Source of the DNA: Halococcus salifodinae DSM 8989
GTDB lineage: Archaea; Halobacteriota; Halobacteria; Halobacteriales; Halococcaceae
Reading direction: 5' to 3'
Assembly (NCBI RefSeq): GCF_000336935.1
Contig: NZ_AOME01000079.1
Location: 32,755-96,754, forward strand
Length of the DNA: 64,000 nucleotides
Numbering within the stretch: position 1 is the stretch's first letter; every line of letters starts with the position of its first letter. Under the pieces are notes generated by a model, which worked only from the letters and a program-made list of their open reading frames with translations, made no database searches and was not told the origin of the DNA. Shown here piece after piece: positions 1 through 64,000 of this stretch. Both the position numbers and the translations under genes were made by a program.

Positions 1-20
1 GAGATGTGTATAAGAGACAG
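1..20. other. Sequencing adapter remnant (transposon mosaic end)
   Basis: Positions 2-20 read AGATGTGTATAAGAGACAG, which is the 19-bp Tn5 mosaic end used in Nextera-type library preparation. It sits exactly at the contig edge and places an in-frame stop inside the aldehyde dehydrogenase frame. It is a library artefact and not genomic DNA; biological sequence begins at about position 21. Confidence 0.95.
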
Positions 21-802
21 GGGCCGCGACGCTAACGGGAAGCGAATACGCCGGCCGGGCGGTCGCCGAGACCGCCGGCCGCGAACTCAAGAAAACCGTC
101 CTCGAACTCGGCGGGAGCGACCCGTTCGTGGTGCTCGACGACGCCGACCTCGACGCCGCCGCCGCGACCGGCGCGGGCGCGCGCACCCTGAACTCCGGCC
201 AGTCGTGCATCGCCGCGAAGCGGTTCATCGTCCACGAGGACGTCTACGACGAGTTCCTCGGCAAGTTCTCCGACGAGATGGAGGATTTGGTTATCGGCGA
301 TCCCACCGACGAGGACACCGACATCGGCCCCCAGGCCCGCGAGGACCTGATGAACGACCTCCACGACCAGGTCGAGCGCACGCTCGACGACGGGGCGAGC
401 CTCGAACTCGGTGGCGAACCGATGGATCGGGAGGGGTTCTACTACCCACCGACCGTCCTCACCGATGTCCCGGAGGACGCCGCTGCGGCCTGCGAGGAGA
501 CGTTCGGTCCGGTCGCGCCGGTCTTCCAGGTGGCCGACGAGGACGAAGCGATCGAACTCGCGAACGACGTCGATCTCGGGCTGGGTGCCTCGGTCTGGAC
601 CGAGGACCTCGAACGCGGCGAGCGGGTCGCCCGTCGGTTCGAGGCGGGGTGTTGTTTCGTCAACGAACTCGTGAAATCCGATCCCCGAGTGCCGTTCGGT
701 GGGATCAAGAATTCGGGGTACGGCCGCGAACTCGCCGGCCACGGCATCCGGGAGTTCGTCAACAAGAAGACGATCTGGGTCCAGTCTCCTGAAGGCGAGT
801 AG
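20..802 (+). CDS. NAD(P)-dependent aldehyde dehydrogenase, 5'-truncated by contig end
   Basis: C-terminal part (about 260 residues) of an aldehyde dehydrogenase, probably of the succinate-semialdehyde dehydrogenase-like group, oxidising an aldehyde to the acid with NAD(P)+. The catalytic Glu lies in LELGG (codon 104-106) and the nucleophilic Cys in GQSCIAAKR (codon 206-208). The late [16 protein letters not shown] and GYGRELAG motifs are typical of the family. The frame is open right back to the adapter at position 20, so the N-terminal NAD-binding half lies outside the assembled contig. The valine codon at 128 is not the true start. The exact substrate cannot be told from this part. Confidence 0.93.
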
Positions 803-840
803 ACCGGAAGACGTTCGTTCTTGCTGGCGTTCGATCGGGC

Positions 841-1287
841 ATGGACGTCCAGCCGCCGCCGTCCGATGCGGAGCTGCTGACCGATCCCGGCCAGCGACTC
901 GTTGAGCACGCCCGTGAGGCGACTGAGACTGCATTTGATCCCGAGCACTTCGACGGCGCGCACATGGTCGGCGCGGCCGTTCGGACGACCGACGGCGATG
1001 TGTTCACCGGTGTTAGCCAGCCCGCCGGCGTCGGCCGTGCGTCGGTCTGTGCGGAGCCGTCAGCGCTCTCGGCCGCTCGGATTGCCGGGGCCGACGGGTT
1101 CGCCGCCAGCGCCGCGGTTCGTCATCCACTGCCGGACGAGGATCGCGAATTCGAGGTCGTGAGTGCTTGTGGCGTCTGTCGCGAACTGCTCTGTGACTAC
1201 GACGAGTCGTGTGCCGTGATCTTCCCGACGACTGACGGGCCACGAAAGGCTCCCGTGGAGTCGCTGTTGCCGACGCGACACTGGTAA
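841..1287 (+). CDS. Cytidine deaminase-like zinc protein
   Basis: 148-residue protein of the cytidine deaminase fold. It has the zinc and catalytic motif CAEPSAL (Cys ligand plus proton-shuttling Glu, about residues 64-70) and the second zinc pair in ACGVCREL (about residues 108-115). A second, more canonical Cdd lies at 40860-41255, so this is a divergent paralogue. It lacks the Pro of the usual PCxxC motif and has Ala there. It could deaminate cytidine or another amino-substituted base; blasticidin-type deaminases share the same motifs. It starts 38 nt after the aldehyde dehydrogenase stop. Confidence 0.8.
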   Translation: MDVQPPPSDAELLTDPGQRLVEHAREATETAFDPEHFDGAHMVGAAVRTTDGDVFTGVSQPAGVGRASVCAEPSALSAARIAGADGFAASAAVRHPLPDEDREFEVVSACGVCRELLCDYDESCAVIFPTTDGPRKAPVESLLPTRHW

Positions 1288-1327
1288 CGTCCCGTACAGT
1301 CAAGCGTCGTACCATCGATACGCCGGT

Positions 1328-1483
1328 ATGGGATTCGGACCGACGGACGCACAGCGCGACCTACGGGACGACGTGCGAGAGTACGCACGAACCGAAATCG
1401 TGCCACTGGCCGCCGAAATCGATCGAAACGAGGAGTATCCGGCGGAGATTCTCGACGTCACGGATGCGGTTCTCGACGACTGA
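1328..1483 (+). pseudogene. Remnant of acyl-CoA dehydrogenase N-terminus
   Basis: A 51-codon frame beginning ATG (MGFGPTDAQRDLRDDVREYA) reproduces the start of acyl-CoA dehydrogenases, which usually open with a phrase like 'F-T-x-E-Q-R-x-L-R-x-x-V-R-E-F-A', followed by a helix ending in IDRNEEYP. It then runs into a TGA after LDVTDAVLDD, where a full enzyme would go on for more than 300 further residues. No other acyl-CoA dehydrogenase sequence follows. I read it as the stub left by a deletion. Confidence 0.7.
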
Positions 1484-1600
1484 ACTACTCTCGACCACCC
1501 AGGGTCCGTCAGCATCGAACGGTCTTCCGGATGTACCCGTTCCGTGAGGATTGCCGGCCACTTACTGATCGGTGACGACGGTGATCACCGGGTGACTTCA

Positions 1601-2953
1601 TCACCCCAGTAGCGCGACGAGATCGGCGACATCGTGGGTTTCGAGGGTTCTGACGGCGTCGACGATCCGTTCTCTATGATCCTCGTCGTAGCGTTCCTCG
1701 GTCATCGTGTGGAACTTCGTCTCTACTTGGCCCCACGTCATCGGATCGGTCGGATGGCCGCTGAACGCGTCCTTTGCGACGTGGCGGGTCGCGTCGTTCG
1801 TGAGCTCGATGTCGACGACTGCGGGCATCTCGCCGTCCTCGAAGCGCCGGGTGAGTTCCTCGTCCTCCTTGACCTCCACAGTTCGAAGGAGTTCCTGAAC
1901 GTCCTCTCGCTGAATGCGCTCGGGATCGTAGGCATCGTTCGTGAGCTCGCGGTCGATCAGCGCCGCCGCGAGCATGTATGGGAGGGAGTGGTCGGCCTGG
2001 GCTTTCGTCTCGACCTCGTATCTCGATCCCTCGCCGCCGCCGATGATGAGTTTCGCGCCGTGGAAGGTGTCGAGGCGGATCGCGTTCACCTGGTCGGGAT
2101 CGATGTCGGCCCGCTCGGCGAGTTCGATCACGCCCTCGACCGCGGACTGGGCGTAGGTCTCGGCGACGTAGCGCTTGGTCATCGTGTCGAACACGCGCCC
2201 ACACCCGGGATCGAGATCCACGGTGAAATCGCCCGCAATGATCTGTTTCCATCCCTTCTGGCCCTCGAAGAGGTTCGTCGGCCCGCCCATCCCGTTGCTG
2301 GCGAGCAGCGCCGAATAGATCGCGTTCCGGGCGGCGTTCGCACTCGCGACGCCCTTCCACTCGTTGATTCCTCCTGTGCGGGTCACTCGAAGTGCGTTGT
2401 GGGCGGTCCCGGCGATCCCGACCGCGTTCCGGAGTTCCTCGTGGCTGAGCCCGAGCACCTTCCCCGCACCCGCTGCGGCCGAGATGACGGTGTGGGTCAC
2501 GTGATCGTACCCGCGGTCGCGGACGGGCGCGTTCCACGCGAGTTCGCCCTGGATCTCGTAGCTCACGCCGATCGCCTCGACGAGCTCCGCGCCGGTGGCG
2601 TCGGTGTGCTCACCGCACGCGATCAGGCTCGCGATGTTGTCGCTCGGATGTGGGGTCTCGCCGGGCGCGAGAAACGAGTCCATGAAATCCAGATATCTGG
2701 TGAGCGTGGTGTTGTACATCGCCGCTCCCGTCGGACTGGCGCGCATCGCCGATCCCCACAGCCGGGCAGCGTCGCCCGATGCAGTCGTTTCGACCGTCTC
2801 GCGGACGGCCTCGACTGGCTCCGCGCCGAGCGCACCCACCGCGATCCCGACCGAGTCGAGCACGCGCTTTTTCAGTTCCTCGATCGTGTCGTCGTCGAGA
2901 TCGTCGAACGCAACCGCCTCGGTGAACGACGCGAGCTCGTCGGTCGTGGTCAT
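1601..2953 (-). CDS. MmgE/PrpD family protein (2-methylcitrate dehydratase-like)
   Basis: 450-residue protein with the full length and layout of the MmgE/PrpD family, whose best-known members dehydrate 2-methylcitrate or act on iminodisuccinate and related small acids. Family landmarks seen are the N-terminal helical start (LDSVGIAVGALG), the GTAHNALRVTRTGGINEWKGVASANAARNA-type region near residues 205-235 and the HSLPYMLAAALI segment near residues 340-350. The start is an ATG at 2953. No prpB or prpC partner is present, so a methylcitrate-cycle role is not supported by context; the substrate is unknown. Confidence 0.9.
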   Translation of the reverse strand: MTTTDELASFTEAVAFDDLDDDTIEELKKRVLDSVGIAVGALGAEPVEAVRETVETTASGDAARLWGSAMRASPTGAAMYNTTLTRYLDFMDSFLAPGETPHPSDNIASLIACGEHTDATGAELVEAIGVSYEIQGELAWNAPVRDRGYDHVTHTVISAAAGAGKVLGLSHEELRNAVGIAGTAHNALRVTRTGGINEWKGVASANAARNAIYSALLASNGMGGPTNLFEGQKGWKQIIAGDFTVDLDPGCGRVFDTMTKRYVAETYAQSAVEGVIELAERADIDPDQVNAIRLDTFHGAKLIIGGGEGSRYEVETKAQADHSLPYMLAAALIDRELTNDAYDPERIQREDVQELLRTVEVKEDEELTRRFEDGEMPAVVDIELTNDATRHVAKDAFSGHPTDPMTWGQVETKFHTMTEERYDEDHRERIVDAVRTLETHDVADLVALLG

Positions 2954-3030
2954 AGTTCACATATTCCTGACGCCGGCAAAAGCTTTCGCCGCCGACCGTC
3001 ACACTGCATCGCATCGCACTACCGCGACGA

Positions 3031-3036
3031 TTTATT
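3031..3036 (+). promoter_or_regulatory. TATA-like box of a leaderless promoter
   Basis: TTTATT in a GC-rich intergenic region, ending 28 nt before the ATG at 3065. The spacing fits a haloarchaeal TATA box with transcription starting at or just before the start codon. Confidence 0.5.
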
Positions 3037-3064
3037 CCGACCGACGGCCAACCACGTCCGAACC

Positions 3065-3424
3065 ATGAGCGAGAGCGTGGGGCCAGCGGTGAGCGGGACA
3101 GGATCGCCGGTACGGATCACCGAGCGTGATAGCCAGAAGGTCAAGCTGGTGTTCGGCCACGCAGACTCCGGGGAACTGCTCGCTACCGCCGACGGGACGA
3201 CTCTCCCGATCCCCGAAACCGACGAACCGATCCGCTTCGGTGAGATCGGGCCTGACGAGACGGGTAGTCAGGCCGCGAACGTCGGCGACGAAACGTACGT
3301 CGTGGTGGGTCGAGAGTACCACTACTTCGACGTCGACATCGCGGACGTCCCCGAACGCGAGGAATCGGCGTGTCTCGTGACCGTCGTCGTTCGGGTGCTG
3401 CCGGAAGCCACCATCGAGAAGTGA
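3065..3424 (+). CDS. Conserved-looking hypothetical protein, 119 aa
   Basis: I do not recognise this protein. It is 119 residues, acidic and probably soluble, with no signal peptide or membrane helix. Alternating short beta-type stretches (KLVFGHAD, ETYVVVGREYHYFDVDIAD, CLVTVVVRVLPEA) suggest a small all-beta fold. The ATG at 3065 is preferred over upstream codons because a TATA-like hexamer lies about 29 nt before it and the frame upstream is only the antisense shadow of the MmgE gene. It is divergent from that gene and stands alone. Confidence 0.75.
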   Translation: MSESVGPAVSGTGSPVRITERDSQKVKLVFGHADSGELLATADGTTLPIPETDEPIRFGEIGPDETGSQAANVGDETYVVVGREYHYFDVDIADVPEREESACLVTVVVRVLPEATIEK

Positions 3425-3612
3425 TCGAGCAGCGAACGATGGTTCCTCGACGACGATGGATCGATGACTGAGGGGCCGACACGCGGTCGTGTCGCCCAAA
3501 AACACTCGTCACGGTGTTCCGAGCGACGACTATCGAGCGACGGCCGCTCCTCGCTGGAACCACCGATCTGTTGTGAGTGCGGCTGAGGACGAGGACGAAA
3601 ACCGACTGTCAG

Positions 3613-5784
3613 TTAGGCACCGGTCCGGAGGTCTTTCACACCGACCTCGGTGCCGTCGCGGTAGAGCGTCACCGGGCCGTCGGCGGCGACGAAAACGCGT
3701 GAGGCCCCGTCGATCCGGTAGCGATGTTTCGTTCCGTCGAGTTCGCCGTGCGCTGTGCCGAGGACGGGCTTGCCCCCGTCGCCGTTTCCTGAGCCACGTT
3801 TTTCGACTGCACCATCGCCTCCGAGGACGTAGACAGTCTTTCCGGCCGCGGCCTCGACCGCCAATTCCCACGGCTCGTCCTGTGTGGTACTTCCTTCATC
3901 GCCCGGACAGTCCTTGTCGGTGGTGAGGTTCTCGGTCGCGGCTCCCTCGACGGGCGTGCCGCTCACGTTCACGTTCGAGTTCCGGACCGTCGTGCCGGAC
4001 GAGCCGGTACATCGTACGCCGGTCCGGTTCTTTCCGTCACACGAGACGCAGAGTTCGTTGATGGTCGAGTTCGGCCGATCGACCAGTCGGATCGCCGGGG
4101 CCGCGCCGCCTCGGCCGATGACCGAAACCTGCTCGATCGTCGCGGCGTGGGGCGTCGGTGGTGGACTTCGATTGCCGATGCCACACGGCTGTTTTCCGAC
4201 CACACCGCGGACGCCGCCGGTATCGATCCGGATGCGGACGTTGTGGACGCCGAACGCGCCGGTGTCCTGGTTCGCGACCACCGCGCCGTCGGAGTGAGGT
4301 GTGTCGGCGATCCGGATCGTGGAGTCGCGTGCTTCGGCTCCGTGGACCTTCGATTTCGGGCCGTCGAAACGGACGCCACGGGTGTTGAGCGCCGATTCGG
4401 GGTTCGGCGAGCGCGAATCCCGCATGTCGACCTCGAGCAGCGCGTTCTGGACGTAGCTGCCCTCGCTGCCGAGGCGGACCTGCGAGATGTCGTTGTTCCG
4501 GAACAGGCCACCCTCGACCTGGACCGCGCCGTTGGTCCGGCTGGTGTAGAGACCGTTGTTCGGGAACCCCTCGATGTTACAGCCCTCGATGGTGAGAGTG
4601 CCCTCGTTCGCCCGACCGGTGAAGATCCCGACGCGGCCGTCGCCCTCGTTGTACGCCCCCATCAGGCCGGCGTTGTGGGCGATGACGTGTTTGACCCGGC
4701 CGGTGCCGTCGGGCGCGCGGACATGAGCGTTGAGCGCGTTCGTCACGTCGGGATTGCCCGATCCCTCTCCGCGGGGCGTGGAGTCGGGGTGGATACCCTG
4801 ACCGCGATAGCGGACGTGTCGGACGTCGAGACCGTCCTGGGCAGCGAGATGCAGCCCGGGCGTCGCGTTGTTCGCCCGGAGGTCGACGTCGATGTTCTCG
4901 AACAGCGTGTTCATCCCGCGATCGATGACCACGAACTTCCCGTTGAACCCTTCAGGCGCGACGAACCGCGTCGCGTCCTGCCCGCACAGCCCGAAGTTCT
5001 GGAGCCCCGTGTGGACCGTCTTCTCGTGTTTGGCGAACGCCCCGTCCGGGAAGACGATCAGCGTGTAGTCGGCGGCCGCGTCGCTGAGTTTCTCGTCGAT
5101 AGGCTCGTTGCCGTTGGGATCCATCCCGAGATCGTTGACGGCGTGGAGCACGGTTTTGAACCGGATGCCGTGGCGCTCGATCGGTCCGTCGCCGCTTGCG
5201 GGTAGCGATCCTGCGTCGCAGTTGCCGCCGCTGCCACCGCTCCCGCTACTGTCACCGCTACCGCCGTCCCCACTGCTGCCACCGCCGCCCCCACTACTGC
5301 CACCGTCCCCGCTACTGCCGCCGCCTCCGCTACCGCCGCTGGCGCTGTTGTTATTCCCTTCGCTGCCGTCGTTACTGCCACCGCCGCTACTCCCGCTACC
5401 GCCACTTCCGCTACCGCCACTCCCGCTACCGCCGCTACCGCCACTCCCGCTACCGCCACTACCGCCGCTTCCGCCGGACCACGATATCGTCTCCCCGAAC
5501 GCGCTGGGGGGCTGCCAGTCCTGGTCGTTGATCTTGATTCGGATGCGCTCGGGATGCTCGAACGCCATTCCGAGGCGCTTTCCGTAGTAGCGGTAGGCGT
5601 CGCGGCCGCCGTAGACTTCGCCTTCGACTCGGTACCCCTCCGCTGTCTGCGTGATCCCATCGCTGTCGTCCGTGGTCGCGCCGTGGACGGTCCCCTTTTC
5701 GGGTCGAGTGTCGCCGCTGAACGCGACCCAGTAGCTGTTCGCCTCGCCGTTGCCGTCGTCGCGGATCGTGATCGTGTGTCCCAT
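3613..5784 (-). CDS. Right-handed beta-helix protein with Gly/Ser linker
   Basis: 723-residue protein in three parts. Residues 1-about 100 form a small beta-rich domain (HTITIRDDGNGEANSYWVAFSG ... YRYYGKRLGMAF ... IRIKINDQDW), of a kind common in haloarchaeal extracellular carbohydrate-related proteins. Residues about 103-200 are an almost pure Gly/Ser/Asp linker. The remainder is a parallel beta-helix (repeated short rungs with N-x-I/L and G-x-x-x-N patterns, e.g. LTIEGCNIEGFPNNGLYTSR), as in pectate-lyase-like proteins, followed by a short C-terminal beta domain. No Sec or Tat signal is visible at the annotated start, which is odd for this class. Last gene of an apparent three-gene minus-strand cassette (7064 to 3613). 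Enzymatic activity is not established. Confidence 0.8.
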   Translation of the reverse strand: MGHTITIRDDGNGEANSYWVAFSGDTRPEKGTVHGATTDDSDGITQTAEGYRVEGEVYGGRDAYRYYGKRLGMAFEHPERIRIKINDQDWQPPSAFGETISWSGGSGGSGGSGSGGSGGSGSGGSGSGGSGSSGGGSNDGSEGNNNSASGGSGGGGSSGDGGSSGGGGGSSGDGGSGDSSGSGGSGGNCDAGSLPASGDGPIERHGIRFKTVLHAVNDLGMDPNGNEPIDEKLSDAAADYTLIVFPDGAFAKHEKTVHTGLQNFGLCGQDATRFVAPEGFNGKFVVIDRGMNTLFENIDVDLRANNATPGLHLAAQDGLDVRHVRYRGQGIHPDSTPRGEGSGNPDVTNALNAHVRAPDGTGRVKHVIAHNAGLMGAYNEGDGRVGIFTGRANEGTLTIEGCNIEGFPNNGLYTSRTNGAVQVEGGLFRNNDISQVRLGSEGSYVQNALLEVDMRDSRSPNPESALNTRGVRFDGPKSKVHGAEARDSTIRIADTPHSDGAVVANQDTGAFGVHNVRIRIDTGGVRGVVGKQPCGIGNRSPPPTPHAATIEQVSVIGRGGAAPAIRLVDRPNSTINELCVSCDGKNRTGVRCTGSSGTTVRNSNVNVSGTPVEGAATENLTTDKDCPGDEGSTTQDEPWELAVEAAAGKTVYVLGGDGAVEKRGSGNGDGGKPVLGTAHGELDGTKHRYRIDGASRVFVAADGPVTLYRDGTEVGVKDLRTGA
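5220..5480. repeat. Low-complexity Gly/Ser-codon tract
   Basis: Imperfect tandem repeats of (GGC/GGT)(AGC/AGT)-type codons, seen on the plus strand as runs of CCGCTACCGCCACT units. They encode the flexible linker of the beta-helix protein. Such tracts are prone to slippage and are likely to vary in length between strains or be mis-assembled from short reads. Confidence 0.85.
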
Positions 5785-5880
5785 CTGTTGTCTCTGATCG
5801 AATTCACTCGCCGTTCGATTCGCGTACGCCGTCCACCGTTCTCCTGCGGCGATCGTGGTCGGTCCCGTCGCTCTCGTGGG

Positions 5881-6672
5881 CTACGTCCGCGATCCCACTG
5901 TGGCTGCCGTTTCCGGCGCGTGTTCGTTCTGTGGGTCGGTTTCCGGTTCCGCAACGAGGGACACGTCGCGTGCGCCGTCGATGCGGACGGCGCGCTCGTC
6001 GGTGACGGTGATCGACTGTGCCGCCGCGATGTGGAGGATACGCCCGTCCATCGGTGCGGCTACATCCTCGTCCGTGCTCCCCGTAGCGGCCCTCGTGCGG
6101 TCGTCGGTGGCTCCGTCTGGTTCCGGGTCGGAGCCGTCACTCGCCGGTGCCGACGTCGCCGTTGCTGTCTCTGAATCGCCCCCTGTCTCGCCACTGGACA
6201 CGTCGTTCGCCCCTGTCTCGGCCGTACCGCTTGAGGCGTCGGCTGCGCCGGTCCGCTGTGCGTCGGCGGTCGTATCGGCTCCCGCGACCGCTGCTCCGTC
6301 CACACCGATGTCCGCAGCCACGTCGTCCTGTGGGGCTGACGTACCGTCGTTACGGCCCGGTTTGCCGCGTTTCGCTCGGCCGCTGTCCTCCGTTCCGAGA
6401 TCGGCCGCCACGTCGTCGCGCGGCCCGTCGTCGTTGCGGTGCTCGCTATCGTCTTTCGTCGCTGTCTCGACCGAATCCGCCGCACCTCCGCTGTCTCGGA
6501 ACGCGAACGTGTCGCTGCGTGCTGCGTCGTTCGTGGGGGATTCGGTCGTTCCGGCGGAGTCGTCCCTGGCCGTACCGGTGCCATCGGTCCGTTCTCGAGA
6601 CGCCGTTCCCTCGTCCGTCGTTCGATTCGTTGTCGTCTCCCCGTCGCCGAGTAGCTTCTCGGTGAATTCCAT
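5881..6672 (-). CDS. Hypothetical low-complexity acidic protein, 263 aa
   Basis: Unrecognised. After MEFTEKLLGDGE the protein is about 180 residues of Thr/Ala/Asp/Gly/Ser-rich disordered sequence, with DDVAAD occurring twice. It ends with a more ordered block (GRILHIAAAQSITVTDERAVRIDGARDVSLVA, about residues 215-245) that looks like one or two beta-solenoid rungs. The start at 6672 is chosen because upstream sequence reads as Arg-rich out-of-phase translation. It lies between a small membrane protein and the beta-helix gene on the same strand (gaps of 65 and 96 nt), so a shared transcript is likely. Confidence 0.6.
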   Translation of the reverse strand: MEFTEKLLGDGETTTNRTTDEGTASRERTDGTGTARDDSAGTTESPTNDAARSDTFAFRDSGGAADSVETATKDDSEHRNDDGPRDDVAADLGTEDSGRAKRGKPGRNDGTSAPQDDVAADIGVDGAAVAGADTTADAQRTGAADASSGTAETGANDVSSGETGGDSETATATSAPASDGSDPEPDGATDDRTRAATGSTDEDVAAPMDGRILHIAAAQSITVTDERAVRIDGARDVSLVAEPETDPQNEHAPETAATVGSRT

Positions 6673-6737
6673 CGTATGCTGTGAGTTTCGTCGTGTTCGT
6701 TCGTCGGTCGTATCGCTGTTCCGCCCGGGGATGGTGG

Positions 6738-7064
6738 TTATTTCCCGCCGCCACCGCTGCGATCGCCCCCCCATGTTTCGAACGCCATCTCGCCGAACGC
6801 CCAGACGCCGGCGGCCCCGACGAGACTCACGTAGACCACTCGCATCTCGACCGGGATGGCCCCCAGGTCGATGATACCCCGCCCGGCGATCGCCAACAAC
6901 CCGACGAACGAGAGGGTGAGGACGATCGCGAGGATGTCGTTCGTCAGCCAGAACCGCGCCCTCGTGGACGTCGTGTCCTCCGACGTGCCTTCGACGTCGA
7001 CGATCTGTTTCTTATCCGTCTCGCCTCCGGTGTTCGATGGCTGTCCGCTTTGATTGGATGACAT
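6738..7064 (-). CDS. Small two-helix membrane protein, 108 aa
   Basis: Unrecognised small protein. A hydrophilic N-terminus of about 40 residues is followed by a hydrophobic helix at about 43-61 (DILAIVLTLSFVGLLAIAG) and a second at about 76-92 (VVYVSLVGAAGVWAFGEMA). The Gly-rich tail ends in GGGGK. It is first in the minus-strand cassette with the 263-aa acidic protein and the beta-helix protein. A role as membrane anchor or helper for those two is only an inference from position. Confidence 0.65.
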   Translation of the reverse strand: MSSNQSGQPSNTGGETDKKQIVDVEGTSEDTTSTRARFWLTNDILAIVLTLSFVGLLAIAGRGIIDLGAIPVEMRVVYVSLVGAAGVWAFGEMAFETWGGDRSGGGGK

Positions 7065-7309
7065 TGGTTGCGCTCCGGTGTCCGCGTCGAACGGCGCTGT
7101 GATCGCTCCGCTATGCGTCGCTGTTGTGCTCTCCCCGTCGGCGTCAGTTCGCTCGGTGGCTGAAAGCGGCCACCGAGACCACCGACTGTCGGCTCGGGAG
7201 TCATCCGCGTCCGCAACGCGTCGTCCGGGGCGTACGTCTCGGAGTTGTCGTGTACGAACAAAACCTCGTCGTCGATCTACAGATCAGCACTGTTCGCACC
7301 GATCGTTCC

Positions 7310-7603
7310 CTACGCCCGTGCAGCCGCCCACACTGCCGTCAGTCCGAGCGCGAGTGCGGGAAGCAGCGGGAGCACGAGAAAGGTGTCGCGCCACGTCAGC
7401 CCGAACGCACTCAGCGTGCCGCCGGCGTACGGTATCGCGAGGATCAGTCCCGGTGCGATCAGGAAGGCAAAAACGATCACGCCGACGAGGGCCCAGCCAC
7501 GCCAGTCGAACGACCGGTCCTCGCCGCGCGCAGCGGCCTCGTCGTACTCGCTCCGCGGGGCGTCCTCGAACGCCTCCGGGTCGTGGACGTACTCGTCGGT
7601 CAT
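7310..7603 (-). CDS. Small two-helix membrane protein, 97 aa
   Basis: Haloarchaeal-type hypothetical protein. It has an acidic cytosolic N-terminus (MTDEYVHDPEAFEDAPRSEY) and two membrane helices at about 36-58 (WALVGVIVFAFLIAPGLILAI) and 73-95 (DTFLVLPLLPALALGLTAVW). The ATG at 7603 is preferred because the upstream extension is Arg/Trp-rich out-of-phase translation. It is divergent from moaB, with 110 nt between starts. Function unknown. Confidence 0.72.
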   Translation of the reverse strand: MTDEYVHDPEAFEDAPRSEYDEAAARGEDRSFDWRGWALVGVIVFAFLIAPGLILAIPYAGGTLSAFGLTWRDTFLVLPLLPALALGLTAVWAAARA

Positions 7604-7713
7604 CCCGACACCCCACGCCCCGCCGATCGGCGTTCGGAACCGCGCATACCCGAACCACGGCCGGTGTGGGCAAAAACCCGGCGGGTTTTGGTCGCGCAGG
7701 TGTAGTTTCGCCC

Positions 7714-8367
7714 ATGCGACGCACCGACGGCGGCGATCCCGACGACGCACACGGCGCGGACGACCACGAGCACGGCCACGCCGATCACGGGGGCGACCAT
7801 GCTGCCCACGATCACGACGAAGACGCCGTCCACGCTCACGCTCACGATTTCGGCTCGATCGGTATCGGGGTCGTGACGATCTCGACCAGCCGAACGCTGG
7901 AGGACGATCCCGCGGGCGACGCGATCGCGGCCGCGATCGAGGACACCGAGCACGAGGTCGCCACTCGCGAACTCGTCGACGACGACCACGACGGCATCCA
8001 GGGCAGCGTCGACGCCCTCGTCGGGCGCGAGGACGTCGACTGCGTCGTCACCACTGGTGGCACGGGCGTCACACCCGACGACGTGACCATCGAGGCCGTC
8101 CGGCCGCTGTTCGGGAAGGAGCTTCCCGGGTTCGGCGAACTGTTCCGCGCGCTCTCGCGCGAGGAGATCGGCACACGGGTCGTCGCCACCCGTGCGACCG
8201 CGGGGATCGTCGACCGGAGTTCGAGCGGCGGCGGGACCGAGGACGGCGGCAACGGCGTGCCGGTGTTCTGTCTACCCGGCAGCGAGGACGCCGCCCGCCT
8301 CGGCGTGGACATCGTGATCGAGGAAGCGCCACATCTCGCCGGGCTCGCCACACGCGACGATCAGTAG
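7714..8367 (+). CDS. moaB: MoaB/MogA family molybdopterin adenylyltransferase-like protein with His-rich N-terminus
   Basis: 217-residue protein of the MoaB/MogA fold, which binds molybdopterin and prepares it for metal insertion by MoeA. Core motifs are GIGVVTIST, VVTTGGTGVTPDDVT (about residues 112-126) and LPGFGELFRALS. Residues about 15-45 form a His/Asp-rich segment (HEHGHADHGGDH, then AHDHDEDAVHAHAHDF), likely metal-binding. A short Ser/Gly insertion (SSSGGGTEDGGNG) precedes the conserved VFCLPGSE. His-rich starts are known in haloarchaeal MoaB proteins; this one is long. The two MoeA partners are encoded at 58595-61830. Confidence 0.9.
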   Translation: MRRTDGGDPDDAHGADDHEHGHADHGGDHAAHDHDEDAVHAHAHDFGSIGIGVVTISTSRTLEDDPAGDAIAAAIEDTEHEVATRELVDDDHDGIQGSVDALVGREDVDCVVTTGGTGVTPDDVTIEAVRPLFGKELPGFGELFRALSREEIGTRVVATRATAGIVDRSSSGGGTEDGGNGVPVFCLPGSEDAARLGVDIVIEEAPHLAGLATRDDQ

Positions 8368-8490
8368 ATCCGATCCTTCGGATTCCTGTCGTCGGTCGCT
8401 GACTAACCAGCGAACCCGTCACCGCTCCAGTACCTGGTTGAGTTCGGCTTGCACAGCCGCTGCCGACTCCGTGACCGTTGCCACTGTCGC

Positions 8491-9294
8491 TTAGCGCTGT
8501 GTTCCGTCGCATTCGGCCGCTGCTCGCTCGAAGGCCGATCGCATCGTCTCGTTTCGCTCCACGAGGAACGCCGCATCGAACCCCAGGATCGCGAAGTCGA
8601 ATCCCATCGCCAGCCAGTCGTCGATCCGGTCGGGCTCCGTCGCGAACACTCCGACCGGCACGTCCTCGTCGGCTGCAGCGTCGATCACCTCCTCGACCGC
8701 GGCCCGGAAGTCGTCGGCGTCGAAGTCGAGATGAACGTCGAGCGCGGCGGAGAGGTCGGTCGGACCGACGAACAGCGCGTCGACTCCCTCGACGCCGGCG
8801 ATATCGCCGGCCGCTGCCACCGCCGCTGCCGTCTCGATCTGGATGATCCGAGTCAGCACGTCGTCGGCCCGTTCGAGGTACGTCGGGAACGTCCGGCCGT
8901 ACCCCGAGGCACGACCCGCGGCGGTCCCCCGGACCCCCGTCGGCGGATACCGGGTGGCCTCGACGACCCTGGCCGCCGTCTCGGCGGAATCCACCCGTGG
9001 CACCATGATCCCTCCAGCACCGGTGTCGAGAACCCGCTTGATCGCGACCGGATCGGCGGCCGGCGGGCGGACGATCGGGACCGCGTCGCCCGCGGCGTCG
9101 ACCGCCCGGACGAGGTTCTCGACCGTCTCGATGCTGTTCGCGGCGTGTTCCGTGTCGATCGTCACGAAATCGTAGCCCGCCGCTCCGGTGATCTCGGCGA
9201 CCGCCGGGTGACCGATCGACACCCAACCGCCGACGACGCGCTCGCCCGAGCGGACCGCCTGCCGGAACGCCGCCATGTCCGCCGTTGGATCCAT
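8491..9294 (-). CDS. HpcH/HpaI family aldolase
   Basis: 267-residue class II pyruvate-type aldolase of the HpcH/HpaI (citrate lyase beta-like) family, cleaving 4-hydroxy-2-oxoacids with a divalent metal. Seen are DFVTIDTEHAAN near residue 45 (catalytic-site His nearby), the metal-binding Glu in IIQIETAAA and Asp in LFVGPTDLSAA. Substrate specificity cannot be read from the sequence. It is divergent from the Gfo/Idh/MocA oxidoreductase at 9448, with 153 nt between starts, suggesting related sugar-acid metabolism. Start ATG at 9294. Confidence 0.9.
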   Translation of the reverse strand: MDPTADMAAFRQAVRSGERVVGGWVSIGHPAVAEITGAAGYDFVTIDTEHAANSIETVENLVRAVDAAGDAVPIVRPPAADPVAIKRVLDTGAGGIMVPRVDSAETAARVVEATRYPPTGVRGTAAGRASGYGRTFPTYLERADDVLTRIIQIETAAAVAAAGDIAGVEGVDALFVGPTDLSAALDVHLDFDADDFRAAVEEVIDAAADEDVPVGVFATEPDRIDDWLAMGFDFAILGFDAAFLVERNETMRSAFERAAAECDGTQR

Positions 9295-9447
9295 GTCTCC
9301 TCACCCGGGTCGGGTGGTCTTAACTCGCCCGTCGATCCCGGATCGTCGGAGGCGAACCCCTGCCTCCAGACCGACGCGACACGCAGGTGGAGATCGCTGC
9401 GGGCGTCCGGCGGATGGTTTTTCTCACTGGCGCTGTCGAGTGACGCC

Positions 9448-10428
9448 ATGCGATTCGGCATCCTCGGCACGGCGAACATCGGACGGATCGCGGTGCTCCC
9501 GGCCATCGAGGCCACGGAACACGAAGCGCTCGCGGTCGCCTCCCGCGACGAGGAGCGCGCCCGAGCCTTCGCCGACGAGTGTGACGTTCCCCGGGCGTAC
9601 GGCTCCTACGAGGCGTTGCTTGCGGACGACGACATCGAGGCGGTGTACAACCCGTTGCCGAACGCCCGCCACGCCGAGTGGACCAGGCGGGCGGCCGATG
9701 CCGGCTGTCACGTCCTCTGTGAGAAACCGCTGACCGTCGACGCGGCCGAAGCGCGCGAACTGGGTGAATACTGCGACGAGCGCGGCGTCACCCTGATGGA
9801 GGCGTTCATGTACCGTTACCATCCCCGGACCGAGCGCGCGGTCGAGGTGGTCCGCGAGGAGCTCGACGATGTCCGGTTCGTGAAATCGTCCTTCCAGTTC
9901 CCGCTCGGCCGCGACGCCGAGGACATCCGGCTCGATCCCGACCTCGCCGGTGGGAGCCTGATGGACGTCGGGTGTTACGCCGTCACCGCCGCGCGGCTGT
10001 TCCTCGGTGAGCCCGATCGTGCGTACGCGAGCGCGGCCGACAGCCGGGATTGCGGCGTCGACACCCAGCTCGCGGGACTCCTCGAATACGCCGAGGGCGC
10101 GACCGCCGAGGTGTCATGTAGCTTCGACACCCAGGACACCCAGTTCTACCGGATCGAGGCCGAAAACGGGTGGCTCGAAGCCGACCCGGCGTTCGTCCCG
10201 CGTGAGGACGACCAGGCCACGCTCCGATACGCGGTCGACGGCCGCGAGGTCATCGAACGGTTCCCCGACATCGACCAGTACCGCCGCCAGGTCGAACACT
10301 TCGTCGACTGCGTTCGCCACGACCGCCGGCCGCGAACCGACGCCCGCGAGGCCGAGCGCACGATGGCTGTCATGGATGCGCTCGCCGAGAGCGCCGAGCG
10401 GGGGGAGCCGATCGAACTCGCCGAGTGA
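9448..10428 (+). CDS. Gfo/Idh/MocA family NAD(P)-dependent oxidoreductase
   Basis: 326-residue dehydrogenase with the N-terminal Rossmann motif GILGTANIG (about residues 4-12), the family signature CEKPLT (about residues 93-98) and YRYHPR before the beta-sheet C-terminal domain. These enzymes oxidise sugars, dihydrodiols or related polyols. The ATG at 9448 puts the Rossmann motif at the very N-terminus, as usual; the long upstream extension is antisense to the aldolase. Substrate unknown; a sugar 1-dehydrogenase role is possible given the divergent aldolase. Confidence 0.9.
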   Translation: MRFGILGTANIGRIAVLPAIEATEHEALAVASRDEERARAFADECDVPRAYGSYEALLADDDIEAVYNPLPNARHAEWTRRAADAGCHVLCEKPLTVDAAEARELGEYCDERGVTLMEAFMYRYHPRTERAVEVVREELDDVRFVKSSFQFPLGRDAEDIRLDPDLAGGSLMDVGCYAVTAARLFLGEPDRAYASAADSRDCGVDTQLAGLLEYAEGATAEVSCSFDTQDTQFYRIEAENGWLEADPAFVPREDDQATLRYAVDGREVIERFPDIDQYRRQVEHFVDCVRHDRRPRTDAREAERTMAVMDALAESAERGEPIELAE

Positions 10429-10587
10429 GTGCCCTCAGTACATCCCCTCGACCGAGCGTGAGTGGATCAGAGCGTCGTGCTCGGCATCGCCTCGATATCG
10501 CAGAGCACGTCCGTCGGACGTCGTTCGTGGTTCTCGATAGCGCCTTCATTCACGCACACCGGCAACGACTCGATTATCGGCGGTCTG

Positions 10588-12078
10588 TTAGTCGGCCCGC
10601 CGAGCGAACGTCCGTCCGAGCCACGCGAGCACAAGCAGGTGTGAAACGCCACCGACGAAGAGATACAGCGGCCAGATGGGTTCGCTGCTGGTGCCCGCTA
10701 CGAAGGCCTTTACCGGCCAGTACGTGGGAAGTGCTCCTGCGACGAACTGGAGTGGCTCCGGCACCACCGCGATGACGACTGCGGGACCGAGGACGAGTAC
10801 GTTGACGAGCTTACTGATTGCGAGTCCCTCGATAGTGTTCGACGCCAGCGTGCCGAACCCCAGGGCAAGGACTGGCCCACCGAGCACACTGACGGCCGCC
10901 GTCCCGATCAGGACCGCCGGTGAAACCGGAACCAGGCCGATGACGGCCAGCGCCGGGAGGGTCGCCAGCAGACTCAGCACGTACGCCGTCCCTCCTCGAT
11001 ACAGCAGATATCCGCGGGCCGACAGCGGACTCACGCGGTATGCAGCGAGTACGCCTTGCTCGCGGTCCTCCAGGACGAACATGCCGACGACGAACCCGTA
11101 GATCGCAGGCCCGAACGCCGCCATCGATCCCGCGACTACCGGGTAGTACGGGGAAAGTTCGAGTACCGGCGCTGCCATGTCCGCCACGATCGGTGTACCG
11201 AACCTGATGATCACCGAAAGCACGAGCGGACCGACGGCGGCGATCGACAACATCGGGTCCCGGACCCAGTTGCGGAGATCCGCGAGTGCCAGTCCGACAG
11301 CCGGCGAGCGAGACGCGAGCCCGCTTCGATCGCTCCGCTCTCGGCTCCGGGGCACTTCACCGCGACCGAACTGATCTCCGGGGTCACCGCCACGGACGAC
11401 GTGACGCCGGAACGCCCGACGTGCCCACACGTACGCGACGGCGTTGCCGACCAGCAAGTACCCGGTCCCGTAGGCCACCTCCCACGCGGCCAGCGGCTCG
11501 AAGCCGCCCGTGACGAGCACCAGCGTCGGCTGCACGGGCAGCACGTAGAACAGTTGCGTGTCGAGAACTCCGACGTAGCCGAACAGCGGCAGGAACAGGA
11601 TCGTCCCCCAGCCGACGGCGCTGATGAAGTACTCGTTGATCGAATCGAAGCGCGCGACGGCCACGAACCCCACGAGGACGAACAACGATGCCGACAGCGC
11701 GACGCCGACGACCAGTATCGCCAGTCCCCATGGTGAGCCGTGTCCGAAGACGGCGACCGAGGTTGCAGCGACGACCGCCAGCAGCGATAGGGAGATGACT
11801 TTCGAGACGAGGTAGCCCCGATCGCCCAGCGGCGACACCGTCAGCGCGTCCAACACGCCTTCCTCTTTTTCGAACAGCACTATCGAAGCGATGAAATAGA
11901 ACCCAAGCACTGTCGGGTCGGTGACGATCAACAGCACTGCGGCGTCGGTCCGGAGCCCGGGTCCCACCGCCCGGAGGCCGAGGACGAACACCACGGTGAG
12001 AACCGCATAGACTGCATAGAAGCCGTAGCGTCTCTGTAGACGAACGTCCCACGCCAGCATCGACCGAAGTGCGCTCAC
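10588..12078 (-). CDS. ABC-2 type exporter permease, double-length
   Basis: 496-residue integral membrane protein with roughly twelve hydrophobic segments arranged as two ABC-2 halves, joined near residue 240 by a charged loop (RSRERSDRSGLASRS). Each half contains the ABC-2 phrase of an acidic loop before a gate helix (FEKEEGVLDALTVSPLGDRGYL; LEDREQGVLAAYRVSPLSARGYL), so the gene looks like an internal duplication-fusion. It starts with GTG at 12078, 58 nt after the stop of the ATPase gene upstream on the same strand, forming an exporter pair. The cargo (drug, lipid or peptide) is unknown. Confidence 0.88.
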   Translation of the reverse strand: MSALRSMLAWDVRLQRRYGFYAVYAVLTVVFVLGLRAVGPGLRTDAAVLLIVTDPTVLGFYFIASIVLFEKEEGVLDALTVSPLGDRGYLVSKVISLSLLAVVAATSVAVFGHGSPWGLAILVVGVALSASLFVLVGFVAVARFDSINEYFISAVGWGTILFLPLFGYVGVLDTQLFYVLPVQPTLVLVTGGFEPLAAWEVAYGTGYLLVGNAVAYVWARRAFRRHVVRGGDPGDQFGRGEVPRSRERSDRSGLASRSPAVGLALADLRNWVRDPMLSIAAVGPLVLSVIIRFGTPIVADMAAPVLELSPYYPVVAGSMAAFGPAIYGFVVGMFVLEDREQGVLAAYRVSPLSARGYLLYRGGTAYVLSLLATLPALAVIGLVPVSPAVLIGTAAVSVLGGPVLALGFGTLASNTIEGLAISKLVNVLVLGPAVVIAVVPEPLQFVAGALPTYWPVKAFVAGTSSEPIWPLYLFVGGVSHLLVLAWLGRTFARRAD

Positions 12079-12136
12079 GCCACTGCCTCCGGTACCACGG
12101 GTTCGATGGCCGCGACTCCCTCGTTCGGAGGTCCAT

Positions 12137-12991
12137 TCACGTTAGTTCCTCCCCGGTCACGGCGATGAACACGTCCTCGAGAGTGGCCTCCTCGGTGTGG
12201 ATAGTCTCGACGTGACCGCTCCGCAACAGGTCGTGGAACGCCTGGTCGTCGTCGAGGGAGGTCAGCGGGAACGCACGGCGTTCGAGTGCTCCGTCGGGGC
12301 GATATTCCACAGCGACGGTCGGTTCGCCGTGAGCGAGCTTCAGCGCCCGAGGCGTGTCGACCACCGGGAGCCGGCCGTCGACGATGAACGCCACCCGATC
12401 ACACAGCTGGTCGGCAACGGCCATGTCGTGTGTAGTGAGGAAGACGGTTGTGCCCTCTTTTCTGAGCTCCTCGACGACGGTCTTCACCGCACGGGCGTTC
12501 CCTGGATCGATACCCGCGGTGGGTTCGTCGAGGAACACCAACTCGGGCTCGTGAATCAGCGCCCGGACGAAGTTCAGACGCATCTGCATCCCTCGTGAGT
12601 AGGTGCCGACCCGGCGATCGACTGCGCCGGCCATTCCGACCCGATCGAGCAACTCGATCGGGCTGCGGGCTGCACCGCCGTACAGCGAGGCGAACAGTTC
12701 GAGGTTTTCTCGTCCGGTCAGTTTGCGGTAGTGGTTCGGTGCCTCGGCGGAGATGCCGATACGTTCGTACAGCTCTCGCCCCCATTCGCTGACGTCACGG
12801 TCGAACATCCGAACCTCGCCCGCGTAGTCATCCAGTAGACCGATCAACACCTTCTGAGTCGTGGTCTTACCGGCCCCGCTCGGGCCGAGGAACCCGAACA
12901 CCTCGCCGTCTTCGACGTCGAAGTCGAGCCCGTGTAGTGCGGGCTCGTTCGCCCCGGCATACGAGTACTGGAGATCCCGGACGCGAATCAT
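12137..12991 (-). CDS. ABC transporter ATP-binding protein
   Basis: 284-residue ATPase that drives the neighbouring double permease. Walker A GPSGAGKTT (about residues 37-45), signature YSRGMQMRL, Walker B LVFLDEPTAG and the switch His in TTHD are all present. The C-terminal 60 residues are the short extension typical of drug/lipid-exporter ATPases. The ATG at 12991 (MIRVRDLQYSYAG) is preferred to one 17 codons upstream because it gives the usual N-terminus. First gene of the two-gene operon. Confidence 0.92.
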   Translation of the reverse strand: MIRVRDLQYSYAGANEPALHGLDFDVEDGEVFGFLGPSGAGKTTTQKVLIGLLDDYAGEVRMFDRDVSEWGRELYERIGISAEAPNHYRKLTGRENLELFASLYGGAARSPIELLDRVGMAGAVDRRVGTYSRGMQMRLNFVRALIHEPELVFLDEPTAGIDPGNARAVKTVVEELRKEGTTVFLTTHDMAVADQLCDRVAFIVDGRLPVVDTPRALKLAHGEPTVAVEYRPDGALERRAFPLTSLDDDQAFHDLLRSGHVETIHTEEATLEDVFIAVTGEELT

Positions 12992-13088
12992 CACCTGTTC
13001 GTACGGCGCTCGGGGAAATAGCGTTGGTGGCGGATGGAGCACGGCTAGCGGTCCCCGTCTGCACTATCGGACCGGCCCGCGGCCGCGC

Positions 13089-13331
13089 TCACCCGCGCAG
13101 GAGGTTCATCACCTCGTCGGCGACGCCGGACTCGACGGCGACCACGTAGCGATGACCCGCTTCGAGCACCGTGTCGGGCCCGCCGATCCGGCCGCCGCGG
13201 GCGTCGGAGATGATGAGGCTGCCCCGGGGGAGTCGGATCTGTTCGAGAGGTTTTCCGGCGGCCGGGGCGTCCTCTCGCACCTCGATCTCGACGATCTCCA
13301 GATCGTCGGTGACCTCCTCCATGGTGCGCAC
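13089..13331 (-). CDS. TrkA C-terminal (RCK_C) domain protein, probably a 5'-truncated remnant
   Basis: An 80-residue frame starting at GTG codes for one RCK_C ligand-binding domain (LEIVEIEVREDAPAAGKPL, PRGSLIISDARGG, VLEAGHRYVVAVES), found at the end of TrkA/KtrA regulators. The same frame is open upstream to a TAG at 13464-13466, and the extra residues (DGIVFPGTPTARVAANEI) resemble the end of a TrkA_N NAD-binding domain. The nucleotide-binding half is therefore missing and the frame runs into the 3' end of the coiled-coil gene. It may be a decayed TrkA gene or a stand-alone RCK_C protein. Confidence 0.6.
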   Translation of the reverse strand: MRTMEEVTDDLEIVEIEVREDAPAAGKPLEQIRLPRGSLIISDARGGRIGGPDTVLEAGHRYVVAVESGVADEVMNLLRG

Positions 13332-13450
13332 GCCGATCCCGCTGATCTCGTTGGCGGCGACCCTCGCGGTGGGGGTGCCGGGAAAAACGATGCCGTCGAC
13401 GAACGCCGAGTACTGACCGCCTGGCTCGTGCGGCCGAACGCGACGACGAC

Positions 13451-14011
13451 TCAGTTCGTGTCGCTATCCTCGTCTCGGCTCTCCTCCTCGCGCTGTTCTT
13501 CGGTCAGTTGGTCGATCTTCTCCTCGACCTCCTCCTCGCGCGGTCGTCGATCGACGCGCTCGTTGACCTCCTCCACTCGTTCCGTGACCTCGTCGACTTC
13601 TTCGGAGACCGTCTCCTCGACCCGTTCGTCGACCTCTTCGGCGACGGTTTCCTCGACACGCTCGTCGACCTCCTCCGAAACCGTCTCTTCGACCCGTTCG
13701 TCGACCTCCTCGGTGAGCACTTCCTCGACCTCGTCCTCGCGCGGTCGTCGGTCGACGCGCTCGTTGACCTCCTCGACCCGGTCCATGATCTCGTTGACTT
13801 CCTCGGCGAGCGTTTTCGTCGTTTCCTCAGTCATCCACCGGGGGTCGAACCGGGCCATTTTCCACCCGACGTGGATGGCGTAAGCGACGAGCACGCCCAG
13901 GCCGAACGCGACGCCGACCGCGGTGCCGACGGTGAGGATCAGGGCGACTGCGGCGAAGATCAGCACGCCGTAGGTGAAGTCGACGATGGAATCGACGCGG
14001 TTCGGATTCAT
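13451..14011 (-). CDS. Membrane-anchored protein with repetitive coiled coil
   Basis: 186-residue protein. An N-terminal membrane segment or hairpin at about 12-46 (FTYGVLIFAAVALILTVGTAVGVAFGL and following) is followed by an extremely acidic coiled coil. From about residue 75 the phrase EVNERVDRRPRE occurs twice, bracketing near-identical copies of EEVDERVEETV. The tail is EEESRDEDSDTN. The layout suggests a membrane-tethered rod or scaffold. Partners are unknown; it sits beside the TrkA remnant and divergent from the phosphate transporter. Confidence 0.75.
   Translation of the reverse strand: MNPNRVDSIVDFTYGVLIFAAVALILTVGTAVGVAFGLGVLVAYAIHVGWKMARFDPRWMTEETTKTLAEEVNEIMDRVEEVNERVDRRPREDEVEEVLTEEVDERVEETVSEEVDERVEETVAEEVDERVEETVSEEVDEVTERVEEVNERVDRRPREEEVEEKIDQLTEEQREEESRDEDSDTN
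13530..13790. repeat. Internal tandem repeat in coiled-coil gene
   Basis: On the plus strand a GCGGTCGTCGxTCGACGCGC block occurs at about 13540 and again at about 13740. Between them are three to four copies of a roughly 33-nt unit (CTCGTCGACCTCCTC / ACCCGTTCGTCGACC types). Similarity at the nucleotide level as well as the protein level points to recent unit duplication. Confidence 0.8.
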
Positions 14012-14154
14012 TGTCTATCATACGAGTAGGTGTCGAGGATAGTTATACCGTCGATCGTGCATCGTCGCGCGAAGTTGCAGGACAGCGAGGACGAACCTCC
14101 TCGGTTGTTCCCTTGGAGAGCCGTACTCGAAGAGACCGCCGGCCAGGCGGGTCG

Positions 14155-14160
14155 TTTAAG
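14155..14160 (+). promoter_or_regulatory. TATA-like box of the phosphate transporter gene
   Basis: TTTAAG ends 23 nt before the ATG at 14184, the spacing expected for a leaderless haloarchaeal transcript. It supports 14184 as the start in preference to the codon at 14166. Confidence 0.6.
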
Positions 14161-14183
14161 CCACCTTGCCCGCTCTTTTCGGT

Positions 14184-15359
14184 ATGGTCGATCCTCTCCT
14201 CGTTGTGGGTCTCGTCGTCGCGCTCTTTGTCGGCTACAACATCGGCGGTGCGAACACCGGCCCGGCCTTTGGCCCGGCAGTCGGCGCGGGGGTGCTCTCG
14301 AAGGTCGGCGCGGCGGGATTGATGTCGGTGTTTTTCTTCCTCGGCGCGTGGACCGTTGGCCGTCGGGTCGTGGACACACTCGGCCAGGATTTACTCACTG
14401 ATCCCGGCGTGTTCACGATCGAGACCAGCATCGTCGTCCTGTTTTTCATCGGCGGCGCGCTGTTCGTAGGCAACTACTCGGGAGCCCCCGCTTCGACGTC
14501 GATGACCGCCGTGGGCGCGATCGCGGGTCTCGGGGTCGCCACGGGAAAACTCGACTGGGCCGTGATGGGTGAGATCGCGATCTGGTGGATCGTCGCCCCG
14601 CTCGTGGGCTTCTGGGTCTCGATGGTGGTCGGTCGGTACTTCTACCCCAGGATCAACCGTTGGATCGCGATCACGAGCACCGAGGGGGCGCTGCTCGAAC
14701 TCGATCGAACGGGAACGGTTCCGACGCCCCAGCGCGGAGCGAACACCACGATGCGAGAACTGGCCGGCGCGGTGGTCGTCGTCGCCATCGCATGTGTCAT
14801 GGCCTTCTCGGCGGGAACGTCGAACATGGCGAACGCGATCGCGCCGCTCTATGGGGCCGGCGTCTCGCTCGACCCGCTGATGATCCTCGGCGGCGTCGCG
14901 GTCACCATCGGGGCGTTCACGATCGCGCGCCGGACGCTCGACACCCTCGGTAGCGACATCACCACCCTGCCGCTGACCGCGGCTATCGTGGTTGCGGTGA
15001 TCTCCTCGGGCATCGTGATCGGGCTTTCGGCGATCGGCATCCCCGCCTCCTTCGTCATCATCGCCACGATGTCGATCGTCGGACTCGGCTGGGGGCGGGC
15101 GACCCGCACCGTCACCGTCTCGGAGGGGCTCCGCGGCGAGGAGACGCCCCCGCTCTCGAAGGACGCGCTGGCCGCCGACGAACCCGGCGAGGAGCCACCC
15201 GAGATCGGCGAGGAGGAGCCCGAAGACGTGGCCGACGCGGGCGAGCTGTTCGACCCCGGCACGACCGGCCGGGTGATCGTGATGCAGAACGTCGTGCCGG
15301 TGCTCTCGACGCTCGGCGCGTACGGCACGTTCCGGGTGACGTTCGCGTTCTGGTGGTAG
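14184..15359 (+). CDS. PiT family inorganic phosphate transporter
   Basis: 391-residue membrane permease of the PiT family, importing phosphate (or metal-phosphate) with a cation. Both halves carry the diagnostic inverted-repeat signatures: GGANTGPAFGPAVGAG near residue 16 and FSAGTSNMANAIAPLYGAG near residue 210. A hydrophilic Glu-rich loop (about residues 315-360) precedes a last membrane helix. The start at 14184 is supported by a TATA-like box. It appears monocistronic; no PhoU-like gene is adjacent. Confidence 0.93.
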   Translation: MVDPLLVVGLVVALFVGYNIGGANTGPAFGPAVGAGVLSKVGAAGLMSVFFFLGAWTVGRRVVDTLGQDLLTDPGVFTIETSIVVLFFIGGALFVGNYSGAPASTSMTAVGAIAGLGVATGKLDWAVMGEIAIWWIVAPLVGFWVSMVVGRYFYPRINRWIAITSTEGALLELDRTGTVPTPQRGANTTMRELAGAVVVVAIACVMAFSAGTSNMANAIAPLYGAGVSLDPLMILGGVAVTIGAFTIARRTLDTLGSDITTLPLTAAIVVAVISSGIVIGLSAIGIPASFVIIATMSIVGLGWGRATRTVTVSEGLRGEETPPLSKDALAADEPGEEPPEIGEEEPEDVADAGELFDPGTTGRVIVMQNVVPVLSTLGAYGTFRVTFAFWW

Positions 15360-15472
15360 GTCCAGAACGAGCGAGGCGGGACGCCGCGGACGCGACGCGG
15401 CGAGCGCACGCCCCGGTGAGTCGACTGCCGCGGGGCACAGTCTGATTACCCGGCCACTCCGTGCGTGGTAGT

Positions 15473-17590
15473 ATGGCACCCGACACCGCCCCGCTTCCGG
15501 CTGACGCGTTCTACGAGTACACCGCGATCCTCGATATCGCCACGTCGCCGAACGGCGAACGGGTGGCGTTCGTCGCCACCGAGTCCGACGAGCGTGAGGA
15601 CGAACGCCGACGATCGGTGTTCGTCGCACCCACCGACGGCACCGACGAGCCCTACCGGCTGACACGCGCCTCGGACGCGGGCAGCCCGCAGTGGAGTCCC
15701 GACGGATCGAAACTCGCCATCACCGCTGCCCGCGAGCAGGACACCGAACTCGCGGTCGAACCGAGCGACGACGCCGACGAGGAGGACGCGGCGGACGGAA
15801 ACGGCGACGACGGAGAGGGTGGGGATGGCAACGGCGGCGGGGACGACGGACCGGAGAGCCAGGTCTGGGTGTTCGATCTCGTTCGCGGTGGTGACGCACG
15901 CCAGATCACCGACCGATCCGAGGGAGTCACCGGGTTCGACTGGGGGCCCGACGGCGACCGGATCGTGGTCGCGGCTCCCGATCCGACCGACGAGGAAGAG
16001 GGGTATCAGGAGCAGGTCGACGACGACGGTCCGATCGAGATCGAGCGCCTCCAGCACAAGGTCAACGGATCGGGCTGGACCGACACCGTCACCACCTATC
16101 TGTTCGTCGTCGACATCGAGAGTCGGGAGGAAACCAGGCTCGACCGCGCCAACGACGGCGAGATGGGGAGTCGCCGTCCGCTCGCGCCCGCATGGAGTCC
16201 CGACGGCGACCGGATCGCCTTCACCGCCTACCTCGGCGACGATCCCGACGACACGATGGCGCTTGATCTCTACACGATTCGGCCCGACGGCACCGGCCGC
16301 GAGCGCCTCACCGACGCCGACCGCCGGCTCCAAGCACCGACGTGGAGCCCGGACGGCGACCGGATCGCCTTCGTCGGCGGCGACCCGACCAACTGGTACA
16401 TCCCCTCGGAAGTGTTCGTCGCCGACGCCGCATCGGGCGAGGATCACAGCGTGTCGGCCTCGCTGGATCGCACCGTCGCGTGGGGCGGTGGTCCGCAGTG
16501 GATCGACGAGGACACGCTTCTCGCCCTGATCGCCGACGAAGGAAACTCCGTTCCTGTCCGACTCGACGCCGACGCCGACGACCCGGCGTGGCTCGCGCCG
16601 TGGCAGGGCGACGACCGCGCGATCCGCGCGCTCGATACGAGCGACGACGGTGAACAGGCCGCCGTCCTCGTCAGCGAACCGTCGGCCGCCGACGTGTACG
16701 CGCTCAATGTCGCCGACTTCGGAACCATCGACGGCCACGCGAGCGCCGATGACGATCCCCTCGACCGCGTCACGACGGCAAACGAGGGACTGCTCGACGA
16801 GGGACAGGTTCCGGGCTTCGAGCGGGTGACGTGGGAAGATAGCGATGGAATCGAGATCGAGGGGCTCGTCTACCTTCCGTCCGGTTTCGATCCCGACGAT
16901 CCCGACGCTCGCCCGGTCGTCGCGTCGGTCCACGGCGGGCCGATGTCCTACGATGCGCCGGCCTTCGGCTTCGACACTCCCTACTGGACCAGCCGGGGGT
17001 ACGTCGTGCTCCGGCCGAACTACCGGGGATCGACCTCCTACGGCCGGGAGTTCAGCGAGCGGCTACGGGGAACGCGGGGCGAAAAGGAGGTCGACGACGT
17101 GGTTTCAGGAGTCGATCACCTCGTCGAACGCGGCTGGGCCGACGGCGACCGCGCGTTCGTCACCGGTTTTTCATATGGTGGGATCACCACCGCAGCGACC
17201 GTGACGTCGACCGATCGGTTCGCGGCGGCGGCCGCCGAACACGGCATCTACGACTTCTACTCGGTGTTCGGCACCGACGACAACCACAACTGGCACGAAG
17301 ACGAGTTCGGGCTGCCGTGGGAGAACCCCGAGGCCTATCGCGAGCTCTCCTCGCTCACCGACGTCGGTGAGATCGACACGCCGCTACTCGTGACCGCTGG
17401 CGAGCGCGACTGGCGGTGTCCACCCACGCAGGCCGAACAGCTCCACGTCAGCGTCAAAAAGCAGGGTGTGGACTCGAAGCTCGTGATCTACCAAGACGAG
17501 CACCACAACATCGGCGATCCCGACCGGGCGATCCACCGGATCGAGGCGCTCACCGACTGGTTCGACGACCACGATCCCGGAACCGAGTAG
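15473..17590 (+). CDS. S9 family serine peptidase (acylaminoacyl-peptidase-like)
   Basis: 705-residue two-domain peptidase of the prolyl-oligopeptidase clan. The N-terminal 430 residues form a WD40-like beta-propeller (repeated WSPDGxxIA phrases). A low-complexity acidic Gly insert sits at about 100-120 (DGNGDDGEGG). The C-terminal alpha/beta-hydrolase has the nucleophile in GFSYGG, the charge-relay Asp after TAGERDWR and the His in YQDEHHNIG. No signal peptide, so probably cytosolic turnover of short peptides. The ATG at 15473 (MAPDTAPLP) is preferred to a GTG four codons upstream. Confidence 0.93.
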   Translation: MAPDTAPLPADAFYEYTAILDIATSPNGERVAFVATESDEREDERRRSVFVAPTDGTDEPYRLTRASDAGSPQWSPDGSKLAITAAREQDTELAVEPSDDADEEDAADGNGDDGEGGDGNGGGDDGPESQVWVFDLVRGGDARQITDRSEGVTGFDWGPDGDRIVVAAPDPTDEEEGYQEQVDDDGPIEIERLQHKVNGSGWTDTVTTYLFVVDIESREETRLDRANDGEMGSRRPLAPAWSPDGDRIAFTAYLGDDPDDTMALDLYTIRPDGTGRERLTDADRRLQAPTWSPDGDRIAFVGGDPTNWYIPSEVFVADAASGEDHSVSASLDRTVAWGGGPQWIDEDTLLALIADEGNSVPVRLDADADDPAWLAPWQGDDRAIRALDTSDDGEQAAVLVSEPSAADVYALNVADFGTIDGHASADDDPLDRVTTANEGLLDEGQVPGFERVTWEDSDGIEIEGLVYLPSGFDPDDPDARPVVASVHGGPMSYDAPAFGFDTPYWTSRGYVVLRPNYRGSTSYGREFSERLRGTRGEKEVDDVVSGVDHLVERGWADGDRAFVTGFSYGGITTAATVTSTDRFAAAAAEHGIYDFYSVFGTDDNHNWHEDEFGLPWENPEAYRELSSLTDVGEIDTPLLVTAGERDWRCPPTQAEQLHVSVKKQGVDSKLVIYQDEHHNIGDPDRAIHRIEALTDWFDDHDPGTE

Positions 17591-17596
17591 CCGAGT

Positions 17597-17941
17597 CTAT
17601 GCTTTCTGTTGCTCGATGTGAAACGCGGCCTTCTCGCCGCGGGCAGTCACGCCGAAGATCGGCCCGTCAGACGCCTCTTCGGGGACGAGCAGCTCGACGA
17701 GATCGCGTTTGTGGAGCTCGGTCAGCGCCCGATGCGCTCGGCCGGCGCTGATCGGCGTGTCCGATCCGATCGCTTCTGGGGACACCGGCCCCTCGATCAG
17801 CCGGAACAGCACCACCGCACGCGCCGATCGCGTCGACTCCGCGGTGCTCACCGACGCTGTCGATGCACCCTCTGCCTCCGTGATGAACCCGGCGTCCGCT
17901 GCCATCTGCTCCCGCTCGGATTCAATGGCATCGTTCGGCAT
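17597..17941 (-). CDS. Winged-helix DNA-binding protein
   Basis: 114-residue protein with a central winged helix-turn-helix (SARAVVLFRLIEGPVSPEAIGSDTPISAGRAHRALTELHKRDLVELL, about residues 37-85). It is followed by a short beta-wing and a C-terminal helix (FGVTARGEKAAFHIEQQKA). The layout resembles MarR/ArsR-like haloarchaeal regulators. The ATG at 17941 is preferred; upstream in-frame Met codons at 17992 and 18028 are possible. It converges on the S9 peptidase gene with 6 nt between stops. Target genes unknown. Confidence 0.75.
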   Translation of the reverse strand: MPNDAIESEREQMAADAGFITEAEGASTASVSTAESTRSARAVVLFRLIEGPVSPEAIGSDTPISAGRAHRALTELHKRDLVELLVPEEASDGPIFGVTARGEKAAFHIEQQKA

Positions 17942-18127
17942 GTCTCGGGTTTCGACCCTCACGACACTAAGTGTATCGCCCAGCCCAACCATTTTTGAAA
18001 ATATGGTATGATGACACGACACGTTCACTCTCTTTCAGCGATGGCGTCACTGGCGGAGCTGGCGAATCGCTGTACGGAGCAGCGGGACGGAACTAGGTGT
18101 CTCGATCGAGCGGAACAGTGATGACCG

Positions 18128-19117
18128 ATGCGGCGGAACGGATCGATACATCGACCAGTGACCCGACGACGAACCGATACAGACTCCCTGCGATCGACGC
18201 TCCACCCCGCAATGGCGGCCGCCATCGCGGCGATCCGCCGCGGGGAGGGACTGCCGGCGTGGCACGAGATGTCGATCGATCGGGCACGCCAGCGCGAGAA
18301 CGATGTGTTCACCGTTACCACCGACGCCCCTGCCGTCGATCGCGTCGACGACCGATCGATTCCCGGTCCGGCGGGCGACATCCCGATCCGTCTCTACCGG
18401 CCAGCGGTCGCCTCGCCCGCGCCGGTACTCGTCTTCTATCACGGCGGCGGGTGGACACTGGGAACGCTCGACTCCGCGGGATCGATCTGCCGACGCCTCG
18501 CTCGCCGCACAGGTCATATCGTCGTTTCGGTCGACTACCGCCTCGCCCCCGAACACCCGTTCCCGGCAGCGGTCGCGGACGCCGAGAGCGCGCTCTCGTG
18601 GGTGGCCGCGAACGCCGAGACGTTCGGCGGCGATCCCGACCGCCTCGCGGTCGCCGGGACCAGCGCGGGCGGCAATCTCGCGGCGGTCGTCGCGCGTCAC
18701 ACACGCGATACCGATGTCGATCTCCGCCACCAGCTCCTCCTCTACCCGATCACCGATCACGCCGCCGACGCCGATCCCTGTGATGACTGGTCGGGCCTCC
18801 TCACGCGCGCGGACATGAACTGGTTCTGGGAGCAGTACCTCCCGACGCCCGCCGACGGGACCGATCCAGACGCCTCGCCGCTCCACGCAGACGACCTCTC
18901 GGAACTCGCTCCGGCCACCGTCGTCACCTGCGGGTTCGATCCGCTCGGCGCGGAGGGCGTCGCCTACGCCGATCGGCTTCGCGACGCCGGTGTCGCCGTC
19001 GATCACGCCCACTATCCCCGGATGGCTCACGGGTTCCTCAGCCTCGCAAGCTCGATCGACGCCGCCGACGAAGCGTTCGACGACGTAGCGACTGCCGTCC
19101 ACGAACGACTCGGATGA
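18128..19117 (+). CDS. Alpha/beta hydrolase, HSL type (possible kynurenine formamidase)
   Basis: 329-residue esterase of the hormone-sensitive-lipase group, with the oxyanion motif HGGGW (about residues 106-110), nucleophile GTSAGG (about 177-182), Asp in CGFDPLG and His in MAHGFL. The same HGGxW architecture is used by kynurenine formamidase. The kynureninase gene begins 93 nt downstream on the same strand, so hydrolysis of N-formylkynurenine is a reasonable inference; a general carboxylesterase is the alternative. A GTG at 18158 (start of TRRRTDTDSLRS) is an equally plausible start. Confidence 0.85.
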   Translation: MRRNGSIHRPVTRRRTDTDSLRSTLHPAMAAAIAAIRRGEGLPAWHEMSIDRARQRENDVFTVTTDAPAVDRVDDRSIPGPAGDIPIRLYRPAVASPAPVLVFYHGGGWTLGTLDSAGSICRRLARRTGHIVVSVDYRLAPEHPFPAAVADAESALSWVAANAETFGGDPDRLAVAGTSAGGNLAAVVARHTRDTDVDLRHQLLLYPITDHAADADPCDDWSGLLTRADMNWFWEQYLPTPADGTDPDASPLHADDLSELAPATVVTCGFDPLGAEGVAYADRLRDAGVAVDHAHYPRMAHGFLSLASSIDAADEAFDDVATAVHERLG

Positions 19118-19210
19118 GTGTGCGCATCCGCTGGTCGGCGGGAACAAGGGGATGTGCGAGCGAACCGAGCGCCGACAGGACATTGTACCCTGAACGAGTA
19201 GCCCGGGCAC

Positions 19211-20494
19211 ATGGACGAGTCCGACGCCGACAGAGCGTCCGCCGAGCGGCTGGATCGAGACGATCCGTTGGCGTGGTGCGCAGAGCGATTCGCGGTCCCC
19301 GACGAGATCTATCTCGATGGGAACTCACTGGGACCGCTGTCGGCCGACGCCGAGCGAGCGCTCGACGATACCGTTGACGAGTGGCGGGAGCTGGGAATCC
19401 GGGGCTGGACCGACGCCGACCCGCCGTGGTTTCGCTACGGCGAGCGGCTCGGCGACCGGCTCGCGCCGCTCGTCGGCGCACGCGAGTCCGAGGTGGTGGT
19501 CGCGAACTCGACCACCGTCAACATCCACACGCTGATCGGGACCTTCCTCGATGGGCTCGACGGCAGCTCGAAGATCCTGGTGAACGAACTCGACTTCCCG
19601 ACGGACCACTACGCGATCAGGGCGCAGTTCCGCCAGCGCGGTCTCGACCCCGACGAACATCTCGTGGTCGTCGAGAGCGATGACGGTCGGACGATCGACG
19701 AAGAGCGTGTCGTCCGAGCGATGGACGACCACGACGTGGGCATCCTGTTCATGCCGTCGGTGCTCTACCGGAGCGGTCAGCTCCTCGATATCGAGTATCT
19801 CACCAGAGCAGCCCACGAGCGGGACGTGCTCGCCGGATTCGATCTCGCGCACTCGATCGGCGTCGTTCCGCACGAGCTGTCGAACCACGACGTCGACTTC
19901 GCGGTCTGGTGTTCGTACAAGTATCTCAACGCCGGCCCGGGCGCGATCGCGGGGCTCTACGTGAACGAGGAGCACTTCGGCGCGACGCCCGCCCTCGCCG
20001 GCTGGTGGGGCCACGAGAAAGAAACTCAGTTCGAGATGAACCCCCAATTCACCCCGGCGGCCGACACCGGTGCGTACCAGATCGGCACGATCCCGATCCT
20101 CAGCGCCGCGCCGCTCGACGGTGCGCTCGATCTCATCGAGGAGGTCGGGATCGACGCGATCCGTGAGAAGTCGCTCGCCCTGTCGTCGTATCTCGTCGCT
20201 CTCGTCGACGAACGCCTCGACGACTCCTTCGAGTGTTCCGTCGGCACTCCGCGAGACCCCAACCGACGGGGCGGACACGTCGCGACCGAACACCCCGAGG
20301 CCGAACGGATCGCCCAGGCGCTCACCGAGGACGGTGTGGTGGTCGACTTCCGCCCGCCGAACGTCGTCCGGCTGTGTCCGTCGCCGCTGTACACCGGCTA
20401 CGCCGACGTGTGGGACGCGGTCGAGCGCTGGCGGGAAATCCTCGATTCGGGAGCCCACGAACGGTTCGACGCCGATCGCTCGGGCGTCACCTGA
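19211..20494 (+). CDS. kynU: Kynureninase
   Basis: 427-residue PLP enzyme that cleaves kynurenine to anthranilate and alanine. It follows the kynureninase plan: IYLDGNSLGPLS near residue 35, NSTTVNIHTLIGTFL in the cofactor-binding region, DLAHSIGVVPHEL (PLP-binding Asp) and the Schiff-base Lys in CSYKYLNAGPG (about residue 237), then GWWGHE. Length matches the family. It lies just downstream of a formamidase-like hydrolase, suggesting N-formylkynurenine to anthranilate conversion. No tryptophan dioxygenase is in the window. Confidence 0.93.
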   Translation: MDESDADRASAERLDRDDPLAWCAERFAVPDEIYLDGNSLGPLSADAERALDDTVDEWRELGIRGWTDADPPWFRYGERLGDRLAPLVGARESEVVVANSTTVNIHTLIGTFLDGLDGSSKILVNELDFPTDHYAIRAQFRQRGLDPDEHLVVVESDDGRTIDEERVVRAMDDHDVGILFMPSVLYRSGQLLDIEYLTRAAHERDVLAGFDLAHSIGVVPHELSNHDVDFAVWCSYKYLNAGPGAIAGLYVNEEHFGATPALAGWWGHEKETQFEMNPQFTPAADTGAYQIGTIPILSAAPLDGALDLIEEVGIDAIREKSLALSSYLVALVDERLDDSFECSVGTPRDPNRRGGHVATEHPEAERIAQALTEDGVVVDFRPPNVVRLCPSPLYTGYADVWDAVERWREILDSGAHERFDADRSGVT

Positions 20495-20827
20495 CGAATA
20501 CGGAACGGGATCGGTGTGGATCGTTTCGCGGTCGTTCGACTCGTCGGACCGACCACTCGTCGTCGGGTCGCTCACGACAACGTCTTTCACATATCTCTAT
20601 AGAGCGGTGCCGAAAGTACGGCCGTGAGATTCATTGGTTCCGACGGTCTCTTTCGAGATGCGGCACCGCCACCGCTACTGCCAATCACGTCGGGCGGGCG
20701 TTCGAATCGACCGACCTACCGCCACCACCATCGTCGGTCGCTCGATCCCGCCACGCCGTTTTTCCGGCCGAACGACGTGCTCCCGAGAACGTCGGCCGCG
20801 AACGCAGTCCTTCGATCGGTCGTTGCC
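20495..20827. other. Intergenic region without recognisable gene
   Basis: About 330 nt between kynU and the convergent cupin gene. A short AT-rich stretch (CATATCTCTATAGAG, about 20588-20602) could be a TATA element, but no credible frame follows it on either strand. The remaining open frames have Arg/Ser-rich composition typical of non-coding GC-rich DNA. Confidence 0.6.
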
Positions 20828-21166
20828 TCAACTTGGCAGCGGACACAGACTCGCGGTGAGCACCGCCCGTTCGTCGGTTTCGTTGCGCGCACCGTGGACC
20901 GCCCCCCGTTCGTTGGGGACCACGCCGGGTGCGCTCACCCGTTCTTCCTCGTCGCCTCGCGTCACGACGACCGTCCCGTCGAGCACGTGGAAGACGTTGG
21001 TCGCGCCGGGGTGGTCGTGGGGATCGACCGCCGCGCCGGGACCGAGCACGAACGCCTTCACGAGCACGTCGTCGCTAACGTGGAGTTCTTCGGTTAGAAC
21101 TTCGCCCGCGTCGGGATCGAGGTCGGGATACTGATCGAGCACACCCCGACGACGGTGGCGAGTCAC
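20828..21166 (-). CDS. Cupin domain protein
   Basis: 112-residue single-domain cupin. The metal-site motif is PHDHPGATNVFHVLDGTVVV (about residues 46-65), with two His and the conserved Gly, and a second half-motif around RGAVHGARN. Small cupins of this kind sense or modify small ligands or act as dioxygenase-like subunits; the substrate is unknown. It starts with GTG at 21166, divergent from the aldo/keto reductase with 92 nt between starts, and converges with kynU across a 330-nt gap. Confidence 0.85.
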   Translation of the reverse strand: MTRHRRRGVLDQYPDLDPDAGEVLTEELHVSDDVLVKAFVLGPGAAVDPHDHPGATNVFHVLDGTVVVTRGDEEERVSAPGVVPNERGAVHGARNETDERAVLTASLCPLPS

Positions 21167-21230
21167 GTAGCCGTTTCGCCCGTCTGAGCGGGTGGACGAC
21201 GGGACGGTGGAATGCCACGAGACGGGAGCG

Positions 21231-21236
21231 TTTTAC
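21231..21236 (+). promoter_or_regulatory. TATA-like box before the aldo/keto reductase
   Basis: TTTTAC ends 22 nt before the ATG at 21259, the spacing of a leaderless haloarchaeal promoter. Confidence 0.5.
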
Positions 21237-21258
21237 GCGCGCCGTTCCCCGTTACAGT

Positions 21259-22077
21259 ATGGAACACGTCACTATCCAGGATGTCTCGGTCCCGGCCATC
21301 GGGCTCGGTACGTGGCGGATGACCGGTCCGACGTGCCGGCGCGCCGTGTCGACCGCGCTCGATCTGGGCTATCGCCGGATCGACACCGCCCAGGCGTACG
21401 GCAACGAGCGCGAAGTCGGCGCGGCGATCGACACCGCCGACGTGGATCGCGAGGACGTCTTCCTCACCACGAAGCTCGACGCCGGCAATCGGGACCATGA
21501 CTCGGTCCTCGACTCGACCCGCGAGAGCCTCGACAAGCTCCGGACCGAGTACGTCGACCTCCTCCTGATCCATCAGCCGAACCCGGTCGCCGACCTCGAA
21601 GAAACCCTCGGCGCGATGGACGAGCTCGTCGACGAGGGTAGTGTGGAGCACATAGGTGTCTCGAACTTCGGCGTCGAACGGCTCCACACCGCACGCGAGC
21701 ACGCCGACACGCCGATTCTCGCCGACCAGGTCCAGTACCACCCCTTCTGGGATCAGACGACGCTGCGGGATTACTGCCAGATCAACGATATCATGTTGAC
21801 GGCGTACAGCCCGCTGGCCCACGGCGGCGCGGTCGACGACGACGTGCTCCGTGACGTCGGCGCGCGCTACGGCAAGACTCCCGCCCAGGTCGCGCTCCGG
21901 TGGCTGGTCCAGCAGGAGAACGTCTCGACGATCCCCAAATCCACGAGTCCCGAACACCTCGAAGCCAACCTCCAGGTGTTCGACTTCGAACTCACTGACG
22001 CGGAGATGGACGAGATCGCGCGACCGTCGCTCTCGCGCACCGCGTCGAGCTTCCTCCACCAGCGCCTCCCGTTCTGA
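21259..22077 (+). CDS. Aldo/keto reductase
   Basis: 272-residue TIM-barrel NADPH-dependent reductase. The catalytic tetrad is visible: Asp and Tyr in DTAQAYGNE (about residues 44-52), Lys in FLTTKLD and His in LLLIHQP. Cofactor contacts lie in GVSNFG and IPKSTSPEHLEAN. Such enzymes reduce aldehydes, ketones or 2,5-diketogluconate-like sugars; specificity is not evident. Expressed alone from a TATA-like promoter. Confidence 0.92.
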   Translation: MEHVTIQDVSVPAIGLGTWRMTGPTCRRAVSTALDLGYRRIDTAQAYGNEREVGAAIDTADVDREDVFLTTKLDAGNRDHDSVLDSTRESLDKLRTEYVDLLLIHQPNPVADLEETLGAMDELVDEGSVEHIGVSNFGVERLHTAREHADTPILADQVQYHPFWDQTTLRDYCQINDIMLTAYSPLAHGGAVDDDVLRDVGARYGKTPAQVALRWLVQQENVSTIPKSTSPEHLEANLQVFDFELTDAEMDEIARPSLSRTASSFLHQRLPF

Positions 22078-22113
22078 GACGGGCGACGGCCGCCCCAGCC
22101 GCATCGGCCGTTT

Positions 22114-22437
22114 TCAGGCGGCGTCGCGTTCGGTTTCGATCCGTTCGGCGTACGCGCTCGCGATGCGTTCGAGGATCGCTTCGCCCGCTTCGGCCGTTCC
22201 TTCCCGCGGATCGCCGAGAACACCGTTCTCGCTGATCGCGTCGAACCCCTCGCTGAGCAGTCGCGACGCCGAAACATCGCCCTCGTGGCCGACCGCGAGC
22301 TCGTCCGTCCGGACGAGCCCCTCGTTCACCGCGAGCACGATCGCGGTTTCGGCGGCCCCCGCGTGAATCACCGGCTCCTCGTACTCGACGCCGGCCTCGC
22401 GGAGTCCTTCGTTCATCAGCCGCATAACACTCAACAA
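22114..22437 (-). pseudogene. Creatininase family protein, N-terminally truncated
   Basis: The 107 codons cover only the C-terminal part of a creatininase-like amidohydrolase (NEGLREAGVEYEEP, then IHAGAAETAIVLAVNEGLVR with the conserved His/Glu, then DPREGTAEAGEAILERI). Full members are about 230-260 residues and carry the metal-binding HG-H half at the N-terminus, absent here. Homology stops at about 22426, exactly where the DNA becomes AT-rich, so the islet that follows removed or replaced the first half. A TTG or the ATG at 22425 could start a non-functional stub. Confidence 0.75.
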
Positions 22438-22798
22438 TACTATTACTACACTATCTTAGTCGTCGCTGAACCTGCCGTAGCCGAAACACTTTTTCCATAC
22501 CTGTTCTTGTGAATAAATCCGACTGACCCAGCCACCCAGTCGGGACGTGAGGAGGAGTGTTCCATGTCGTCTGTCCTCTGTCCCTCCCACGTTTAGACTG
22601 AGTAACTATACACGGTTTTGTGCTGTCCTAATCGCCACAGAAGACACTCCTATCGGCTGTTTAGCTGCCGGAAACCGCCAGTAAGTGCGCAAGATCGATC
22701 CTGCGACGACAACCAGTATCCGATACAGACTCGAAACCGGGTTGCACGAGATTACCACAAAAGGCGGTACGGTCTCGAGCGAGATTGGAAGTATCCCG
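22438..22798. other. AT-rich intergenic part of islet, no clear gene
   Basis: 360 nt with base composition and codon content unlike the flanks. Short frames on both strands have no recognisable protein character. It is bounded on the left by the broken creatininase gene and on the right by the 3' end of the DUF6414-like gene. A T-rich stretch (ACACTTTTTCCATACC, about 22487) may be a terminator or promoter element. Confidence 0.55.
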
Positions 22799-23770
22799 TT
22801 AACGGTAGATGGCGATCGGCGAAATCCCTATCGATGGGTGTGATACTTTAAATCCGAATTCTGCTGCAATATCATCGGTAAAGTGGTGGAAGGAGCCAAG
22901 ACTTAAATCATCCATCTCGTCCGGTTGAGTCCCTCCCTCAGATGTAGTTATAGTTTCCACACGAGCAAGAACTGTACAATCAGGAACGCTACTTGATTGA
23001 TACTTAGACAATAGTTCTGCTGGATTCGAGTTTAACTTCTCGCTTTCTACTAATCCCCAAAAACTCGGCTCAGGGTGTTCATTTTGAGCTCGAATCTCGG
23101 CTGCGACCATATTTCGATATTCCTCTGGCATCATATCTTCGAAGAGATCGAAGATCAAGCTAATAAGTTCCATTTCGGCTGAATTGATCTCAGTAATTTC
23201 TCCGAGATCATATTCTGCTTTCAATCTCTCGTCAATATCAAGATCTTCTACTTTTTGTTCGAAGTTGTCGAATCCTTCAAATATACCATTCGCAAATTCC
23301 AGACTGGTTTGAAAATCAAGAAGATCCAGATCTCCCGTAACCCGTATTATATCGCCCTCTTCGATGCGATCTCGAACTCCTCCCTGTGCTACATTAGGTT
23401 GGCGCTCATATTCCTCAAGAATTGTATCAACGTCGTGGAACCACCCTGTTTCGGCCCCATCTAGCCACTCTTCGAGTAGTGTATACGAGTAATGGTGCAG
23501 GGATTTAGTTTCCTCAGAGATCTCAGTGTTAGTTTCACCTACTTCCGTCTCATTTTGTGCTGCAAAGCCACCAATTCCGTACAGTGTAGCCTTGACGCTG
23601 GCTGTGAAACGATTAGCCCATTGGAACTCGTCTTCTTCGGCCTCTACCATTTCCTCAACAATTCCTTCGTCCATTCGCGATGCGATAGACCGGACTCGTT
23701 CCATGTCCAAGTAAAGGAAGCCGGGAACTCGCTCGGACGCCATCTCGGTCTGGGAATCACTAGCACCCAT
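22799..23770 (-). CDS. Alien AT-rich gene; DUF6414-like protein
   Basis: 323-residue protein with AT-ending codons, in contrast to all neighbours. It opens with VPGFLYLDMERVRSIASRMDEG, then a Gly-rich short stretch (LYGIGGFAA), a helix containing HHYSYTLLEEWLDG and a beta block (GDIIRVTGDLDLLDF). This order resembles the DUF6414 family as I remember it (a FLYLDxxxVxSxxSQxxxG opening). No catalytic motif, membrane helix or signal is obvious. It is the only gene of the islet. A defence or phage-related role is possible from its foreign composition but unproven. Confidence 0.65.
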   Translation of the reverse strand: MGASDSQTEMASERVPGFLYLDMERVRSIASRMDEGIVEEMVEAEEDEFQWANRFTASVKATLYGIGGFAAQNETEVGETNTEISEETKSLHHYSYTLLEEWLDGAETGWFHDVDTILEEYERQPNVAQGGVRDRIEEGDIIRVTGDLDLLDFQTSLEFANGIFEGFDNFEQKVEDLDIDERLKAEYDLGEITEINSAEMELISLIFDLFEDMMPEEYRNMVAAEIRAQNEHPEPSFWGLVESEKLNSNPAELLSKYQSSSVPDCTVLARVETITTSEGGTQPDEMDDLSLGSFHHFTDDIAAEFGFKVSHPSIGISPIAIYR

Positions 23771-24047
23771 ACCTTCGATACGGACGAAAGTGGATTGTAT
23801 GTTCGCCCTATACAGCTAGTGCTCAGACATGAAGGTAGTAGTTGAAAGCCACATTTGCGATTATAGCTACTATGGACTGTCTCGTGTTTATCCCTAATAC
23901 TGGTCGAGGAAGCACACAGCAGCGTTTAATTATCACACATCGAAAATGGCAAGCATTTAAGCCCGTTCGTTCGCTCCGGCTGTGGTGTCGTCGTTCGCGT
24001 TCCGACGCAAGCGCCGGAGATTTCACCGCGTGGGTCGTACCCCCGAC

Positions 24048-24719
24048 ATGGCCACACAGCTCGGCGACGGCATCTGGTGGTTCGGCCTCCGCGGTGTGAA
24101 CGCCTACCTCGTGGAGGACGACGTGTTGACGCTCGTCGACGCCGGTACGCCGCTCGACGCGGGAGCCATCGCAGCCGGCATCGAAGCGGCGGGCCACGCC
24201 GTCGCAGACGTCGAACGCGTGCTCCTGACCCACTACGACCTGGATCACGTGGGCACACTCGACCGGCTCGACGACCTCGACGCGGTGGTGCGGACGGGTG
24301 CGGCCGACGCCGCGATGCTCACCGGCGAGACGAACCCACCGTGGCGAAACCACAAGGGTGCGCTCCAGCGCGCCACGGGGACGTTCCTCGGCTGTGACCT
24401 CCCGGTTGCGGCGATCGACGACGGCGAGGAGGTCGGCTCGTTCACGGCGTATCACACGCCCGGCCACACGCCAGGTCACACCGCATTCGTGAGCGAGGAG
24501 CGCTCTGCGGGATTTCTCGGCGATCTCGTCTTCGAGGGCGGCGGTTCGCTCGACGCCTCGCCGTGGCTCGTGAGCTACGACACCCGCGAGGCCGCAGCGA
24601 GCGTCCGCTCACTCGCCGAGCGCGCGCCCGCGTTCGACGTCCTCGGAATGGGCCACGGCGTCCCGTTCGTCCGCGACGGCGATCAGCGCCTCGCGGATCT
24701 TGCCGGATCGCTCCGGTGA
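24048..24719 (+). CDS. MBL-fold metallo-hydrolase
   Basis: 223-residue metallo-beta-lactamase-fold hydrolase. The metal-binding motif is THYDLDHVG (about residues 64-72), i.e. H-x-D-x-D-H in place of the usual HxHxDH, a variant seen in archaeal members. Other ligands are in HTPGHTPGHT (about residues 136-145), the Asp in LGDLVF and the His in GMGHGVP. Likely a thioesterase- or glyoxalase-II-like enzyme of unknown substrate. The ATG at 24048 is chosen; the upstream extension is basic non-family sequence. It is the first native gene after the AT-rich islet. Confidence 0.88.
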   Translation: MATQLGDGIWWFGLRGVNAYLVEDDVLTLVDAGTPLDAGAIAAGIEAAGHAVADVERVLLTHYDLDHVGTLDRLDDLDAVVRTGAADAAMLTGETNPPWRNHKGALQRATGTFLGCDLPVAAIDDGEEVGSFTAYHTPGHTPGHTAFVSEERSAGFLGDLVFEGGGSLDASPWLVSYDTREAAASVRSLAERAPAFDVLGMGHGVPFVRDGDQRLADLAGSLR

Positions 24720-24724
24720 GAGGG

Positions 24725-24730
24725 ATTTTA
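24725..24730 (+). promoter_or_regulatory. TATA-like box for the 111-aa gene
   Basis: ATTTTA ends 25 nt before the ATG at 24756, just after the MBL-fold gene stop. The spacing fits a leaderless promoter, so the downstream gene need not depend on read-through. Confidence 0.45.
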
Positions 24731-24755
24731 CGCAGGGGAGTCGAACCCACCGCCG

Positions 24756-25091
24756 ATGAGCGCTACTGACGACCTTCCCGGCGGCTGGACGGAGATCGAC
24801 GACACCGACGAAAAAGCCGGCCAGTACGATCCACAGCGGCCGCTTCAATACGAACACGCCGACGGGATCGAACTCGTCGTCCAGCCCACATCGCCGAACG
24901 TCGCCGACGCCGATCAGGACGTCTGGCGCGTCCGCTCGATCCGTGAGGGTGGCGACGAAACCGAAACCCTCCGTGAGGAAGTCGAAGGCCGCGACGATGC
25001 GATCGGCGTCGCCCGCGAGTTCATGACGGTGTACGAAGAGCGGTGTGTCGAGGGTGACGAATCGCCAACGGACCTTGCGGCGTCGTTCTAA
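24756..25091 (+). CDS. Hypothetical haloarchaeal protein, 111 aa
   Basis: Acidic soluble protein with no recognised domain. The first half is beta-rich (PLQYEHADGIELVVQPTSP, DQDVWRVRSIREGG) and the C-terminus helical (DDAIGVAREFMTVYEERC). It begins 36 nt after the MBL-fold gene with its own TATA-like element and overlaps the convergent DUF7126 gene by 4 nt at the stops. Function unknown. Confidence 0.72.
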   Translation: MSATDDLPGGWTEIDDTDEKAGQYDPQRPLQYEHADGIELVVQPTSPNVADADQDVWRVRSIREGGDETETLREEVEGRDDAIGVAREFMTVYEERCVEGDESPTDLAASF

Positions 25092-25426
25092 CCCGCGAGT
25101 TCCTCGGCGACGATGTCGGGGTCCAGCAGCCCGGGATCGACGAGCAGATCCGCCTGACCCTTCGCGAACTCGGGCAGCGACTCACGCGCGTAGACGATCA
25201 CTCGGAGATCGGCCGCGAGATCGAGCGCGACCGGGATCGAGGTCGCGTGACTGACGTCTGTCAGCACGAACAGGTCCGCCTCACTGACTCCACCTTCTTC
25301 GAGCGCCGGCCGGTTCGCCGCACCGTCGATCCTGGCCACCGACAGTCCGTGCGCTTCGAGCGCGTCACCGAGTCCCTCGGGATCGGGTCCGGTGACGATT
25401 GCCGTCTCGACTTCGTCTCCCGTCAT
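25088..25426 (-). CDS. DUF7126-like protein coupled to GuaAb
   Basis: 112-residue protein resembling a half Rossmann or TrkA_N-like fold: an N-terminal beta-alpha unit (TAIVTGPDPEGLGDALEAHGL), then VARIDGAANRPAL, LFVLTDVSHATSIPVALDL and VIVYARESLPEFAKGQADLLVDP. I recognise it as the small haloarchaeal family carried as DUF7126; no biochemical role is known to me. The ATG at 25426 overlaps the guaAb stop as TGATG, so the two are translationally coupled. This suggests a link to GMP synthesis. Confidence 0.75.
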   Translation of the reverse strand: MTGDEVETAIVTGPDPEGLGDALEAHGLSVARIDGAANRPALEEGGVSEADLFVLTDVSHATSIPVALDLAADLRVIVYARESLPEFAKGQADLLVDPGLLDPDIVAEELAG

Positions 25427-26342
25427 CACTCGTACTCGATGGTCGCGGGCGGTTTGTGCGTGACGTCATAGACCACGCGCGCGACGTTCTCCTGCGAGCC
25501 GGTGATCCGGCTCTGGAGGCGCTGGAGGGTCTCCCAGTCGATTTCGAGGGCGCGAGCGGTCATCCCGTCGCGGCTCTCGACTGCGCGGACCGAAACCACC
25601 CAGCCGTGAACCCGGTTGTCGCCCTTCACGCCCGTGGCTTTGCCGATGACGGCGGCGAGTGCCTGCCACGGATCGTACTCTTCGAGCTCTTCCTCGACCG
25701 CGTGGGTCGCCTCGCGCGCGACCTCCAACTTCTCCTCGGTGACCTCGCCGAGGACTCTGACGGCGAGGCCCGGCCCGGGGAAGGGCATCCGTTCGGCCAC
25801 CAGCTCGTCGAGACCAAGTTCGCGCGCGACCTCGCGGACCTCGTCCTTGTACAGCTCCCGAACGGGCTCGACGATCCCCTCGAAGTCCACGACGTCGGGC
25901 AGTCCGCCGACGTTGTGGTGGGACTTGATGTTGCCCTCGCTCTCGATTCGGTCGGGGTAGATCGTGCCCTGGACGAGGTAGTCGGCCTCGGTGTCGCGGG
26001 CCTCGCGCTCGAACTCCCGGATGAACCCTTCGCCGACGATGTGGCGTTTCTCCTCGGGGTCCGTGACGCCTTCGAGCGCGTCGAGGAACCGGTCGTGGGC
26101 GTCGACGATCCGCAGGCTGTCCATGTACGAGAAGGTGTCCGCGACCTGTTCGGTCTCGCCTTTCCGCATCAGGCCGGTATCGACGTACACCGGGGTGAGG
26201 CGGTCGCCGAGCGCTTCGTAGGCCAGCGCGGCCGCGACCGACGAATCCACGCCACCGGAGAGTGCGATCACCGCGTTCGCGTCGCCGACCTCGTTCTCGA
26301 TCTCCGCGACGGCTTCCTCGATGAACGATTCAGTATCGACCA

Positions 26343-26343
<1 letters not shown>
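25426..26343 (-). CDS. guaAb: GMP synthase, ATP pyrophosphatase subunit
   Basis: 305-residue subunit B of the two-subunit archaeal GMP synthase, which adenylates XMP and transfers ammonia from the glutaminase subunit to give GMP. The PP-loop SGGVDSS (residues 29-35) and the XMP-binding C-terminal dimerisation domain ([40 protein letters not shown] end) are complete. Its start abuts the pyrG stop at 26343 and its stop is coupled to the DUF7126 gene, forming a pyrG-guaAb-DUF7126 operon. The glutaminase subunit guaAa is not in the window. Confidence 0.97.
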
Positions 26344-28657
<2,314 letters not shown>

Positions 28658-28681
28658 CGTCCGGGGTTCGCGTAGGAGGTG

Positions 28682-28687
28682 TTTTAA
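28682..28687 (+). promoter_or_regulatory. TATA-like box of pspA
   Basis: TTTTAA ends 24 nt before the pspA ATG at 28712 and lies in the 54-nt divergent spacer with the hydrolase gene. This fits a leaderless promoter. Confidence 0.6.
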
Positions 28688-28711
28688 GATGACGGGACTC
28701 CAACGGGCGGC

Positions 28712-29572
28712 ATGGGAATCCTCTCGCGCGCGTCGTACGTCATCCGGTCGCGGCTGAACTCGGTCCTCAACAGCGCCGAGGACCCGGGCGAAGCGCTGGA
28801 TTACTCCTACGAACAGCTCCGCGATCAGTTGCAGGATGTGAAGGGCGGGATCGCGGATCTCACCACCCAGAAGAAACGCCTCGAGATCCAGAAGCGCCGG
28901 CTGGAGGAGAACGTCGAGAAACACAACGAGCAGGCCCGCGAGGCCGTCCGCCAGGACCGTGAGGACCTCGCGCGTCAGGCCCTCGAAAAGAAAAAGCAGA
29001 AGATGACCCAGATCGAGGACCTCGAAGGTCAGATCGCGGAGCTCCAGAACACCCAGGACCAGCTCGTCGAGAAGAAAAACACCCTTCAGGGTCGGATCGA
29101 GGAGTTCCGCACGAAAAAGGAAAGCATGAAAGCGCGGTACGAGGCCGCCGAGGCGAGTACGAGGGTGTCCGAAGCGATGACGGGCGCTGGCGACGAGATG
29201 GAGGACGTGGGCCGATCCATCGAGCGCGCGAACGAGCAGACCGAGGACATGGAAGCCCGCGCGGCGGCGATGGACGAACTCGAAGAGTCGGGCGCGTTCG
29301 AGGACGCCCTGTCGGACAAGGACCAGCTGGATCGTGAGCTCGAATCGCTCAGCTCCGACAGCGAAGTCGACGCCGAACTCGAAACCCTCCAGGCCGAAAT
29401 GGGGGCCGACGGCGGCTCCGAAACGGCGAGCGACTCCACGAGTGAGGACGTCGAATCGGCGACCTCCGAGGTCGAGGCAGCCAGCAACGGGGCCGACGGC
29501 GGTAGTGACGAGTCGGCCGATCCCGCGGTCGAGGCCGAGCTCGAAGAGCTCCAAAGCGACGAGGATACGTAG
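28712..29572 (+). CDS. pspA: PspA/IM30 (ESCRT-III-like) membrane-stress protein
   Basis: 286-residue protein. The N-terminal amphipathic helix (GILSRASYVIRSRLNSVLN) and long alpha-helical hairpin (residues about 30-200) are those of PspA/IM30/Vipp1, which polymerise on membranes to repair or stabilise them. The last 80 residues are a disordered Ser/Asp/Glu/Gly-rich tail ending in a short helix (AVEAELEELQSDEDT), common in haloarchaeal PspA. A four-helix membrane protein gene follows 85 nt downstream on the same strand and may be its partner. Confidence 0.93.
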   Translation: MGILSRASYVIRSRLNSVLNSAEDPGEALDYSYEQLRDQLQDVKGGIADLTTQKKRLEIQKRRLEENVEKHNEQAREAVRQDREDLARQALEKKKQKMTQIEDLEGQIAELQNTQDQLVEKKNTLQGRIEEFRTKKESMKARYEAAEASTRVSEAMTGAGDEMEDVGRSIERANEQTEDMEARAAAMDELEESGAFEDALSDKDQLDRELESLSSDSEVDAELETLQAEMGADGGSETASDSTSEDVESATSEVEAASNGADGGSDESADPAVEAELEELQSDEDT

Positions 29573-29657
29573 CGGAACGAGCTCCCGTCGGTAGCGGGAC
29601 TCCGTTCCCGACGGCCGCAACCACAACCTTTTGCCCGACAGCGATGGGACGGTGAGT

Positions 29658-30704
29658 ATGGCCGAGTCGGACGCCGACCAGCCGAGTGACACGATGCGCG
29701 AGCGGGTCGGCGAGAGCCGGACGAAGCTGTGGCTGTTGCTCGACGCCGACCGTCGCGTGATCGCGGCCATTCCTCTCGGTCTCGTGTTCGTCTCACTCGT
29801 TCTCCTCGGCGTGCTCGATCCCGCACCGATCTCGGGAGCGATCGCCACGGGTGACCCCATCGAAACCGTTTTTCAGGGCTTTCTGACCGCCATCATCACC
29901 GGCGTCACCCTCGTGGTCACCATCAACCAGCTCGTGCTCTCCCAGGAGCTCGGCGCGGTCGACGACCAGCGCGAACGGATGGCGGGCGCGATGGACTTCC
30001 GCGAGGACGTCGAGACCGCGATCGAGGCCCCGATCAGTCCTCCGGAGCCGTCGAGTTTCCTCCGGGCGATCATCGACGTGACCCAGACCCGCGCGAACGC
30101 GCTCGAAGAGGCCGTCTCGGAGAGCCGGGACGAGCAGTTCAAAGAGCGCACCGAGGACTACGTCGACAGCCTCACGGTAAACGCCGAGACGGTCGGCAAC
30201 CAGCTCGAAGACGCCCAGTTCGGCACGTTCGACCTCCTGTTCGCTGCGCTGGATTACAACTACTCCTGGAAGATCTACGAGGCGCGCCGCCTCCGCAACG
30301 AACACGGGGACGCGGTGACCGACGAAACCGACGACGCCTTCGAGGGGCTGATCGAGGTGCTCAAGTTCTTCGGGCCGGCGCGCGAACATTTCAAGACGCT
30401 GTACTTCGAGTGGGAGCTCATCAACCTCTCGCGCGCGATGCTCTACTCGGCCGTACCGGCGCTGGTCGTGGTCCTCTCGATGATGCTGTACGTCGCCAAT
30501 CCCGGCTCGATCACCGGCACCACGTTCGGCGTCGAGAACCTCGTCTTGGTCGCAAGCGCCGCCTCGACGATCGCGCTGATCCCGTTCATGCTCCTGCTTT
30601 CGTTCATCCTTCGGATCGCCACGGTCGCGAAGCGGACCCTCTCGATCGGGCCGTTCATCCTGCGCGAGTCCGCCCGCACCGAGGATATCGCGTGGGACGA
30701 GTAG
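29658..30704 (+). CDS. Four-helix membrane protein downstream of pspA
   Basis: 348-residue protein. Membrane helices are at about residues 35-55 (AIPLGLVFVSLVLLGVL) and 75-95 (FLTAIITGVTLVVTINQLVLS), then a helical soluble domain of about 160 residues, then helices at about 265-285 (AMLYSAVPALVVVLSMMLYV) and 300-325 (LVASAASTIALIPFMLLLSFIL). It resembles an uncharacterised haloarchaeal membrane-protein type; no enzyme motif is visible. The ATG at 29658 (MAESDAD) is preferred to one nine codons upstream. The neighbourhood suggests an envelope-stress link with PspA. Confidence 0.78.
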   Translation: MAESDADQPSDTMRERVGESRTKLWLLLDADRRVIAAIPLGLVFVSLVLLGVLDPAPISGAIATGDPIETVFQGFLTAIITGVTLVVTINQLVLSQELGAVDDQRERMAGAMDFREDVETAIEAPISPPEPSSFLRAIIDVTQTRANALEEAVSESRDEQFKERTEDYVDSLTVNAETVGNQLEDAQFGTFDLLFAALDYNYSWKIYEARRLRNEHGDAVTDETDDAFEGLIEVLKFFGPAREHFKTLYFEWELINLSRAMLYSAVPALVVVLSMMLYVANPGSITGTTFGVENLVLVASAASTIALIPFMLLLSFILRIATVAKRTLSIGPFILRESARTEDIAWDE

Positions 30705-30731
30705 CGCTCCGTCTGGTGGTCTGACGCCGGG

Positions 30732-31247
30732 TCAATCGACGTTCTCGCCCTGATAGCTCCCGTCGTATCGGCCGTCGTGGTCGGCCTCGGCGAGCACGAG
30801 CTGGGCGATGCGCGCGCTCCGCTCGATCTCGATGTCGTGGTGGACCTGAAGAAGTCCCTCGCCCCGTCCCTCGTAGCCCGCGTCCCAGACCGCGGTGTTG
30901 AGCATACACGAGTTTCGCATGAGCGACGAGCGCGGGTGGATGAACCCGATGTGGCCATCGGGGATCCGAACGGTTTCGGCGTACCGGACGACGTACCCGC
31001 CCGGCGGGAGATAGTACGGATCGGTCGCGTCGTCGGCCCCGAAATCGGTGTCGTCGGCCCCTGAATCTTCGGTGACGTGTTCGCGCCGTCGGTGACGGTC
31101 GCCGATCTCCTTGCCGTCGACCCCGATCTGGCCCGGCTCGTGCTGTTCGAACACTGCTTCGAGCGTGAGATCGACGCCGTTGGGCTGGATCTGTTCGTCC
31201 GTGACCGGCGTGACGTGCTCGGCGACGAACCGTCCGCTCTCGTACAT
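30732..31247 (-). CDS. dUTPase/dCTP deaminase family protein
   Basis: 171-residue trimeric dUTPase-fold enzyme. Motifs are PNGVDLTLEAVF near residue 30 (substrate Asp), HPRSSLMRN (about residues 105-113), AVWDAGYEGRGEG (about 118-130) and the helix RIAQLVLAEAD. It probably hydrolyses dUTP to dUMP and pyrophosphate or deaminates dCTP; the two activities share these motifs. A longer reading frame exists upstream, but the ATG at 31247 gives the family N-terminus (MYESGRFVAEH). It converges on the PspA partner gene. Confidence 0.88.
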   Translation of the reverse strand: MYESGRFVAEHVTPVTDEQIQPNGVDLTLEAVFEQHEPGQIGVDGKEIGDRHRRREHVTEDSGADDTDFGADDATDPYYLPPGGYVVRYAETVRIPDGHIGFIHPRSSLMRNSCMLNTAVWDAGYEGRGEGLLQVHHDIEIERSARIAQLVLAEADHDGRYDGSYQGENVD

Positions 31248-31614
31248 ACACTCGCTTTCCGGCCGTGAGTAAAGGCGTATCGAAGGGTCCGCCTTCCCCG
31301 TCGGAACGGTCGGGCAGTTCGACTCGAAATCGGTCACGATGTACGACGCCACCACTGCGAATCCCGATCCAAATGAGAACCGCAGGCCACACCCTCCCCA
31401 GCCGATTCGCTCCGTTTGGTCTTCGACCTCGCGTCACTCATCCCTCGCGCGAGTCGTGCGCTTCGCGCACTCCCGCGCGCCGCCGCCTTCAGCAGTCAGT
31501 GCTTTCGAGTGTCAGCGTGTGTCCTGTCCCGTCCGGCAATTCTTGCGGAGTGTGGCGGTCTTTCGTGCGAAACGCGCGGGATTTATACCGATGGCCGGCC
31601 GAGTATTCGGTGCT
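31248..31614. other. Divergent intergenic region upstream of aconitase
   Basis: 367 nt between the dUTPase-like gene (minus) and aconitase (plus). It contains the aconitase TATA-like box at 31582 and GC-rich inverted repeats (e.g. GTGCGCTTCGCGCAC at about 31457). A minus-strand frame starting at 31437 has one hydrophobic stretch but runs on as Arg-rich sequence across the dUTPase gene, so I do not call it. Confidence 0.6.
31582..31587 (+). promoter_or_regulatory. TATA-like box of aconitase gene
   Basis: TTTATA ends 27 nt before the ATG at 31615, consistent with a leaderless or near-leaderless transcript and with choosing 31615 as the start. Confidence 0.65.
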
Positions 31615-33588
31615 ATGGGAAAAACGCTGACCGAGAAGATTCTCGACGACCATCTCGTCGAGGGCGAGCTCGAAACCGGCGAGGAGATCGGGATCGACAT
31701 CGACCAAGTGCTCACCCAGGACACCACCGGTACCTTGGTTTGGCTCCAGTTCGAGGCACTCGGCCTCGACGAGGTCCAGACCGAACTCGCGGCCCAATAC
31801 TGTGACCACCAGACCTACCAGTTCGACTTCAAAAACAGCGACGACCACCGCTTCCTCCGCTCGGCGGCCGGCACGTTCGGTGCGCACTTCTCTCGACCGG
31901 GCAACGGCATCTGTCACCAAGTTCATAAAGAACGGTTCGCCGCGCCCGGCAAGACGATGCTCGGCAGCGACTCGCACACCCCCACCCCGGGTGGGATGGG
32001 CGAACTCGCGATCGGCTCCGGCGGTCTCGACGTGGCCGTCGCGATGGGTGGCGGTCAGTACTACATCGAGATGCCGGAGGTCGTGAGCGTCCGCCTCGAA
32101 GGCGAGCTGCCCGACTGGGCCACCGCCAAAGACGTGATCCTCCACCTGCTCGGCGAGCTCTCCGTGAAAGGTGGCGTCGGCAAGGTGCTCGAATACACCG
32201 GGCCTGGCGTCGAGAACCTCTCGGTGCCCGAGCGGACCACGATCACCAACATGGGGACCGAGCTCGGGGCGACGACCTCGATCTTCCCGACCGACGACCA
32301 CACCCAGGAGTTCCTCGACCGGCTCGGCCGCGGCGACGAGCACGTCGAGATCGGACCGGACGACGACGCCGAGTACGACGACGAGATCGTGGTCGATCTC
32401 TCCGACCTCGAACCCCTCATCGCGACGCCGTCGATGCCCGACAACGTCGTTCCCGTGCGCGAGGTTGCCGGCGAGGACGTCGAACAGGTCATCATCGGCT
32501 CGTGCACCAACGGAGCCTACGAGGACATCCTTCCCGGCGCGAAGATGCTCGAAGGCCGCGAGGTCGACAAGCGCACCGAGATGATCGTCGCGCCCGGCTC
32601 GAAACAGGCCTCCGAGCTCCTCGCGCGCGAGGGCTGGACCGCCGAGATGATGGCTGCCGGCGTCAACTTCTCCGAGGCGACCTGTGGCGCGTGTATCGGT
32701 ATCGGTCACGTGCCCGCCTCCGACTCCGTGAGCCTCAGAACGTTCAACCGCAACTTCGAGGGCCGATCTGGCATCGAGGACGACTCGGTGTACCTCTGCT
32801 CGCCGGAGGTCGCCACTGCGTCGGCGCTCGCGGGCGAGATCATCGATCCGCGCGACCTCGCCGACGACCTCGGCGATCTCGAGGATCCCGGCTTCGAGAT
32901 GGCCGACCAGTACGACGGCTCGACCGCCGACCTCATCGCGCCCGACGAGGCGGTCGACGACGGACTCGTGAAAGGGCCGAACATCGGCGACGTGCCCCTG
33001 AAGGACCCGCTCGACGCCCACCTCCAGGGCTCGGCGCTGCTCAAGATGGACGACAACATCACGACCGACCACATCATTCCGGCCACCCAGGACATCCTGA
33101 TGTACCGGTCGAACATCCCCAAACTGAGCGAGTTCACTCTCTCCCGAGTGGACGACGACTTCGCCCAGCGCGCACTGGACGCCGATGGCGGCTTCCTCGT
33201 TGCCGGCGAGAACTACGGTCAGGGCTCCTCGCGCGAGCACGCCGCGCTCTGCCCGATGTATCTCGGCGTCGAGGGCGTCCTCGCACAGAGCTTCGCCCGG
33301 ATCCACAAGGCGAACCTGTTCAACTTCGGACTCCTGCCCCTCACGATCGACGAGGACACCTACGCCGACATCGAGCAGGGCGACGATATCGAAATCGTCG
33401 ACGATGTCGAGGAGGCCGTCCGGAGCGGCCAGGACGAGTTCACGATCCGCGTGAACGACGACTGGGAGGCAACTGGTCAGCTCGACGCCTCCGCCCGCGA
33501 GCGCGAGATCCTCGCCGACGGCGGCAAGCTCCCGCACACGAAGGCCAAGCAGGACGAGAGCTCGGGCGCGGCTCCCGCTGACGACTAA
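31615..33588 (+). CDS. acn: Aconitate hydratase
   Basis: 657-residue aconitase that interconverts citrate and isocitrate through cis-aconitate in the TCA cycle, with a 4Fe-4S cluster. Cluster Cys residues are in IIGSCTNGAYED (about residue 298) and EATCGACIGIGHV (two Cys, about residues 360-363). HSRPGNG/GSDSHTPTPGG near residue 120 and the swivelling domain motif GENYGQGSSREHAAL near residue 535 are intact. The start at 31615 is backed by a TATA-like box; the longer upstream frame is Arg-rich. The stop is followed at once by a T6 tract. Confidence 0.97.
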   Translation: MGKTLTEKILDDHLVEGELETGEEIGIDIDQVLTQDTTGTLVWLQFEALGLDEVQTELAAQYCDHQTYQFDFKNSDDHRFLRSAAGTFGAHFSRPGNGICHQVHKERFAAPGKTMLGSDSHTPTPGGMGELAIGSGGLDVAVAMGGGQYYIEMPEVVSVRLEGELPDWATAKDVILHLLGELSVKGGVGKVLEYTGPGVENLSVPERTTITNMGTELGATTSIFPTDDHTQEFLDRLGRGDEHVEIGPDDDAEYDDEIVVDLSDLEPLIATPSMPDNVVPVREVAGEDVEQVIIGSCTNGAYEDILPGAKMLEGREVDKRTEMIVAPGSKQASELLAREGWTAEMMAAGVNFSEATCGACIGIGHVPASDSVSLRTFNRNFEGRSGIEDDSVYLCSPEVATASALAGEIIDPRDLADDLGDLEDPGFEMADQYDGSTADLIAPDEAVDDGLVKGPNIGDVPLKDPLDAHLQGSALLKMDDNITTDHIIPATQDILMYRSNIPKLSEFTLSRVDDDFAQRALDADGGFLVAGENYGQGSSREHAALCPMYLGVEGVLAQSFARIHKANLFNFGLLPLTIDEDTYADIEQGDDIEIVDDVEEAVRSGQDEFTIRVNDDWEATGQLDASAREREILADGGKLPHTKAKQDESSGAAPADD

Positions 33589-33947
33589 CGACTTTTTTAC
33601 TTCGGGGGTTCGCGCTCCCTGCGGTCGCGCTCAACCCCTCGCAAAAACCTCGACTAAAAACACCCGCTCACTCACGCCTTCGGCGCTCACTCGCGGTACA
33701 ACTGCTCGCGCTTTCCGCAACCGCCTGCTACCGCAACAGCACCGCCGAAGCCCTCGGTGCTCGCTTCGCTCGCACCTCGCCCTTCATCTGCTGTCAGAGA
33801 AACCTCCGACAAGCCTCGTGCTCGTTTCACTCACACGAGACGCCAGGAGAGCGTTGCTCTCCTGAGCCCTGCGGTCGCGGAGCGACCGCAGGACGCCAGG
33901 CCCGCACCGCCCGGCGGCCGCAGCCGCCCCCAACGAGAGCAGCGCCG
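33589..33947. other. Intergenic repeat element, copy 1 (minus orientation)
   Basis: 359 nt with no gene. Besides the hairpin module it holds the reverse complements of two blocks shared with the other copies: GATGAAGGGCGAGG (at 33775-33788) and GAGGGCTTCGGCGGTGC followed by TTGCGG (at 33731-33755). It also has palindromes such as CTGCGGTCGCGGAGCGACCGCAG-type arms near 33870. Confidence 0.65.
33592..33648 (-). repeat. T-tract-flanked hairpin module, copy 1
   Basis: Read on the minus strand: GTTTTTGC, then AGGGGTT paired with AACCCCC around a GCGCGACC loop, then GTAAAAAAG. The same module occurs at 41755-41815 and 53857-53921. On the plus strand its outer edge gives a CTTTTTTAC tract 4 nt after the aconitase stop, which can act as its terminator. 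Confidence 0.7.
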
Positions 33948-34241
33948 CTATTCGTCGGATCGATCGCTGTATGCGGCGTATCGGAGGAGATTGAGGCTCC
34001 ACTCCTCGGGGAGTTCGGCGACGAGTTCGTTGACACCGGTCGACTCGTACTCGTCGTCGAGGATGGCGGCGACGTGATCGGCTGCTTTCCCGTACGCGAC
34101 GCTCTTGCCTTCGGCTTCGCCTGCCTCGCGGTCGGTCAGCTCGTCCTGGTTCTCGATGGCATCGAGCTTGTGCATCCCGCTCAGGACGCGCAGCCGCAGC
34201 CGGATGTTCTCCAAGTCCTCACGATCTGCCTCGTCGAGCAT
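33948..34241 (-). CDS. Hypothetical helical protein, 97 aa
   Basis: Unrecognised acidic protein, predicted mostly helical: MLDEADREDLENIRLRLRVLSGMHKLDAIE at the start, then a KSVAYGKAADHVAAIL helix and WSLNLLRYAAYSD near the end. No signal or membrane segment. It lies 51 nt downstream of the DUF6663-like gene on the same strand, so they may be co-transcribed. Confidence 0.72.
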   Translation of the reverse strand: MLDEADREDLENIRLRLRVLSGMHKLDAIENQDELTDREAGEAEGKSVAYGKAADHVAAILDDEYESTGVNELVAELPEEWSLNLLRYAAYSDRSDE

Positions 34242-34292
34242 GGGGGTGGGTTGTGCGCTCCGGAGTATAAACGGACCGTCGTGACCGCGAGA

Positions 34293-34892
34293 TCAGTCGA
34301 CGTACGTATCGCGGATCGTCTCCGTGAACAGGCCATCGCGATCGAGCGCGAGCGCGACGAGCACGAAAGGGTGTTCGGCCGGTCGGATCACGAAGGCTGC
34401 GTACGGTGGCTCCGCACCCTCGCCGAGCCGATCGATCAGCGGTTCGAGCGGGGTGACACCGTCCCGAAACTCGCCGTAGAGATCGCGCTGGCCCGCCTGC
34501 TCGGCGAACGTGTAGACCACACCGTTTTCCTCGCCGTCAGTGTCCTGAGTCACCCGCGAGTTCATCGCTTCCCCCTCGCGCCGCGCCTCGTTCCACGTCT
34601 CGCGCGCGACCTCGAAGATGTCGGTCGCACCGTCGACGAACTCGATCGCCGTCCGGGTGTCGATCGCGAGGTCGTCGAACCGCGGCGCGCTGTCGTCCCA
34701 CGACAGCGTCGCGTCGATCCGGTTGCCGGGTTCCAGTTCCGCGACCGTTTCGGCGAGATCGCCCTCGTAGCCTGCGGTCGTGACGTAGGTCGGGTCCTGA
34801 CTTTCGACATCGAGCAGAAGCAACTCGTCGGACCCACGCGTGCTGTCGAGCACGCGGTAGGTCCCGGCCGTGGTCGGCTGCATACCCGCCAT
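34293..34892 (-). CDS. DUF6663-like haloarchaeal protein
   Basis: 199-residue soluble protein. It matches my memory of DUF6663: an N-terminal beta domain (GTYRVLDSTRGSDELLLLDVES, TYVTTAGYEGDLAETVAELEPGNRIDATLSWD) followed by FVDGATDIFEVARETWNEARREGE and a C-terminal FVIRPAEHPFVLVALALDRDGLF-ETIRDTY block. No biochemical function is known to me. ATG at 34892; an internal ATG at 34883 is also possible. It is divergent from the cobalamin-type binding protein with 64 nt between starts. Confidence 0.75.
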   Translation of the reverse strand: MAGMQPTTAGTYRVLDSTRGSDELLLLDVESQDPTYVTTAGYEGDLAETVAELEPGNRIDATLSWDDSAPRFDDLAIDTRTAIEFVDGATDIFEVARETWNEARREGEAMNSRVTQDTDGEENGVVYTFAEQAGQRDLYGEFRDGVTPLEPLIDRLGEGAEPPYAAFVIRPAEHPFVLVALALDRDGLFTETIRDTYVD

Positions 34893-34956
34893 CGCCCCGC
34901 CGCGGGTAAATCTCTGTCACCTGAACGGCTTTGGGGCTCCCGCCCGTAGCGAGTGC

Positions 34957-35886
34957 ATGCGCATCGTCACGCTGCTGCCCTCGGCGACCGAGATCGTCTA
35001 CGCGCTGGGGCTCGAACCCGTCGGGACCTCCCACGAGTGCGACTACCCGCCCGAAGCGGCCGCAAAGCCCGCGGCCAATCGCTCGCGGGTCGACGCCGAG
35101 GCGTCGAGTGCCGCAATCGACAGCCAGGTCCTCGAAGCCGAGGACGGCGAGGGAGTCTACGACATCGATCTCGACACGCTCGACCGGCTCGATCCCGATC
35201 TCGTGGTCTCCCAGGGGATCTGTGACGTCTGCGCGGTGGACTCGGTGCTGGTCAGAGAGGCAGTCGACGAACTCGACCTCGACTGCGAGGTGCTGACGAC
35301 CGATCCCCACAGTCTGGGGGATGTCTTTGCGGACATCCGGCGGATCGGCAACGCCACGGATACTCAGGAACAGGCCGACGAACTCGTCGCCGACCTCGAA
35401 GCGCGCGTCGAGGCCGTCGCGAGGACGGCCGAGGATGCCATGGAACGCCCGCGCGTGGCGGTGCTTGACTGGACCGATCCCGTAATGACCGCCGGCCACT
35501 GGGTGCCCGAGATGGTCGACCTCGCCGGTGGGTCGTTCGGCCTCGCCGAATCGGGTGACACCTCGCGACCCCGCAAGTGGAACGCAATCCGCGAGTACGA
35601 CCCCGAAGTGCTCGTGGTCGCGCCCTGCGGGTTCGACCTCGACCAGACCGCCGAAAACCTCGCGGACCTGACCGACCGTGAGGACTGGGACGATCTCACT
35701 GCGGTGCGTGAGGGACGCGCGTACGCGCTCGACGGTCATCAGTTCATGAACCGACCAGGACCCCGGCTCGTCGACTCGCTCGAACATCTCGCAGGAATCG
35801 TCCATCCCGACCTGTTCGATTCGCCGCCCACCGAGGCTGCCCGCCCGCTCCGGACGCTCCGGGGCGAGCCCACGGTCGAACCCTAA
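34957..35886 (+). CDS. BtuF-like cobalamin/siderophore-binding protein
   Basis: 309-residue periplasmic-binding-protein fold of the PF01497 type: RIVTLLPSATEIVYALGLEPVG at the start, LDTLDRLDPDLVVSQGICDVCAVD near residue 75, the long backbone helix around 135-155 and VLVVAPCGFDLDQT. No signal peptide or lipobox precedes it, so unlike a classical transporter subunit it would stay in the cytoplasm. Such cytosolic members occur in archaea as cobalamin-binding proteins. No permease or ATPase is adjacent. Confidence 0.85.
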   Translation: MRIVTLLPSATEIVYALGLEPVGTSHECDYPPEAAAKPAANRSRVDAEASSAAIDSQVLEAEDGEGVYDIDLDTLDRLDPDLVVSQGICDVCAVDSVLVREAVDELDLDCEVLTTDPHSLGDVFADIRRIGNATDTQEQADELVADLEARVEAVARTAEDAMERPRVAVLDWTDPVMTAGHWVPEMVDLAGGSFGLAESGDTSRPRKWNAIREYDPEVLVVAPCGFDLDQTAENLADLTDREDWDDLTAVREGRAYALDGHQFMNRPGPRLVDSLEHLAGIVHPDLFDSPPTEAARPLRTLRGEPTVEP

Positions 35887-35965
35887 ATAAACTACAATGA
35901 AATCATCACTTTCGGACCGCAATGCTTAGCGCTGTTGGCGAGTTGAGTGAGTCAATACGAAGAAT

Positions 35966-37330
35966 ATGAACAGTACGACACGAGAACTGTTCCGTGATTT
36001 TGCTAATGTTGCTACTGGAAAGGTTGTTCAGGAAACTGAATCGGTAAGTTATACCCACGGCTTGAGTGTTGATTGGAGGCCGGCAACTAAACACAACTCA
36101 AACACTGGCGAGACGACCGAAATCCCACAAGGCTCTCTTCACACTGAGAACTACGCAAAACCAGACTATTACAGATTAGTTCATGATTGTAGGGAAACAG
36201 TCACTCAACTATGCCAATTCAAGCGATTGAGAGAACATCTCTATTCGGAATATGAGTGCATTGTGGAATATCATTCGCCAAACAGAGAATTAAACAAGAT
36301 TTTGTTGGGATTTCTAGTAGACCTTTTTGAGAAATCTTGTACTAACACACTTGTTTCCTTTTTGGATGAGGATTTTGATAGACAGTTTAAGGACTATATC
36401 TCTAGCCTTGATTGTGACTCGATATCAGTTTCAGCTATTGTACCTTTGGCAGGATTAGTATTTGATGGTGATTCAATCAAGTTAGACAAGAACACATGCA
36501 TCAGACGCACAACAACGGAAGACTTAGAGTTCTTTCTGGGAACCTCAGATCAAGAAGAACATATGCATTGGACAAACTCACAAAGTTTAATAGAGTATCG
36601 GTTTGCAAAACAGAAATCTGCCGAGCAAGGTAGAGATACCGACATCTCTCAGAGCAAACGTAGAGAAACAAAACAGCGGATCGAAAATATACTCACATCT
36701 ATGCGAATCTCGCATTCAGGGAACGCTGTATACTTCGCACATTACGAACGCTCGAAAGCTCCCTGGTTACGAGGCATCCGAAGTACTATTGAAAAGAATC
36801 GTGTACGGCCAAGATTATGGGGCGACCTTACAATCGATCAAGAAGAGAAACTATTGAATATGTATGGGATTCTCGAATCAAAGGATTTCTCGTCGATGGA
36901 ATCCAATTTGCGTATGGCGATAGAGAAATTCAATTCAAGCTATGTTAGGAGAAATGATCGAGTGGCATTTAGTGATTTGATAATCATACTTGAGGCACTC
37001 TATTCTGCAAACTCTGGTCAAGAAGGGTTACATAGAAGCGATTTAGCGCAGCGAGTTGCCATCCTATTAGGTACTGATCCTGAATCTAAAGAGAGGATTC
37101 GCGATGATATTGCCGAATTGTATGATGAAAGGAGCGGTGTATGGGGAGTCGCTCACGGTGGCGGACGCAGGGAACTGAAAGAGGACAGTTTGGAAAAATC
37201 TCGAGGCTATGTTCGAAAATCATTAGAACAAATACTGTCACATGAGATGGATTTTGGCGGAAGAAACAATTTAATCAAAGAGATGAGGGATGAAATCAGA
37301 CGAAGTAGCCTTGGTATTACATTTCCTTAA
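35966..37330 (+). CDS. Alien AT-rich gene; ApeA-like HEPN domain protein
   Basis: 454-residue protein with AT-biased codons, in sharp contrast to both neighbours. The C-terminal 130 residues look like an ApeA-type HEPN domain: RVAFSDLIIILEALYSANSGQEGLHRS, then LAQRVAILLGTDPESKERIRDDIAELYDERSGVWGVAHGGGR. The catalytic-type Arg-His pair is present but spaced R-x7-H rather than the usual R-x4-6-H. The N-terminal 300 residues are unassigned and may be a sensor. HEPN proteins are RNases in antiviral and toxin systems. It is the only gene in the islet, between the BtuF-like gene and ubaA. Confidence 0.72.
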   Translation: MNSTTRELFRDFANVATGKVVQETESVSYTHGLSVDWRPATKHNSNTGETTEIPQGSLHTENYAKPDYYRLVHDCRETVTQLCQFKRLREHLYSEYECIVEYHSPNRELNKILLGFLVDLFEKSCTNTLVSFLDEDFDRQFKDYISSLDCDSISVSAIVPLAGLVFDGDSIKLDKNTCIRRTTTEDLEFFLGTSDQEEHMHWTNSQSLIEYRFAKQKSAEQGRDTDISQSKRRETKQRIENILTSMRISHSGNAVYFAHYERSKAPWLRGIRSTIEKNRVRPRLWGDLTIDQEEKLLNMYGILESKDFSSMESNLRMAIEKFNSSYVRRNDRVAFSDLIIILEALYSANSGQEGLHRSDLAQRVAILLGTDPESKERIRDDIAELYDERSGVWGVAHGGGRRELKEDSLEKSRGYVRKSLEQILSHEMDFGGRNNLIKEMRDEIRRSSLGITFP

Positions 37331-37336
37331 TTCGAC

Positions 37337-38152
37337 TTAGCTTGATCCAACCGCACACGAGTCGGTGTACTCGATTTCACCGACTGACTCGATCCCTCCC
37401 TCGCCACACACCGGGCAGTCGGGGTTCGGTGCGATCGGCACCTCCTCGAAATTCATGTCCATCGCGTCGTACACCAGCAGCCGACCGTCGAGGGTCTCGC
37501 CCACACCGATCAGATACTTTGCGGCCTCGGTCGCCTGAATCGAACCCACCACCCCAGGAAGCGCACCGAGAACGCCCACGGTCGCACAGTCCGGCACCGT
37601 CCCCTCGGGCGGCGCTTCGGGGAACAGACACCGATAGCACGGCGATCCTTGGGTGAAGGTCGTGACCTGCCCCTCGAAGCGGTAGATCGCGCCGTGGCTG
37701 AAGGGAATGCCGGCGAGCGTGCAGGCGTCGTTCACGAGATATCTGGTGCGGAAGTTGTCCGACCCGTCGAGAACGAAATCGTAGTCGGCGACGAGATCGG
37801 CGATCGTGCCGGGGCCGACGCGCAGATCGTGAGTCTCGACATCGATATCGGGGTTCAGTCTCGTGACGAAGTCGGCGGCGCTGTCGACTTTTTTCCGGCC
37901 GACGTCGCTGTCGCCGTGGACGACCTGGCGCTGGAGGTTCGATCGTTCGACGATGTCGTCGTCGGCGATCCCGAGCGCGCCGACGCCCGCAGCGGCGAGA
38001 TACTGGATCGCGGGCGAGCCGAGCCCGCCCGCCCCGACCACGAGCACGCGCGCGTCGAGCAGTTTGGCTTGGCCCGCCGGACCGATCTCGTCCATGATGA
38101 CGTGTCTGGAGTACCGATCGAGCTGGGTCGGATCGAGACCAGGGCCGCTCAT
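37337..38152 (-). CDS. ubaA: E1-like adenylyltransferase UbaA (MoeB/ThiF family)
   Basis: 271-residue ubiquitin-activating-type enzyme that adenylates the C-terminal Gly-Gly of archaeal SAMP proteins for protein conjugation and for sulfur transfer to molybdopterin and tRNA thiolation. Seen are the nucleotide loop GAGGLGSP (about residues 40-47), DGSDNFRTRYLVND, two zinc CxxC pairs (CYRC and CPVC) and the catalytic-region Cys in PDCATVGVLG. The stop lies 6 nt past the stop of the convergent HEPN-like gene. Confidence 0.94.
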   Translation of the reverse strand: MSGPGLDPTQLDRYSRHVIMDEIGPAGQAKLLDARVLVVGAGGLGSPAIQYLAAAGVGALGIADDDIVERSNLQRQVVHGDSDVGRKKVDSAADFVTRLNPDIDVETHDLRVGPGTIADLVADYDFVLDGSDNFRTRYLVNDACTLAGIPFSHGAIYRFEGQVTTFTQGSPCYRCLFPEAPPEGTVPDCATVGVLGALPGVVGSIQATEAAKYLIGVGETLDGRLLVYDAMDMNFEEVPIAPNPDCPVCGEGGIESVGEIEYTDSCAVGSS

Positions 38153-38300
38153 GTGGATCGATTGGTAGCGAACCGAATAAGCCCGCGGGTGTACCGGACT
38201 GTGGCATCGGCGCAGTCACCGGCCGGGAACCCGCCTCCGGCCGTCGGCCCGCCGGCCCGATCTCCACATTTATGTGCCCCGACTCTGTACGGTGGTCCGT

Positions 38301-39149
38301 ATGCGAACGAGCACACTCACTGTTGCCCTCCTATCGGCGCTGCTGGTGGCAAGCGCCGGTATGGCGGGTGCGCTCACCACGAACGGTCTCCAGCCACAGG
38401 AATCACCGACCAACACCACGACGAGCGGTGGCGACGCGGCGGTCGAGGGTAGTCCGAGCGTCACGTTCGATGATCAGGAAAGTAGCGGCGAGTCGCTCCT
38501 CGTCGCGTCGGCGAGCCTCCCCCGACAGGGCTTCGTCGCCATCTACGATAGCAGCCAATCCGGCAACCAGACCGATCAGGTCGTCGGTGCGTCGTACCTG
38601 CTCGAACCTGGCACGTCCGACAACATCCGGATCGCACTCGACGAGTCCCTCGACAGCTCGGCGTCGCTGACAGCGGTCGTGCACGCCGACACCAACGAGA
38701 ACGGCGAGTTCGACTACGTTTCCTCGGATGGCCAAGAGGACGCGGCGCTCACGCCCGAGGGCGACCGACGGATCGTCGACATCGCTCAGGTCACCGTCGA
38801 GAACGCTGGCGGCACGAACGACAGCGCTGCCGACGGGTCGAACACGACCGCAGCGACCACCGACGACGACGCGGCCGACAACGCCACCACCGGCACGACC
38901 GCCGATGGGATGACGACGGCCGACGAGACGAGTGCCGAGGAAACGACGGCTGAAGAGACGAGCGCCGAAGAAACGGCCGCTGACGACGCCACCGAGGCAA
39001 CCAACGGAACAAACGGAACGGCCGCGAACGAATCGAACGGCTCCGGCGATTCGGGCGGTAGCGGTGCGTTCGGCCCCGGATTCGGTCCCGTGGTTGCCGT
39101 CGTTGCACTGCTCGCAGCCGCGTTGCTCGCAAGCCGACGGCGCGAGTAA
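38301..39149 (+). CDS. Secreted PGF-CTERM surface protein with DUF7282-like domain
   Basis: 282-residue exported protein. A Sec signal peptide (MRTSTLTVALLSALLVASAGMAGAL) is followed by one beta-sandwich domain (VTFDDQESSGESLLVASASLP-type start, DNIRIALDESLDSSASLTAVVHADTN), similar to DUF7282 as I know it. A Thr/Ala/Glu-rich stalk with NGTNGT sequons is suited to glycosylation. The C-terminus GPGFGPVVAVVALLAAALLASRRRE holds the PGF motif, a hydrophobic helix and Arg residues, the substrate pattern of archaeosortase A. It is therefore probably lipid-anchored on the surface. The ATG at 38301 is chosen to place the signal peptide first. Confidence 0.88.
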   Translation: MRTSTLTVALLSALLVASAGMAGALTTNGLQPQESPTNTTTSGGDAAVEGSPSVTFDDQESSGESLLVASASLPRQGFVAIYDSSQSGNQTDQVVGASYLLEPGTSDNIRIALDESLDSSASLTAVVHADTNENGEFDYVSSDGQEDAALTPEGDRRIVDIAQVTVENAGGTNDSAADGSNTTAATTDDDAADNATTGTTADGMTTADETSAEETTAEETSAEETAADDATEATNGTNGTAANESNGSGDSGGSGAFGPGFGPVVAVVALLAAALLASRRRE

Positions 39150-39290
39150 CGTCCACGAACCGTACCGAACTTTTCTTTACACCGGTCCAGCGTTCGAGTC
39201 CACCGGACCAGCCAACCGCTCCGCAAACGACTTCGTGAACGATTAAAAGACGTTCTAACGTTGCCGGTGTCTCGCCGATCGAACGCGGTT

Positions 39291-39935
39291 TCAATCGCCC
39301 GGATACGCCTGCTCGAACGGTCGTGGCGGCAGCCGGAGCTCTTCGAGTTCGGGGAGGTGTTTGACGTTGTAGAGCACCTGCATCTCGTCGGTGACCGGGA
39401 TACCGTTACACGACAGCCGGATGTCCTGCTCGATCATCTCCGGCGGGAGGATGTTGTTGACGGGCATCGAGAGCTCGCCCTGCTTGACGATGACCGCACA
39501 GTTCGCACACGCGCCGCCGCGGCAGGCGAAGGGCCACATGAACCCGCGATTTTCGGCGGCTTCGAGCAACGACTCGTGGGGTTCGACGAGGAACTCGCCG
39601 TAGTCCTCGTGGTCGAGGTCGCCCTCTGCGGCCTTCCCAAAGAGATCGTCGTCGTCGAGATCCCAGCCGTGGTCGTCGAGCACCGCGTAGTTGAGGTACT
39701 CGACCCGCGAGCCAGCCTGCTCGTAACTCTCCTCGTCTTCGAGTTCTGGCTCGGTATCGACTTCGGGCTCGTAGCCCGCCTGGAGCTGCTTGTACGCCGT
39801 CCGAACACGTTGAAACTCCTCGGGAGAACCCCCGTGGTCCGGGTGGGCCTCGATCACCCGCTCGCGGTAGGCCTGCTCGATCGCCTCCTCGCTCGCGTCG
39901 GGCTCGACTCGGAGGACATCGAACGGGGACGCCAC
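39291..39935 (-). CDS. fer: 2Fe-2S ferredoxin with N-terminal J domain
   Basis: 214-residue fusion. Residues 1-55 are a DnaJ-like J domain with the HPD motif (EAHPDHGG). Residues about 100-205 are a plant-type 2Fe-2S ferredoxin with cluster Cys in CRGGACANC and a distal Cys in LSCNGIP. An acidic insert lies between them, as in halophilic ferredoxins. It serves as an electron carrier, for example for 2-oxoacid:ferredoxin oxidoreductases; what the J domain does is unknown, perhaps recruiting Hsp70 or aiding cluster assembly. It starts with GTG at 39935. Confidence 0.92.
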   Translation of the reverse strand: MASPFDVLRVEPDASEEAIEQAYRERVIEAHPDHGGSPEEFQRVRTAYKQLQAGYEPEVDTEPELEDEESYEQAGSRVEYLNYAVLDDHGWDLDDDDLFGKAAEGDLDHEDYGEFLVEPHESLLEAAENRGFMWPFACRGGACANCAVIVKQGELSMPVNNILPPEMIEQDIRLSCNGIPVTDEMQVLYNVKHLPELEELRLPPRPFEQAYPGD

Positions 39936-40035
39936 ATCGGAGGAAGGGTCTCGGGATCGAAAAGGGTTCTCAATCGGGAAACCGCTGTCGTCGGTGATCG
40001 GTTCGCATCACGTTACGGCGGTGTCGATTTCGCCG

Positions 40036-40863
40036 CTACTCGGCCTCGATACCAAGCCCGGGATACCACCGATCGGCCCCGGCCTCGCGCGCCCGCTCGT
40101 CCATCTTGGCGAGCAGCGCGCATGCGAGACTCGCAGTCTCGGCGGCGCGGGTCTCGCCCTCGGTTCGGAACTCGCCGGTGACGCGGTTCGCGTACACCGT
40201 ACAGACCGCGCCCGCCCGGAGGCCGTAGAGGTTCGCGAGAGTGCAGATCGTGCTCGCCTCCATCTCGATGTTCAGGACGTTGGCTTCTTGGAGATTCTCG
40301 ACGAGTTCGTCGCTGCCGGCGGCCTCGAACCCCTCGAACCCGGGGCGACCCTGGCCGGCGTAGAAGCTGTCGGTGCTCGCGGTCACGCCGACGTGGTAGT
40401 CGTAATCGAGGCGTTCAGCGGCCGCGACCAGCGCCGCCACCACGCGGTCGTCCGCCGCTGCGGGGTAGTCCTCGCGGACGTACTCCTCGCTGGTACCTTC
40501 CTGGCGCACAGCGCCGGAGGTGATGACGAGATCACCCACTTCCATTTCGGGCTGGATCGCGCCGCAGGAGCCCACCCGGAGGAAGGTGTCCACGCCGACG
40601 CGTGCGAGCTCCTCGACCGCGATCGCCGCCGAGGGGCTGCCGATCCCCGTTGAGGTGGTGCTGATCGGCGTTCCCCGGTGCTCGCCGGTCGCGGTGCGGT
40701 ACTCGCGGTGTTCGGCCACGATTGCCGCATCGTCCCACACGCCGGTGATCTTCGGGATGCGCTCGGGGTCGCCAGGCAGGAGCACGGTGTCGGCGACGTC
40801 GTCCTCGCCGACGCCGAGGTGGTACTGCACCTCGTCGTTCGGGTCCTCGCTGTCGCCGGTCAT
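40036..40863 (-). CDS. udp: Uridine phosphorylase
   Basis: 275-residue NP-I family nucleoside phosphorylase, splitting uridine with phosphate into uracil and ribose-1-phosphate. Seen are LLPGDPERI at the phosphate-site start, FLRVGSCGAIQPEMEVGDLVI and the ribose/base-site NIEMEASTICTLANLYG (Met-Glu pair, about residue 205). Its ATG overlaps the cdd stop as ATGA, so the two are translationally coupled: Cdd makes uridine and Udp consumes it. Purine specificity cannot be excluded, but the context favours uridine. Confidence 0.92.
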   Translation of the reverse strand: MTGDSEDPNDEVQYHLGVGEDDVADTVLLPGDPERIPKITGVWDDAAIVAEHREYRTATGEHRGTPISTTSTGIGSPSAAIAVEELARVGVDTFLRVGSCGAIQPEMEVGDLVITSGAVRQEGTSEEYVREDYPAAADDRVVAALVAAAERLDYDYHVGVTASTDSFYAGQGRPGFEGFEAAGSDELVENLQEANVLNIEMEASTICTLANLYGLRAGAVCTVYANRVTGEFRTEGETRAAETASLACALLAKMDERAREAGADRWYPGLGIEAE

Positions 40864-41255
40864 CGTCCCAGAGTCTCGGCGGTGATCGCGTCGGGCAGGA
40901 GGTCGCCGAGGCGGTACTCGGCGAGCTCGTCCGCTTCGTCACAGAGCACGCGAAAGTCGTCGTCACAGAACTCGGTGAAGGTCTGGCGGCACATCCCGCA
41001 GGGGAGCACGCCGTCGCGCTCGCTCGACGTCACCGCGACCTGCGCGAACTCGTCGTGGCCGTTTTTCACGGCCTCGGCGATCGCCACCTCCTCGGCGTGG
41101 AGGCTGTTCGAGTAGTTCGCGTTTTCGATGTTGCAGCCCGTGAACACCGTTCCGTCGGCGGTTTCGAGTGCCGCGCCGACCTGATATTCGGAGTACGGGA
41201 CGTGGGCGTTCGCCGTGGCCTCGCGGGCGGCCGCGACGAGGTCTTCGTCGTCCAT
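40860..41255 (-). CDS. cdd: Cytidine deaminase
   Basis: 131-residue zinc enzyme converting cytidine or deoxycytidine to uridine. Motifs are NIENANYSNSLHAEEVAIAEA (catalytic HAE with the Glu proton shuttle, about residue 55) and LPCGMCRQTF (second zinc pair). The ATG at 41255 is preferred; upstream in-frame sequence lies in the intergenic repeat. It is coupled to udp by an ATGA overlap and preceded by its own TATA-like box. The ABC importer operon lies upstream, beyond a 570-nt non-coding element. Confidence 0.95.
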   Translation of the reverse strand: MDDEDLVAAAREATANAHVPYSEYQVGAALETADGTVFTGCNIENANYSNSLHAEEVAIAEAVKNGHDEFAQVAVTSSERDGVLPCGMCRQTFTEFCDDDFRVLCDEADELAEYRLGDLLPDAITAETLGR

Positions 41256-41280
41256 GCTCCGCGATTCGCTCTCGTTCGTG

Positions 41281-41286
41281 AAATAA
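41281..41286 (-). promoter_or_regulatory. TATA-like box of cdd-udp
   Basis: On the minus strand TTATTT ends 25 nt before the cdd ATG at 41255. It indicates that cdd-udp can be transcribed separately from the transporter operon upstream. Confidence 0.5.
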
Positions 41287-41754
41287 CCACCGAGCGCGAG
41301 GCTGTGACGGTGGCAGCGGTGGCGGTGTGGCAGCGGCGGCGGTGCCTGGAGGATGAAGGGCGAGGCGCTCGCGGCTTCGCCGCTCGCTCGTTCCGAGGTG
41401 CTCGCTTCGCTTGCATCTCGCGGCCGAGGGCTTCGGCGGTGCGGTTGCGGATGTGGACCGTCCGCACGAGCGTGGGCGGCGCTACGCGCCGCGATTCGAG
41501 GTGGCTCCGTCGCCTCGCGCCGCCCGTGAGCAGACGCAGCGAGGGCCGCCAAACGAACGAGGAGCAACGTGACCCGTGAGCGTAGCGAGTGCGGTTCACC
41601 GCGAACGAGGCCGAAGTTCTCGTGAGGCGGAGGCGAACGAGAGCACGGAAGAGCTCCGCTCTTCCGGAGGCCGAGTGAGCGGGAGTTTTCAGTCCTCCGG
41701 AAGACTCGTTTCGCTCGTCTTCCGAGCTCTGCCTTACTTCGTTCGGCAGAACAG

Positions 41755-41815
41755 GTTTTTGGAAGGGGTTCGAGGGAGCGAGCGAAGCGAGTGACCGAGG
41801 ACCCCTTGTAAAAAG
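41755..41815 (+). repeat. T-tract-flanked hairpin module, copy 2
   Basis: GTTTTTGG, then AAGGGGT paired with ACCCCTT around a GAGCGAAGCGAGTGA loop, then GTAAAAAG. On the minus strand the outer edge is CTTTTTAC just after the permease stop at 41825, so it can serve as the transporter operon terminator. Confidence 0.7.
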
Positions 41816-41824
41816 TGGGGGTCT

Positions 41825-42913
41825 CTAGTCCTCGCCCGACTCGTAGTGATCGCCGGCCGCCGACGGAATTCGAGTTCGGCCGACCAGCGCCAGCACGATG
41901 ATCACCGTGATGTACGGGATGGTCTGGACGAGCGAGCTCGGCACTGCGTACGCCGGGATCTGCTGGAGACGGAGCTGAAGCGCGTCGAGACCAGCAAAGA
42001 GCACGCCGGCCCCGAACGCTCCCACCGGGTTGTAGTTGCCGAAGAGGTAGGCCACGATCGCGATGAACCCGCGGCCGTTGACCATCGTCTGGCCGTTACC
42101 GATGAACAGCCCGACCTGGCCGAGCGAGAGCCCGACGCCGCCGATCCCCGAGAGCACGCCCGAGAGCGTGACGGCCACGTACCGGGTCCGGGTGACGTTC
42201 ACGCCGGCGGTGTCGAGCGCCTTCGGGTTCTCGCCGCTCGCACGGACGTGCCGGCCGAACGACGTGCGATTCAGGACGTACCACGAGCCGGCCACCGCGA
42301 ACAGCATGATGTACACCACCGGGCTCGCATCGAACAGTACGGATCCCACGAACGGGAGCTCCGAGAGCACCGGGATCGTCCATGTCCCGAGCGTGCCGAC
42401 GCTGTCGGTGTTGACGCTGCCGTAGGCGACCTGCGAGATGAACGGGGCCAGCCCGAGCGCGATCAGCCACACCGCGAGCCCGGCGATGATCTGGTCGGCC
42501 TGATACTCCAGACAGACCACCGCGAACAGCAGCGACAGCAGCGTGCTCGCGAGCACGCCGGCGAAGAAGCCGACCCAGATCCCGGGCAGGAACGCCAGCG
42601 AACCGATCGCATCGGCGACGTAGACGCCCGTGAACGCCGAGATGATCAGCAATCCTTCGAGCCCGATGTTGATCACGCCGGATTTCTCTGCGAAGATCCC
42701 GCCGAGCGCAGCACACACGATCGGCACCGCGAGCCGGAGTGCGGCCCCCAGCGTGCTCTCGCTCAGTGCGACTCGAAGGAGATCGCCGGCGGCCGTGTTC
42801 GGGAAGATTGCACCGTAGACCACCGCGATCGCGAGGAGCACACCAGCACCGTAGGCGAGCAGCCGCCGGGGTCCGTACTCCGCGACGGTGTTTCGAAGCT
42901 CGGTGGTACTCAT
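41825..42913 (-). CDS. Nucleoside ABC transporter permease 2 (YufQ/NupQ-like)
   Basis: 362-residue membrane permease of the branched-chain-amino-acid/ribose type (PF02653). About ten hydrophobic segments include the family stretch FAEKSGVINIGLEGLLIISAF near residue 75, and LSGVLSGIGGVGLSLGQVG and FGNYNPVGAFGAGVLFAGLDAL near the end. With the partner permease it forms the channel of a BMP-lipoprotein nucleoside importer. Its ATG overlaps the upstream permease stop (ATGA). It is the last gene of the four-gene transporter operon. Confidence 0.93.
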   Translation of the reverse strand: MSTTELRNTVAEYGPRRLLAYGAGVLLAIAVVYGAIFPNTAAGDLLRVALSESTLGAALRLAVPIVCAALGGIFAEKSGVINIGLEGLLIISAFTGVYVADAIGSLAFLPGIWVGFFAGVLASTLLSLLFAVVCLEYQADQIIAGLAVWLIALGLAPFISQVAYGSVNTDSVGTLGTWTIPVLSELPFVGSVLFDASPVVYIMLFAVAGSWYVLNRTSFGRHVRASGENPKALDTAGVNVTRTRYVAVTLSGVLSGIGGVGLSLGQVGLFIGNGQTMVNGRGFIAIVAYLFGNYNPVGAFGAGVLFAGLDALQLRLQQIPAYAVPSSLVQTIPYITVIIVLALVGRTRIPSAAGDHYESGED

Positions 42914-44199
42914 TGTTCGCCCTCCGTCCGCTCGAACTCCGTGCTACCGCCGGACTCGATTTGCTCGTCCGGCGAGGACCGTCGGTCTTCGACGGGCTTA
43001 CCGCCGTCAGTCGCGACGGGATCGCGGCCGGTGGTGACGAATCGTTTCCCGAGCAGCCGGAAGAACTCCGGCATCGCCACGAACAGGATGATCAGTCCGC
43101 GGAGCACGCCCACGAGCTGTTTCGGTGGCGACTCGGCCGAGAGCTGGAGCGCGAGCGACCCGCTTTTGAGCACGCCGAACAGCAGCGCCGCGGGCACCAC
43201 GCCGAGAGGGTTGTTGCCCGCGAGGATCGACACCGTGATGCCGTCGAACCCGAGCGAAGGAACCGAGGCCGTGAAGCGTCCCGTGACCATCAGCACCCAG
43301 ACCGCGCCCCCGATGCCCGCGAACGCACCCGAGAGCGCCATGCTTGTCACGATCGTGCGATCGGCGTCGACGCCACCGTACTCGGCGGCCTCGGGCTGGA
43401 GCCCGCTCGTCCGGAGATCGTACCCGAACGCGGTTCGCTCGATCAGGTAGTACAGCCCTGCGACCAGCGCGAGCCCGAAGACGAACACGAACACCGAGAA
43501 GTTGCTGCCCGAGCCGAACAGTGTGGATTCGAGCACCGCCGCTCCCGGAACGGTTCGCGTTTCGACCGACTGGCTCCCCGGCGCGGGGAAATACGACGAG
43601 ACGAGGAAGAAGGCGACCTGGGCCGCGACGAAGTTGAGCATGATCGTCGTGATGACCTCGTTCGCGTCGGCATACGCCTTGAGCGCTCCTGGAATCGCGC
43701 CGTAGAGGCCGCCGACGATCGCGCCCGCGATCACGCCGAGCGGCACCAGCACGATCGTGCCGAGTCCGGCGGGCACCAGCGGGGCGGCGAACAGCACCGC
43801 GAGCGCGGTCGCGAGCGCGCCAGCCACGAGTTGGCCCTGCGAGCCGATATTAAAGAGGCCGGCGCGGAACGCGACCGCGACCGACAGTCCAGTAAAGACG
43901 AGCAGCGTGGTCTCCTTCAGCGTGAGTGCGATCTGGAAGTTGAAGGGATCGGCGAGGACGTTCCCGATCGCGCCCTGGAACAGCTGGACGTACACGCCGA
44001 CCGGATCGTAACACGACGTCGGCCCGAAGAAAGCGAACGCCGGCTCCTCGCATGTCGCCGCCATTCCCGACACCACCACGATGACGCCGCCGACGACGAT
44101 CGACGCCGCGAGCGCCGCGAGGCTCAACAGCAGCCGCTCGACCCACGACGCCGCCACCAGCCGTGCGAGTCCGTCTTCGATGTCATCCCGGCGGCTCAT
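42910..44199 (-). CDS. Nucleoside ABC transporter permease 1 (YufP/NupP-like)
   Basis: 429-residue permease of the same family as its downstream neighbour. It carries LTLKETTLLVFTGLSVAVAFRAGLFNIGSQGQLVAGA near residue 100 and LSGAFAGIGGAVWVLMVTG plus FDGITVSILAGNNPLGVVPAALLFG toward the C-terminus. A 45-residue hydrophilic tail ends the protein. It is coupled by ATGA overlaps to the ATPase before it and the second permease after it. Confidence 0.93.
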   Translation of the reverse strand: MSRRDDIEDGLARLVAASWVERLLLSLAALAASIVVGGVIVVVSGMAATCEEPAFAFFGPTSCYDPVGVYVQLFQGAIGNVLADPFNFQIALTLKETTLLVFTGLSVAVAFRAGLFNIGSQGQLVAGALATALAVLFAAPLVPAGLGTIVLVPLGVIAGAIVGGLYGAIPGALKAYADANEVITTIMLNFVAAQVAFFLVSSYFPAPGSQSVETRTVPGAAVLESTLFGSGSNFSVFVFVFGLALVAGLYYLIERTAFGYDLRTSGLQPEAAEYGGVDADRTIVTSMALSGAFAGIGGAVWVLMVTGRFTASVPSLGFDGITVSILAGNNPLGVVPAALLFGVLKSGSLALQLSAESPPKQLVGVLRGLIILFVAMPEFFRLLGKRFVTTGRDPVATDGGKPVEDRRSSPDEQIESGGSTEFERTEGEQ

Positions 44200-45812
44200 C
44201 GCTCACCTCCGGTCGAGCGCTGCTCCGCACCGGTCTCGTCGTCACGTGACACGTCGTCCTGCTGACTGCCATCGGCCGTCACGTCGGCGGACTCGCGCTC
44301 TGCGAGCTGTTCGCCCGCCATCAGGAGGCCGAGATCCTCCTCGGTGACCGCATCGGGATCGACGACGTCGACGAACCGGCCGTCGTGCATCACCGCGAGC
44401 CGGTCGGACAGTCCCCGGACCTCCGTGAGGTTCGCCGATACCAGAAGGACGGCGACGCCCGCATCACGGAGTTCGAGCAAGCGGTCGTGGATGAACTCGG
44501 TCGAGCCGACGTCCACTCCTCGGGTGGGGTGGGTCGCCACCACGACGTCGGGATCGCGTTCGAACTCACGGCCGACCAGGAACTTCTGCTGGTTGCCACC
44601 CGAGAGCGAGTGGGCTGCCGCCGCCGGTTCCGGCGGCCGGACGTCGTACTCCTCGATGATGTCCGTGGCGTGGCCGCGAGCGCCGTTCCAGTCGATCCGG
44701 CCGCCGCCGATCGGCGGGGTGTGCTGACTTCCCAGCACGCCGTTCTCGGTGAGATCGAACTCCATCACGAGACCGCGTTCCTGGCGGTCTTCGGGGACGT
44801 AGGCCATCCCGCGGTCGATGTGGCCGCTTCGCGAGACCCGGGTGATATCCTCGTCGTCGAGATCGACGGTGCCGGCGTCGGGTACCCGGAGCCCGGTGAT
44901 CGCCTCGATGAGTTCGGACTGGCCGTTGCCGTCGACGCCCGCGATGCCGAAGATCTCGCCCTCGCGCACCGTGAACCCCGTATCTGTGACGTGCCTCGCG
45001 CCGTGCTCGCCATGAACTGAGAGGCCGTCGACCGAGAGGACGCTATCGCCGGGATCGGCGGGGCCGGCGTCGACATCGAGCACGACTTCACGGCCGACCA
45101 TCATCTCCGCGAGCTCCTCGCGGGTGGTGGCGTCCGCATCTACGGTGCCGACGTTCACGCCGTCTCTGAGCACCGTGATCTCGTCGGCAGCCTCCATCGC
45201 CTCGCCGAGCTTGTGGGTGATGAAGATCAGTGTCTTCCCCTCCGCCGTCAGCTCCTCGAACACGGCGAACAGCTCCTCGACCTCCTGTGGCGTCAGCACG
45301 CCCGTGGGCTCGTCGAGGATCAACACGTCGGCACCCCGATACAGCGCCTTCAGAATCTCGACGCGCTGCTGTTCGCCGACGCTGATGTCTTCGACCGTCG
45401 CGTCGGGGTCGGCCGCGAACCCGTAGCGTTCGGCGAGCTCCCGAACCGCGTCGCTCGCCTGGTTCCGGTCGGTCGCGAGCCCGCCCCACTTTTTCGGCTC
45501 GTGGCCGAGCACGACGTTCTCGGCCACCGACATCGGCGGGACGAGCATGAAGTGCTGGTGGATCATCCCGATTCCGGCATCGATGGCGTCCCGTGGCGAG
45601 TCGAACGTTCTGGACTGTCCGTCGAGCTCGATGGTGCCCGCATCGGGTTCGTAGAGCCCGTAGAGCACGTTCATCAACGTCGACTTGCCCGCGCCGTTCT
45701 CGCCGAGCAGCGCGTGTACGGTGCCGGGTTCGACCGCGAGCGAGACGTCATCGTTGGCGATCACTCCCGGGAAGCGCTTGGTGATCTCTTGGAGTTCGAC
45801 TGCGTTCGTCAT
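44196..45812 (-). CDS. Nucleoside ABC transporter ATP-binding protein (two ATPase domains)
   Basis: 538-residue tandem ATPase of the RbsA/MglA/NupO type. Domain 1 has Walker A GENGAGKST (about residues 36-44), signature SVGEQQRVEI and Walker B DVLILDEPTG. Domain 2 has the degenerate Walker A GVDGNGQSEL typical of this class and signature LSGGNQQKFLVGREF. The C-terminus is a disordered acidic tail. The ATG at 45812 (MTNAVELQEITKRF) is preferred to one 16 codons upstream. It energises the permease pair. Confidence 0.94.
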   Translation of the reverse strand: MTNAVELQEITKRFPGVIANDDVSLAVEPGTVHALLGENGAGKSTLMNVLYGLYEPDAGTIELDGQSRTFDSPRDAIDAGIGMIHQHFMLVPPMSVAENVVLGHEPKKWGGLATDRNQASDAVRELAERYGFAADPDATVEDISVGEQQRVEILKALYRGADVLILDEPTGVLTPQEVEELFAVFEELTAEGKTLIFITHKLGEAMEAADEITVLRDGVNVGTVDADATTREELAEMMVGREVVLDVDAGPADPGDSVLSVDGLSVHGEHGARHVTDTGFTVREGEIFGIAGVDGNGQSELIEAITGLRVPDAGTVDLDDEDITRVSRSGHIDRGMAYVPEDRQERGLVMEFDLTENGVLGSQHTPPIGGGRIDWNGARGHATDIIEEYDVRPPEPAAAAHSLSGGNQQKFLVGREFERDPDVVVATHPTRGVDVGSTEFIHDRLLELRDAGVAVLLVSANLTEVRGLSDRLAVMHDGRFVDVVDPDAVTEEDLGLLMAGEQLAERESADVTADGSQQDDVSRDDETGAEQRSTGGER

Positions 45813-45856
45813 CGGATCTCCCACGTCGTCCGTGGCATGAATCGTTCGTCGGCCAC

Positions 45857-47032
45857 TCACTCGCCCTGGCCGGGCTTTTGTGGCACCGAGATGTCGCCCG
45901 CGATGATCTTCTCCTGGGACTCCTCGAGGGACTGTTTGACCTCCTCGGGGATCTCCGAGCCGAGTTCCTGGCCGTAGACCGCCTCGACGCCGTTCCCTTC
46001 GAGACCGAGGGTCGTCACGCTCCCGCCGTTGAAGCTGTCGTTGGCGACGTTCTCGATCGACCTGAACACGGCGTTGTTGACCTTCTTGACCATGCTCGCG
46101 AGGATCACGTCGGAGAAATTCGGCGAACTCTTCGACTGATCGGAGTCGACACCGATGGCGTACCGGCCCTGTCCCTGGGCGGCCTGGAACACGCCGATAC
46201 CACTCCCACCGGCGGCGTGGTAGACGATGTCCGCGCCGTTGTCGTACATCGAGACCGCGGCCTCCTTGCCTGCACCGGGATCGGAGAACGAACCGGTGTA
46301 CGCGACCCGCACGTTCGCCTCCTCGTTCGCGTGTTTCGCACCTGCCTCGAACCCGGCCTGGAACTTCTTGATCAGCGGGACTTCCTCGCCACCGACGAAC
46401 CCGAGCGTCGCGTTTTCGGGGTTGGTTTCGCCCGCACCCGCGCTCATCTCACGTGTCGTGAGCAGACCCGCGAGGTGGCCGATCTGGAACGATCCGACGT
46501 GTTCTTTGAACGTGTAGCTCGCGACGTTCGGCTCCTCGACCACACCGTCGACGAGCATGAAGTTCTGGTCGGAAAAGTTGGGAGCGACGTCCTGAAGCCC
46601 GCTCACCTGTGCGAACCCGATACAACAGATCAGGTCGTAGGCTGGGCTGGTCTGCTGGGCGAACCGGCGCTGAAACGTCGGAAAATCCGAGTTCTGCTCC
46701 GGCTGAGCGTTGTTGAAACTGACGCCGATCTCGTTGGCGGCCCGCTTGACGCCGCGGTTGGCCGAGTCGTTGAACGACTTGTCGCCGAGGCCACCCTTCG
46801 CGTACACCATCCCGACGTTCATGTCGGAGCCACTACCCGACCCGCCGCTCGCGTTCCCGGTCGCGTTCGAGCCGTTGCCACCGGACCCGTTCGATCCTCC
46901 TGAATCGTTCGACCCACCGGAGTCGTTGCCCGAACCGCTTCCACCACCGCCGCTCGTACAGCCCGCAAGACCGGCGATACCGGCTGCTCCAGTGATCTGC
47001 AGGAATCGTCGTCTGTCCGGACTCGTGCGCAT
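45857..47032 (-). CDS. BMP-family nucleoside-binding lipoprotein
   Basis: 391-residue substrate-binding protein of the BMP/Med/PnrA family, capturing nucleosides outside the cell. The N-terminus MRTSPDRRRFLQITGAAGIAGLAGC combines a Tat motif (RRRFLQ) with a lipobox Cys, so it is folded before export and lipid-anchored. A Gly/Ser/Asn linker (about residues 26-65) precedes the domain: MNVGMVYAKGGLGDKSFNDSANRG, FVGGEEVPLIKKFQAGFEAGAK and VYHAAGGSGIGVF. First gene of the importer operon, with a possible TATA element at about 47054-47061. Confidence 0.94.
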   Translation of the reverse strand: MRTSPDRRRFLQITGAAGIAGLAGCTSGGGGSGSGNDSGGSNDSGGSNGSGGNGSNATGNASGGSGSGSDMNVGMVYAKGGLGDKSFNDSANRGVKRAANEIGVSFNNAQPEQNSDFPTFQRRFAQQTSPAYDLICCIGFAQVSGLQDVAPNFSDQNFMLVDGVVEEPNVASYTFKEHVGSFQIGHLAGLLTTREMSAGAGETNPENATLGFVGGEEVPLIKKFQAGFEAGAKHANEEANVRVAYTGSFSDPGAGKEAAVSMYDNGADIVYHAAGGSGIGVFQAAQGQGRYAIGVDSDQSKSSPNFSDVILASMVKKVNNAVFRSIENVANDSFNGGSVTTLGLEGNGVEAVYGQELGSEIPEEVKQSLEESQEKIIAGDISVPQKPGQGE

Positions 47033-47053
47033 GCCATGAACCACTGTCGTAGT

Positions 47054-47061
47054 GGAATAAG
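47054..47061 (-). promoter_or_regulatory. TATA-like element of the nucleoside importer operon
   Basis: On the minus strand CTTATTCC ends 21 nt before the ATG at 47032, in an otherwise GC-rich 293-nt region (47033-47325) where I see no gene. Confidence 0.45.
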
Positions 47062-47325
47062 TGTATCGTTCATTCGGGACCACCGACGGTGCCGGCGATG
47101 TTCGCATAGCGACATCGACGGACACGTGTGGGTGTCGCCCAGCATCGTTCACTCGCCGACCGACGCCTCCGAGAAGTCGACGGGAGACGCCCGTCCGGCG
47201 CAAGCAGATCGGTTCGGATGCGGAGGGCAGCAGTGAGAACGCGACGGCGATCGTCGGAATACCGGATGCCGTCGGGGCGATCCCATCGTAGAAAACCTTG
47301 AAAACGATTTTCGCGGATTCGACGC

Positions 47326-48729
47326 TCAGTCTTCGACGGCCGTCTCGACCGTCGCCACCGCCCGTTCGCGGAGCTCTTCGACCTGCTCGCTCTCGGCGTA
47401 CACCCGGACTTTGGGTTCGGTACCGCTCGGTCTGACGAGCACCCACCCCTCGTCGAGATCGAGCCGGACGCCGTGTTCGGTCTCGACAGCGGCGTCCGGG
47501 AACGCCTCGGGAAGCGTCGTCGCGAGGCGCTCCATCACCGCGTCCTTTCGATCGTCGGGACAGTCGACGCTCACCTTCCGGTAGGGGCGCTCGGCGATCG
47601 GCTCGCGGAGCGCGGCGAGGCTCCGACCGGCGACCAGCCGCGAGAACACCGCAGCGCTCGCCACACCATCGATCCACGGCCCGAGGGCGGTGTGGATGTG
47701 TTTCCACGGTTCGGCCGCAAAGACCACCGACGTGTCGGCGTCGCCCGCCTCGCGCACCGCCGCGATCCCGACGTGGAGCGCTCCCAATCGGACGCGCTCG
47801 ACTCGGCCGCCGGCCGCCGCGACCCGCTCGTCGATCCGTGAGGAGGCGTTCGGCGTGGTCACCACCACCGGGTCGTCGGCGTCGCTCGCGCGGGTGTAGT
47901 GCTCGGCGAGGATCGCCACGATGGTGTCCTCGTGGACGATCTCGCCCGTTTCGTCGAGAAACACGACCCGATCGGCGTCACCGTCGTGGGCGATCCCGAG
48001 CGTCGGTCCATCGGTCTCGTTGGCCGCGGCTCCGTCGCCGTCGTCGCTGTCGTCGAGAAACACCTGAAGATCGCCGAGCGTCTCGGGCGTGGGCTTGCTC
48101 CCGCGGGCGGGGAAGTGGCCGTCGACGTTCGCGTTCAGCGCCACCACGTCGGCCCCGAGCGCGCGGAGCACCTGCGGGGTCGCGCGGCTCGCCATCCCGT
48201 TGCCGCAGTCGACGACGATTTCCATCCCGTCGAGCGCCGCCCCGTGGCCTGCGGCGTAGTCCGCGATGCGGTCACGATAGCCCGTGAGCGGGCCGATCCG
48301 TTCGGTGTCGCCCCACTCGTGCCACGCCGTTGGCGACCCGTCCTCCTCGACGCGTTCCTCGATCCGGGCTTCGGCGTCGTCGCCGTACTCCTCGCCGTTT
48401 TCGAACAGCTTCAGCCCGTTGTCGGTCGGTGGGTTGTGACTCGCTGTGACCATCACGCCGCGACGGCCGCGCGAGGCAAAGGCGAGCGCTGGCGTCGGGA
48501 GTACCCCTGCCCGTCGGACCGTCGCCCCCGCGCTTTCGAGGCCGGCTTCGAGCGCCGCCGCGAGCGCCGGGCCGGTCTCGCGGCCGTCACGGGCGATCAC
48601 GAACTCGACCGGCTGACCGTCTTGGTCGACAGCGTCGGTTCCGGCGGCCCGGCCGACCGCGAGCGCGAGCTCGGGCGTGAGGCGCTCGCGGACGTCACCG
48701 CGGATACCCGCGGTACCGAAGAGAGTCAT
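47326..48729 (-). CDS. Phosphohexomutase (phosphoglucosamine/phosphomannomutase family)
   Basis: 467-residue alpha-D-phosphohexomutase that moves phosphate between C6 and C1 (or C1 and C6) of a sugar. All four family signatures are present: GTAGIRGD at the start, the phosphoserine loop VTASHNPP (about residues 95-102), the Mg2+ loop DGDADR (about residues 240-245) and RPSGTEPK near the end. An acidic insert (DDSDDGDGAAANETDG) interrupts domain 2. GlmM-type (cell-surface glycan precursor) and ManB-type functions cannot be separated by sight. Confidence 0.92.
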   Translation of the reverse strand: MTLFGTAGIRGDVRERLTPELALAVGRAAGTDAVDQDGQPVEFVIARDGRETGPALAAALEAGLESAGATVRRAGVLPTPALAFASRGRRGVMVTASHNPPTDNGLKLFENGEEYGDDAEARIEERVEEDGSPTAWHEWGDTERIGPLTGYRDRIADYAAGHGAALDGMEIVVDCGNGMASRATPQVLRALGADVVALNANVDGHFPARGSKPTPETLGDLQVFLDDSDDGDGAAANETDGPTLGIAHDGDADRVVFLDETGEIVHEDTIVAILAEHYTRASDADDPVVVTTPNASSRIDERVAAAGGRVERVRLGALHVGIAAVREAGDADTSVVFAAEPWKHIHTALGPWIDGVASAAVFSRLVAGRSLAALREPIAERPYRKVSVDCPDDRKDAVMERLATTLPEAFPDAAVETEHGVRLDLDEGWVLVRPSGTEPKVRVYAESEQVEELRERAVATVETAVED

Positions 48730-48786
48730 GGTCGAGGATCGAACGGGCGGTATTTATGGCGGGTGGTTTCCGCCGACGGTCCTGGC

Positions 48787-49242
48787 TTAGAGCTCGACGC
48801 CGCCGGGGATCAGACTGTGCTGGCGCACGAGATTTCCTTCGCTATTGTACACGAGAAACGTCGTCTTGTCCTGGGTGAGCACGTCACGGCCCTCGAAGCG
48901 GACGACCATCTGGTAGCGCCCCTCGTCGTCGGTCGCCTCGCCGTAGGCGCGCGCCGCCCGGATGAACCCGAGCACACCATCCGAATCGGCGTTGAGTTCG
49001 AGCACGAAATCGCCGGTGATGCGGTTGGTGACGCTGAGGACACCGTCACCATCGTCGGCGTGGAGGCGGTAGTTGACGTCGGTCTCGTCGGCGGCAACGA
49101 GGTCGTCGGTTCCCGCGAGTCGCTCCTCGAGCACCTCGCTCGGGCCGTCGAAGTCGATGGTGAGGGTGGGTTTCGCCGGCTGGCCGTCCACCGCCACCCA
49201 GTCGGTGTTGCTGACGTGGAGGTCGAAGTACTCGCGCCTCAT
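48787..49242 (-). CDS. DUF5793-like haloarchaeal protein
   Basis: 151-residue soluble protein that I recognise as the haloarchaeal DUF5793 type: MRREYFDLHVSNTDWV start, PTLTIDFDGPSEVLEERL, LSVTNRITGDFVLELNADSDGVLGFIRAARAYGEAT and a closing YNSEGNLVRQHSLIPGGVEL. Function unknown. The ATG at 49242 gives the conserved N-terminus; upstream in-frame sequence is antisense to the methyltransferase gene. It is divergent from that gene (132 nt between starts). Confidence 0.8.
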   Translation of the reverse strand: MRREYFDLHVSNTDWVAVDGQPAKPTLTIDFDGPSEVLEERLAGTDDLVAADETDVNYRLHADDGDGVLSVTNRITGDFVLELNADSDGVLGFIRAARAYGEATDDEGRYQMVVRFEGRDVLTQDKTTFLVYNSEGNLVRQHSLIPGGVEL

Positions 49243-49374
49243 TCGGTATGGCTCGCCTACGACGCCCGGCGTCATGAACGTAACGCCGGTGTGGCCGATC
49301 GGTGGGCGACCGCCCAGCCGAGAATCGCCGAGCCGAACGGTTGAGGTGGGCGGGGACCGAACGCGACTCACTCG

Positions 49375-50028
49375 ATGGACGACGATTCGCCCACGCGCCG
49401 CGGCGTCAGAGAAACCTACGACCGGATCGGGAGCCACTTCGCCCAGACGCGTGCACACCCGTGGCCGGCGGTCGAGCGGTTCGTCGAGCGCGCGACGCCC
49501 GCGACCGACGCGACCTGGGGACTCGATCTCGGCTGTGGGAACGCGCGCCACGCCGCCCTGCTGACCGACCGAACGGAGCGGGTCGTGGGGATCGACGCGA
49601 GCCGCACGGTGCTCGACACCGCACGCGAGCGGGTCCAGGAGGTGGACGGCAAAATCGAACTCTGTCAGGCCGACGCAACCCACCTCCCGCTCGCCAGCAA
49701 CAGCGTGGCCCTCGCGGTGTACATCGCCACGATCCACCACCTCCCGACCCGCGACGCACGCATCGCGAGTCTCGACGAACTCTCGCACGTGCTCGCACCG
49801 GGTGGGCGCGCCCTCGTGAGCGCGTGGAGCACGACCCACGAGACGTTCGACCGGGAGGAGGGGTTCGATACGACCGTCGACTGGACGCTGCCCGGCGGCG
49901 AGACCGTTCCGCGATACTACCACATCTACGACCCGGACGAGTTCGAACGGGACCTACGCACAAGCGCGCTCGGAATCGAGCGAACCTTCGAAGAAGCGGG
50001 AAACTGCTACGCCGTGGTGGGCGACTAA
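49375..50028 (+). CDS. Class I SAM methyltransferase, Trm9-like
   Basis: 217-residue methyltransferase. The opening YDRIGSHFAQTRAHPWPAVERFVE (about residues 15-38) matches the Y-x-x-I-x-x-H-F-x-x-T-R-x-x-P-W-P pattern of Trm9/ALKBH8-type tRNA wobble-uridine methyltransferases. It is followed by SAM motif I LDLGCGNARH, motif II GIDASRT and motif IV CQADATHLPL. The next gene, 41 nt downstream, is tRNA-Gly(UCC), a class of tRNA modified by yeast Trm9. Archaea make related U34 modifications; the exact reaction here is inferred. Confidence 0.85.
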   Translation: MDDDSPTRRGVRETYDRIGSHFAQTRAHPWPAVERFVERATPATDATWGLDLGCGNARHAALLTDRTERVVGIDASRTVLDTARERVQEVDGKIELCQADATHLPLASNSVALAVYIATIHHLPTRDARIASLDELSHVLAPGGRALVSAWSTTHETFDREEGFDTTVDWTLPGGETVPRYYHIYDPDEFERDLRTSALGIERTFEEAGNCYAVVGD

Positions 50029-50069
50029 AGGGAAAGGTCCTTAGTCGCCGCCGAGAGAAACTCGAATGC

Positions 50070-50170
50070 GCACCAGTGGTCTAATGGCAAGACCTGGGCC
50101 TTCCATACGCGGACGGTCCCCGTTCGGGTGAAGACAGCCCATGATCCGAGTTCGATTCTCGGCTGGTGCA
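50070..50170 (+). tRNA. tRNA-Gly(UCC) with 30-nt intron
   Basis: Complete cloverleaf: acceptor GCACCAG/CTGGTGC (50070-50076/50163-50169) with discriminator A; D stem GTCT/AGAC; anticodon stem TGGGC (50095-50099)/GCCCA (50137-50141) with loop C-T-TCC-A-A; T stem CCGAG/CTCGG around TTCGATT. No CCA is encoded. The anticodon TCC is at 50102-50104. An intron (50106-50135) lies at the canonical 37/38 site. CUUC (50100-50103) pairs with GAAG (50130-50133), leaving 3-nt bulges CA|U and AC|A at both cleavage sites: a perfect bulge-helix-bulge. Confidence 0.95.
50106..50135 (+). other. Intron of tRNA-Gly(UCC)
   Basis: 30 nt between nucleotides 37 and 38. Inside it, CGGACGG (50110-50116) pairs with CCGTTCG (50120-50126) with one G-U wobble and a 3-nt loop, giving the terminal hairpin that presents the bulge-helix-bulge to the splicing endonuclease. 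Confidence 0.88.
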
Positions 50171-50238
50171 ATCGCTTTCTTGACGCTCGACGATTCGTTC
50201 GGTCGCCCTTCGAGTGTCCATTCGAGTTCGAGGACGAC

Positions 50239-51024
50239 CTACTCGGTTAGTCCGTACCCACGCTGGAACAGCCAGACATCGATCGCGACGACCACTGCGG
50301 CCGCACCGCCGAGCACGGCGAGCGAAACGTTTGGCTCGATCGAGGCGATCCCGAGGAAGCCGTATCGCACCCCGTCGACCATGTAGACCATCGGGTTCAC
50401 CAGCGAGACCGTTCGCCACACGGGTGGAAGCGCGTCGAGCGGATAGAACACCGCACCGAAGAACACGAGGGGACGGATGATGAACTGGTTCAGCACGGTG
50501 AGATAATCGAAGTCGCGTGCCCAGAGCCCGCCCATCACGCCGAAGCCAGCGAACAGCACCGCGATCACGAGCACGAACGCGACCGCGTAGACCGGGTTCG
50601 CGAGCCCGACGCCCGTCCCGATGGTCAGCGGGATCATGACAGCGCCGACGAGCGCGATGAGCACGCCGATGATCATGCCGCGGAGCGCGCTCGCGCTCAC
50701 GTACGCGCCGACCATCTCGGTGTAGGAGAGCGGCGAGGTCTGAATCTCGTGGATGTACTCGTTCCAGCGGCCGTGGAAGATCGAAAACGAGGCGTTCTCG
50801 AAGGCGTTCGCGATCACGCCGAGCACGATCAGTCCCGGGAGGATGTAGAGGATGTAATCGACGCCCTCGATCGAGCCGACGCGCGCACCGAGGATCACCC
50901 CGAACACCGAAAAGTAGAGCACGTTGGTGATCAGCGGCGGCAGGAACGTGTTCCGGGGCCGGCGGACGAACCGGAGGATCTCGCGGTGGACGAGGGTTCG
51001 CAGACCGGTCGAGACGACGCTCAT
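50239..51024 (-). CDS. ABC-2 type exporter permease
   Basis: 261-residue membrane protein with six hydrophobic helices, of the drug/lipid/O-antigen exporter type (PF01061): LVHREILRFVRRPRNTFLPPLITNVLYF at the start, then GRWNEYIHEIQTSPLSYTEMVGAYVSAS (the coupling loop), the conserved RPLVFFGAVFYPLDALPPVWRTVSLVNPMVYMVDGVRYGFLG and a last helix. Its ATG overlaps the stop of the ATPase gene (ATGA). Cargo unknown. Confidence 0.92.
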   Translation of the reverse strand: MSVVSTGLRTLVHREILRFVRRPRNTFLPPLITNVLYFSVFGVILGARVGSIEGVDYILYILPGLIVLGVIANAFENASFSIFHGRWNEYIHEIQTSPLSYTEMVGAYVSASALRGMIIGVLIALVGAVMIPLTIGTGVGLANPVYAVAFVLVIAVLFAGFGVMGGLWARDFDYLTVLNQFIIRPLVFFGAVFYPLDALPPVWRTVSLVNPMVYMVDGVRYGFLGIASIEPNVSLAVLGGAAAVVVAIDVWLFQRGYGLTE

Positions 51025-52001
51025 ATCGAGGCCTCCGGCGATTCCGTTTCGTCGGCCCGATCGGTCCCGTCGGTTTCGTCCGCTTCGTCGCGTCTGGTCA
51101 GCTCGACGAACACCTCTTCGAGCGAGGTTCGAGAGATGTCGATGTCGACCACGGTGTGGCCCTGGCGATCGAGCTGGCGGATGAGATCGGGCGCGACCTC
51201 GCCACCCTGTGGAGCCGTGATCACGAGGGTGTCGCCGTCGAGATCGACGTTCACGACCCGTTCGTTGTCGATATTGGGAGCTTTCGCGGGTGGTTCGCGG
51301 AGCTGGAGTCTGATGGTGTCGTTGCCGCGGGCCATCAGCTCGTCGGGGCTCGCGACCGTGACCTTCTGCCCCGAGTCCATGATCGCGACCTCGTCACAGA
51401 GGCGTTCGGCCTCCTCGATGTAGTGGGTGGTGAGGAGGATCGTCGTGCCGTCGTCGTTGAGATCGGTGATGATCTCCCAGAGATCCCGACGGAGTTCGAC
51501 ATCGACCCCGGCGGTGGGCTCGTCGAGGATCAGGAGGTCGGGGTCCGACACCAGCGCGCGGGCGAGCATGAACCGGCGTTTCATCCCGCCGGAGAGCCAG
51601 TCGAAGCGCGTCTCGCGCTTGTCGTAGATTCCCACCGTTCGGAGTGCCTCGTCGGCGCGCCGACCCGCTTCCTCGGTCGAAATCCCGTGATAACCTGCCT
51701 TGTGGATCAGGACTTCTCGGATCGGGAAGAACCGGTCGACGTTGAACTCCTGGGGCGCGAGGCCGATCCGGTCACGGGCCTCGCGGTACTCGTCCTTGAC
51801 GTCGTGGCCGAACACGCTGGCCTCGCCGCCGGATTTCCGGACGAGCCCGACGAGAACGTTGATGAACGTGGTCTTGCCCGCGCCGTTCGGGCCGAGGAGG
51901 CCGAAGAACTCGCCCCGCTCGACCGACAGCGAGAGCCCGTCGAGCGCCTGCACGTCGCCATAGCTTTTTTCGAGATCGGTCGTAGAAATCGCGAGCGACA
52001 C
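51021..52001 (-). CDS. ABC exporter ATP-binding protein
   Basis: 326-residue ATPase paired with the downstream permease. Walker A GPNGAGKTT (about residues 38-46), Q-loop APQEFNVD, signature WLSGGMKRRF, Walker B LLILDEPTAG and switch His in TTHYIEEAE. The C-terminal extension carries a small beta domain (NVDLDGDTLVITAPQGG) and an acidic tail. A GTG at 52001 (SLAISTTDLEKSYG) is taken as the start because the preceding in-frame stretch is His/Pro-rich. It is divergent in layout from the tRNA and followed by the MFS gene. Confidence 0.92.
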   Translation of the reverse strand: MSLAISTTDLEKSYGDVQALDGLSLSVERGEFFGLLGPNGAGKTTFINVLVGLVRKSGGEASVFGHDVKDEYREARDRIGLAPQEFNVDRFFPIREVLIHKAGYHGISTEEAGRRADEALRTVGIYDKRETRFDWLSGGMKRRFMLARALVSDPDLLILDEPTAGVDVELRRDLWEIITDLNDDGTTILLTTHYIEEAERLCDEVAIMDSGQKVTVASPDELMARGNDTIRLQLREPPAKAPNIDNERVVNVDLDGDTLVITAPQGGEVAPDLIRQLDRQGHTVVDIDISRTSLEEVFVELTRRDEADETDGTDRADETESPEASI

Positions 52002-52080
52002 TACCGGACAATGGGTCGGCGGGCGATTAAGCGTGTTGGCTTCGGCTGGGCAAGGTCCTCGCTGGTGCGATTCCGGCAGA

Positions 52081-53370
52081 TCAGTCGCCCGGCGTGGGTG
52101 TCGCGCTCGGTGCGGGATCGAGGCTGTAGAGTGCGGCGAACACGCCGGTGGCAACCACGATGAACCCCGAGGCCGTCAGGAAAGCGACGAACACGCCCGT
52201 CGCGTCCCAGATCGCGCCCACAGTGAAGGGACCGGCGACCTGGCCGACCTTCCACCCGATCGAGCGCAGCGAGAGGCTCGCCGCGACCGCGTCGAAGTGC
52301 TCGCCCTCCTCGACGAACAGCGCCATGCTTGCGGGGAGCCGGAGACTGTCGGCGATCCCGATCACCGCGAACGCACTGAATAGCACGAAAAAGGCCGGCA
52401 CGAGCGTGAACCCACCGAACGCATTCGTCGAGAGGGTGGGGAACACCGCGCCTGCGTACTCGGCCAGCGGGATGATCGCCGCGCCGAGCGCGTACACCAG
52501 TGCGCCCGCGATCACGAACTGGTGTTTGTGGCCCACTCGATCGGTGTAGCTGCCGACGCGGCCCTGAAGGAGGGATTTCGTGAGTTTGCCACCCGCGAGC
52601 ACGATCCCGACGAGGAAGGGGTTCATCCCGAACTCGGTCCGGGCGTAGATCGGGAGGAAGATGATGACCGCCATCTTGCCGAAGCTGAGGCCGAGCCGGA
52701 GGACGACGAGCGCGCGGATCGCGGTCCGGTCCATGAGTCTGCGGAGGGTCTCGACGCCGGTGGCTGCCTCGGGGTCGGTCCGCCCGCCGGGGTTGTCCCG
52801 GAGGAAGAAGAAGACCGCGACCGTCGCGCCGATGGTGACGACACTTAGAACGGCGTAGGTCAGGGAGAACCCGTAGACGTAGAGCAGGAGGCCGCCGACG
52901 AGGTCGCCAGCGAGGCTCGAAAACGCCCCGACCTGGTTGTAGGTCCCGAGCCACTTCCCGCGCTCCTCGCTCGGGCTGAGTTCGCCCACGACCGCCGAGC
53001 CGGTGATCCAGAGGACGCTCGCGCCGAAGCCCTGGACCACGCGCATCAGGATGACACCGGAAACGTCGCCGACCTGCGAGAATCCGACGAAGACGAGAAC
53101 GTTGAGCACCAGGCCGGCGAGCAGGAAGCGTTTCGCGTTGTGGGTGTCGATCAGTCGCCCGAGCGGGAGGACGATCAGGAGCTGGACCAGCGCGAATGCC
53201 GTGCCGAACAGCCCTTCCACAGTACCAGTGGTCCCGAACTGGTCGGCGTACAGCGCGAGCGCGATCAGGATGGTGGAGTACGCCTGTGAGCGCGCGAACG
53301 CGGTGCTCGCGAGCGCGACGAACTCCCGATTTCTGAAGAGGCTCAGCGAGCCGCCGTCGGTTTCCGCCAC
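52081..53370 (-). CDS. Major facilitator superfamily transporter
   Basis: 429-residue permease with twelve predicted helices. The loop 2-3 motif is PLGRLIDTHNAKR (about residues 71-83); the loop 8-9 counterpart is GRVGSYTDRVGHKH. Its other features (SEERGKWLGTYNQVGAFSSLAGDL; ADSLRLPASMALFVEEG) fit a drug-efflux-like MFS group. It starts with GTG at 53370, with a TATA-like AATATTT about 30 nt before. Substrate unknown. Confidence 0.9.
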   Translation of the reverse strand: MAETDGGSLSLFRNREFVALASTAFARSQAYSTILIALALYADQFGTTGTVEGLFGTAFALVQLLIVLPLGRLIDTHNAKRFLLAGLVLNVLVFVGFSQVGDVSGVILMRVVQGFGASVLWITGSAVVGELSPSEERGKWLGTYNQVGAFSSLAGDLVGGLLLYVYGFSLTYAVLSVVTIGATVAVFFFLRDNPGGRTDPEAATGVETLRRLMDRTAIRALVVLRLGLSFGKMAVIIFLPIYARTEFGMNPFLVGIVLAGGKLTKSLLQGRVGSYTDRVGHKHQFVIAGALVYALGAAIIPLAEYAGAVFPTLSTNAFGGFTLVPAFFVLFSAFAVIGIADSLRLPASMALFVEEGEHFDAVAASLSLRSIGWKVGQVAGPFTVGAIWDATGVFVAFLTASGFIVVATGVFAALYSLDPAPSATPTPGD

Positions 53371-53398
53371 TATCGTGGAATCCGCGATGGAGACTGAA

Positions 53399-53406
53399 AT
53401 ATTCGA
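53399..53406 (-). promoter_or_regulatory. TATA-like element of the MFS gene
   Basis: An AT-only GAATATTT stretch (minus strand) lies about 28 nt upstream of the GTG at 53370, in otherwise GC-rich DNA. Confidence 0.45.
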
Positions 53407-53410
53407 TTAT

Positions 53411-53921
53411 TCCGGGGATGTTCGGAGGGTTCTGGCACGTTATCGAGGACCACGAAGCGGTTCGTGTGGGCGGCCGCTGTGCAGCTGCGGTGGCGGAGCG
53501 GTCGTGGTGGCGGCGGTGCAGTTGTAGTGGTGGCGGTGCAGTCCTGGTGGATCGAGGGCGAGGCCCGAACGAAGTGAGGGGCCGAGGGCTCGGGCGGTGC
53601 TGTGCGGGGCGGTTGCGGAGAGCGCAGCGTCCGCACGAGCGGAGCGAGCGCGGTTCACGAGAGACGCTCCGCGTCTCTCTGGCTCTCGTTCGCTCCCTGC
53701 GGTCGCTCACGGCGAGCGCCCAGCGGGCGCGAGCGGGGGTTTTTCATGTCCTCGTGAGCAGCGTGGGATCGAAGGTCCCACGGGCCGTTCGCGCGGCTTC
53801 GCCGCGCGAAGACGAAGCGAACGAGGGCTCGGAGCGGCTACGCCGCTCCGGTGAACGTTTTTGCAAGGGGGGTTGCGCGAGCGAACGTAGTGAGCGAGCG
53901 CAATCCCTCCGCAGTAAAAAG
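53411..53921. other. Intergenic repeat element, copy 3 (plus orientation)
   Basis: About 510 nt without a credible gene. It holds a GGCGGTG-rich run, GGATCGAGGGCGAGG (53549-53563), GAGGGCTCGGGCGGTGC and GGTTGCGG (53584-53618), strong palindromes (AGAGACGCTCCGCGTCTCT at about 53662; GCGCGGCTTCGCCGCGC at about 53793) and the hairpin module at its right end. Order and orientation match copy 2. Confidence 0.65.
53857..53921 (+). repeat. T-tract-flanked hairpin module, copy 3
   Basis: GTTTTTGCAAGGGGGGTTGC pairs with GCAATCCCTCC around a GCGAACGTAGTGAGCGA loop, followed by GTAAAAAG. The right end abuts the tRNA-like fragment at 53925, so on the minus strand its CTTTTTAC would terminate that unit. 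Confidence 0.7.
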
Positions 53922-53924
53922 GTT

Positions 53925-53955
53925 CGTGCGCGGGATTCGAACCCCGGTCGATCGC
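53925..53955 (-). pseudogene. tRNA 3'-end-like fragment
   Basis: On the minus strand CGACCGGGGTTCGAATCCCG followed by CGCAC reads like a T arm plus acceptor 3' half, with the universal GTTCGAATC loop. The T stem has a mismatch, and no 5' acceptor, D arm or anticodon arm can be found upstream, so it is not a functional tRNA. It closely resembles the 3' end of the intact tRNA-Arg 180 nt away (shared CGGGATTCGAACCC). It may be a relic of element integration at a tRNA. Confidence 0.55.
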
Positions 53956-54107
53956 TTCCTCGCTCCCGTCGGTCGCGAGACTGCGCTCTCCCTGCTTCGA
54001 ATCTCGCACGGTACGCTGTCGGTTGCTCACGTCCGTTCGCAACACGACAGCGGGCGTGGCGGGACTCCCACGAGCGTAGCGAGTGGGAGTACGTCACGGC
54101 CGCGAAG

Positions 54108-54180
54108 CGGGCGTGACGGGATTCGAACCCGCGATCGAGAGGTTAGGAACCTCTCGCCCTATCCGCTAGGCCACACGCCC
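54108..54180 (-). tRNA. tRNA-Arg(CCU)
   Basis: 73-nt cloverleaf on the minus strand: acceptor GGGCGTG/CACGCCC with discriminator G; D stem GCCT/GGGC (one wobble); anticodon stem AGAGG/CCTCT with loop TTCCTAA, giving anticodon CCT; five-base variable region; T stem GCGGG/CCCGT (G-T closing pair) with loop TTCGAAT. No intron and no encoded CCA. The 5' end is at 54180. Confidence 0.95.
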
Positions 54181-54220
54181 CGGCGGGGCGAAGTGGCGGG
54201 TGGGAAAAACCGTTGTGTTG

Positions 54221-54544
54221 TTAGTTGCTCTCGACTTCGGTGTTCTTCTCGTTGACTTCCGGCGGGTTGTGATCGACCGCGTCGCCCCCCGAACTGGCCT
54301 CGTTCGCGGCGTTTGCCGTCTCCGAAGTGGCGTCGCTCTGGGCGACGTCCTGCATGTCTTCGAGTTCGTTCTCGACTTCCGATCGTCCTTGCTCGAACTC
54401 GCCGCGGGCTTCGCCGAGTGCGCCAGCGAGTTCGGGGATCTTGTTCGCCCCGAACAGGAAGACGATGATCACGAGAATGATCAACACCTCCGGCCCGCCG
54501 GGAATGCCTGGTATCTGGAGTATGGCTCCGAACATCGTGGTCAT
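54221..54544 (-). CDS. tatA: Twin-arginine translocase subunit TatA
   Basis: 107-residue TatA/E-type protein. A short N-terminal membrane helix (GPEVLIILVIIVFLFGANKIPELAG, about residues 17-40, with the conserved FG hinge) is followed by an amphipathic helix (LGEARGEFEQGRSEVENEL) and a disordered acidic tail. TatA oligomers form the pore for folded Tat substrates, the main export route in haloarchaea; the BMP lipoprotein in this window is such a substrate. The ATG at 54544 is used; one three codons in is also possible. No tatC is nearby. Confidence 0.93.
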   Translation of the reverse strand: MTTMFGAILQIPGIPGGPEVLIILVIIVFLFGANKIPELAGALGEARGEFEQGRSEVENELEDMQDVAQSDATSETANAANEASSGGDAVDHNPPEVNEKNTEVESN

Positions 54545-54618
54545 AGCTTACGAACTGTGTAATATAGGCTTTTTGCTCGGGTAGGAAGCGTTTTGCGCTC
54601 GTCACGTCTACCCGGCTC

Positions 54619-54792
54619 GTGGCCGATATCGGCGACACGGCCCCCGATTTCACCACACTGCTCGCGAACGGCGACCTCGCCGAGACGCTCGCCCTCGCCG
54701 ATCGGTGCGGCGCTGTACCGTCTCGATCATTCACCGCAGCACACGACCCCATCAGTTTTCCTTCCAGCCATCGAACGCCGTCCGATGAGTGA
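54619..54792 (+). pseudogene. Peroxiredoxin N-terminal remnant
   Basis: A GTG-initiated 57-codon frame begins with ADIGDTAPDFTTLLANGDLAE, the hallmark start of AhpC/TSA peroxiredoxins (V-G-D-x-A-P-D-F-x-L-x-N). It then loses similarity before the catalytic PxxxTxxC region and stops inside the next gene. The rest of the peroxiredoxin is absent, so I treat it as a decayed stub between tatA and the HD-hydrolase gene. Confidence 0.6.
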
Positions 54793-55606
54793 CACCGCCG
54801 GCACCGCGAACAGCGGTCGCGTCTACGCCCCCGAAAACGACCACGCGTTCCCCGACGAACGGGTCAACGAGGTGCTCGATCTCGTCGAAAGCGACCCCGA
54901 GATCCAGGCGTACCTCGACGCCCAGAACGTCAACCCGGTCGCGCGCAAGCGCTACAACGACCACGGAGCGAAACACATCTCGATCGTGCGCAACCGTGCG
55001 CTCTGTCTGTACGACCTGCTCAAGGCCGGCAGCGTCCAGTTCAACGGCGCAGCCGATCAGGGTCTCGACGAAGCCGACGAGCCCGTGATCATCGCACTCG
55101 CCGCCACGCTCCACGACATCGGCCACGTCGTCCACCGCGACGAGCACCCCTACTACTCGATCCCGCTCGCCGCCGACGTGCTCGATCGGGTCCTCCCCGA
55201 GTTCGGGTTCTACGACACCGAAGCCCGCGTCCGTGTCAAGGGCGAAGTCCTCCACGCGATCCTCTGCCATCACACTCCGGAGACGCCGCTGACCCTGGAG
55301 GCGGGCGTCGTCCGGGTCGCCGACGCGCTCGACATGGAACACGGCCGCTCGCGCAAACCCTACGAGCAGGGCGGGCGGGGGATCAACACCGTGTCGAGTC
55401 AGGCGATCCAGGAGGTCTCGCTCGAAACCGGCGACGGTGCGCCCGTCCTCGTCGAGATCGAGATGACCGACGCTGCCGGCGTCTACCAGGTCGACACGCT
55501 CCTGAAGGCCAAACTCACCGACTCCGGTCTCGAAGACCACATCCGGATCGTCGCCGTCACGACCCACAGCGCCGACGAACAGCTGGTCGAACGCGTCGAG
55601 CTCTGA
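54785..55606 (+). CDS. HD-domain phosphohydrolase
   Basis: 273-residue protein with an HD metal-dependent phosphohydrolase domain: His in YNDHGAKHISIV (about residues 58-69), the HD pair in LAATLHDIGHVVHRDEHP (about residues 103-120), His in AILCHHTPETP and Asp in VRVADALDME. A C-terminal beta/alpha domain (APVLVEIEMTDAAGVYQ to VVTTH-type end) resembles a ligand-binding module. It probably acts on nucleotides; substrate unknown. ATG at 54785. Confidence 0.88.
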   Translation: MSDTAGTANSGRVYAPENDHAFPDERVNEVLDLVESDPEIQAYLDAQNVNPVARKRYNDHGAKHISIVRNRALCLYDLLKAGSVQFNGAADQGLDEADEPVIIALAATLHDIGHVVHRDEHPYYSIPLAADVLDRVLPEFGFYDTEARVRVKGEVLHAILCHHTPETPLTLEAGVVRVADALDMEHGRSRKPYEQGGRGINTVSSQAIQEVSLETGDGAPVLVEIEMTDAAGVYQVDTLLKAKLTDSGLEDHIRIVAVTTHSADEQLVERVEL

Positions 55607-55680
55607 TCTCCCCGCATCTTCCCCGCCACAGCGCACGAGTTCGGGTGATTTATGTCGTCGAAGCACGTCCTCCCGGATGC

Positions 55681-55753
55681 GCGTCAGTGGTGTAGCCTGG
55701 TATCACCTCAGCTTCCCATGCTGATGACCCGCGTTCAAATCGCGGCTGACGCA
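55681..55753 (+). tRNA. tRNA-Gly(CCC)
   Basis: 73-nt cloverleaf: acceptor GCGTCAG/CTGACGC with discriminator A; D arm GTG-TAGCCTGGTAT-CAC; anticodon stem TCAGC/GCTGA with loop TTCCCAT, giving anticodon CCC; T stem CCGCG/CGCGG with loop TTCAAAT. No intron and no encoded CCA. It lies 5.5 kb from the intron-bearing tRNA-Gly(UCC). Confidence 0.95.
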
Positions 55754-55775
55754 CTTCTCTCCATCCGACTACCGA

Positions 55776-57557
55776 CTATCGGTCGTCGGGCTCTCGCTCG
55801 ACGTCGATCGGTGTGCCGATCGGCCCTGCCTCTTCGTCCCCGGTATCGCGCTCGGCCATGGTGTCGGTCGCGCCGTCACCTTCGGTCACGGAGTCCGTGT
55901 CCTGTCCGCGACGCTGGCGCAGGCTCTGGCGAGTGAACTCCGGCGTGGCCTGGAGCCGCTGTCGGCTGCGGAACGACCGGTACAACAAGAGTGCAATTCC
56001 CACCGAGAACGTCGCGGCGACCGCAGTCGCAAACGGCGTCGCGAACGCGTAGAGTATCGCCACCGAAAGCACGCCCGCCGTCAGCAGGAGGCCGAAGACC
56101 AGGCGGTTCGCGAGCGATTCGAACAGGCCGTCGGTGTCGTCGAGATCGGCGTGTACAGTGAGATCGCCCCGGTTGAGTCCGTCGAGCGCACGTTCGAGTT
56201 TCGGCGGGGTTCGCACCGTGGCCTCGGCGAGGTCGGTGACCTCCGTGCCGCGCTGTTCGAGGAACTGCTTGATCCCTTCCTCACGATACCCCTCCTCGAC
56301 GAGGTAGTCGGTCGCGACCGAGATGAAATCGAAGTTCTGATCGAGCGTGACACAGACCCCCTCGACGACGGTCGCGACACGAAGGACCAGGGCGAGGTTC
56401 GCGGGCAGCCGGAGCGGGAACTCGTAGATGGTGTCCTCGACCTGCCCGACGACCTCCTGAACGCGGTACTGGTCGACCTCCTCGCCCCGGATGTCCTGTA
56501 TCGCGAGCTCCATCACGTTGCCCATCGTCTCGCGGTCGGCGGTCGGGCTGAGGGTGCCCATCTCGACCAGTGCGTCGAGGATCGCGTCGATGTCCTGGTT
56601 CGCGATCCCGATGTAGAACTCCACGATCTTGCTCTGGATGTAGTCGTCGACCCGACCGCTCATCCCGAAGTCGTAGAACACGAGCGTGCCGTCGGGTTCG
56701 ACCGCGAGGTTGCCGGGATGGGGATCGGCGTGGAACACGCCGTCGTCGACGATCATCTGGAGGTAGACCCGTTCGAGGCGCTCCGACAGCTTGGTGCGGT
56801 CGATCCCCATCTCATCGAGCTCGTCGACCGCGGTGATCTTGGTCCCGGGAACGTACTCCATCGTGAGCACGCGGGGGGTGGAGTGACTCTCGACCACGTT
56901 CGGGATGCGGATCGTGTCGTCGCCCGCGAAGTTCTCCCGGATCTCCTGGAGCATCCGTGCCTCCCGAGTGTAGTCGATCTCCTCGTGGATCGTCTTGTCG
57001 AACTCCTCGGCCAGCGTTTCGAGCGAGAACGAGCGCGCCTCGCCGATGAACCGGATGAGGACGGGCAGACTCCACTTGATGACCTGGAGATCGGCCTCGA
57101 TCAGCGATTCGATGTCCGGTCGACGGACCTTGACCGCGACCGGCTCGCCCTCTAGCTCCGCCCGGTAGACCTGACCGAGGCTCGCACCGGATATCGCGTC
57201 GGTGTCGAACGCCGAGAACGCCTCGTCGACCGATCCCAGCTCTTCCTCGACCACCGGTTCGGCCTCGGCCCATTCCGCAGGGGGGACCTCGTCCTGGAGC
57301 TTCGAGAACTCCGCGACGTACTCTGGTGGCAGGACGTCGGGCCGCGTCGAGAGGAGCTGGCCGAGCTTGATGAACGTCGGGCCGAGTGTCAACAGCGAAT
57401 CGAGCAGCACACGCGCGCGTTCGCGTCGCATCGTGCTCGTGACCTCACGCCGCCCGCCGAACAGGAAGTATCGTCGGCGGTCCCGAAGGTACGCGACGAT
57501 CAGCGGGAGGAACTGGCGGAAGACGACGAAGAACCGGCCGTACGCACGGAGGTTCAC
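55776..57557 (-). CDS. AarF/UbiB/ABC1 family atypical kinase
   Basis: 593-residue membrane-associated kinase-like protein. Family-specific KxGQ motif FIKLGQLLSTRPDVLPPEY (about residues 61-79), the Ala-rich loop GASLGQVYRAEL replacing the Gly-rich loop, VAVKVRRP, the catalytic HADPHPGN and the DFG of YDFGMSGR are all present. Two C-terminal membrane helices (about residues 500-545) precede an acidic tail. Bacterial and eukaryotic members support quinone biosynthesis or lipid homeostasis; the archaeal role is inferred. It starts with GTG at 57557, 13 nt downstream of the hsp20 stop. Confidence 0.93.
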   Translation of the reverse strand: MNLRAYGRFFVVFRQFLPLIVAYLRDRRRYFLFGGRREVTSTMRRERARVLLDSLLTLGPTFIKLGQLLSTRPDVLPPEYVAEFSKLQDEVPPAEWAEAEPVVEEELGSVDEAFSAFDTDAISGASLGQVYRAELEGEPVAVKVRRPDIESLIEADLQVIKWSLPVLIRFIGEARSFSLETLAEEFDKTIHEEIDYTREARMLQEIRENFAGDDTIRIPNVVESHSTPRVLTMEYVPGTKITAVDELDEMGIDRTKLSERLERVYLQMIVDDGVFHADPHPGNLAVEPDGTLVFYDFGMSGRVDDYIQSKIVEFYIGIANQDIDAILDALVEMGTLSPTADRETMGNVMELAIQDIRGEEVDQYRVQEVVGQVEDTIYEFPLRLPANLALVLRVATVVEGVCVTLDQNFDFISVATDYLVEEGYREEGIKQFLEQRGTEVTDLAEATVRTPPKLERALDGLNRGDLTVHADLDDTDGLFESLANRLVFGLLLTAGVLSVAILYAFATPFATAVAATFSVGIALLLYRSFRSRQRLQATPEFTRQSLRQRRGQDTDSVTEGDGATDTMAERDTGDEEAGPIGTPIDVEREPDDR

Positions 57558-57570
57558 AGCGTGTGCCCCG

Positions 57571-57948
57571 TCACAGCTCGTCGGACTCGCTCCCGCCGAC
57601 CGCTATCGGGATCGACGTCGCCTCGGTGGCGTCGCGCTTCGGGAGCCGGAGCGTGAGGGTGCCCCGATCGAGCGTCCCCTCCGCGCCCGTCCCGGCGACG
57701 TCCGGCGGCAGCGGGAGCTCCGCGTCGAGGAAGAGCGGCCGGTCCTCGTCGAGATACCGAAACGCCATCGGGAGGTCCTTCTCGCGCCGGGCCTCGATCC
57801 GAAGACGCGCCCCGTCGAGTCGGACATCGAGCGTCTCGCTGCCGACACCCGGAAGATCGATGACGAGGAGATACGCCGCCTCGGACTCCAGCAGGTCGGC
57901 GAACACTGGGTCCGGGAGGTCGCCCAACGCATCGCGCAGCGCGGACAT
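57571..57948 (-). CDS. hsp20: Hsp20/alpha-crystallin small heat-shock protein
   Basis: 125-residue small heat-shock chaperone. The alpha-crystallin domain spans about residues 25-110: AYLLVIDLPGVGSETLDVRLDGARLRIEARRE, then AELPLPPDVAGTG, then GTLTLRLPKRD. It ends with an I-x-I/V type tail (SIPIAV) used for oligomer contacts. It holds unfolding proteins until ATP-dependent chaperones act. The ATG at 57948 is preferred to one 18 codons upstream. It is co-directional with the AarF gene and has a 10-nt-phased repeat array upstream. Confidence 0.9.
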   Translation of the reverse strand: MSALRDALGDLPDPVFADLLESEAAYLLVIDLPGVGSETLDVRLDGARLRIEARREKDLPMAFRYLDEDRPLFLDAELPLPPDVAGTGAEGTLDRGTLTLRLPKRDATEATSIPIAVGGSESDEL

Positions 57949-58038
57949 GGGGAAACCGTGGAACGCCGGGGCGAAAAACCCCCCGATAGCGGTCACCGAC
58001 ACCCTACCAACGGCCCGATTTCACGTCTGAGACGCCGT

Positions 58039-58088
58039 GAAACAGTCCGAAACAGTGCTGAACGATCGGGAACGGTCGGTAACGGTCC
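58039..58088. repeat. Five 10-nt phased direct repeats (possible operator)
   Basis: Five consecutive 10-nt units starting at 58039, 58049, 58059, 58069 and 58079 share the pattern G-R-A-A-C-R-R-T-C-S (GAAACAGTCC, GAAACAGTGC, TGAACGATCG, GGAACGGTCG, GTAACGGTCC). They lie in the 177-nt divergent spacer between hsp20 and the 118-aa gene. The exact 10-nt period would place each unit on the same face of the helix, as expected for cooperative binding of a regulator. Confidence 0.65.
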
Positions 58089-58125
58089 ACATGGTTCATA
58101 TTGGGGAGGTGCTATCTTCGGATAG

Positions 58126-58482
58126 ATGACGAAGACCCGTCCCGAGCCCAGGGTCGAAGGTGATGCCGCCGCCGGCCCACAGCCCACCGCCACCGAACCG
58201 CCGACCGTCCTCCTCCGCAACGAAGACGACACCGATCACGCGCTCGACGTGTGTATCGCTGCCGGCGATGGCGTCCTCGTCGACGATTCGCCCACCGTCG
58301 ACGGCGACAGTCAGCGTACCGTCACCGCCACGGCCGGCAGTGTCGGCACCGTCCGGGTCGAACTCCGCGCCGACCACGGCGGCTCCGCCAGTCTCGCGTT
58401 CGATCCCGGCCAGCCCGGCTCGACGCGGGTCCCGGAGTTCGTCATCCGTCCCGAGACCATCGTCGTCGCCGGTCTCCACTGA
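58126..58482 (+). CDS. Hypothetical protein, 118 aa
   Basis: Unrecognised. After a disordered 25-residue N-terminus it shows a beta-sandwich-like pattern (PPTVLLRNEDDTDHALDVCIAAG, VGTVRVELRADHGGSASLAFD, VPEFVIRPETIVVAGLH). No signal peptide. A GGGGAGGT sequence 17 nt upstream could be a ribosome-binding site, unusual among the leaderless genes here. It is divergent from hsp20 across the phased-repeat array and may share its regulation. Confidence 0.68.
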   Translation: MTKTRPEPRVEGDAAAGPQPTATEPPTVLLRNEDDTDHALDVCIAAGDGVLVDDSPTVDGDSQRTVTATAGSVGTVRVELRADHGGSASLAFDPGQPGSTRVPEFVIRPETIVVAGLH

Positions 58483-58594
58483 AGCGCTCGTTCTCCCGGC
58501 TCTCCATTCGATCACTGCCACCAGTCGTTCTCACCGTCTTTCCTCGCCACCGTTCCGGCACACGTTTTTGCCCACCCGCCCGGTTAGGAGTGGT

Positions 58595-59809
58595 ATGAAC
58601 GACGTCCGCGAGAGCGGGTTCAAACGGCTCACTCGGCTCGAAACGGCGCGCGAACGGCTGCTCGACCGGGCCGAACCCACGGAGCGGGTCGAATCGGTCG
58701 GCCTCGTCGCCGCCGACGACCGTGTGCTCGCCGAGCCGGTCGTCAGCGAGCGGGACGTGCCGCACTACCCGCGTGCGGCGATGGACGGGTTCGCGGTTCG
58801 GGCCACCGACACGTTCGATGCGAGTCGGCGCTCGCCTGCCGTCCTCCGACGGGATGCGATCGACGATCCCGACACCGCGATGCGGGTTCACACCGGCAGC
58901 GAACTCCCGGACGGGGCCGATGCGGTCGTGATGGTCGAACACGTCGAGACGGTCGGTGACGAGATCGAGGTACTCGATCCGGTCGCCGCCGGCGAGAACG
59001 TCGCACCGGTCGGCGAGGACGTTCAGTCGGGAAAGTGCCTCTACGAACCGGGCCATCGGCTCCGGCCTTCGGACCTTGGTCTGCTGAAGTCGGTCGGCAT
59101 CGACGAGGTTTCGGTGTACGATCGCCCGACCGTGGGGGTGATACCGACGGGCGAGGAACTCGTGCAAGCCGACCCCGACCCCGGTGAAGTCGTCGAAACC
59201 AACGGTCTCACGACCTCACGGTACGTCGAGCGCTGGGGCGGACGGGCGACCTACCGCGACGTCGTGACCGACGACCGCGCGGCGCTTCGGGCGGCGATCG
59301 AGCGCGATCTGACGAAGGACCTCGTGGTGACGACTGGGGGTTCGTCGGTCGGCGAGCGCGACCTCGTTCCCGAGATCGTCGACGACCTCGGCGAGGTGCT
59401 GGTCCACGGTGTCGCGTGCAAACCCGGCCATCCCACAGGATTCGGGGTCGTCGCGGACACACCAGTTTTGATGCTCCCAGGCTATCCGGTCTCGTGTATC
59501 GTCGCCGCAGTCCAACTGCTTCGACCCGCGCTTCGGCACGTCGGCCACCACTCGGTCCGGTCCCATCCGACGACCGAGGCGCACCTCGATCGAAAGATCC
59601 CCAGCGAACCTGGCGTCCGAACCCACGCACGGATCGAGCTACGAGAGGAGGGCGACGACACGCCGACGGCCGTTCCGACGCGGACGAGCGGCGCGGGCGT
59701 GCTGTCGAGCGTCGCGCTCGCTGACGGCTGGGTGGTCGTCGCCGAAGAGCGTGAGGGGATTCCAGCGGGTGAGACCGTTGCGGTCGAACACTGGGAGGCA
59801 GAAATATGA
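58595..59809 (+). CDS. moeA: Molybdopterin molybdenumtransferase MoeA (first copy)
   Basis: 404-residue MoeA, which inserts molybdate (or tungstate) into adenylylated molybdopterin. Domains in order: N-terminal MoeA_N with PHYPRAAMDGFAVRATDT (about residues 49-66), the MoCF-binding domain with VIPTGEEL and TTGGSSVGERDLV (about residues 248-260), HGVACKPGHPTGFG and the C-terminal beta barrel. It is missing nothing obvious. Its stop overlaps the ATG of the second moeA gene (ATGA), so the two are translated together. Confidence 0.94.
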   Translation: MNDVRESGFKRLTRLETARERLLDRAEPTERVESVGLVAADDRVLAEPVVSERDVPHYPRAAMDGFAVRATDTFDASRRSPAVLRRDAIDDPDTAMRVHTGSELPDGADAVVMVEHVETVGDEIEVLDPVAAGENVAPVGEDVQSGKCLYEPGHRLRPSDLGLLKSVGIDEVSVYDRPTVGVIPTGEELVQADPDPGEVVETNGLTTSRYVERWGGRATYRDVVTDDRAALRAAIERDLTKDLVVTTGGSSVGERDLVPEIVDDLGEVLVHGVACKPGHPTGFGVVADTPVLMLPGYPVSCIVAAVQLLRPALRHVGHHSVRSHPTTEAHLDRKIPSEPGVRTHARIELREEGDDTPTAVPTRTSGAGVLSSVALADGWVVVAEEREGIPAGETVAVEHWEAEI

Positions 59810-61830
59810 GCGAGCGCAAGCAGTTCCGCGATCTCGCATCGCCTGCGGCGGCCCACGACGCGATCGCGTCGCTCGACCTCGATCCGGGAACCGAAACCGT
59901 GTCGCTCGACGCGGCCGAGGGCCGGGTACTCGCCGAGCGGGTCGACGCGACGCTCGACGTTCCCGGGTTCGACCGGTCGGCGCTCGACGGCTATGCGCTC
60001 CACGCACGCGAGACGTTCGGGGCGACCGAAACCGATCCCGCGACGTTCGATCTCGTCGGCGTCGTCGAAGCTGGCGAACGGCCGACGGTCGATCTCGATC
60101 CTGGCGAAGCGGTCGAGATCGCGACCGGCGCGGTGATGCCGCCCGACGCCGACGCGATGGTGGCAGTCGAGCGGACCGACCGCGTTGGGGGCGAGGACGT
60201 AGCGGGTGACGACGGTGGTGCAGGCAGCGACGATGCAGCGGGCGACACGGGCGGCGAGCGGGTCGCGGTCCGGACGTCGGTGACGCCGGGCGAGAACGTG
60301 ATGCCCGCTGGCGCGGACATCGCGGCGGGCGAGCGCGCACTCGGGCCCGGAACCCGGCTGACGGCGCGCGAGATCGGGCTGCTCGCCGCGCTCGGCGTCG
60401 ATCGAGTTCCGGTGCGTGCGAAACCTCGAGTCGGGATCGTCTCGACCGGCGACGAACTCGTCCGCGTTGGCGAGGATCTCGACAGCGAGGCGGGCCAGAT
60501 CTACGACGTGAACTCCAACGCGACCGCGGCCGCGGTTCGCGAGGCCGGCGGCGAGCCCGTCGTCTACCCACACGCTGGCGACGACTACGACGCACTCGAA
60601 GACGTGCTCCGTGAGGCCGCCGCCGAGTGCGATCTGGTCTGCTCGTCGGGCTCGACCTCCGCGAGCGCCGTCGACGTGATCTACAAGGTCATCGAGGAGC
60701 AGGGCGACCTTCTCCTTCATGGGGTCGCGATCAAGCCGGGCAAGCCGATGTTGGTGGGCCAGTTGGAGGTCTCCGGGTCCGAACAGGACTCGGACGGTAC
60801 GGAAGACGAGCAGAGCGAGTCTTCCGGTAGATCGGCGTACGTCGGGCTGCCCGGGTATCCGGTCTCGGCGCTCTCGATCTTCCGGACGTTCGTCGCCCCC
60901 GCGATCCGCCGGACCGCCGGGCTGCCGGAACCGGCGACCGCGACGGTCCGGGGACGGATGGCGGTCGAGGAGCGCGCCGAGGAAGGTCGTCATCGACTCG
61001 TTCCCGTCGGACTGGTCGAAAACGGTGCGGGTGAGACTCTGGTCTACCCGGTCGACAAGGGCAGCGGCGCGACCACCAGCCTCGTCGAAGCCGACGGGAT
61101 CGTGGAGATGGACGCCGAGGTCGCCTATCTCGACGCGGGCGAGGCGGTGACGATCGAGCTGTTCTCGCCCGAGGTTCGTCCTCCGACGGTTCTCGGCGTC
61201 GGCGAGGACGACCCGCTCCTCTCGCGACTGCTCGACCGGATCGACCGACCGCGCTATCTGGGTGTCGGGAGCCGTGCGGCCCGTCGGTGGCTCCGCGACG
61301 GCGTTTCCGACATCGTGGCGGTGACGGGCGATCCCGACGAACTGGACGCCAACACGACTGAGATCGGCGGCTGGACCCGCGAGTGGGGCCTCGTCGTTCC
61401 GTTCGGCAACCCCGAAGACGTGGACGATCTCGCCGATCTCGTGGATCGCGACCTCGCGTTCGTCAACCGTCCGACGGCCTCTGGATTGCGAACGACCCTC
61501 TCGAACGCGATCGCCGACCTCGCCGACGAGCGCGAGGCCGACCGCCACGATCTCGTCGACGCGATCGACGGGTTCGATTTCACCCTCGAAGCCCACGAGA
61601 GCCCGGCCCGGCGGGTGGCTGCCGGCGGGGCCGACGCGGGGCTCGGGCTCCGTGCGACCGCCGAGAAGCTCGACTGTGGGTTCGTTCCGCTCGGCGAAGA
61701 GACCGTTCGGCTGCTCGCTGCTTCGGATCGGATGGAGAAACCTGGTGTCGCGGCGCTCGAACGCGCGCTCGACGATCTCGACGAGTTGTGTACGGACCTG
61801 CCGGGATTCAAAGGTCGCCGAAGCCAGTGA
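59806..61830 (+). CDS. MoeA fused to a periplasmic-binding-protein-like domain
   Basis: 674-residue fusion. Residues 1-about 450 are a second MoeA (FDRSALDGYALHARET; VSTGDELV; SSGSTSASAVDVIYKV; HGVAIKPGKP), with a disordered acidic insert (about residues 325-345) before GLPGYPVSAL. Residues about 460-670 are a PBP-like domain of the PF12727 type (PPTVLGVGEDDPLLSRLLDRI, FVNRPTASGLRTTLS, ADAGLGLRATAEKLDCGFVPLGEE). That domain in other proteins binds molybdate or a pterin, so it may gate metal delivery or sense cofactor. Coupled to the first moeA by an ATGA overlap. Confidence 0.93.
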   Translation: MSERKQFRDLASPAAAHDAIASLDLDPGTETVSLDAAEGRVLAERVDATLDVPGFDRSALDGYALHARETFGATETDPATFDLVGVVEAGERPTVDLDPGEAVEIATGAVMPPDADAMVAVERTDRVGGEDVAGDDGGAGSDDAAGDTGGERVAVRTSVTPGENVMPAGADIAAGERALGPGTRLTAREIGLLAALGVDRVPVRAKPRVGIVSTGDELVRVGEDLDSEAGQIYDVNSNATAAAVREAGGEPVVYPHAGDDYDALEDVLREAAAECDLVCSSGSTSASAVDVIYKVIEEQGDLLLHGVAIKPGKPMLVGQLEVSGSEQDSDGTEDEQSESSGRSAYVGLPGYPVSALSIFRTFVAPAIRRTAGLPEPATATVRGRMAVEERAEEGRHRLVPVGLVENGAGETLVYPVDKGSGATTSLVEADGIVEMDAEVAYLDAGEAVTIELFSPEVRPPTVLGVGEDDPLLSRLLDRIDRPRYLGVGSRAARRWLRDGVSDIVAVTGDPDELDANTTEIGGWTREWGLVVPFGNPEDVDDLADLVDRDLAFVNRPTASGLRTTLSNAIADLADEREADRHDLVDAIDGFDFTLEAHESPARRVAAGGADAGLGLRATAEKLDCGFVPLGEETVRLLAASDRMEKPGVAALERALDDLDELCTDLPGFKGRRSQ

Positions 61831-62437
61831 TGCGGCGGTCGCCCCGGACACACCATCCCCGGCGATCGTGACCGTGGCGCTCGACGTGGATCCCGTCGAG
61901 GCCCGCGTTCCACGCTGCGCCGACGTCGTGGGGGCCGTCACCGACGAGCACCCCTTGACTCTCGGGCGCGACATCGAGGCGGTCGATCGCCAGCTGGACG
62001 GGTGCGGGATCGGGTTTCCAGCCGATCTCGCTCGTACAGCAGACCACCGCGTCGAACCGTTCGCGGAGATCGAGACGATCAAGTACCGGATTGGCGAGGA
62101 ACGGCTGGCAGTGGGTCACCACACCGATCGGGGCGTCGATCGACGCGAGGAACGCCCGCGCGTCGTCGTAGAGGAAGGTCGCGGCCGCGCGGGCCTCGGG
62201 GTCCTCGATCGCGTGGAGCGCGTCCCAGAACCGGGCAACGTCGATCCCCCACGCCCGGAGCTGGTCGTCGCGCAGACCGCCGAGCCCGTGCCAGAGCCTT
62301 TCGGCCTCGCGGTCGGTGAACCGCCGGCCGAGGCGCTCGCCGACGCGGTCGAACACGCTGCGGACGTAGCTCGCCTCGACGTCGACCAGCGTGCCGTCGA
62401 GATCGAGCAGCCAGAAATCGTACTGTGGAGGGGCCAT
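61808..62437 (-). CDS. HAD-superfamily hydrolase
   Basis: 209-residue HAD phosphatase-like enzyme. Motif I is LLDLDGTLVD (about residues 9-18, nucleophile and acid/base Asp); motif II IGVVTHCQ (Thr); motif III Lys in GWKPDPAPV; motif IV VGDGPHDVGAA, with the C1-type cap between I and II. Resembles phosphoglycolate-phosphatase-like members; substrate unknown. Its 3' end overlaps the convergent MoeA fusion gene by 23 nt. Confidence 0.9.
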   Translation of the reverse strand: MAPPQYDFWLLDLDGTLVDVEASYVRSVFDRVGERLGRRFTDREAERLWHGLGGLRDDQLRAWGIDVARFWDALHAIEDPEARAAATFLYDDARAFLASIDAPIGVVTHCQPFLANPVLDRLDLRERFDAVVCCTSEIGWKPDPAPVQLAIDRLDVAPESQGVLVGDGPHDVGAAWNAGLDGIHVERHGHDRRGWCVRGDRRITGFGDL

Positions 62438-62539
62438 CGGGCTCTGTAAATACGGTCGCCACCGATAAATCCCTTCTGCCGGGGGCCGATGACGTGCAGC
62501 AGTCGCCCGCCGGAGCGGGTCGCTGGTGATCCTGCTGCG

Positions 62540-62815
62540 TTACCGCACGTCGTCGAACCGTCCTGCCATCTCGATGTCCTGATCGGTCACCCCGCCGGCC
62601 TCGTGGCTCGTCAGGCGCACCTCGACCTCGTCGAAGCGCACCTGAATCTCGGGATGGTGAAACTCCTCGTCGGCGATCTCGGCGACATCGGTAGCAAAGG
62701 CCACGCCATCGAGGTACTCTTCGAACTCGTAGACGCGGACGATCTCGTCGCCGTCCTGCTGCCACTCTGCGGGGGCGTTCTCGCTGATTTCCTCGTCGGC
62801 AAGCGTTTCGGCCAT
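62540..62815 (-). CDS. Pterin-4a-carbinolamine dehydratase
   Basis: 91-residue PCD/DCoH protein. The catalytic signature EFHHPEIQVRFDEVEVRLTSHEAGGVTDQD (quoted in part: FHHPEI, VRLTSHEAGG) contains the tandem His and the later His. These proteins recycle pterin cofactors and in prokaryotes often accompany molybdopterin enzymes, which fits the moeA genes nearby. The ATG at 62815 gives the family N-terminus. Confidence 0.92.
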   Translation of the reverse strand: MAETLADEEISENAPAEWQQDGDEIVRVYEFEEYLDGVAFATDVAEIADEEFHHPEIQVRFDEVEVRLTSHEAGGVTDQDIEMAGRFDDVR

Positions 62816-62891
62816 GAGTGAGGTGTCGCGGCCCGGACGAATAAAGATGGTGTCGATGGTCGCCCTCGGCTCGGATTCTCCCCTGAGACGG

Positions 62892-64000
62892 TCAGTCGGC
62901 GCGACCCCACTCGGCGTCGCGTTTCGGCCGCCGGTCGACCGCCGCGACCGCCGAATCCGTGTCGCGCGCCGCGAGGCCGTCGAGTGCGGCGCGGGCGCTC
63001 GCCTCGGTCGAGAAGTACGTGACCTCTTCCTCGACACACACTTCGAGCGCCGCGCGATCCCGCGAGATCACGAGATCGACCTTCCCCTCCCGAATCGCCG
63101 CTGCGAGGTCGTCGAACTCCTGACAGTCGAAGTGTGCGGCGAACCCGTTCTGGAGGTCGCCTCCCGCATCGCTCTCGGGATCGGGGAACTCAGCCGCCGA
63201 GAGGTCGACCGCCGCGACGCCCTCGGCCGGGATCGGCTTGCCCGTCGCGGACTGTGCCTTCCAGTACGCCTTCCCGAACTCCTCGGCGGTCCCCATCACC
63301 TCGCCCGTGCTCTTCATCTCGGGGCCGAGTCGCGGGTCGCTTCCCGGGAGCCGGTCGAACGGCAGGACGACCTCCTTCACGCTCGTCTGCTCGGGGACCT
63401 GTTCGGTCGCGTCGAGGTCTGCGAGCGACGCACCCGCCATCACCTGGGCAGCGAGTTTGGCGATCGGGACGCCCGTCGCCTTCGAGACGAACGGCACGGT
63501 GCGGGACGAGCGCGGGTTCGCCTCCAGAACGTACACCTCGCCCTCCTTTATCGCGAGCTGGACGTTGAGCAGACCGACGGTGTCGAGCGCGCCCGCGATC
63601 CCCTCGACGACATCGCGTACCTGCGTTAGCACGTCGGCGTCGAGCGAGCGCGGCGGGATCATACACGCCGAGTCGCCCGAGTGGACCCCGGCGGACTCGA
63701 CGTGCTCCATGATCCCGCCGATCAGGACGTCTCCCGCTTCATCTGCAACGGCATCGACGTCGAGTTCGACCGCGCCCGCGAGGAACTCGTCGATCAGGAC
63801 CGGCTGGTCCGGGCTCACGCGGACGGCTTCCTCGACGTACTCGCGGAGATCGTCGTCGTCGTAGACCACGTCCATCGCGCGGCCACCGAGGACGTAGCTC
63901 GGCCGGACGAGCACGGGATAGCCGATCTCGTGGGCGAGTTCGAGCGCTTCGGTCTCGCTGACGGCCGCACCGCCGACAGGCTGGGAAACGTCGAGATCGT
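62892..64000 (-). CDS. carB: Carbamoyl-phosphate synthase large subunit, partial
   Basis: C-terminal part (about 370 codons) of CarB, running off the right window edge. Seen are the second ATP-grasp domain end (VLVRPSYVLGGRAM, the EHVESAGVHSGDS loop, VLEANPRSSRTVPFVSKATG), the allosteric MGS-like domain starting at STGEVMGTAEEFGKAYWKAQ and a C-terminus rich in Asp/Arg. CarB makes carbamoyl phosphate for pyrimidine and arginine synthesis. The frame is open to 64000 with family sequence (AAVSETEALELAHEIGYPVLVRP), so the true start lies outside. Confidence 0.96.
   Translation of the reverse strand, partial: DLDVSQPVGGAAVSETEALELAHEIGYPVLVRPSYVLGGRAMDVVYDDDDLREYVEEAVRVSPDQPVLIDEFLAGAVELDVDAVADEAGDVLIGGIMEHVESAGVHSGDSACMIPPRSLDADVLTQVRDVVEGIAGALDTVGLLNVQLAIKEGEVYVLEANPRSSRTVPFVSKATGVPIAKLAAQVMAGASLADLDATEQVPEQTSVKEVVLPFDRLPGSDPRLGPEMKSTGEVMGTAEEFGKAYWKAQSATGKPIPAEGVAAVDLSAAEFPDPESDAGGDLQNGFAAHFDCQEFDDLAAAIREGKVDLVISRDRAALEVCVEEEVTYFSTEASARAALDGLAARDTDSAVAAVDRRPKRDAEWGRAD

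Follow-up and report, generated by a model that had tools for sequence, protein, structure and literature searches.

A canonical 37/38 intron in tRNA-Gly(UCC) of Halococcus salifodinae, carried within Halobacteria by one clade of four species

Introduction

In Haloferax volcanii, introns interrupt tRNA-Trp, elongator tRNA-Met and tRNA-Gln(UUG), the last of these with an intron of 31 nt, and knockdown of the splicing endonuclease reduces all three intron-bearing tRNAs (PMC7714728). Euryarchaeal splicing endonucleases (EndA) of the alpha2 and alpha4 types are strict for canonical bulge-helix-bulge (BHB) motifs, and the best described gains of tRNA introns come from Thermoproteales, which have endonucleases of relaxed specificity (PMC4090602; PMC4033280). 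The route by which archaeal tRNAs gain introns is an unsettled question in the field.

Here we describe an intron in the tRNA-Gly(UCC) gene of Halococcus salifodinae DSM 8989, located in a stretch of 64,000 nucleotides that we call the window. We hold with high confidence that this is a functional, single-copy gene whose 37/38 BHB intron is of the kind spliced out by protein enzymes and is derived in one clade of four species, most simply through a single gain. The observed part of this reading consists of the sequence anatomy, the single copy, the EndA gene, the distribution of the intron, the synteny of the locus and the clade. The novelty lies in which tRNA and which lineage carry the intron; the kind of intron and its mechanism are ordinary. 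We found no report of a haloarchaeal Gly(UCC) intron in the open-access literature searched.

Results

When introns are allowed, ARAGORN calls Gly(tcc) i(37,30), that is, a 30-nt intron after position 37, and in whole-genome mode Rfam RF00005 matches the same gene with 54.5 bits (G000:C79:82824-82924, equal to window positions 50070-50170). The gene is also the best match to the Gly(UCC) model R1 in the H. salifodinae genome. Run by default, without introns, ARAGORN calls no gene at these positions, and cmscan of the window with fast filters does not recover the RF00005 match. The precursor can be written as GCACCAG-UG-GUCU-AAUGGCA-AGAC-C-UGGGC-CUUCCA, the intron, and A-GCCCA-UGAU-CCGAG-UUCGAUU-CUCGG-CUGGUGC-A (Table 1). 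Excision of the intron in silico leaves a predicted fold that is a perfect 71-nt cloverleaf, class I and of glycine type; the insertion lies exactly between positions 37 and 38, and the cloverleaf is complete only without it. A tRNA-Gly(UCC) gene bearing an intron at 37/38 is thus confirmed.

Table 1. Features of the tRNA-Gly(UCC) locus (window positions) and of related intron-bearing genes (locus coordinates)
Feature	Position	Strand	Basis or remark
Class I SAM-dependent methyltransferase gene, upstream synteny anchor	49375..50028	+	Pfam PF13649/PF08241
Putative BRE/TATA-like promoter block GGGAAAGGTCCTTAGTCG	50030..50047	+	alignment of ten congeners; predicted promoter function
tRNA-Gly(UCC) gene	50070-50170	+	30-nt intron inside, canonical position 37/38
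5' exon, positions 1-37	50070..50105	+	sequence, intron-aware ARAGORN, RF00005; identical in four species
Intron, 30 nt, canonical 37/38	50106..50135	+	intron-aware ARAGORN; missing at syntenic locus of six congeners; variable among four carriers
3' exon, positions 38-73	50136..50170	+	sequence, intron-aware ARAGORN, RF00005; identical in four species
Acceptor stem	50070-50076/50163-50169	+	sequence
D stem	50079-50082/50090-50093	+	sequence
Anticodon stem UGGGC/GCCCA	50095-50099/50137-50141	+	sequence
Anticodon UCC	50102-50104	+	in 5' exon, A37 next
T stem	50146-50150/50158-50162	+	sequence
Discriminator A	50170	+	end of 3' exon
BHB central helix, 5' strand CUUC (exon positions 32-35)	50100..50103	+	sequence, pairs checked
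BHB central helix, 3' strand GAAG (in intron)	50130..50133	+	invariant in four species
5' bulge C-A/U, predicted cut 50105/50106	50104..50106	+	sequence and EndA cleavage rule
3' bulge A-C/A, predicted cut 50135/50136	50134..50136	+	sequence and EndA cleavage rule
Inner hairpin of intron, UCC loop	50107..50129	+	9 of 10 pairs, one G.G mismatch
Gly(UCC) gene of genus g172, 41-nt intron	L219:1493-1604	+	CUUC/GAAG helix
Gly(UCC) gene of genus g172, 32-nt intron	L220:1489-1591	-	CUUC/GAAG helix
Elongator tRNA-Met, 56-nt intron	L033:31-159	-	H. salifodinae
Elongator tRNA-Met, 52-nt intron	L041:31-155	-	H. salifodinae
Elongator tRNA-Met, 54-nt intron	L047:31-157	+	H. salifodinae

The precursor has the hBHBh' form, in which the outer helix UGGGC/GCCCA is followed by a 4-bp central helix, two 3-nt bulges and an inner hairpin. 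Cleavage by archaeal EndA at the bulges of a BHB is an established rule. Folding of the precursor gives a z of -3.8, and among shuffles of the same 30 nt only 0.26% have the central helix together with at least four of the five inner pairs. For the splice region, the unconstrained minimum-energy fold (-22.8 kcal/mol) is a near-equal alternative to the BHB (-22.2 kcal/mol) and has the same outer helix and inner hairpin; the BHB, 0.6 kcal/mol above the minimum, accounts for about 11% of the local ensemble. Nearly all of the 30 nt are BHB strand and hairpin, and the intron is not of the box C/D-guide kind. These features support an intron of the standard canonical archaeal BHB type, which is a predicted EndA substrate. 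The coordinates and anatomy given by the original prediction are correct, and the CUUC/GAAG helix, the two 3-nt bulges and the terminal hairpin that it described are present, with the structure kept in four species.

Among the recovered genes of H. salifodinae, intron-aware ARAGORN lists glycine tRNAs with the anticodons GCC, CCC and UCC, one each, and a pattern for intronless Gly(UCC) has no match in this genome or in those of two further carriers (G002 and G008). GGA accounts for 16 of 154 glycine codons in five genes; since the codon is in use, the Gly(UCC) gene should be needed. In the usual decoding, the GCC anticodon reads GGC and GGU, and CCC reads GGG. No Gly(UCC) gene other than that at 50070-50170 turned up in the genome, so GGA decoding should depend on it, and hence on splicing. 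Programs for tRNA finding that are run without introns overlook the sole GGA-reading tRNA of carrier genomes.

Within the genus, the intron occurs in four of ten species: H. salifodinae (G000), G002, G006 (apparently the MAG Halobacteriales archaeon SW_9_67_24) and G008. Their exons are identical at all 71 nt, whereas identity between their flanks reaches only about 85-92%. The introns (TACGCGGACGGTCCCCGTTCGGGTGAAGAC, TACGCGGACGGTCCCCGTTCGTGTGAAGAC, AATGCGGACGGTCCCCGTTCGCGTGAAGAC and TACCCGGACGGCCCTCGTTCGCGTGAAGAC) differ at several positions; the end GAAGAC is invariant, and both the CUUC/GAAG helix and the 3' bulge are kept. Substitutions in the inner hairpin leave most of its pairs intact (C-G to U.G, G-C to G.U), and its mismatch position is tolerant, with G.G in H. 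salifodinae and C.C in G002. One could suppose that the locus is a pseudogene, or a degenerate tRNA gene interrupted by chance, and that another tRNA serves GGA, given that default ARAGORN is blind to the gene and that 30 nt in the anticodon loop would inactivate the tRNA if left unspliced. We regard this as extremely improbable: the exons are fully conserved between diverging flanks, the insertion sits exactly at 37/38 and forms a BHB, and neither intron-aware ARAGORN nor the pattern finds a second Gly(UCC) gene in the genome.

The six remaining species have an intronless Gly(UCC) at the same locus, beside the same methyltransferase gene, and their alleles are of two types, A (G001, G003, G004) and B (G005, G007, G009). 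The methyltransferase gene is near Gly(UCC) in all ten congeners and in two outgroup genera of the same family (g3 and g4), which are also intronless at the syntenic locus. In the alignment, a GGGAAA...CTTA block is conserved upstream of Gly(UCC) in 10/10 congeners. The carriers are monophyletic in the trees of the methyltransferase (98/96) and of EndA (100/99). Across the 18 species of the family, 12 are intronless and four have the intron; the other two (G010 and G015) are each less than 80% complete. At this syntenic locus, the most parsimonious history is a single gain in the common ancestor of the carriers. Weak BLAST matches in another genus (L016 and L017) are not tRNAs.

Both protein trees group G009 with the species of type A, but its tRNA matches that of G005 and G007, which is of type B, exactly. 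Its upstream flank (L187, G009:C164:219800-226200) is nearly identical to that of G003 (L189) up to the tRNA. Compared with L189 of G003 and L185/L186 of G007/G005, this looks like a tRNA gene replaced in place. With the 5S rRNA insertion as a candidate marker for the genus, the congeners with a strong match have one match of normal size (115-119 nt) each, except G009, where two matches of 93 and 119 nt abut (L211/L212, G009:C155:1532-1740). This is reminiscent of Halococcus morrhuae, which has an enlarged 5S rRNA with an insertion.

To place the intron in the class, 392 genomes of Halobacteria were surveyed. For intronless Gly(UCC), a pattern of fixed spacing that tolerated one mismatch found a gene in 345 of them; about 150 of these sequences were listed, all with CTTCCA, and the others were assigned by the pattern. 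The other 47 comprise three carriers, 17 intronless genomes with one extra base in the D loop, 25 that were read directly as intronless, and two without a recognisable gene (G364, in 450 contigs, and G406, 82% complete). In total, 387 genomes have an intronless gene, a count in which a second, intron-bearing copy would pass unnoticed, and three, all from the genus of H. salifodinae, have the intron. Forms of 72-74 nt with one or more extra D-loop bases occur in several haloarchaeal genera (L125-L131, L153-L174), and fixed-spacing searches miss them because of those extra bases. A pattern with a gap of at most 44 missed the positive controls by one base and was used only for intronless 72-nt forms. 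The original prediction considered a Gly(UCC) intron unusual for Halobacteria and proposed that finding it in most haloarchaeal Gly(UCC) genes would count against this; the survey came out the other way, and the claim holds.

The phylum was searched with a gapped pattern (393 genomes), which recovered the three carriers as positive controls together with two further genuine cases; being built on haloarchaeal Gly(UCC), the pattern probably misses cases in more distant lineages. The two cases (G638 and G661) are non-haloarchaeal, belong to genus g172 of family f22 and have Gly(UCC) introns of 32 and 41 nt at 37/38. Two other apparent cases, G484 (also f22) and G096, are intronless genes with a chance T-loop motif downstream. 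Elsewhere in the phylum, then, Gly(UCC) introns either arose or were retained, and that of H. salifodinae is unusual only within Halobacteria.

The same distribution bears on whether the intron is ancestral and was lost from almost all other haloarchaea instead of being gained in the carrier clade. An ancient origin has been proposed for canonical 37/38 introns (PMC4033280), and within the phylum g172 also has Gly(UCC) interrupted at this site. However, with 387 of 392 surveyed Halobacteria intronless, many independent losses would be required; at the syntenic locus, neither the six congeners nor the outgroup genera g3 and g4 have an intron, and the g172 introns (41 and 32 nt) have, by eye, only the BHB core in common with the carriers. 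An ancestral intron is accordingly improbable, and we retain a gain within the genus.

How it was gained is a separate matter. The carrier exons differ from type A alleles at 13 of 71 positions and from type B at 19, and from alleles of other families at 9-10. Being slightly nearer to other families than to congeners, they may stem from a foreign Gly(UCC) allele that already had the intron and took the place of the resident gene by homologous recombination, with no insertion into the latter; replacement of Gly(UCC) does occur in the genus, as in G009, where a type B gene lies in a type A flank and background. On the other hand, tRNAs are short and homoplasious, and the gap between 9-10 and 13 is too small for exon distances to decide between insertion and a foreign allele. 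No intron-bearing donor was found among the 392 class or 393 phylum genomes; among 84,980 species genomes there is none except one MAG, apparently G006 itself; and neither the intron nor a key exon string has a match in viral contigs. Replacement by a foreign allele thus seems doubtful, if still worth considering. We lean towards the broader reading that a presumably indispensable single-copy isoacceptor gained its intron very recently, within the genus, possibly through a foreign allele or through insertion of a circular excised tRNA intron.

The enzyme available for splicing can be examined in the same genome. H. salifodinae has one full-length EndA gene, of 366 aa, with two matches of the N-terminal type (a duplicated N-terminal domain) and one catalytic domain; among solved structures, the homodimeric enzymes of the Archaeoglobus type (3p1y, 2gjw and 1r0v) match it best. 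This EndA is of the alpha2 type, and the host would have an endonuclease for canonical BHBs. The canonical BHB in the Gly(UCC) intron is the kind of substrate to which alpha2 and alpha4 enzymes are restricted.

Discussion

The proposed pathway is as follows. The intron would have been gained once, in the ancestor of the four-species clade, at a locus that is intronless in relatives. The Gly(UCC) gene would give one precursor transcript, and the alpha2-type EndA would bind the BHB and cut after A37 and before A38. RtcB would presumably then join the exons into a GGA-reading tRNA of 71 nt, and the excised 30 nt would be released, probably as a circle. Transcription, cutting, ligation and a gain in place of multiple losses are the parts of our reading that we infer.

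At one locus in one genus, four species have the intron and six do not; the hosts have a strict alpha2-type enzyme, and some are probably cultivable. For these reasons the gain, the dependence on splicing and any benefit are directly testable. If the gain is indeed recent, the genus would be a natural and tractable setting, outside Thermoproteales, for studying how an archaeal tRNA acquires an intron.

In comparison with known systems, the Gly(UCC) intron resembles the H. volcanii Trp, elongator Met and Gln(UUG) introns in its 37/38 position, 4-bp helix, two 3-nt bulges and EndA substrate geometry, and its 30 nt are near the 31 nt of Gln(UUG); however, in that species none of the three tRNAs with introns is Gly(UCC). 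As for the same tRNAs in H. salifodinae, three elongator tRNA-Met genes have introns (Table 1), one of the introns being clearly different in sequence from the other two, and tRNA-Gln(UUG) is intronless (L027:31-103, - strand), in contrast to H. volcanii. The haloarchaeal tRNA-Trp intron contains a box C/D guide, for which the Gly(UCC) intron is too small.

With g172, a different lineage, the carriers have in common the tRNA, the site and the CUUC/GAAG central helix, but the introns there (32 and 41 nt) are AU-rich and without evident similarity by eye outside the BHB core. In Caldivirga maquilingensis, splicing likewise joins tRNA-Gly isoacceptors (CCC, UCC and GCC) from split genes, with 37/38 among the points of interruption (PMC4090602); there, separate transcripts are spliced in trans, whereas H. 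salifodinae has one contiguous gene that is predicted to be spliced in cis. In Kluyveromyces lactis, tRNA-Gly(UCC) also has a lineage-specific intron and exons unlike those of close relatives, and is read as a recent gain; it differs in having a eukaryotic intron and endonuclease, two gene copies, and exons presumed to derive from a bacterial tRNA-Glu (PMC4090602).
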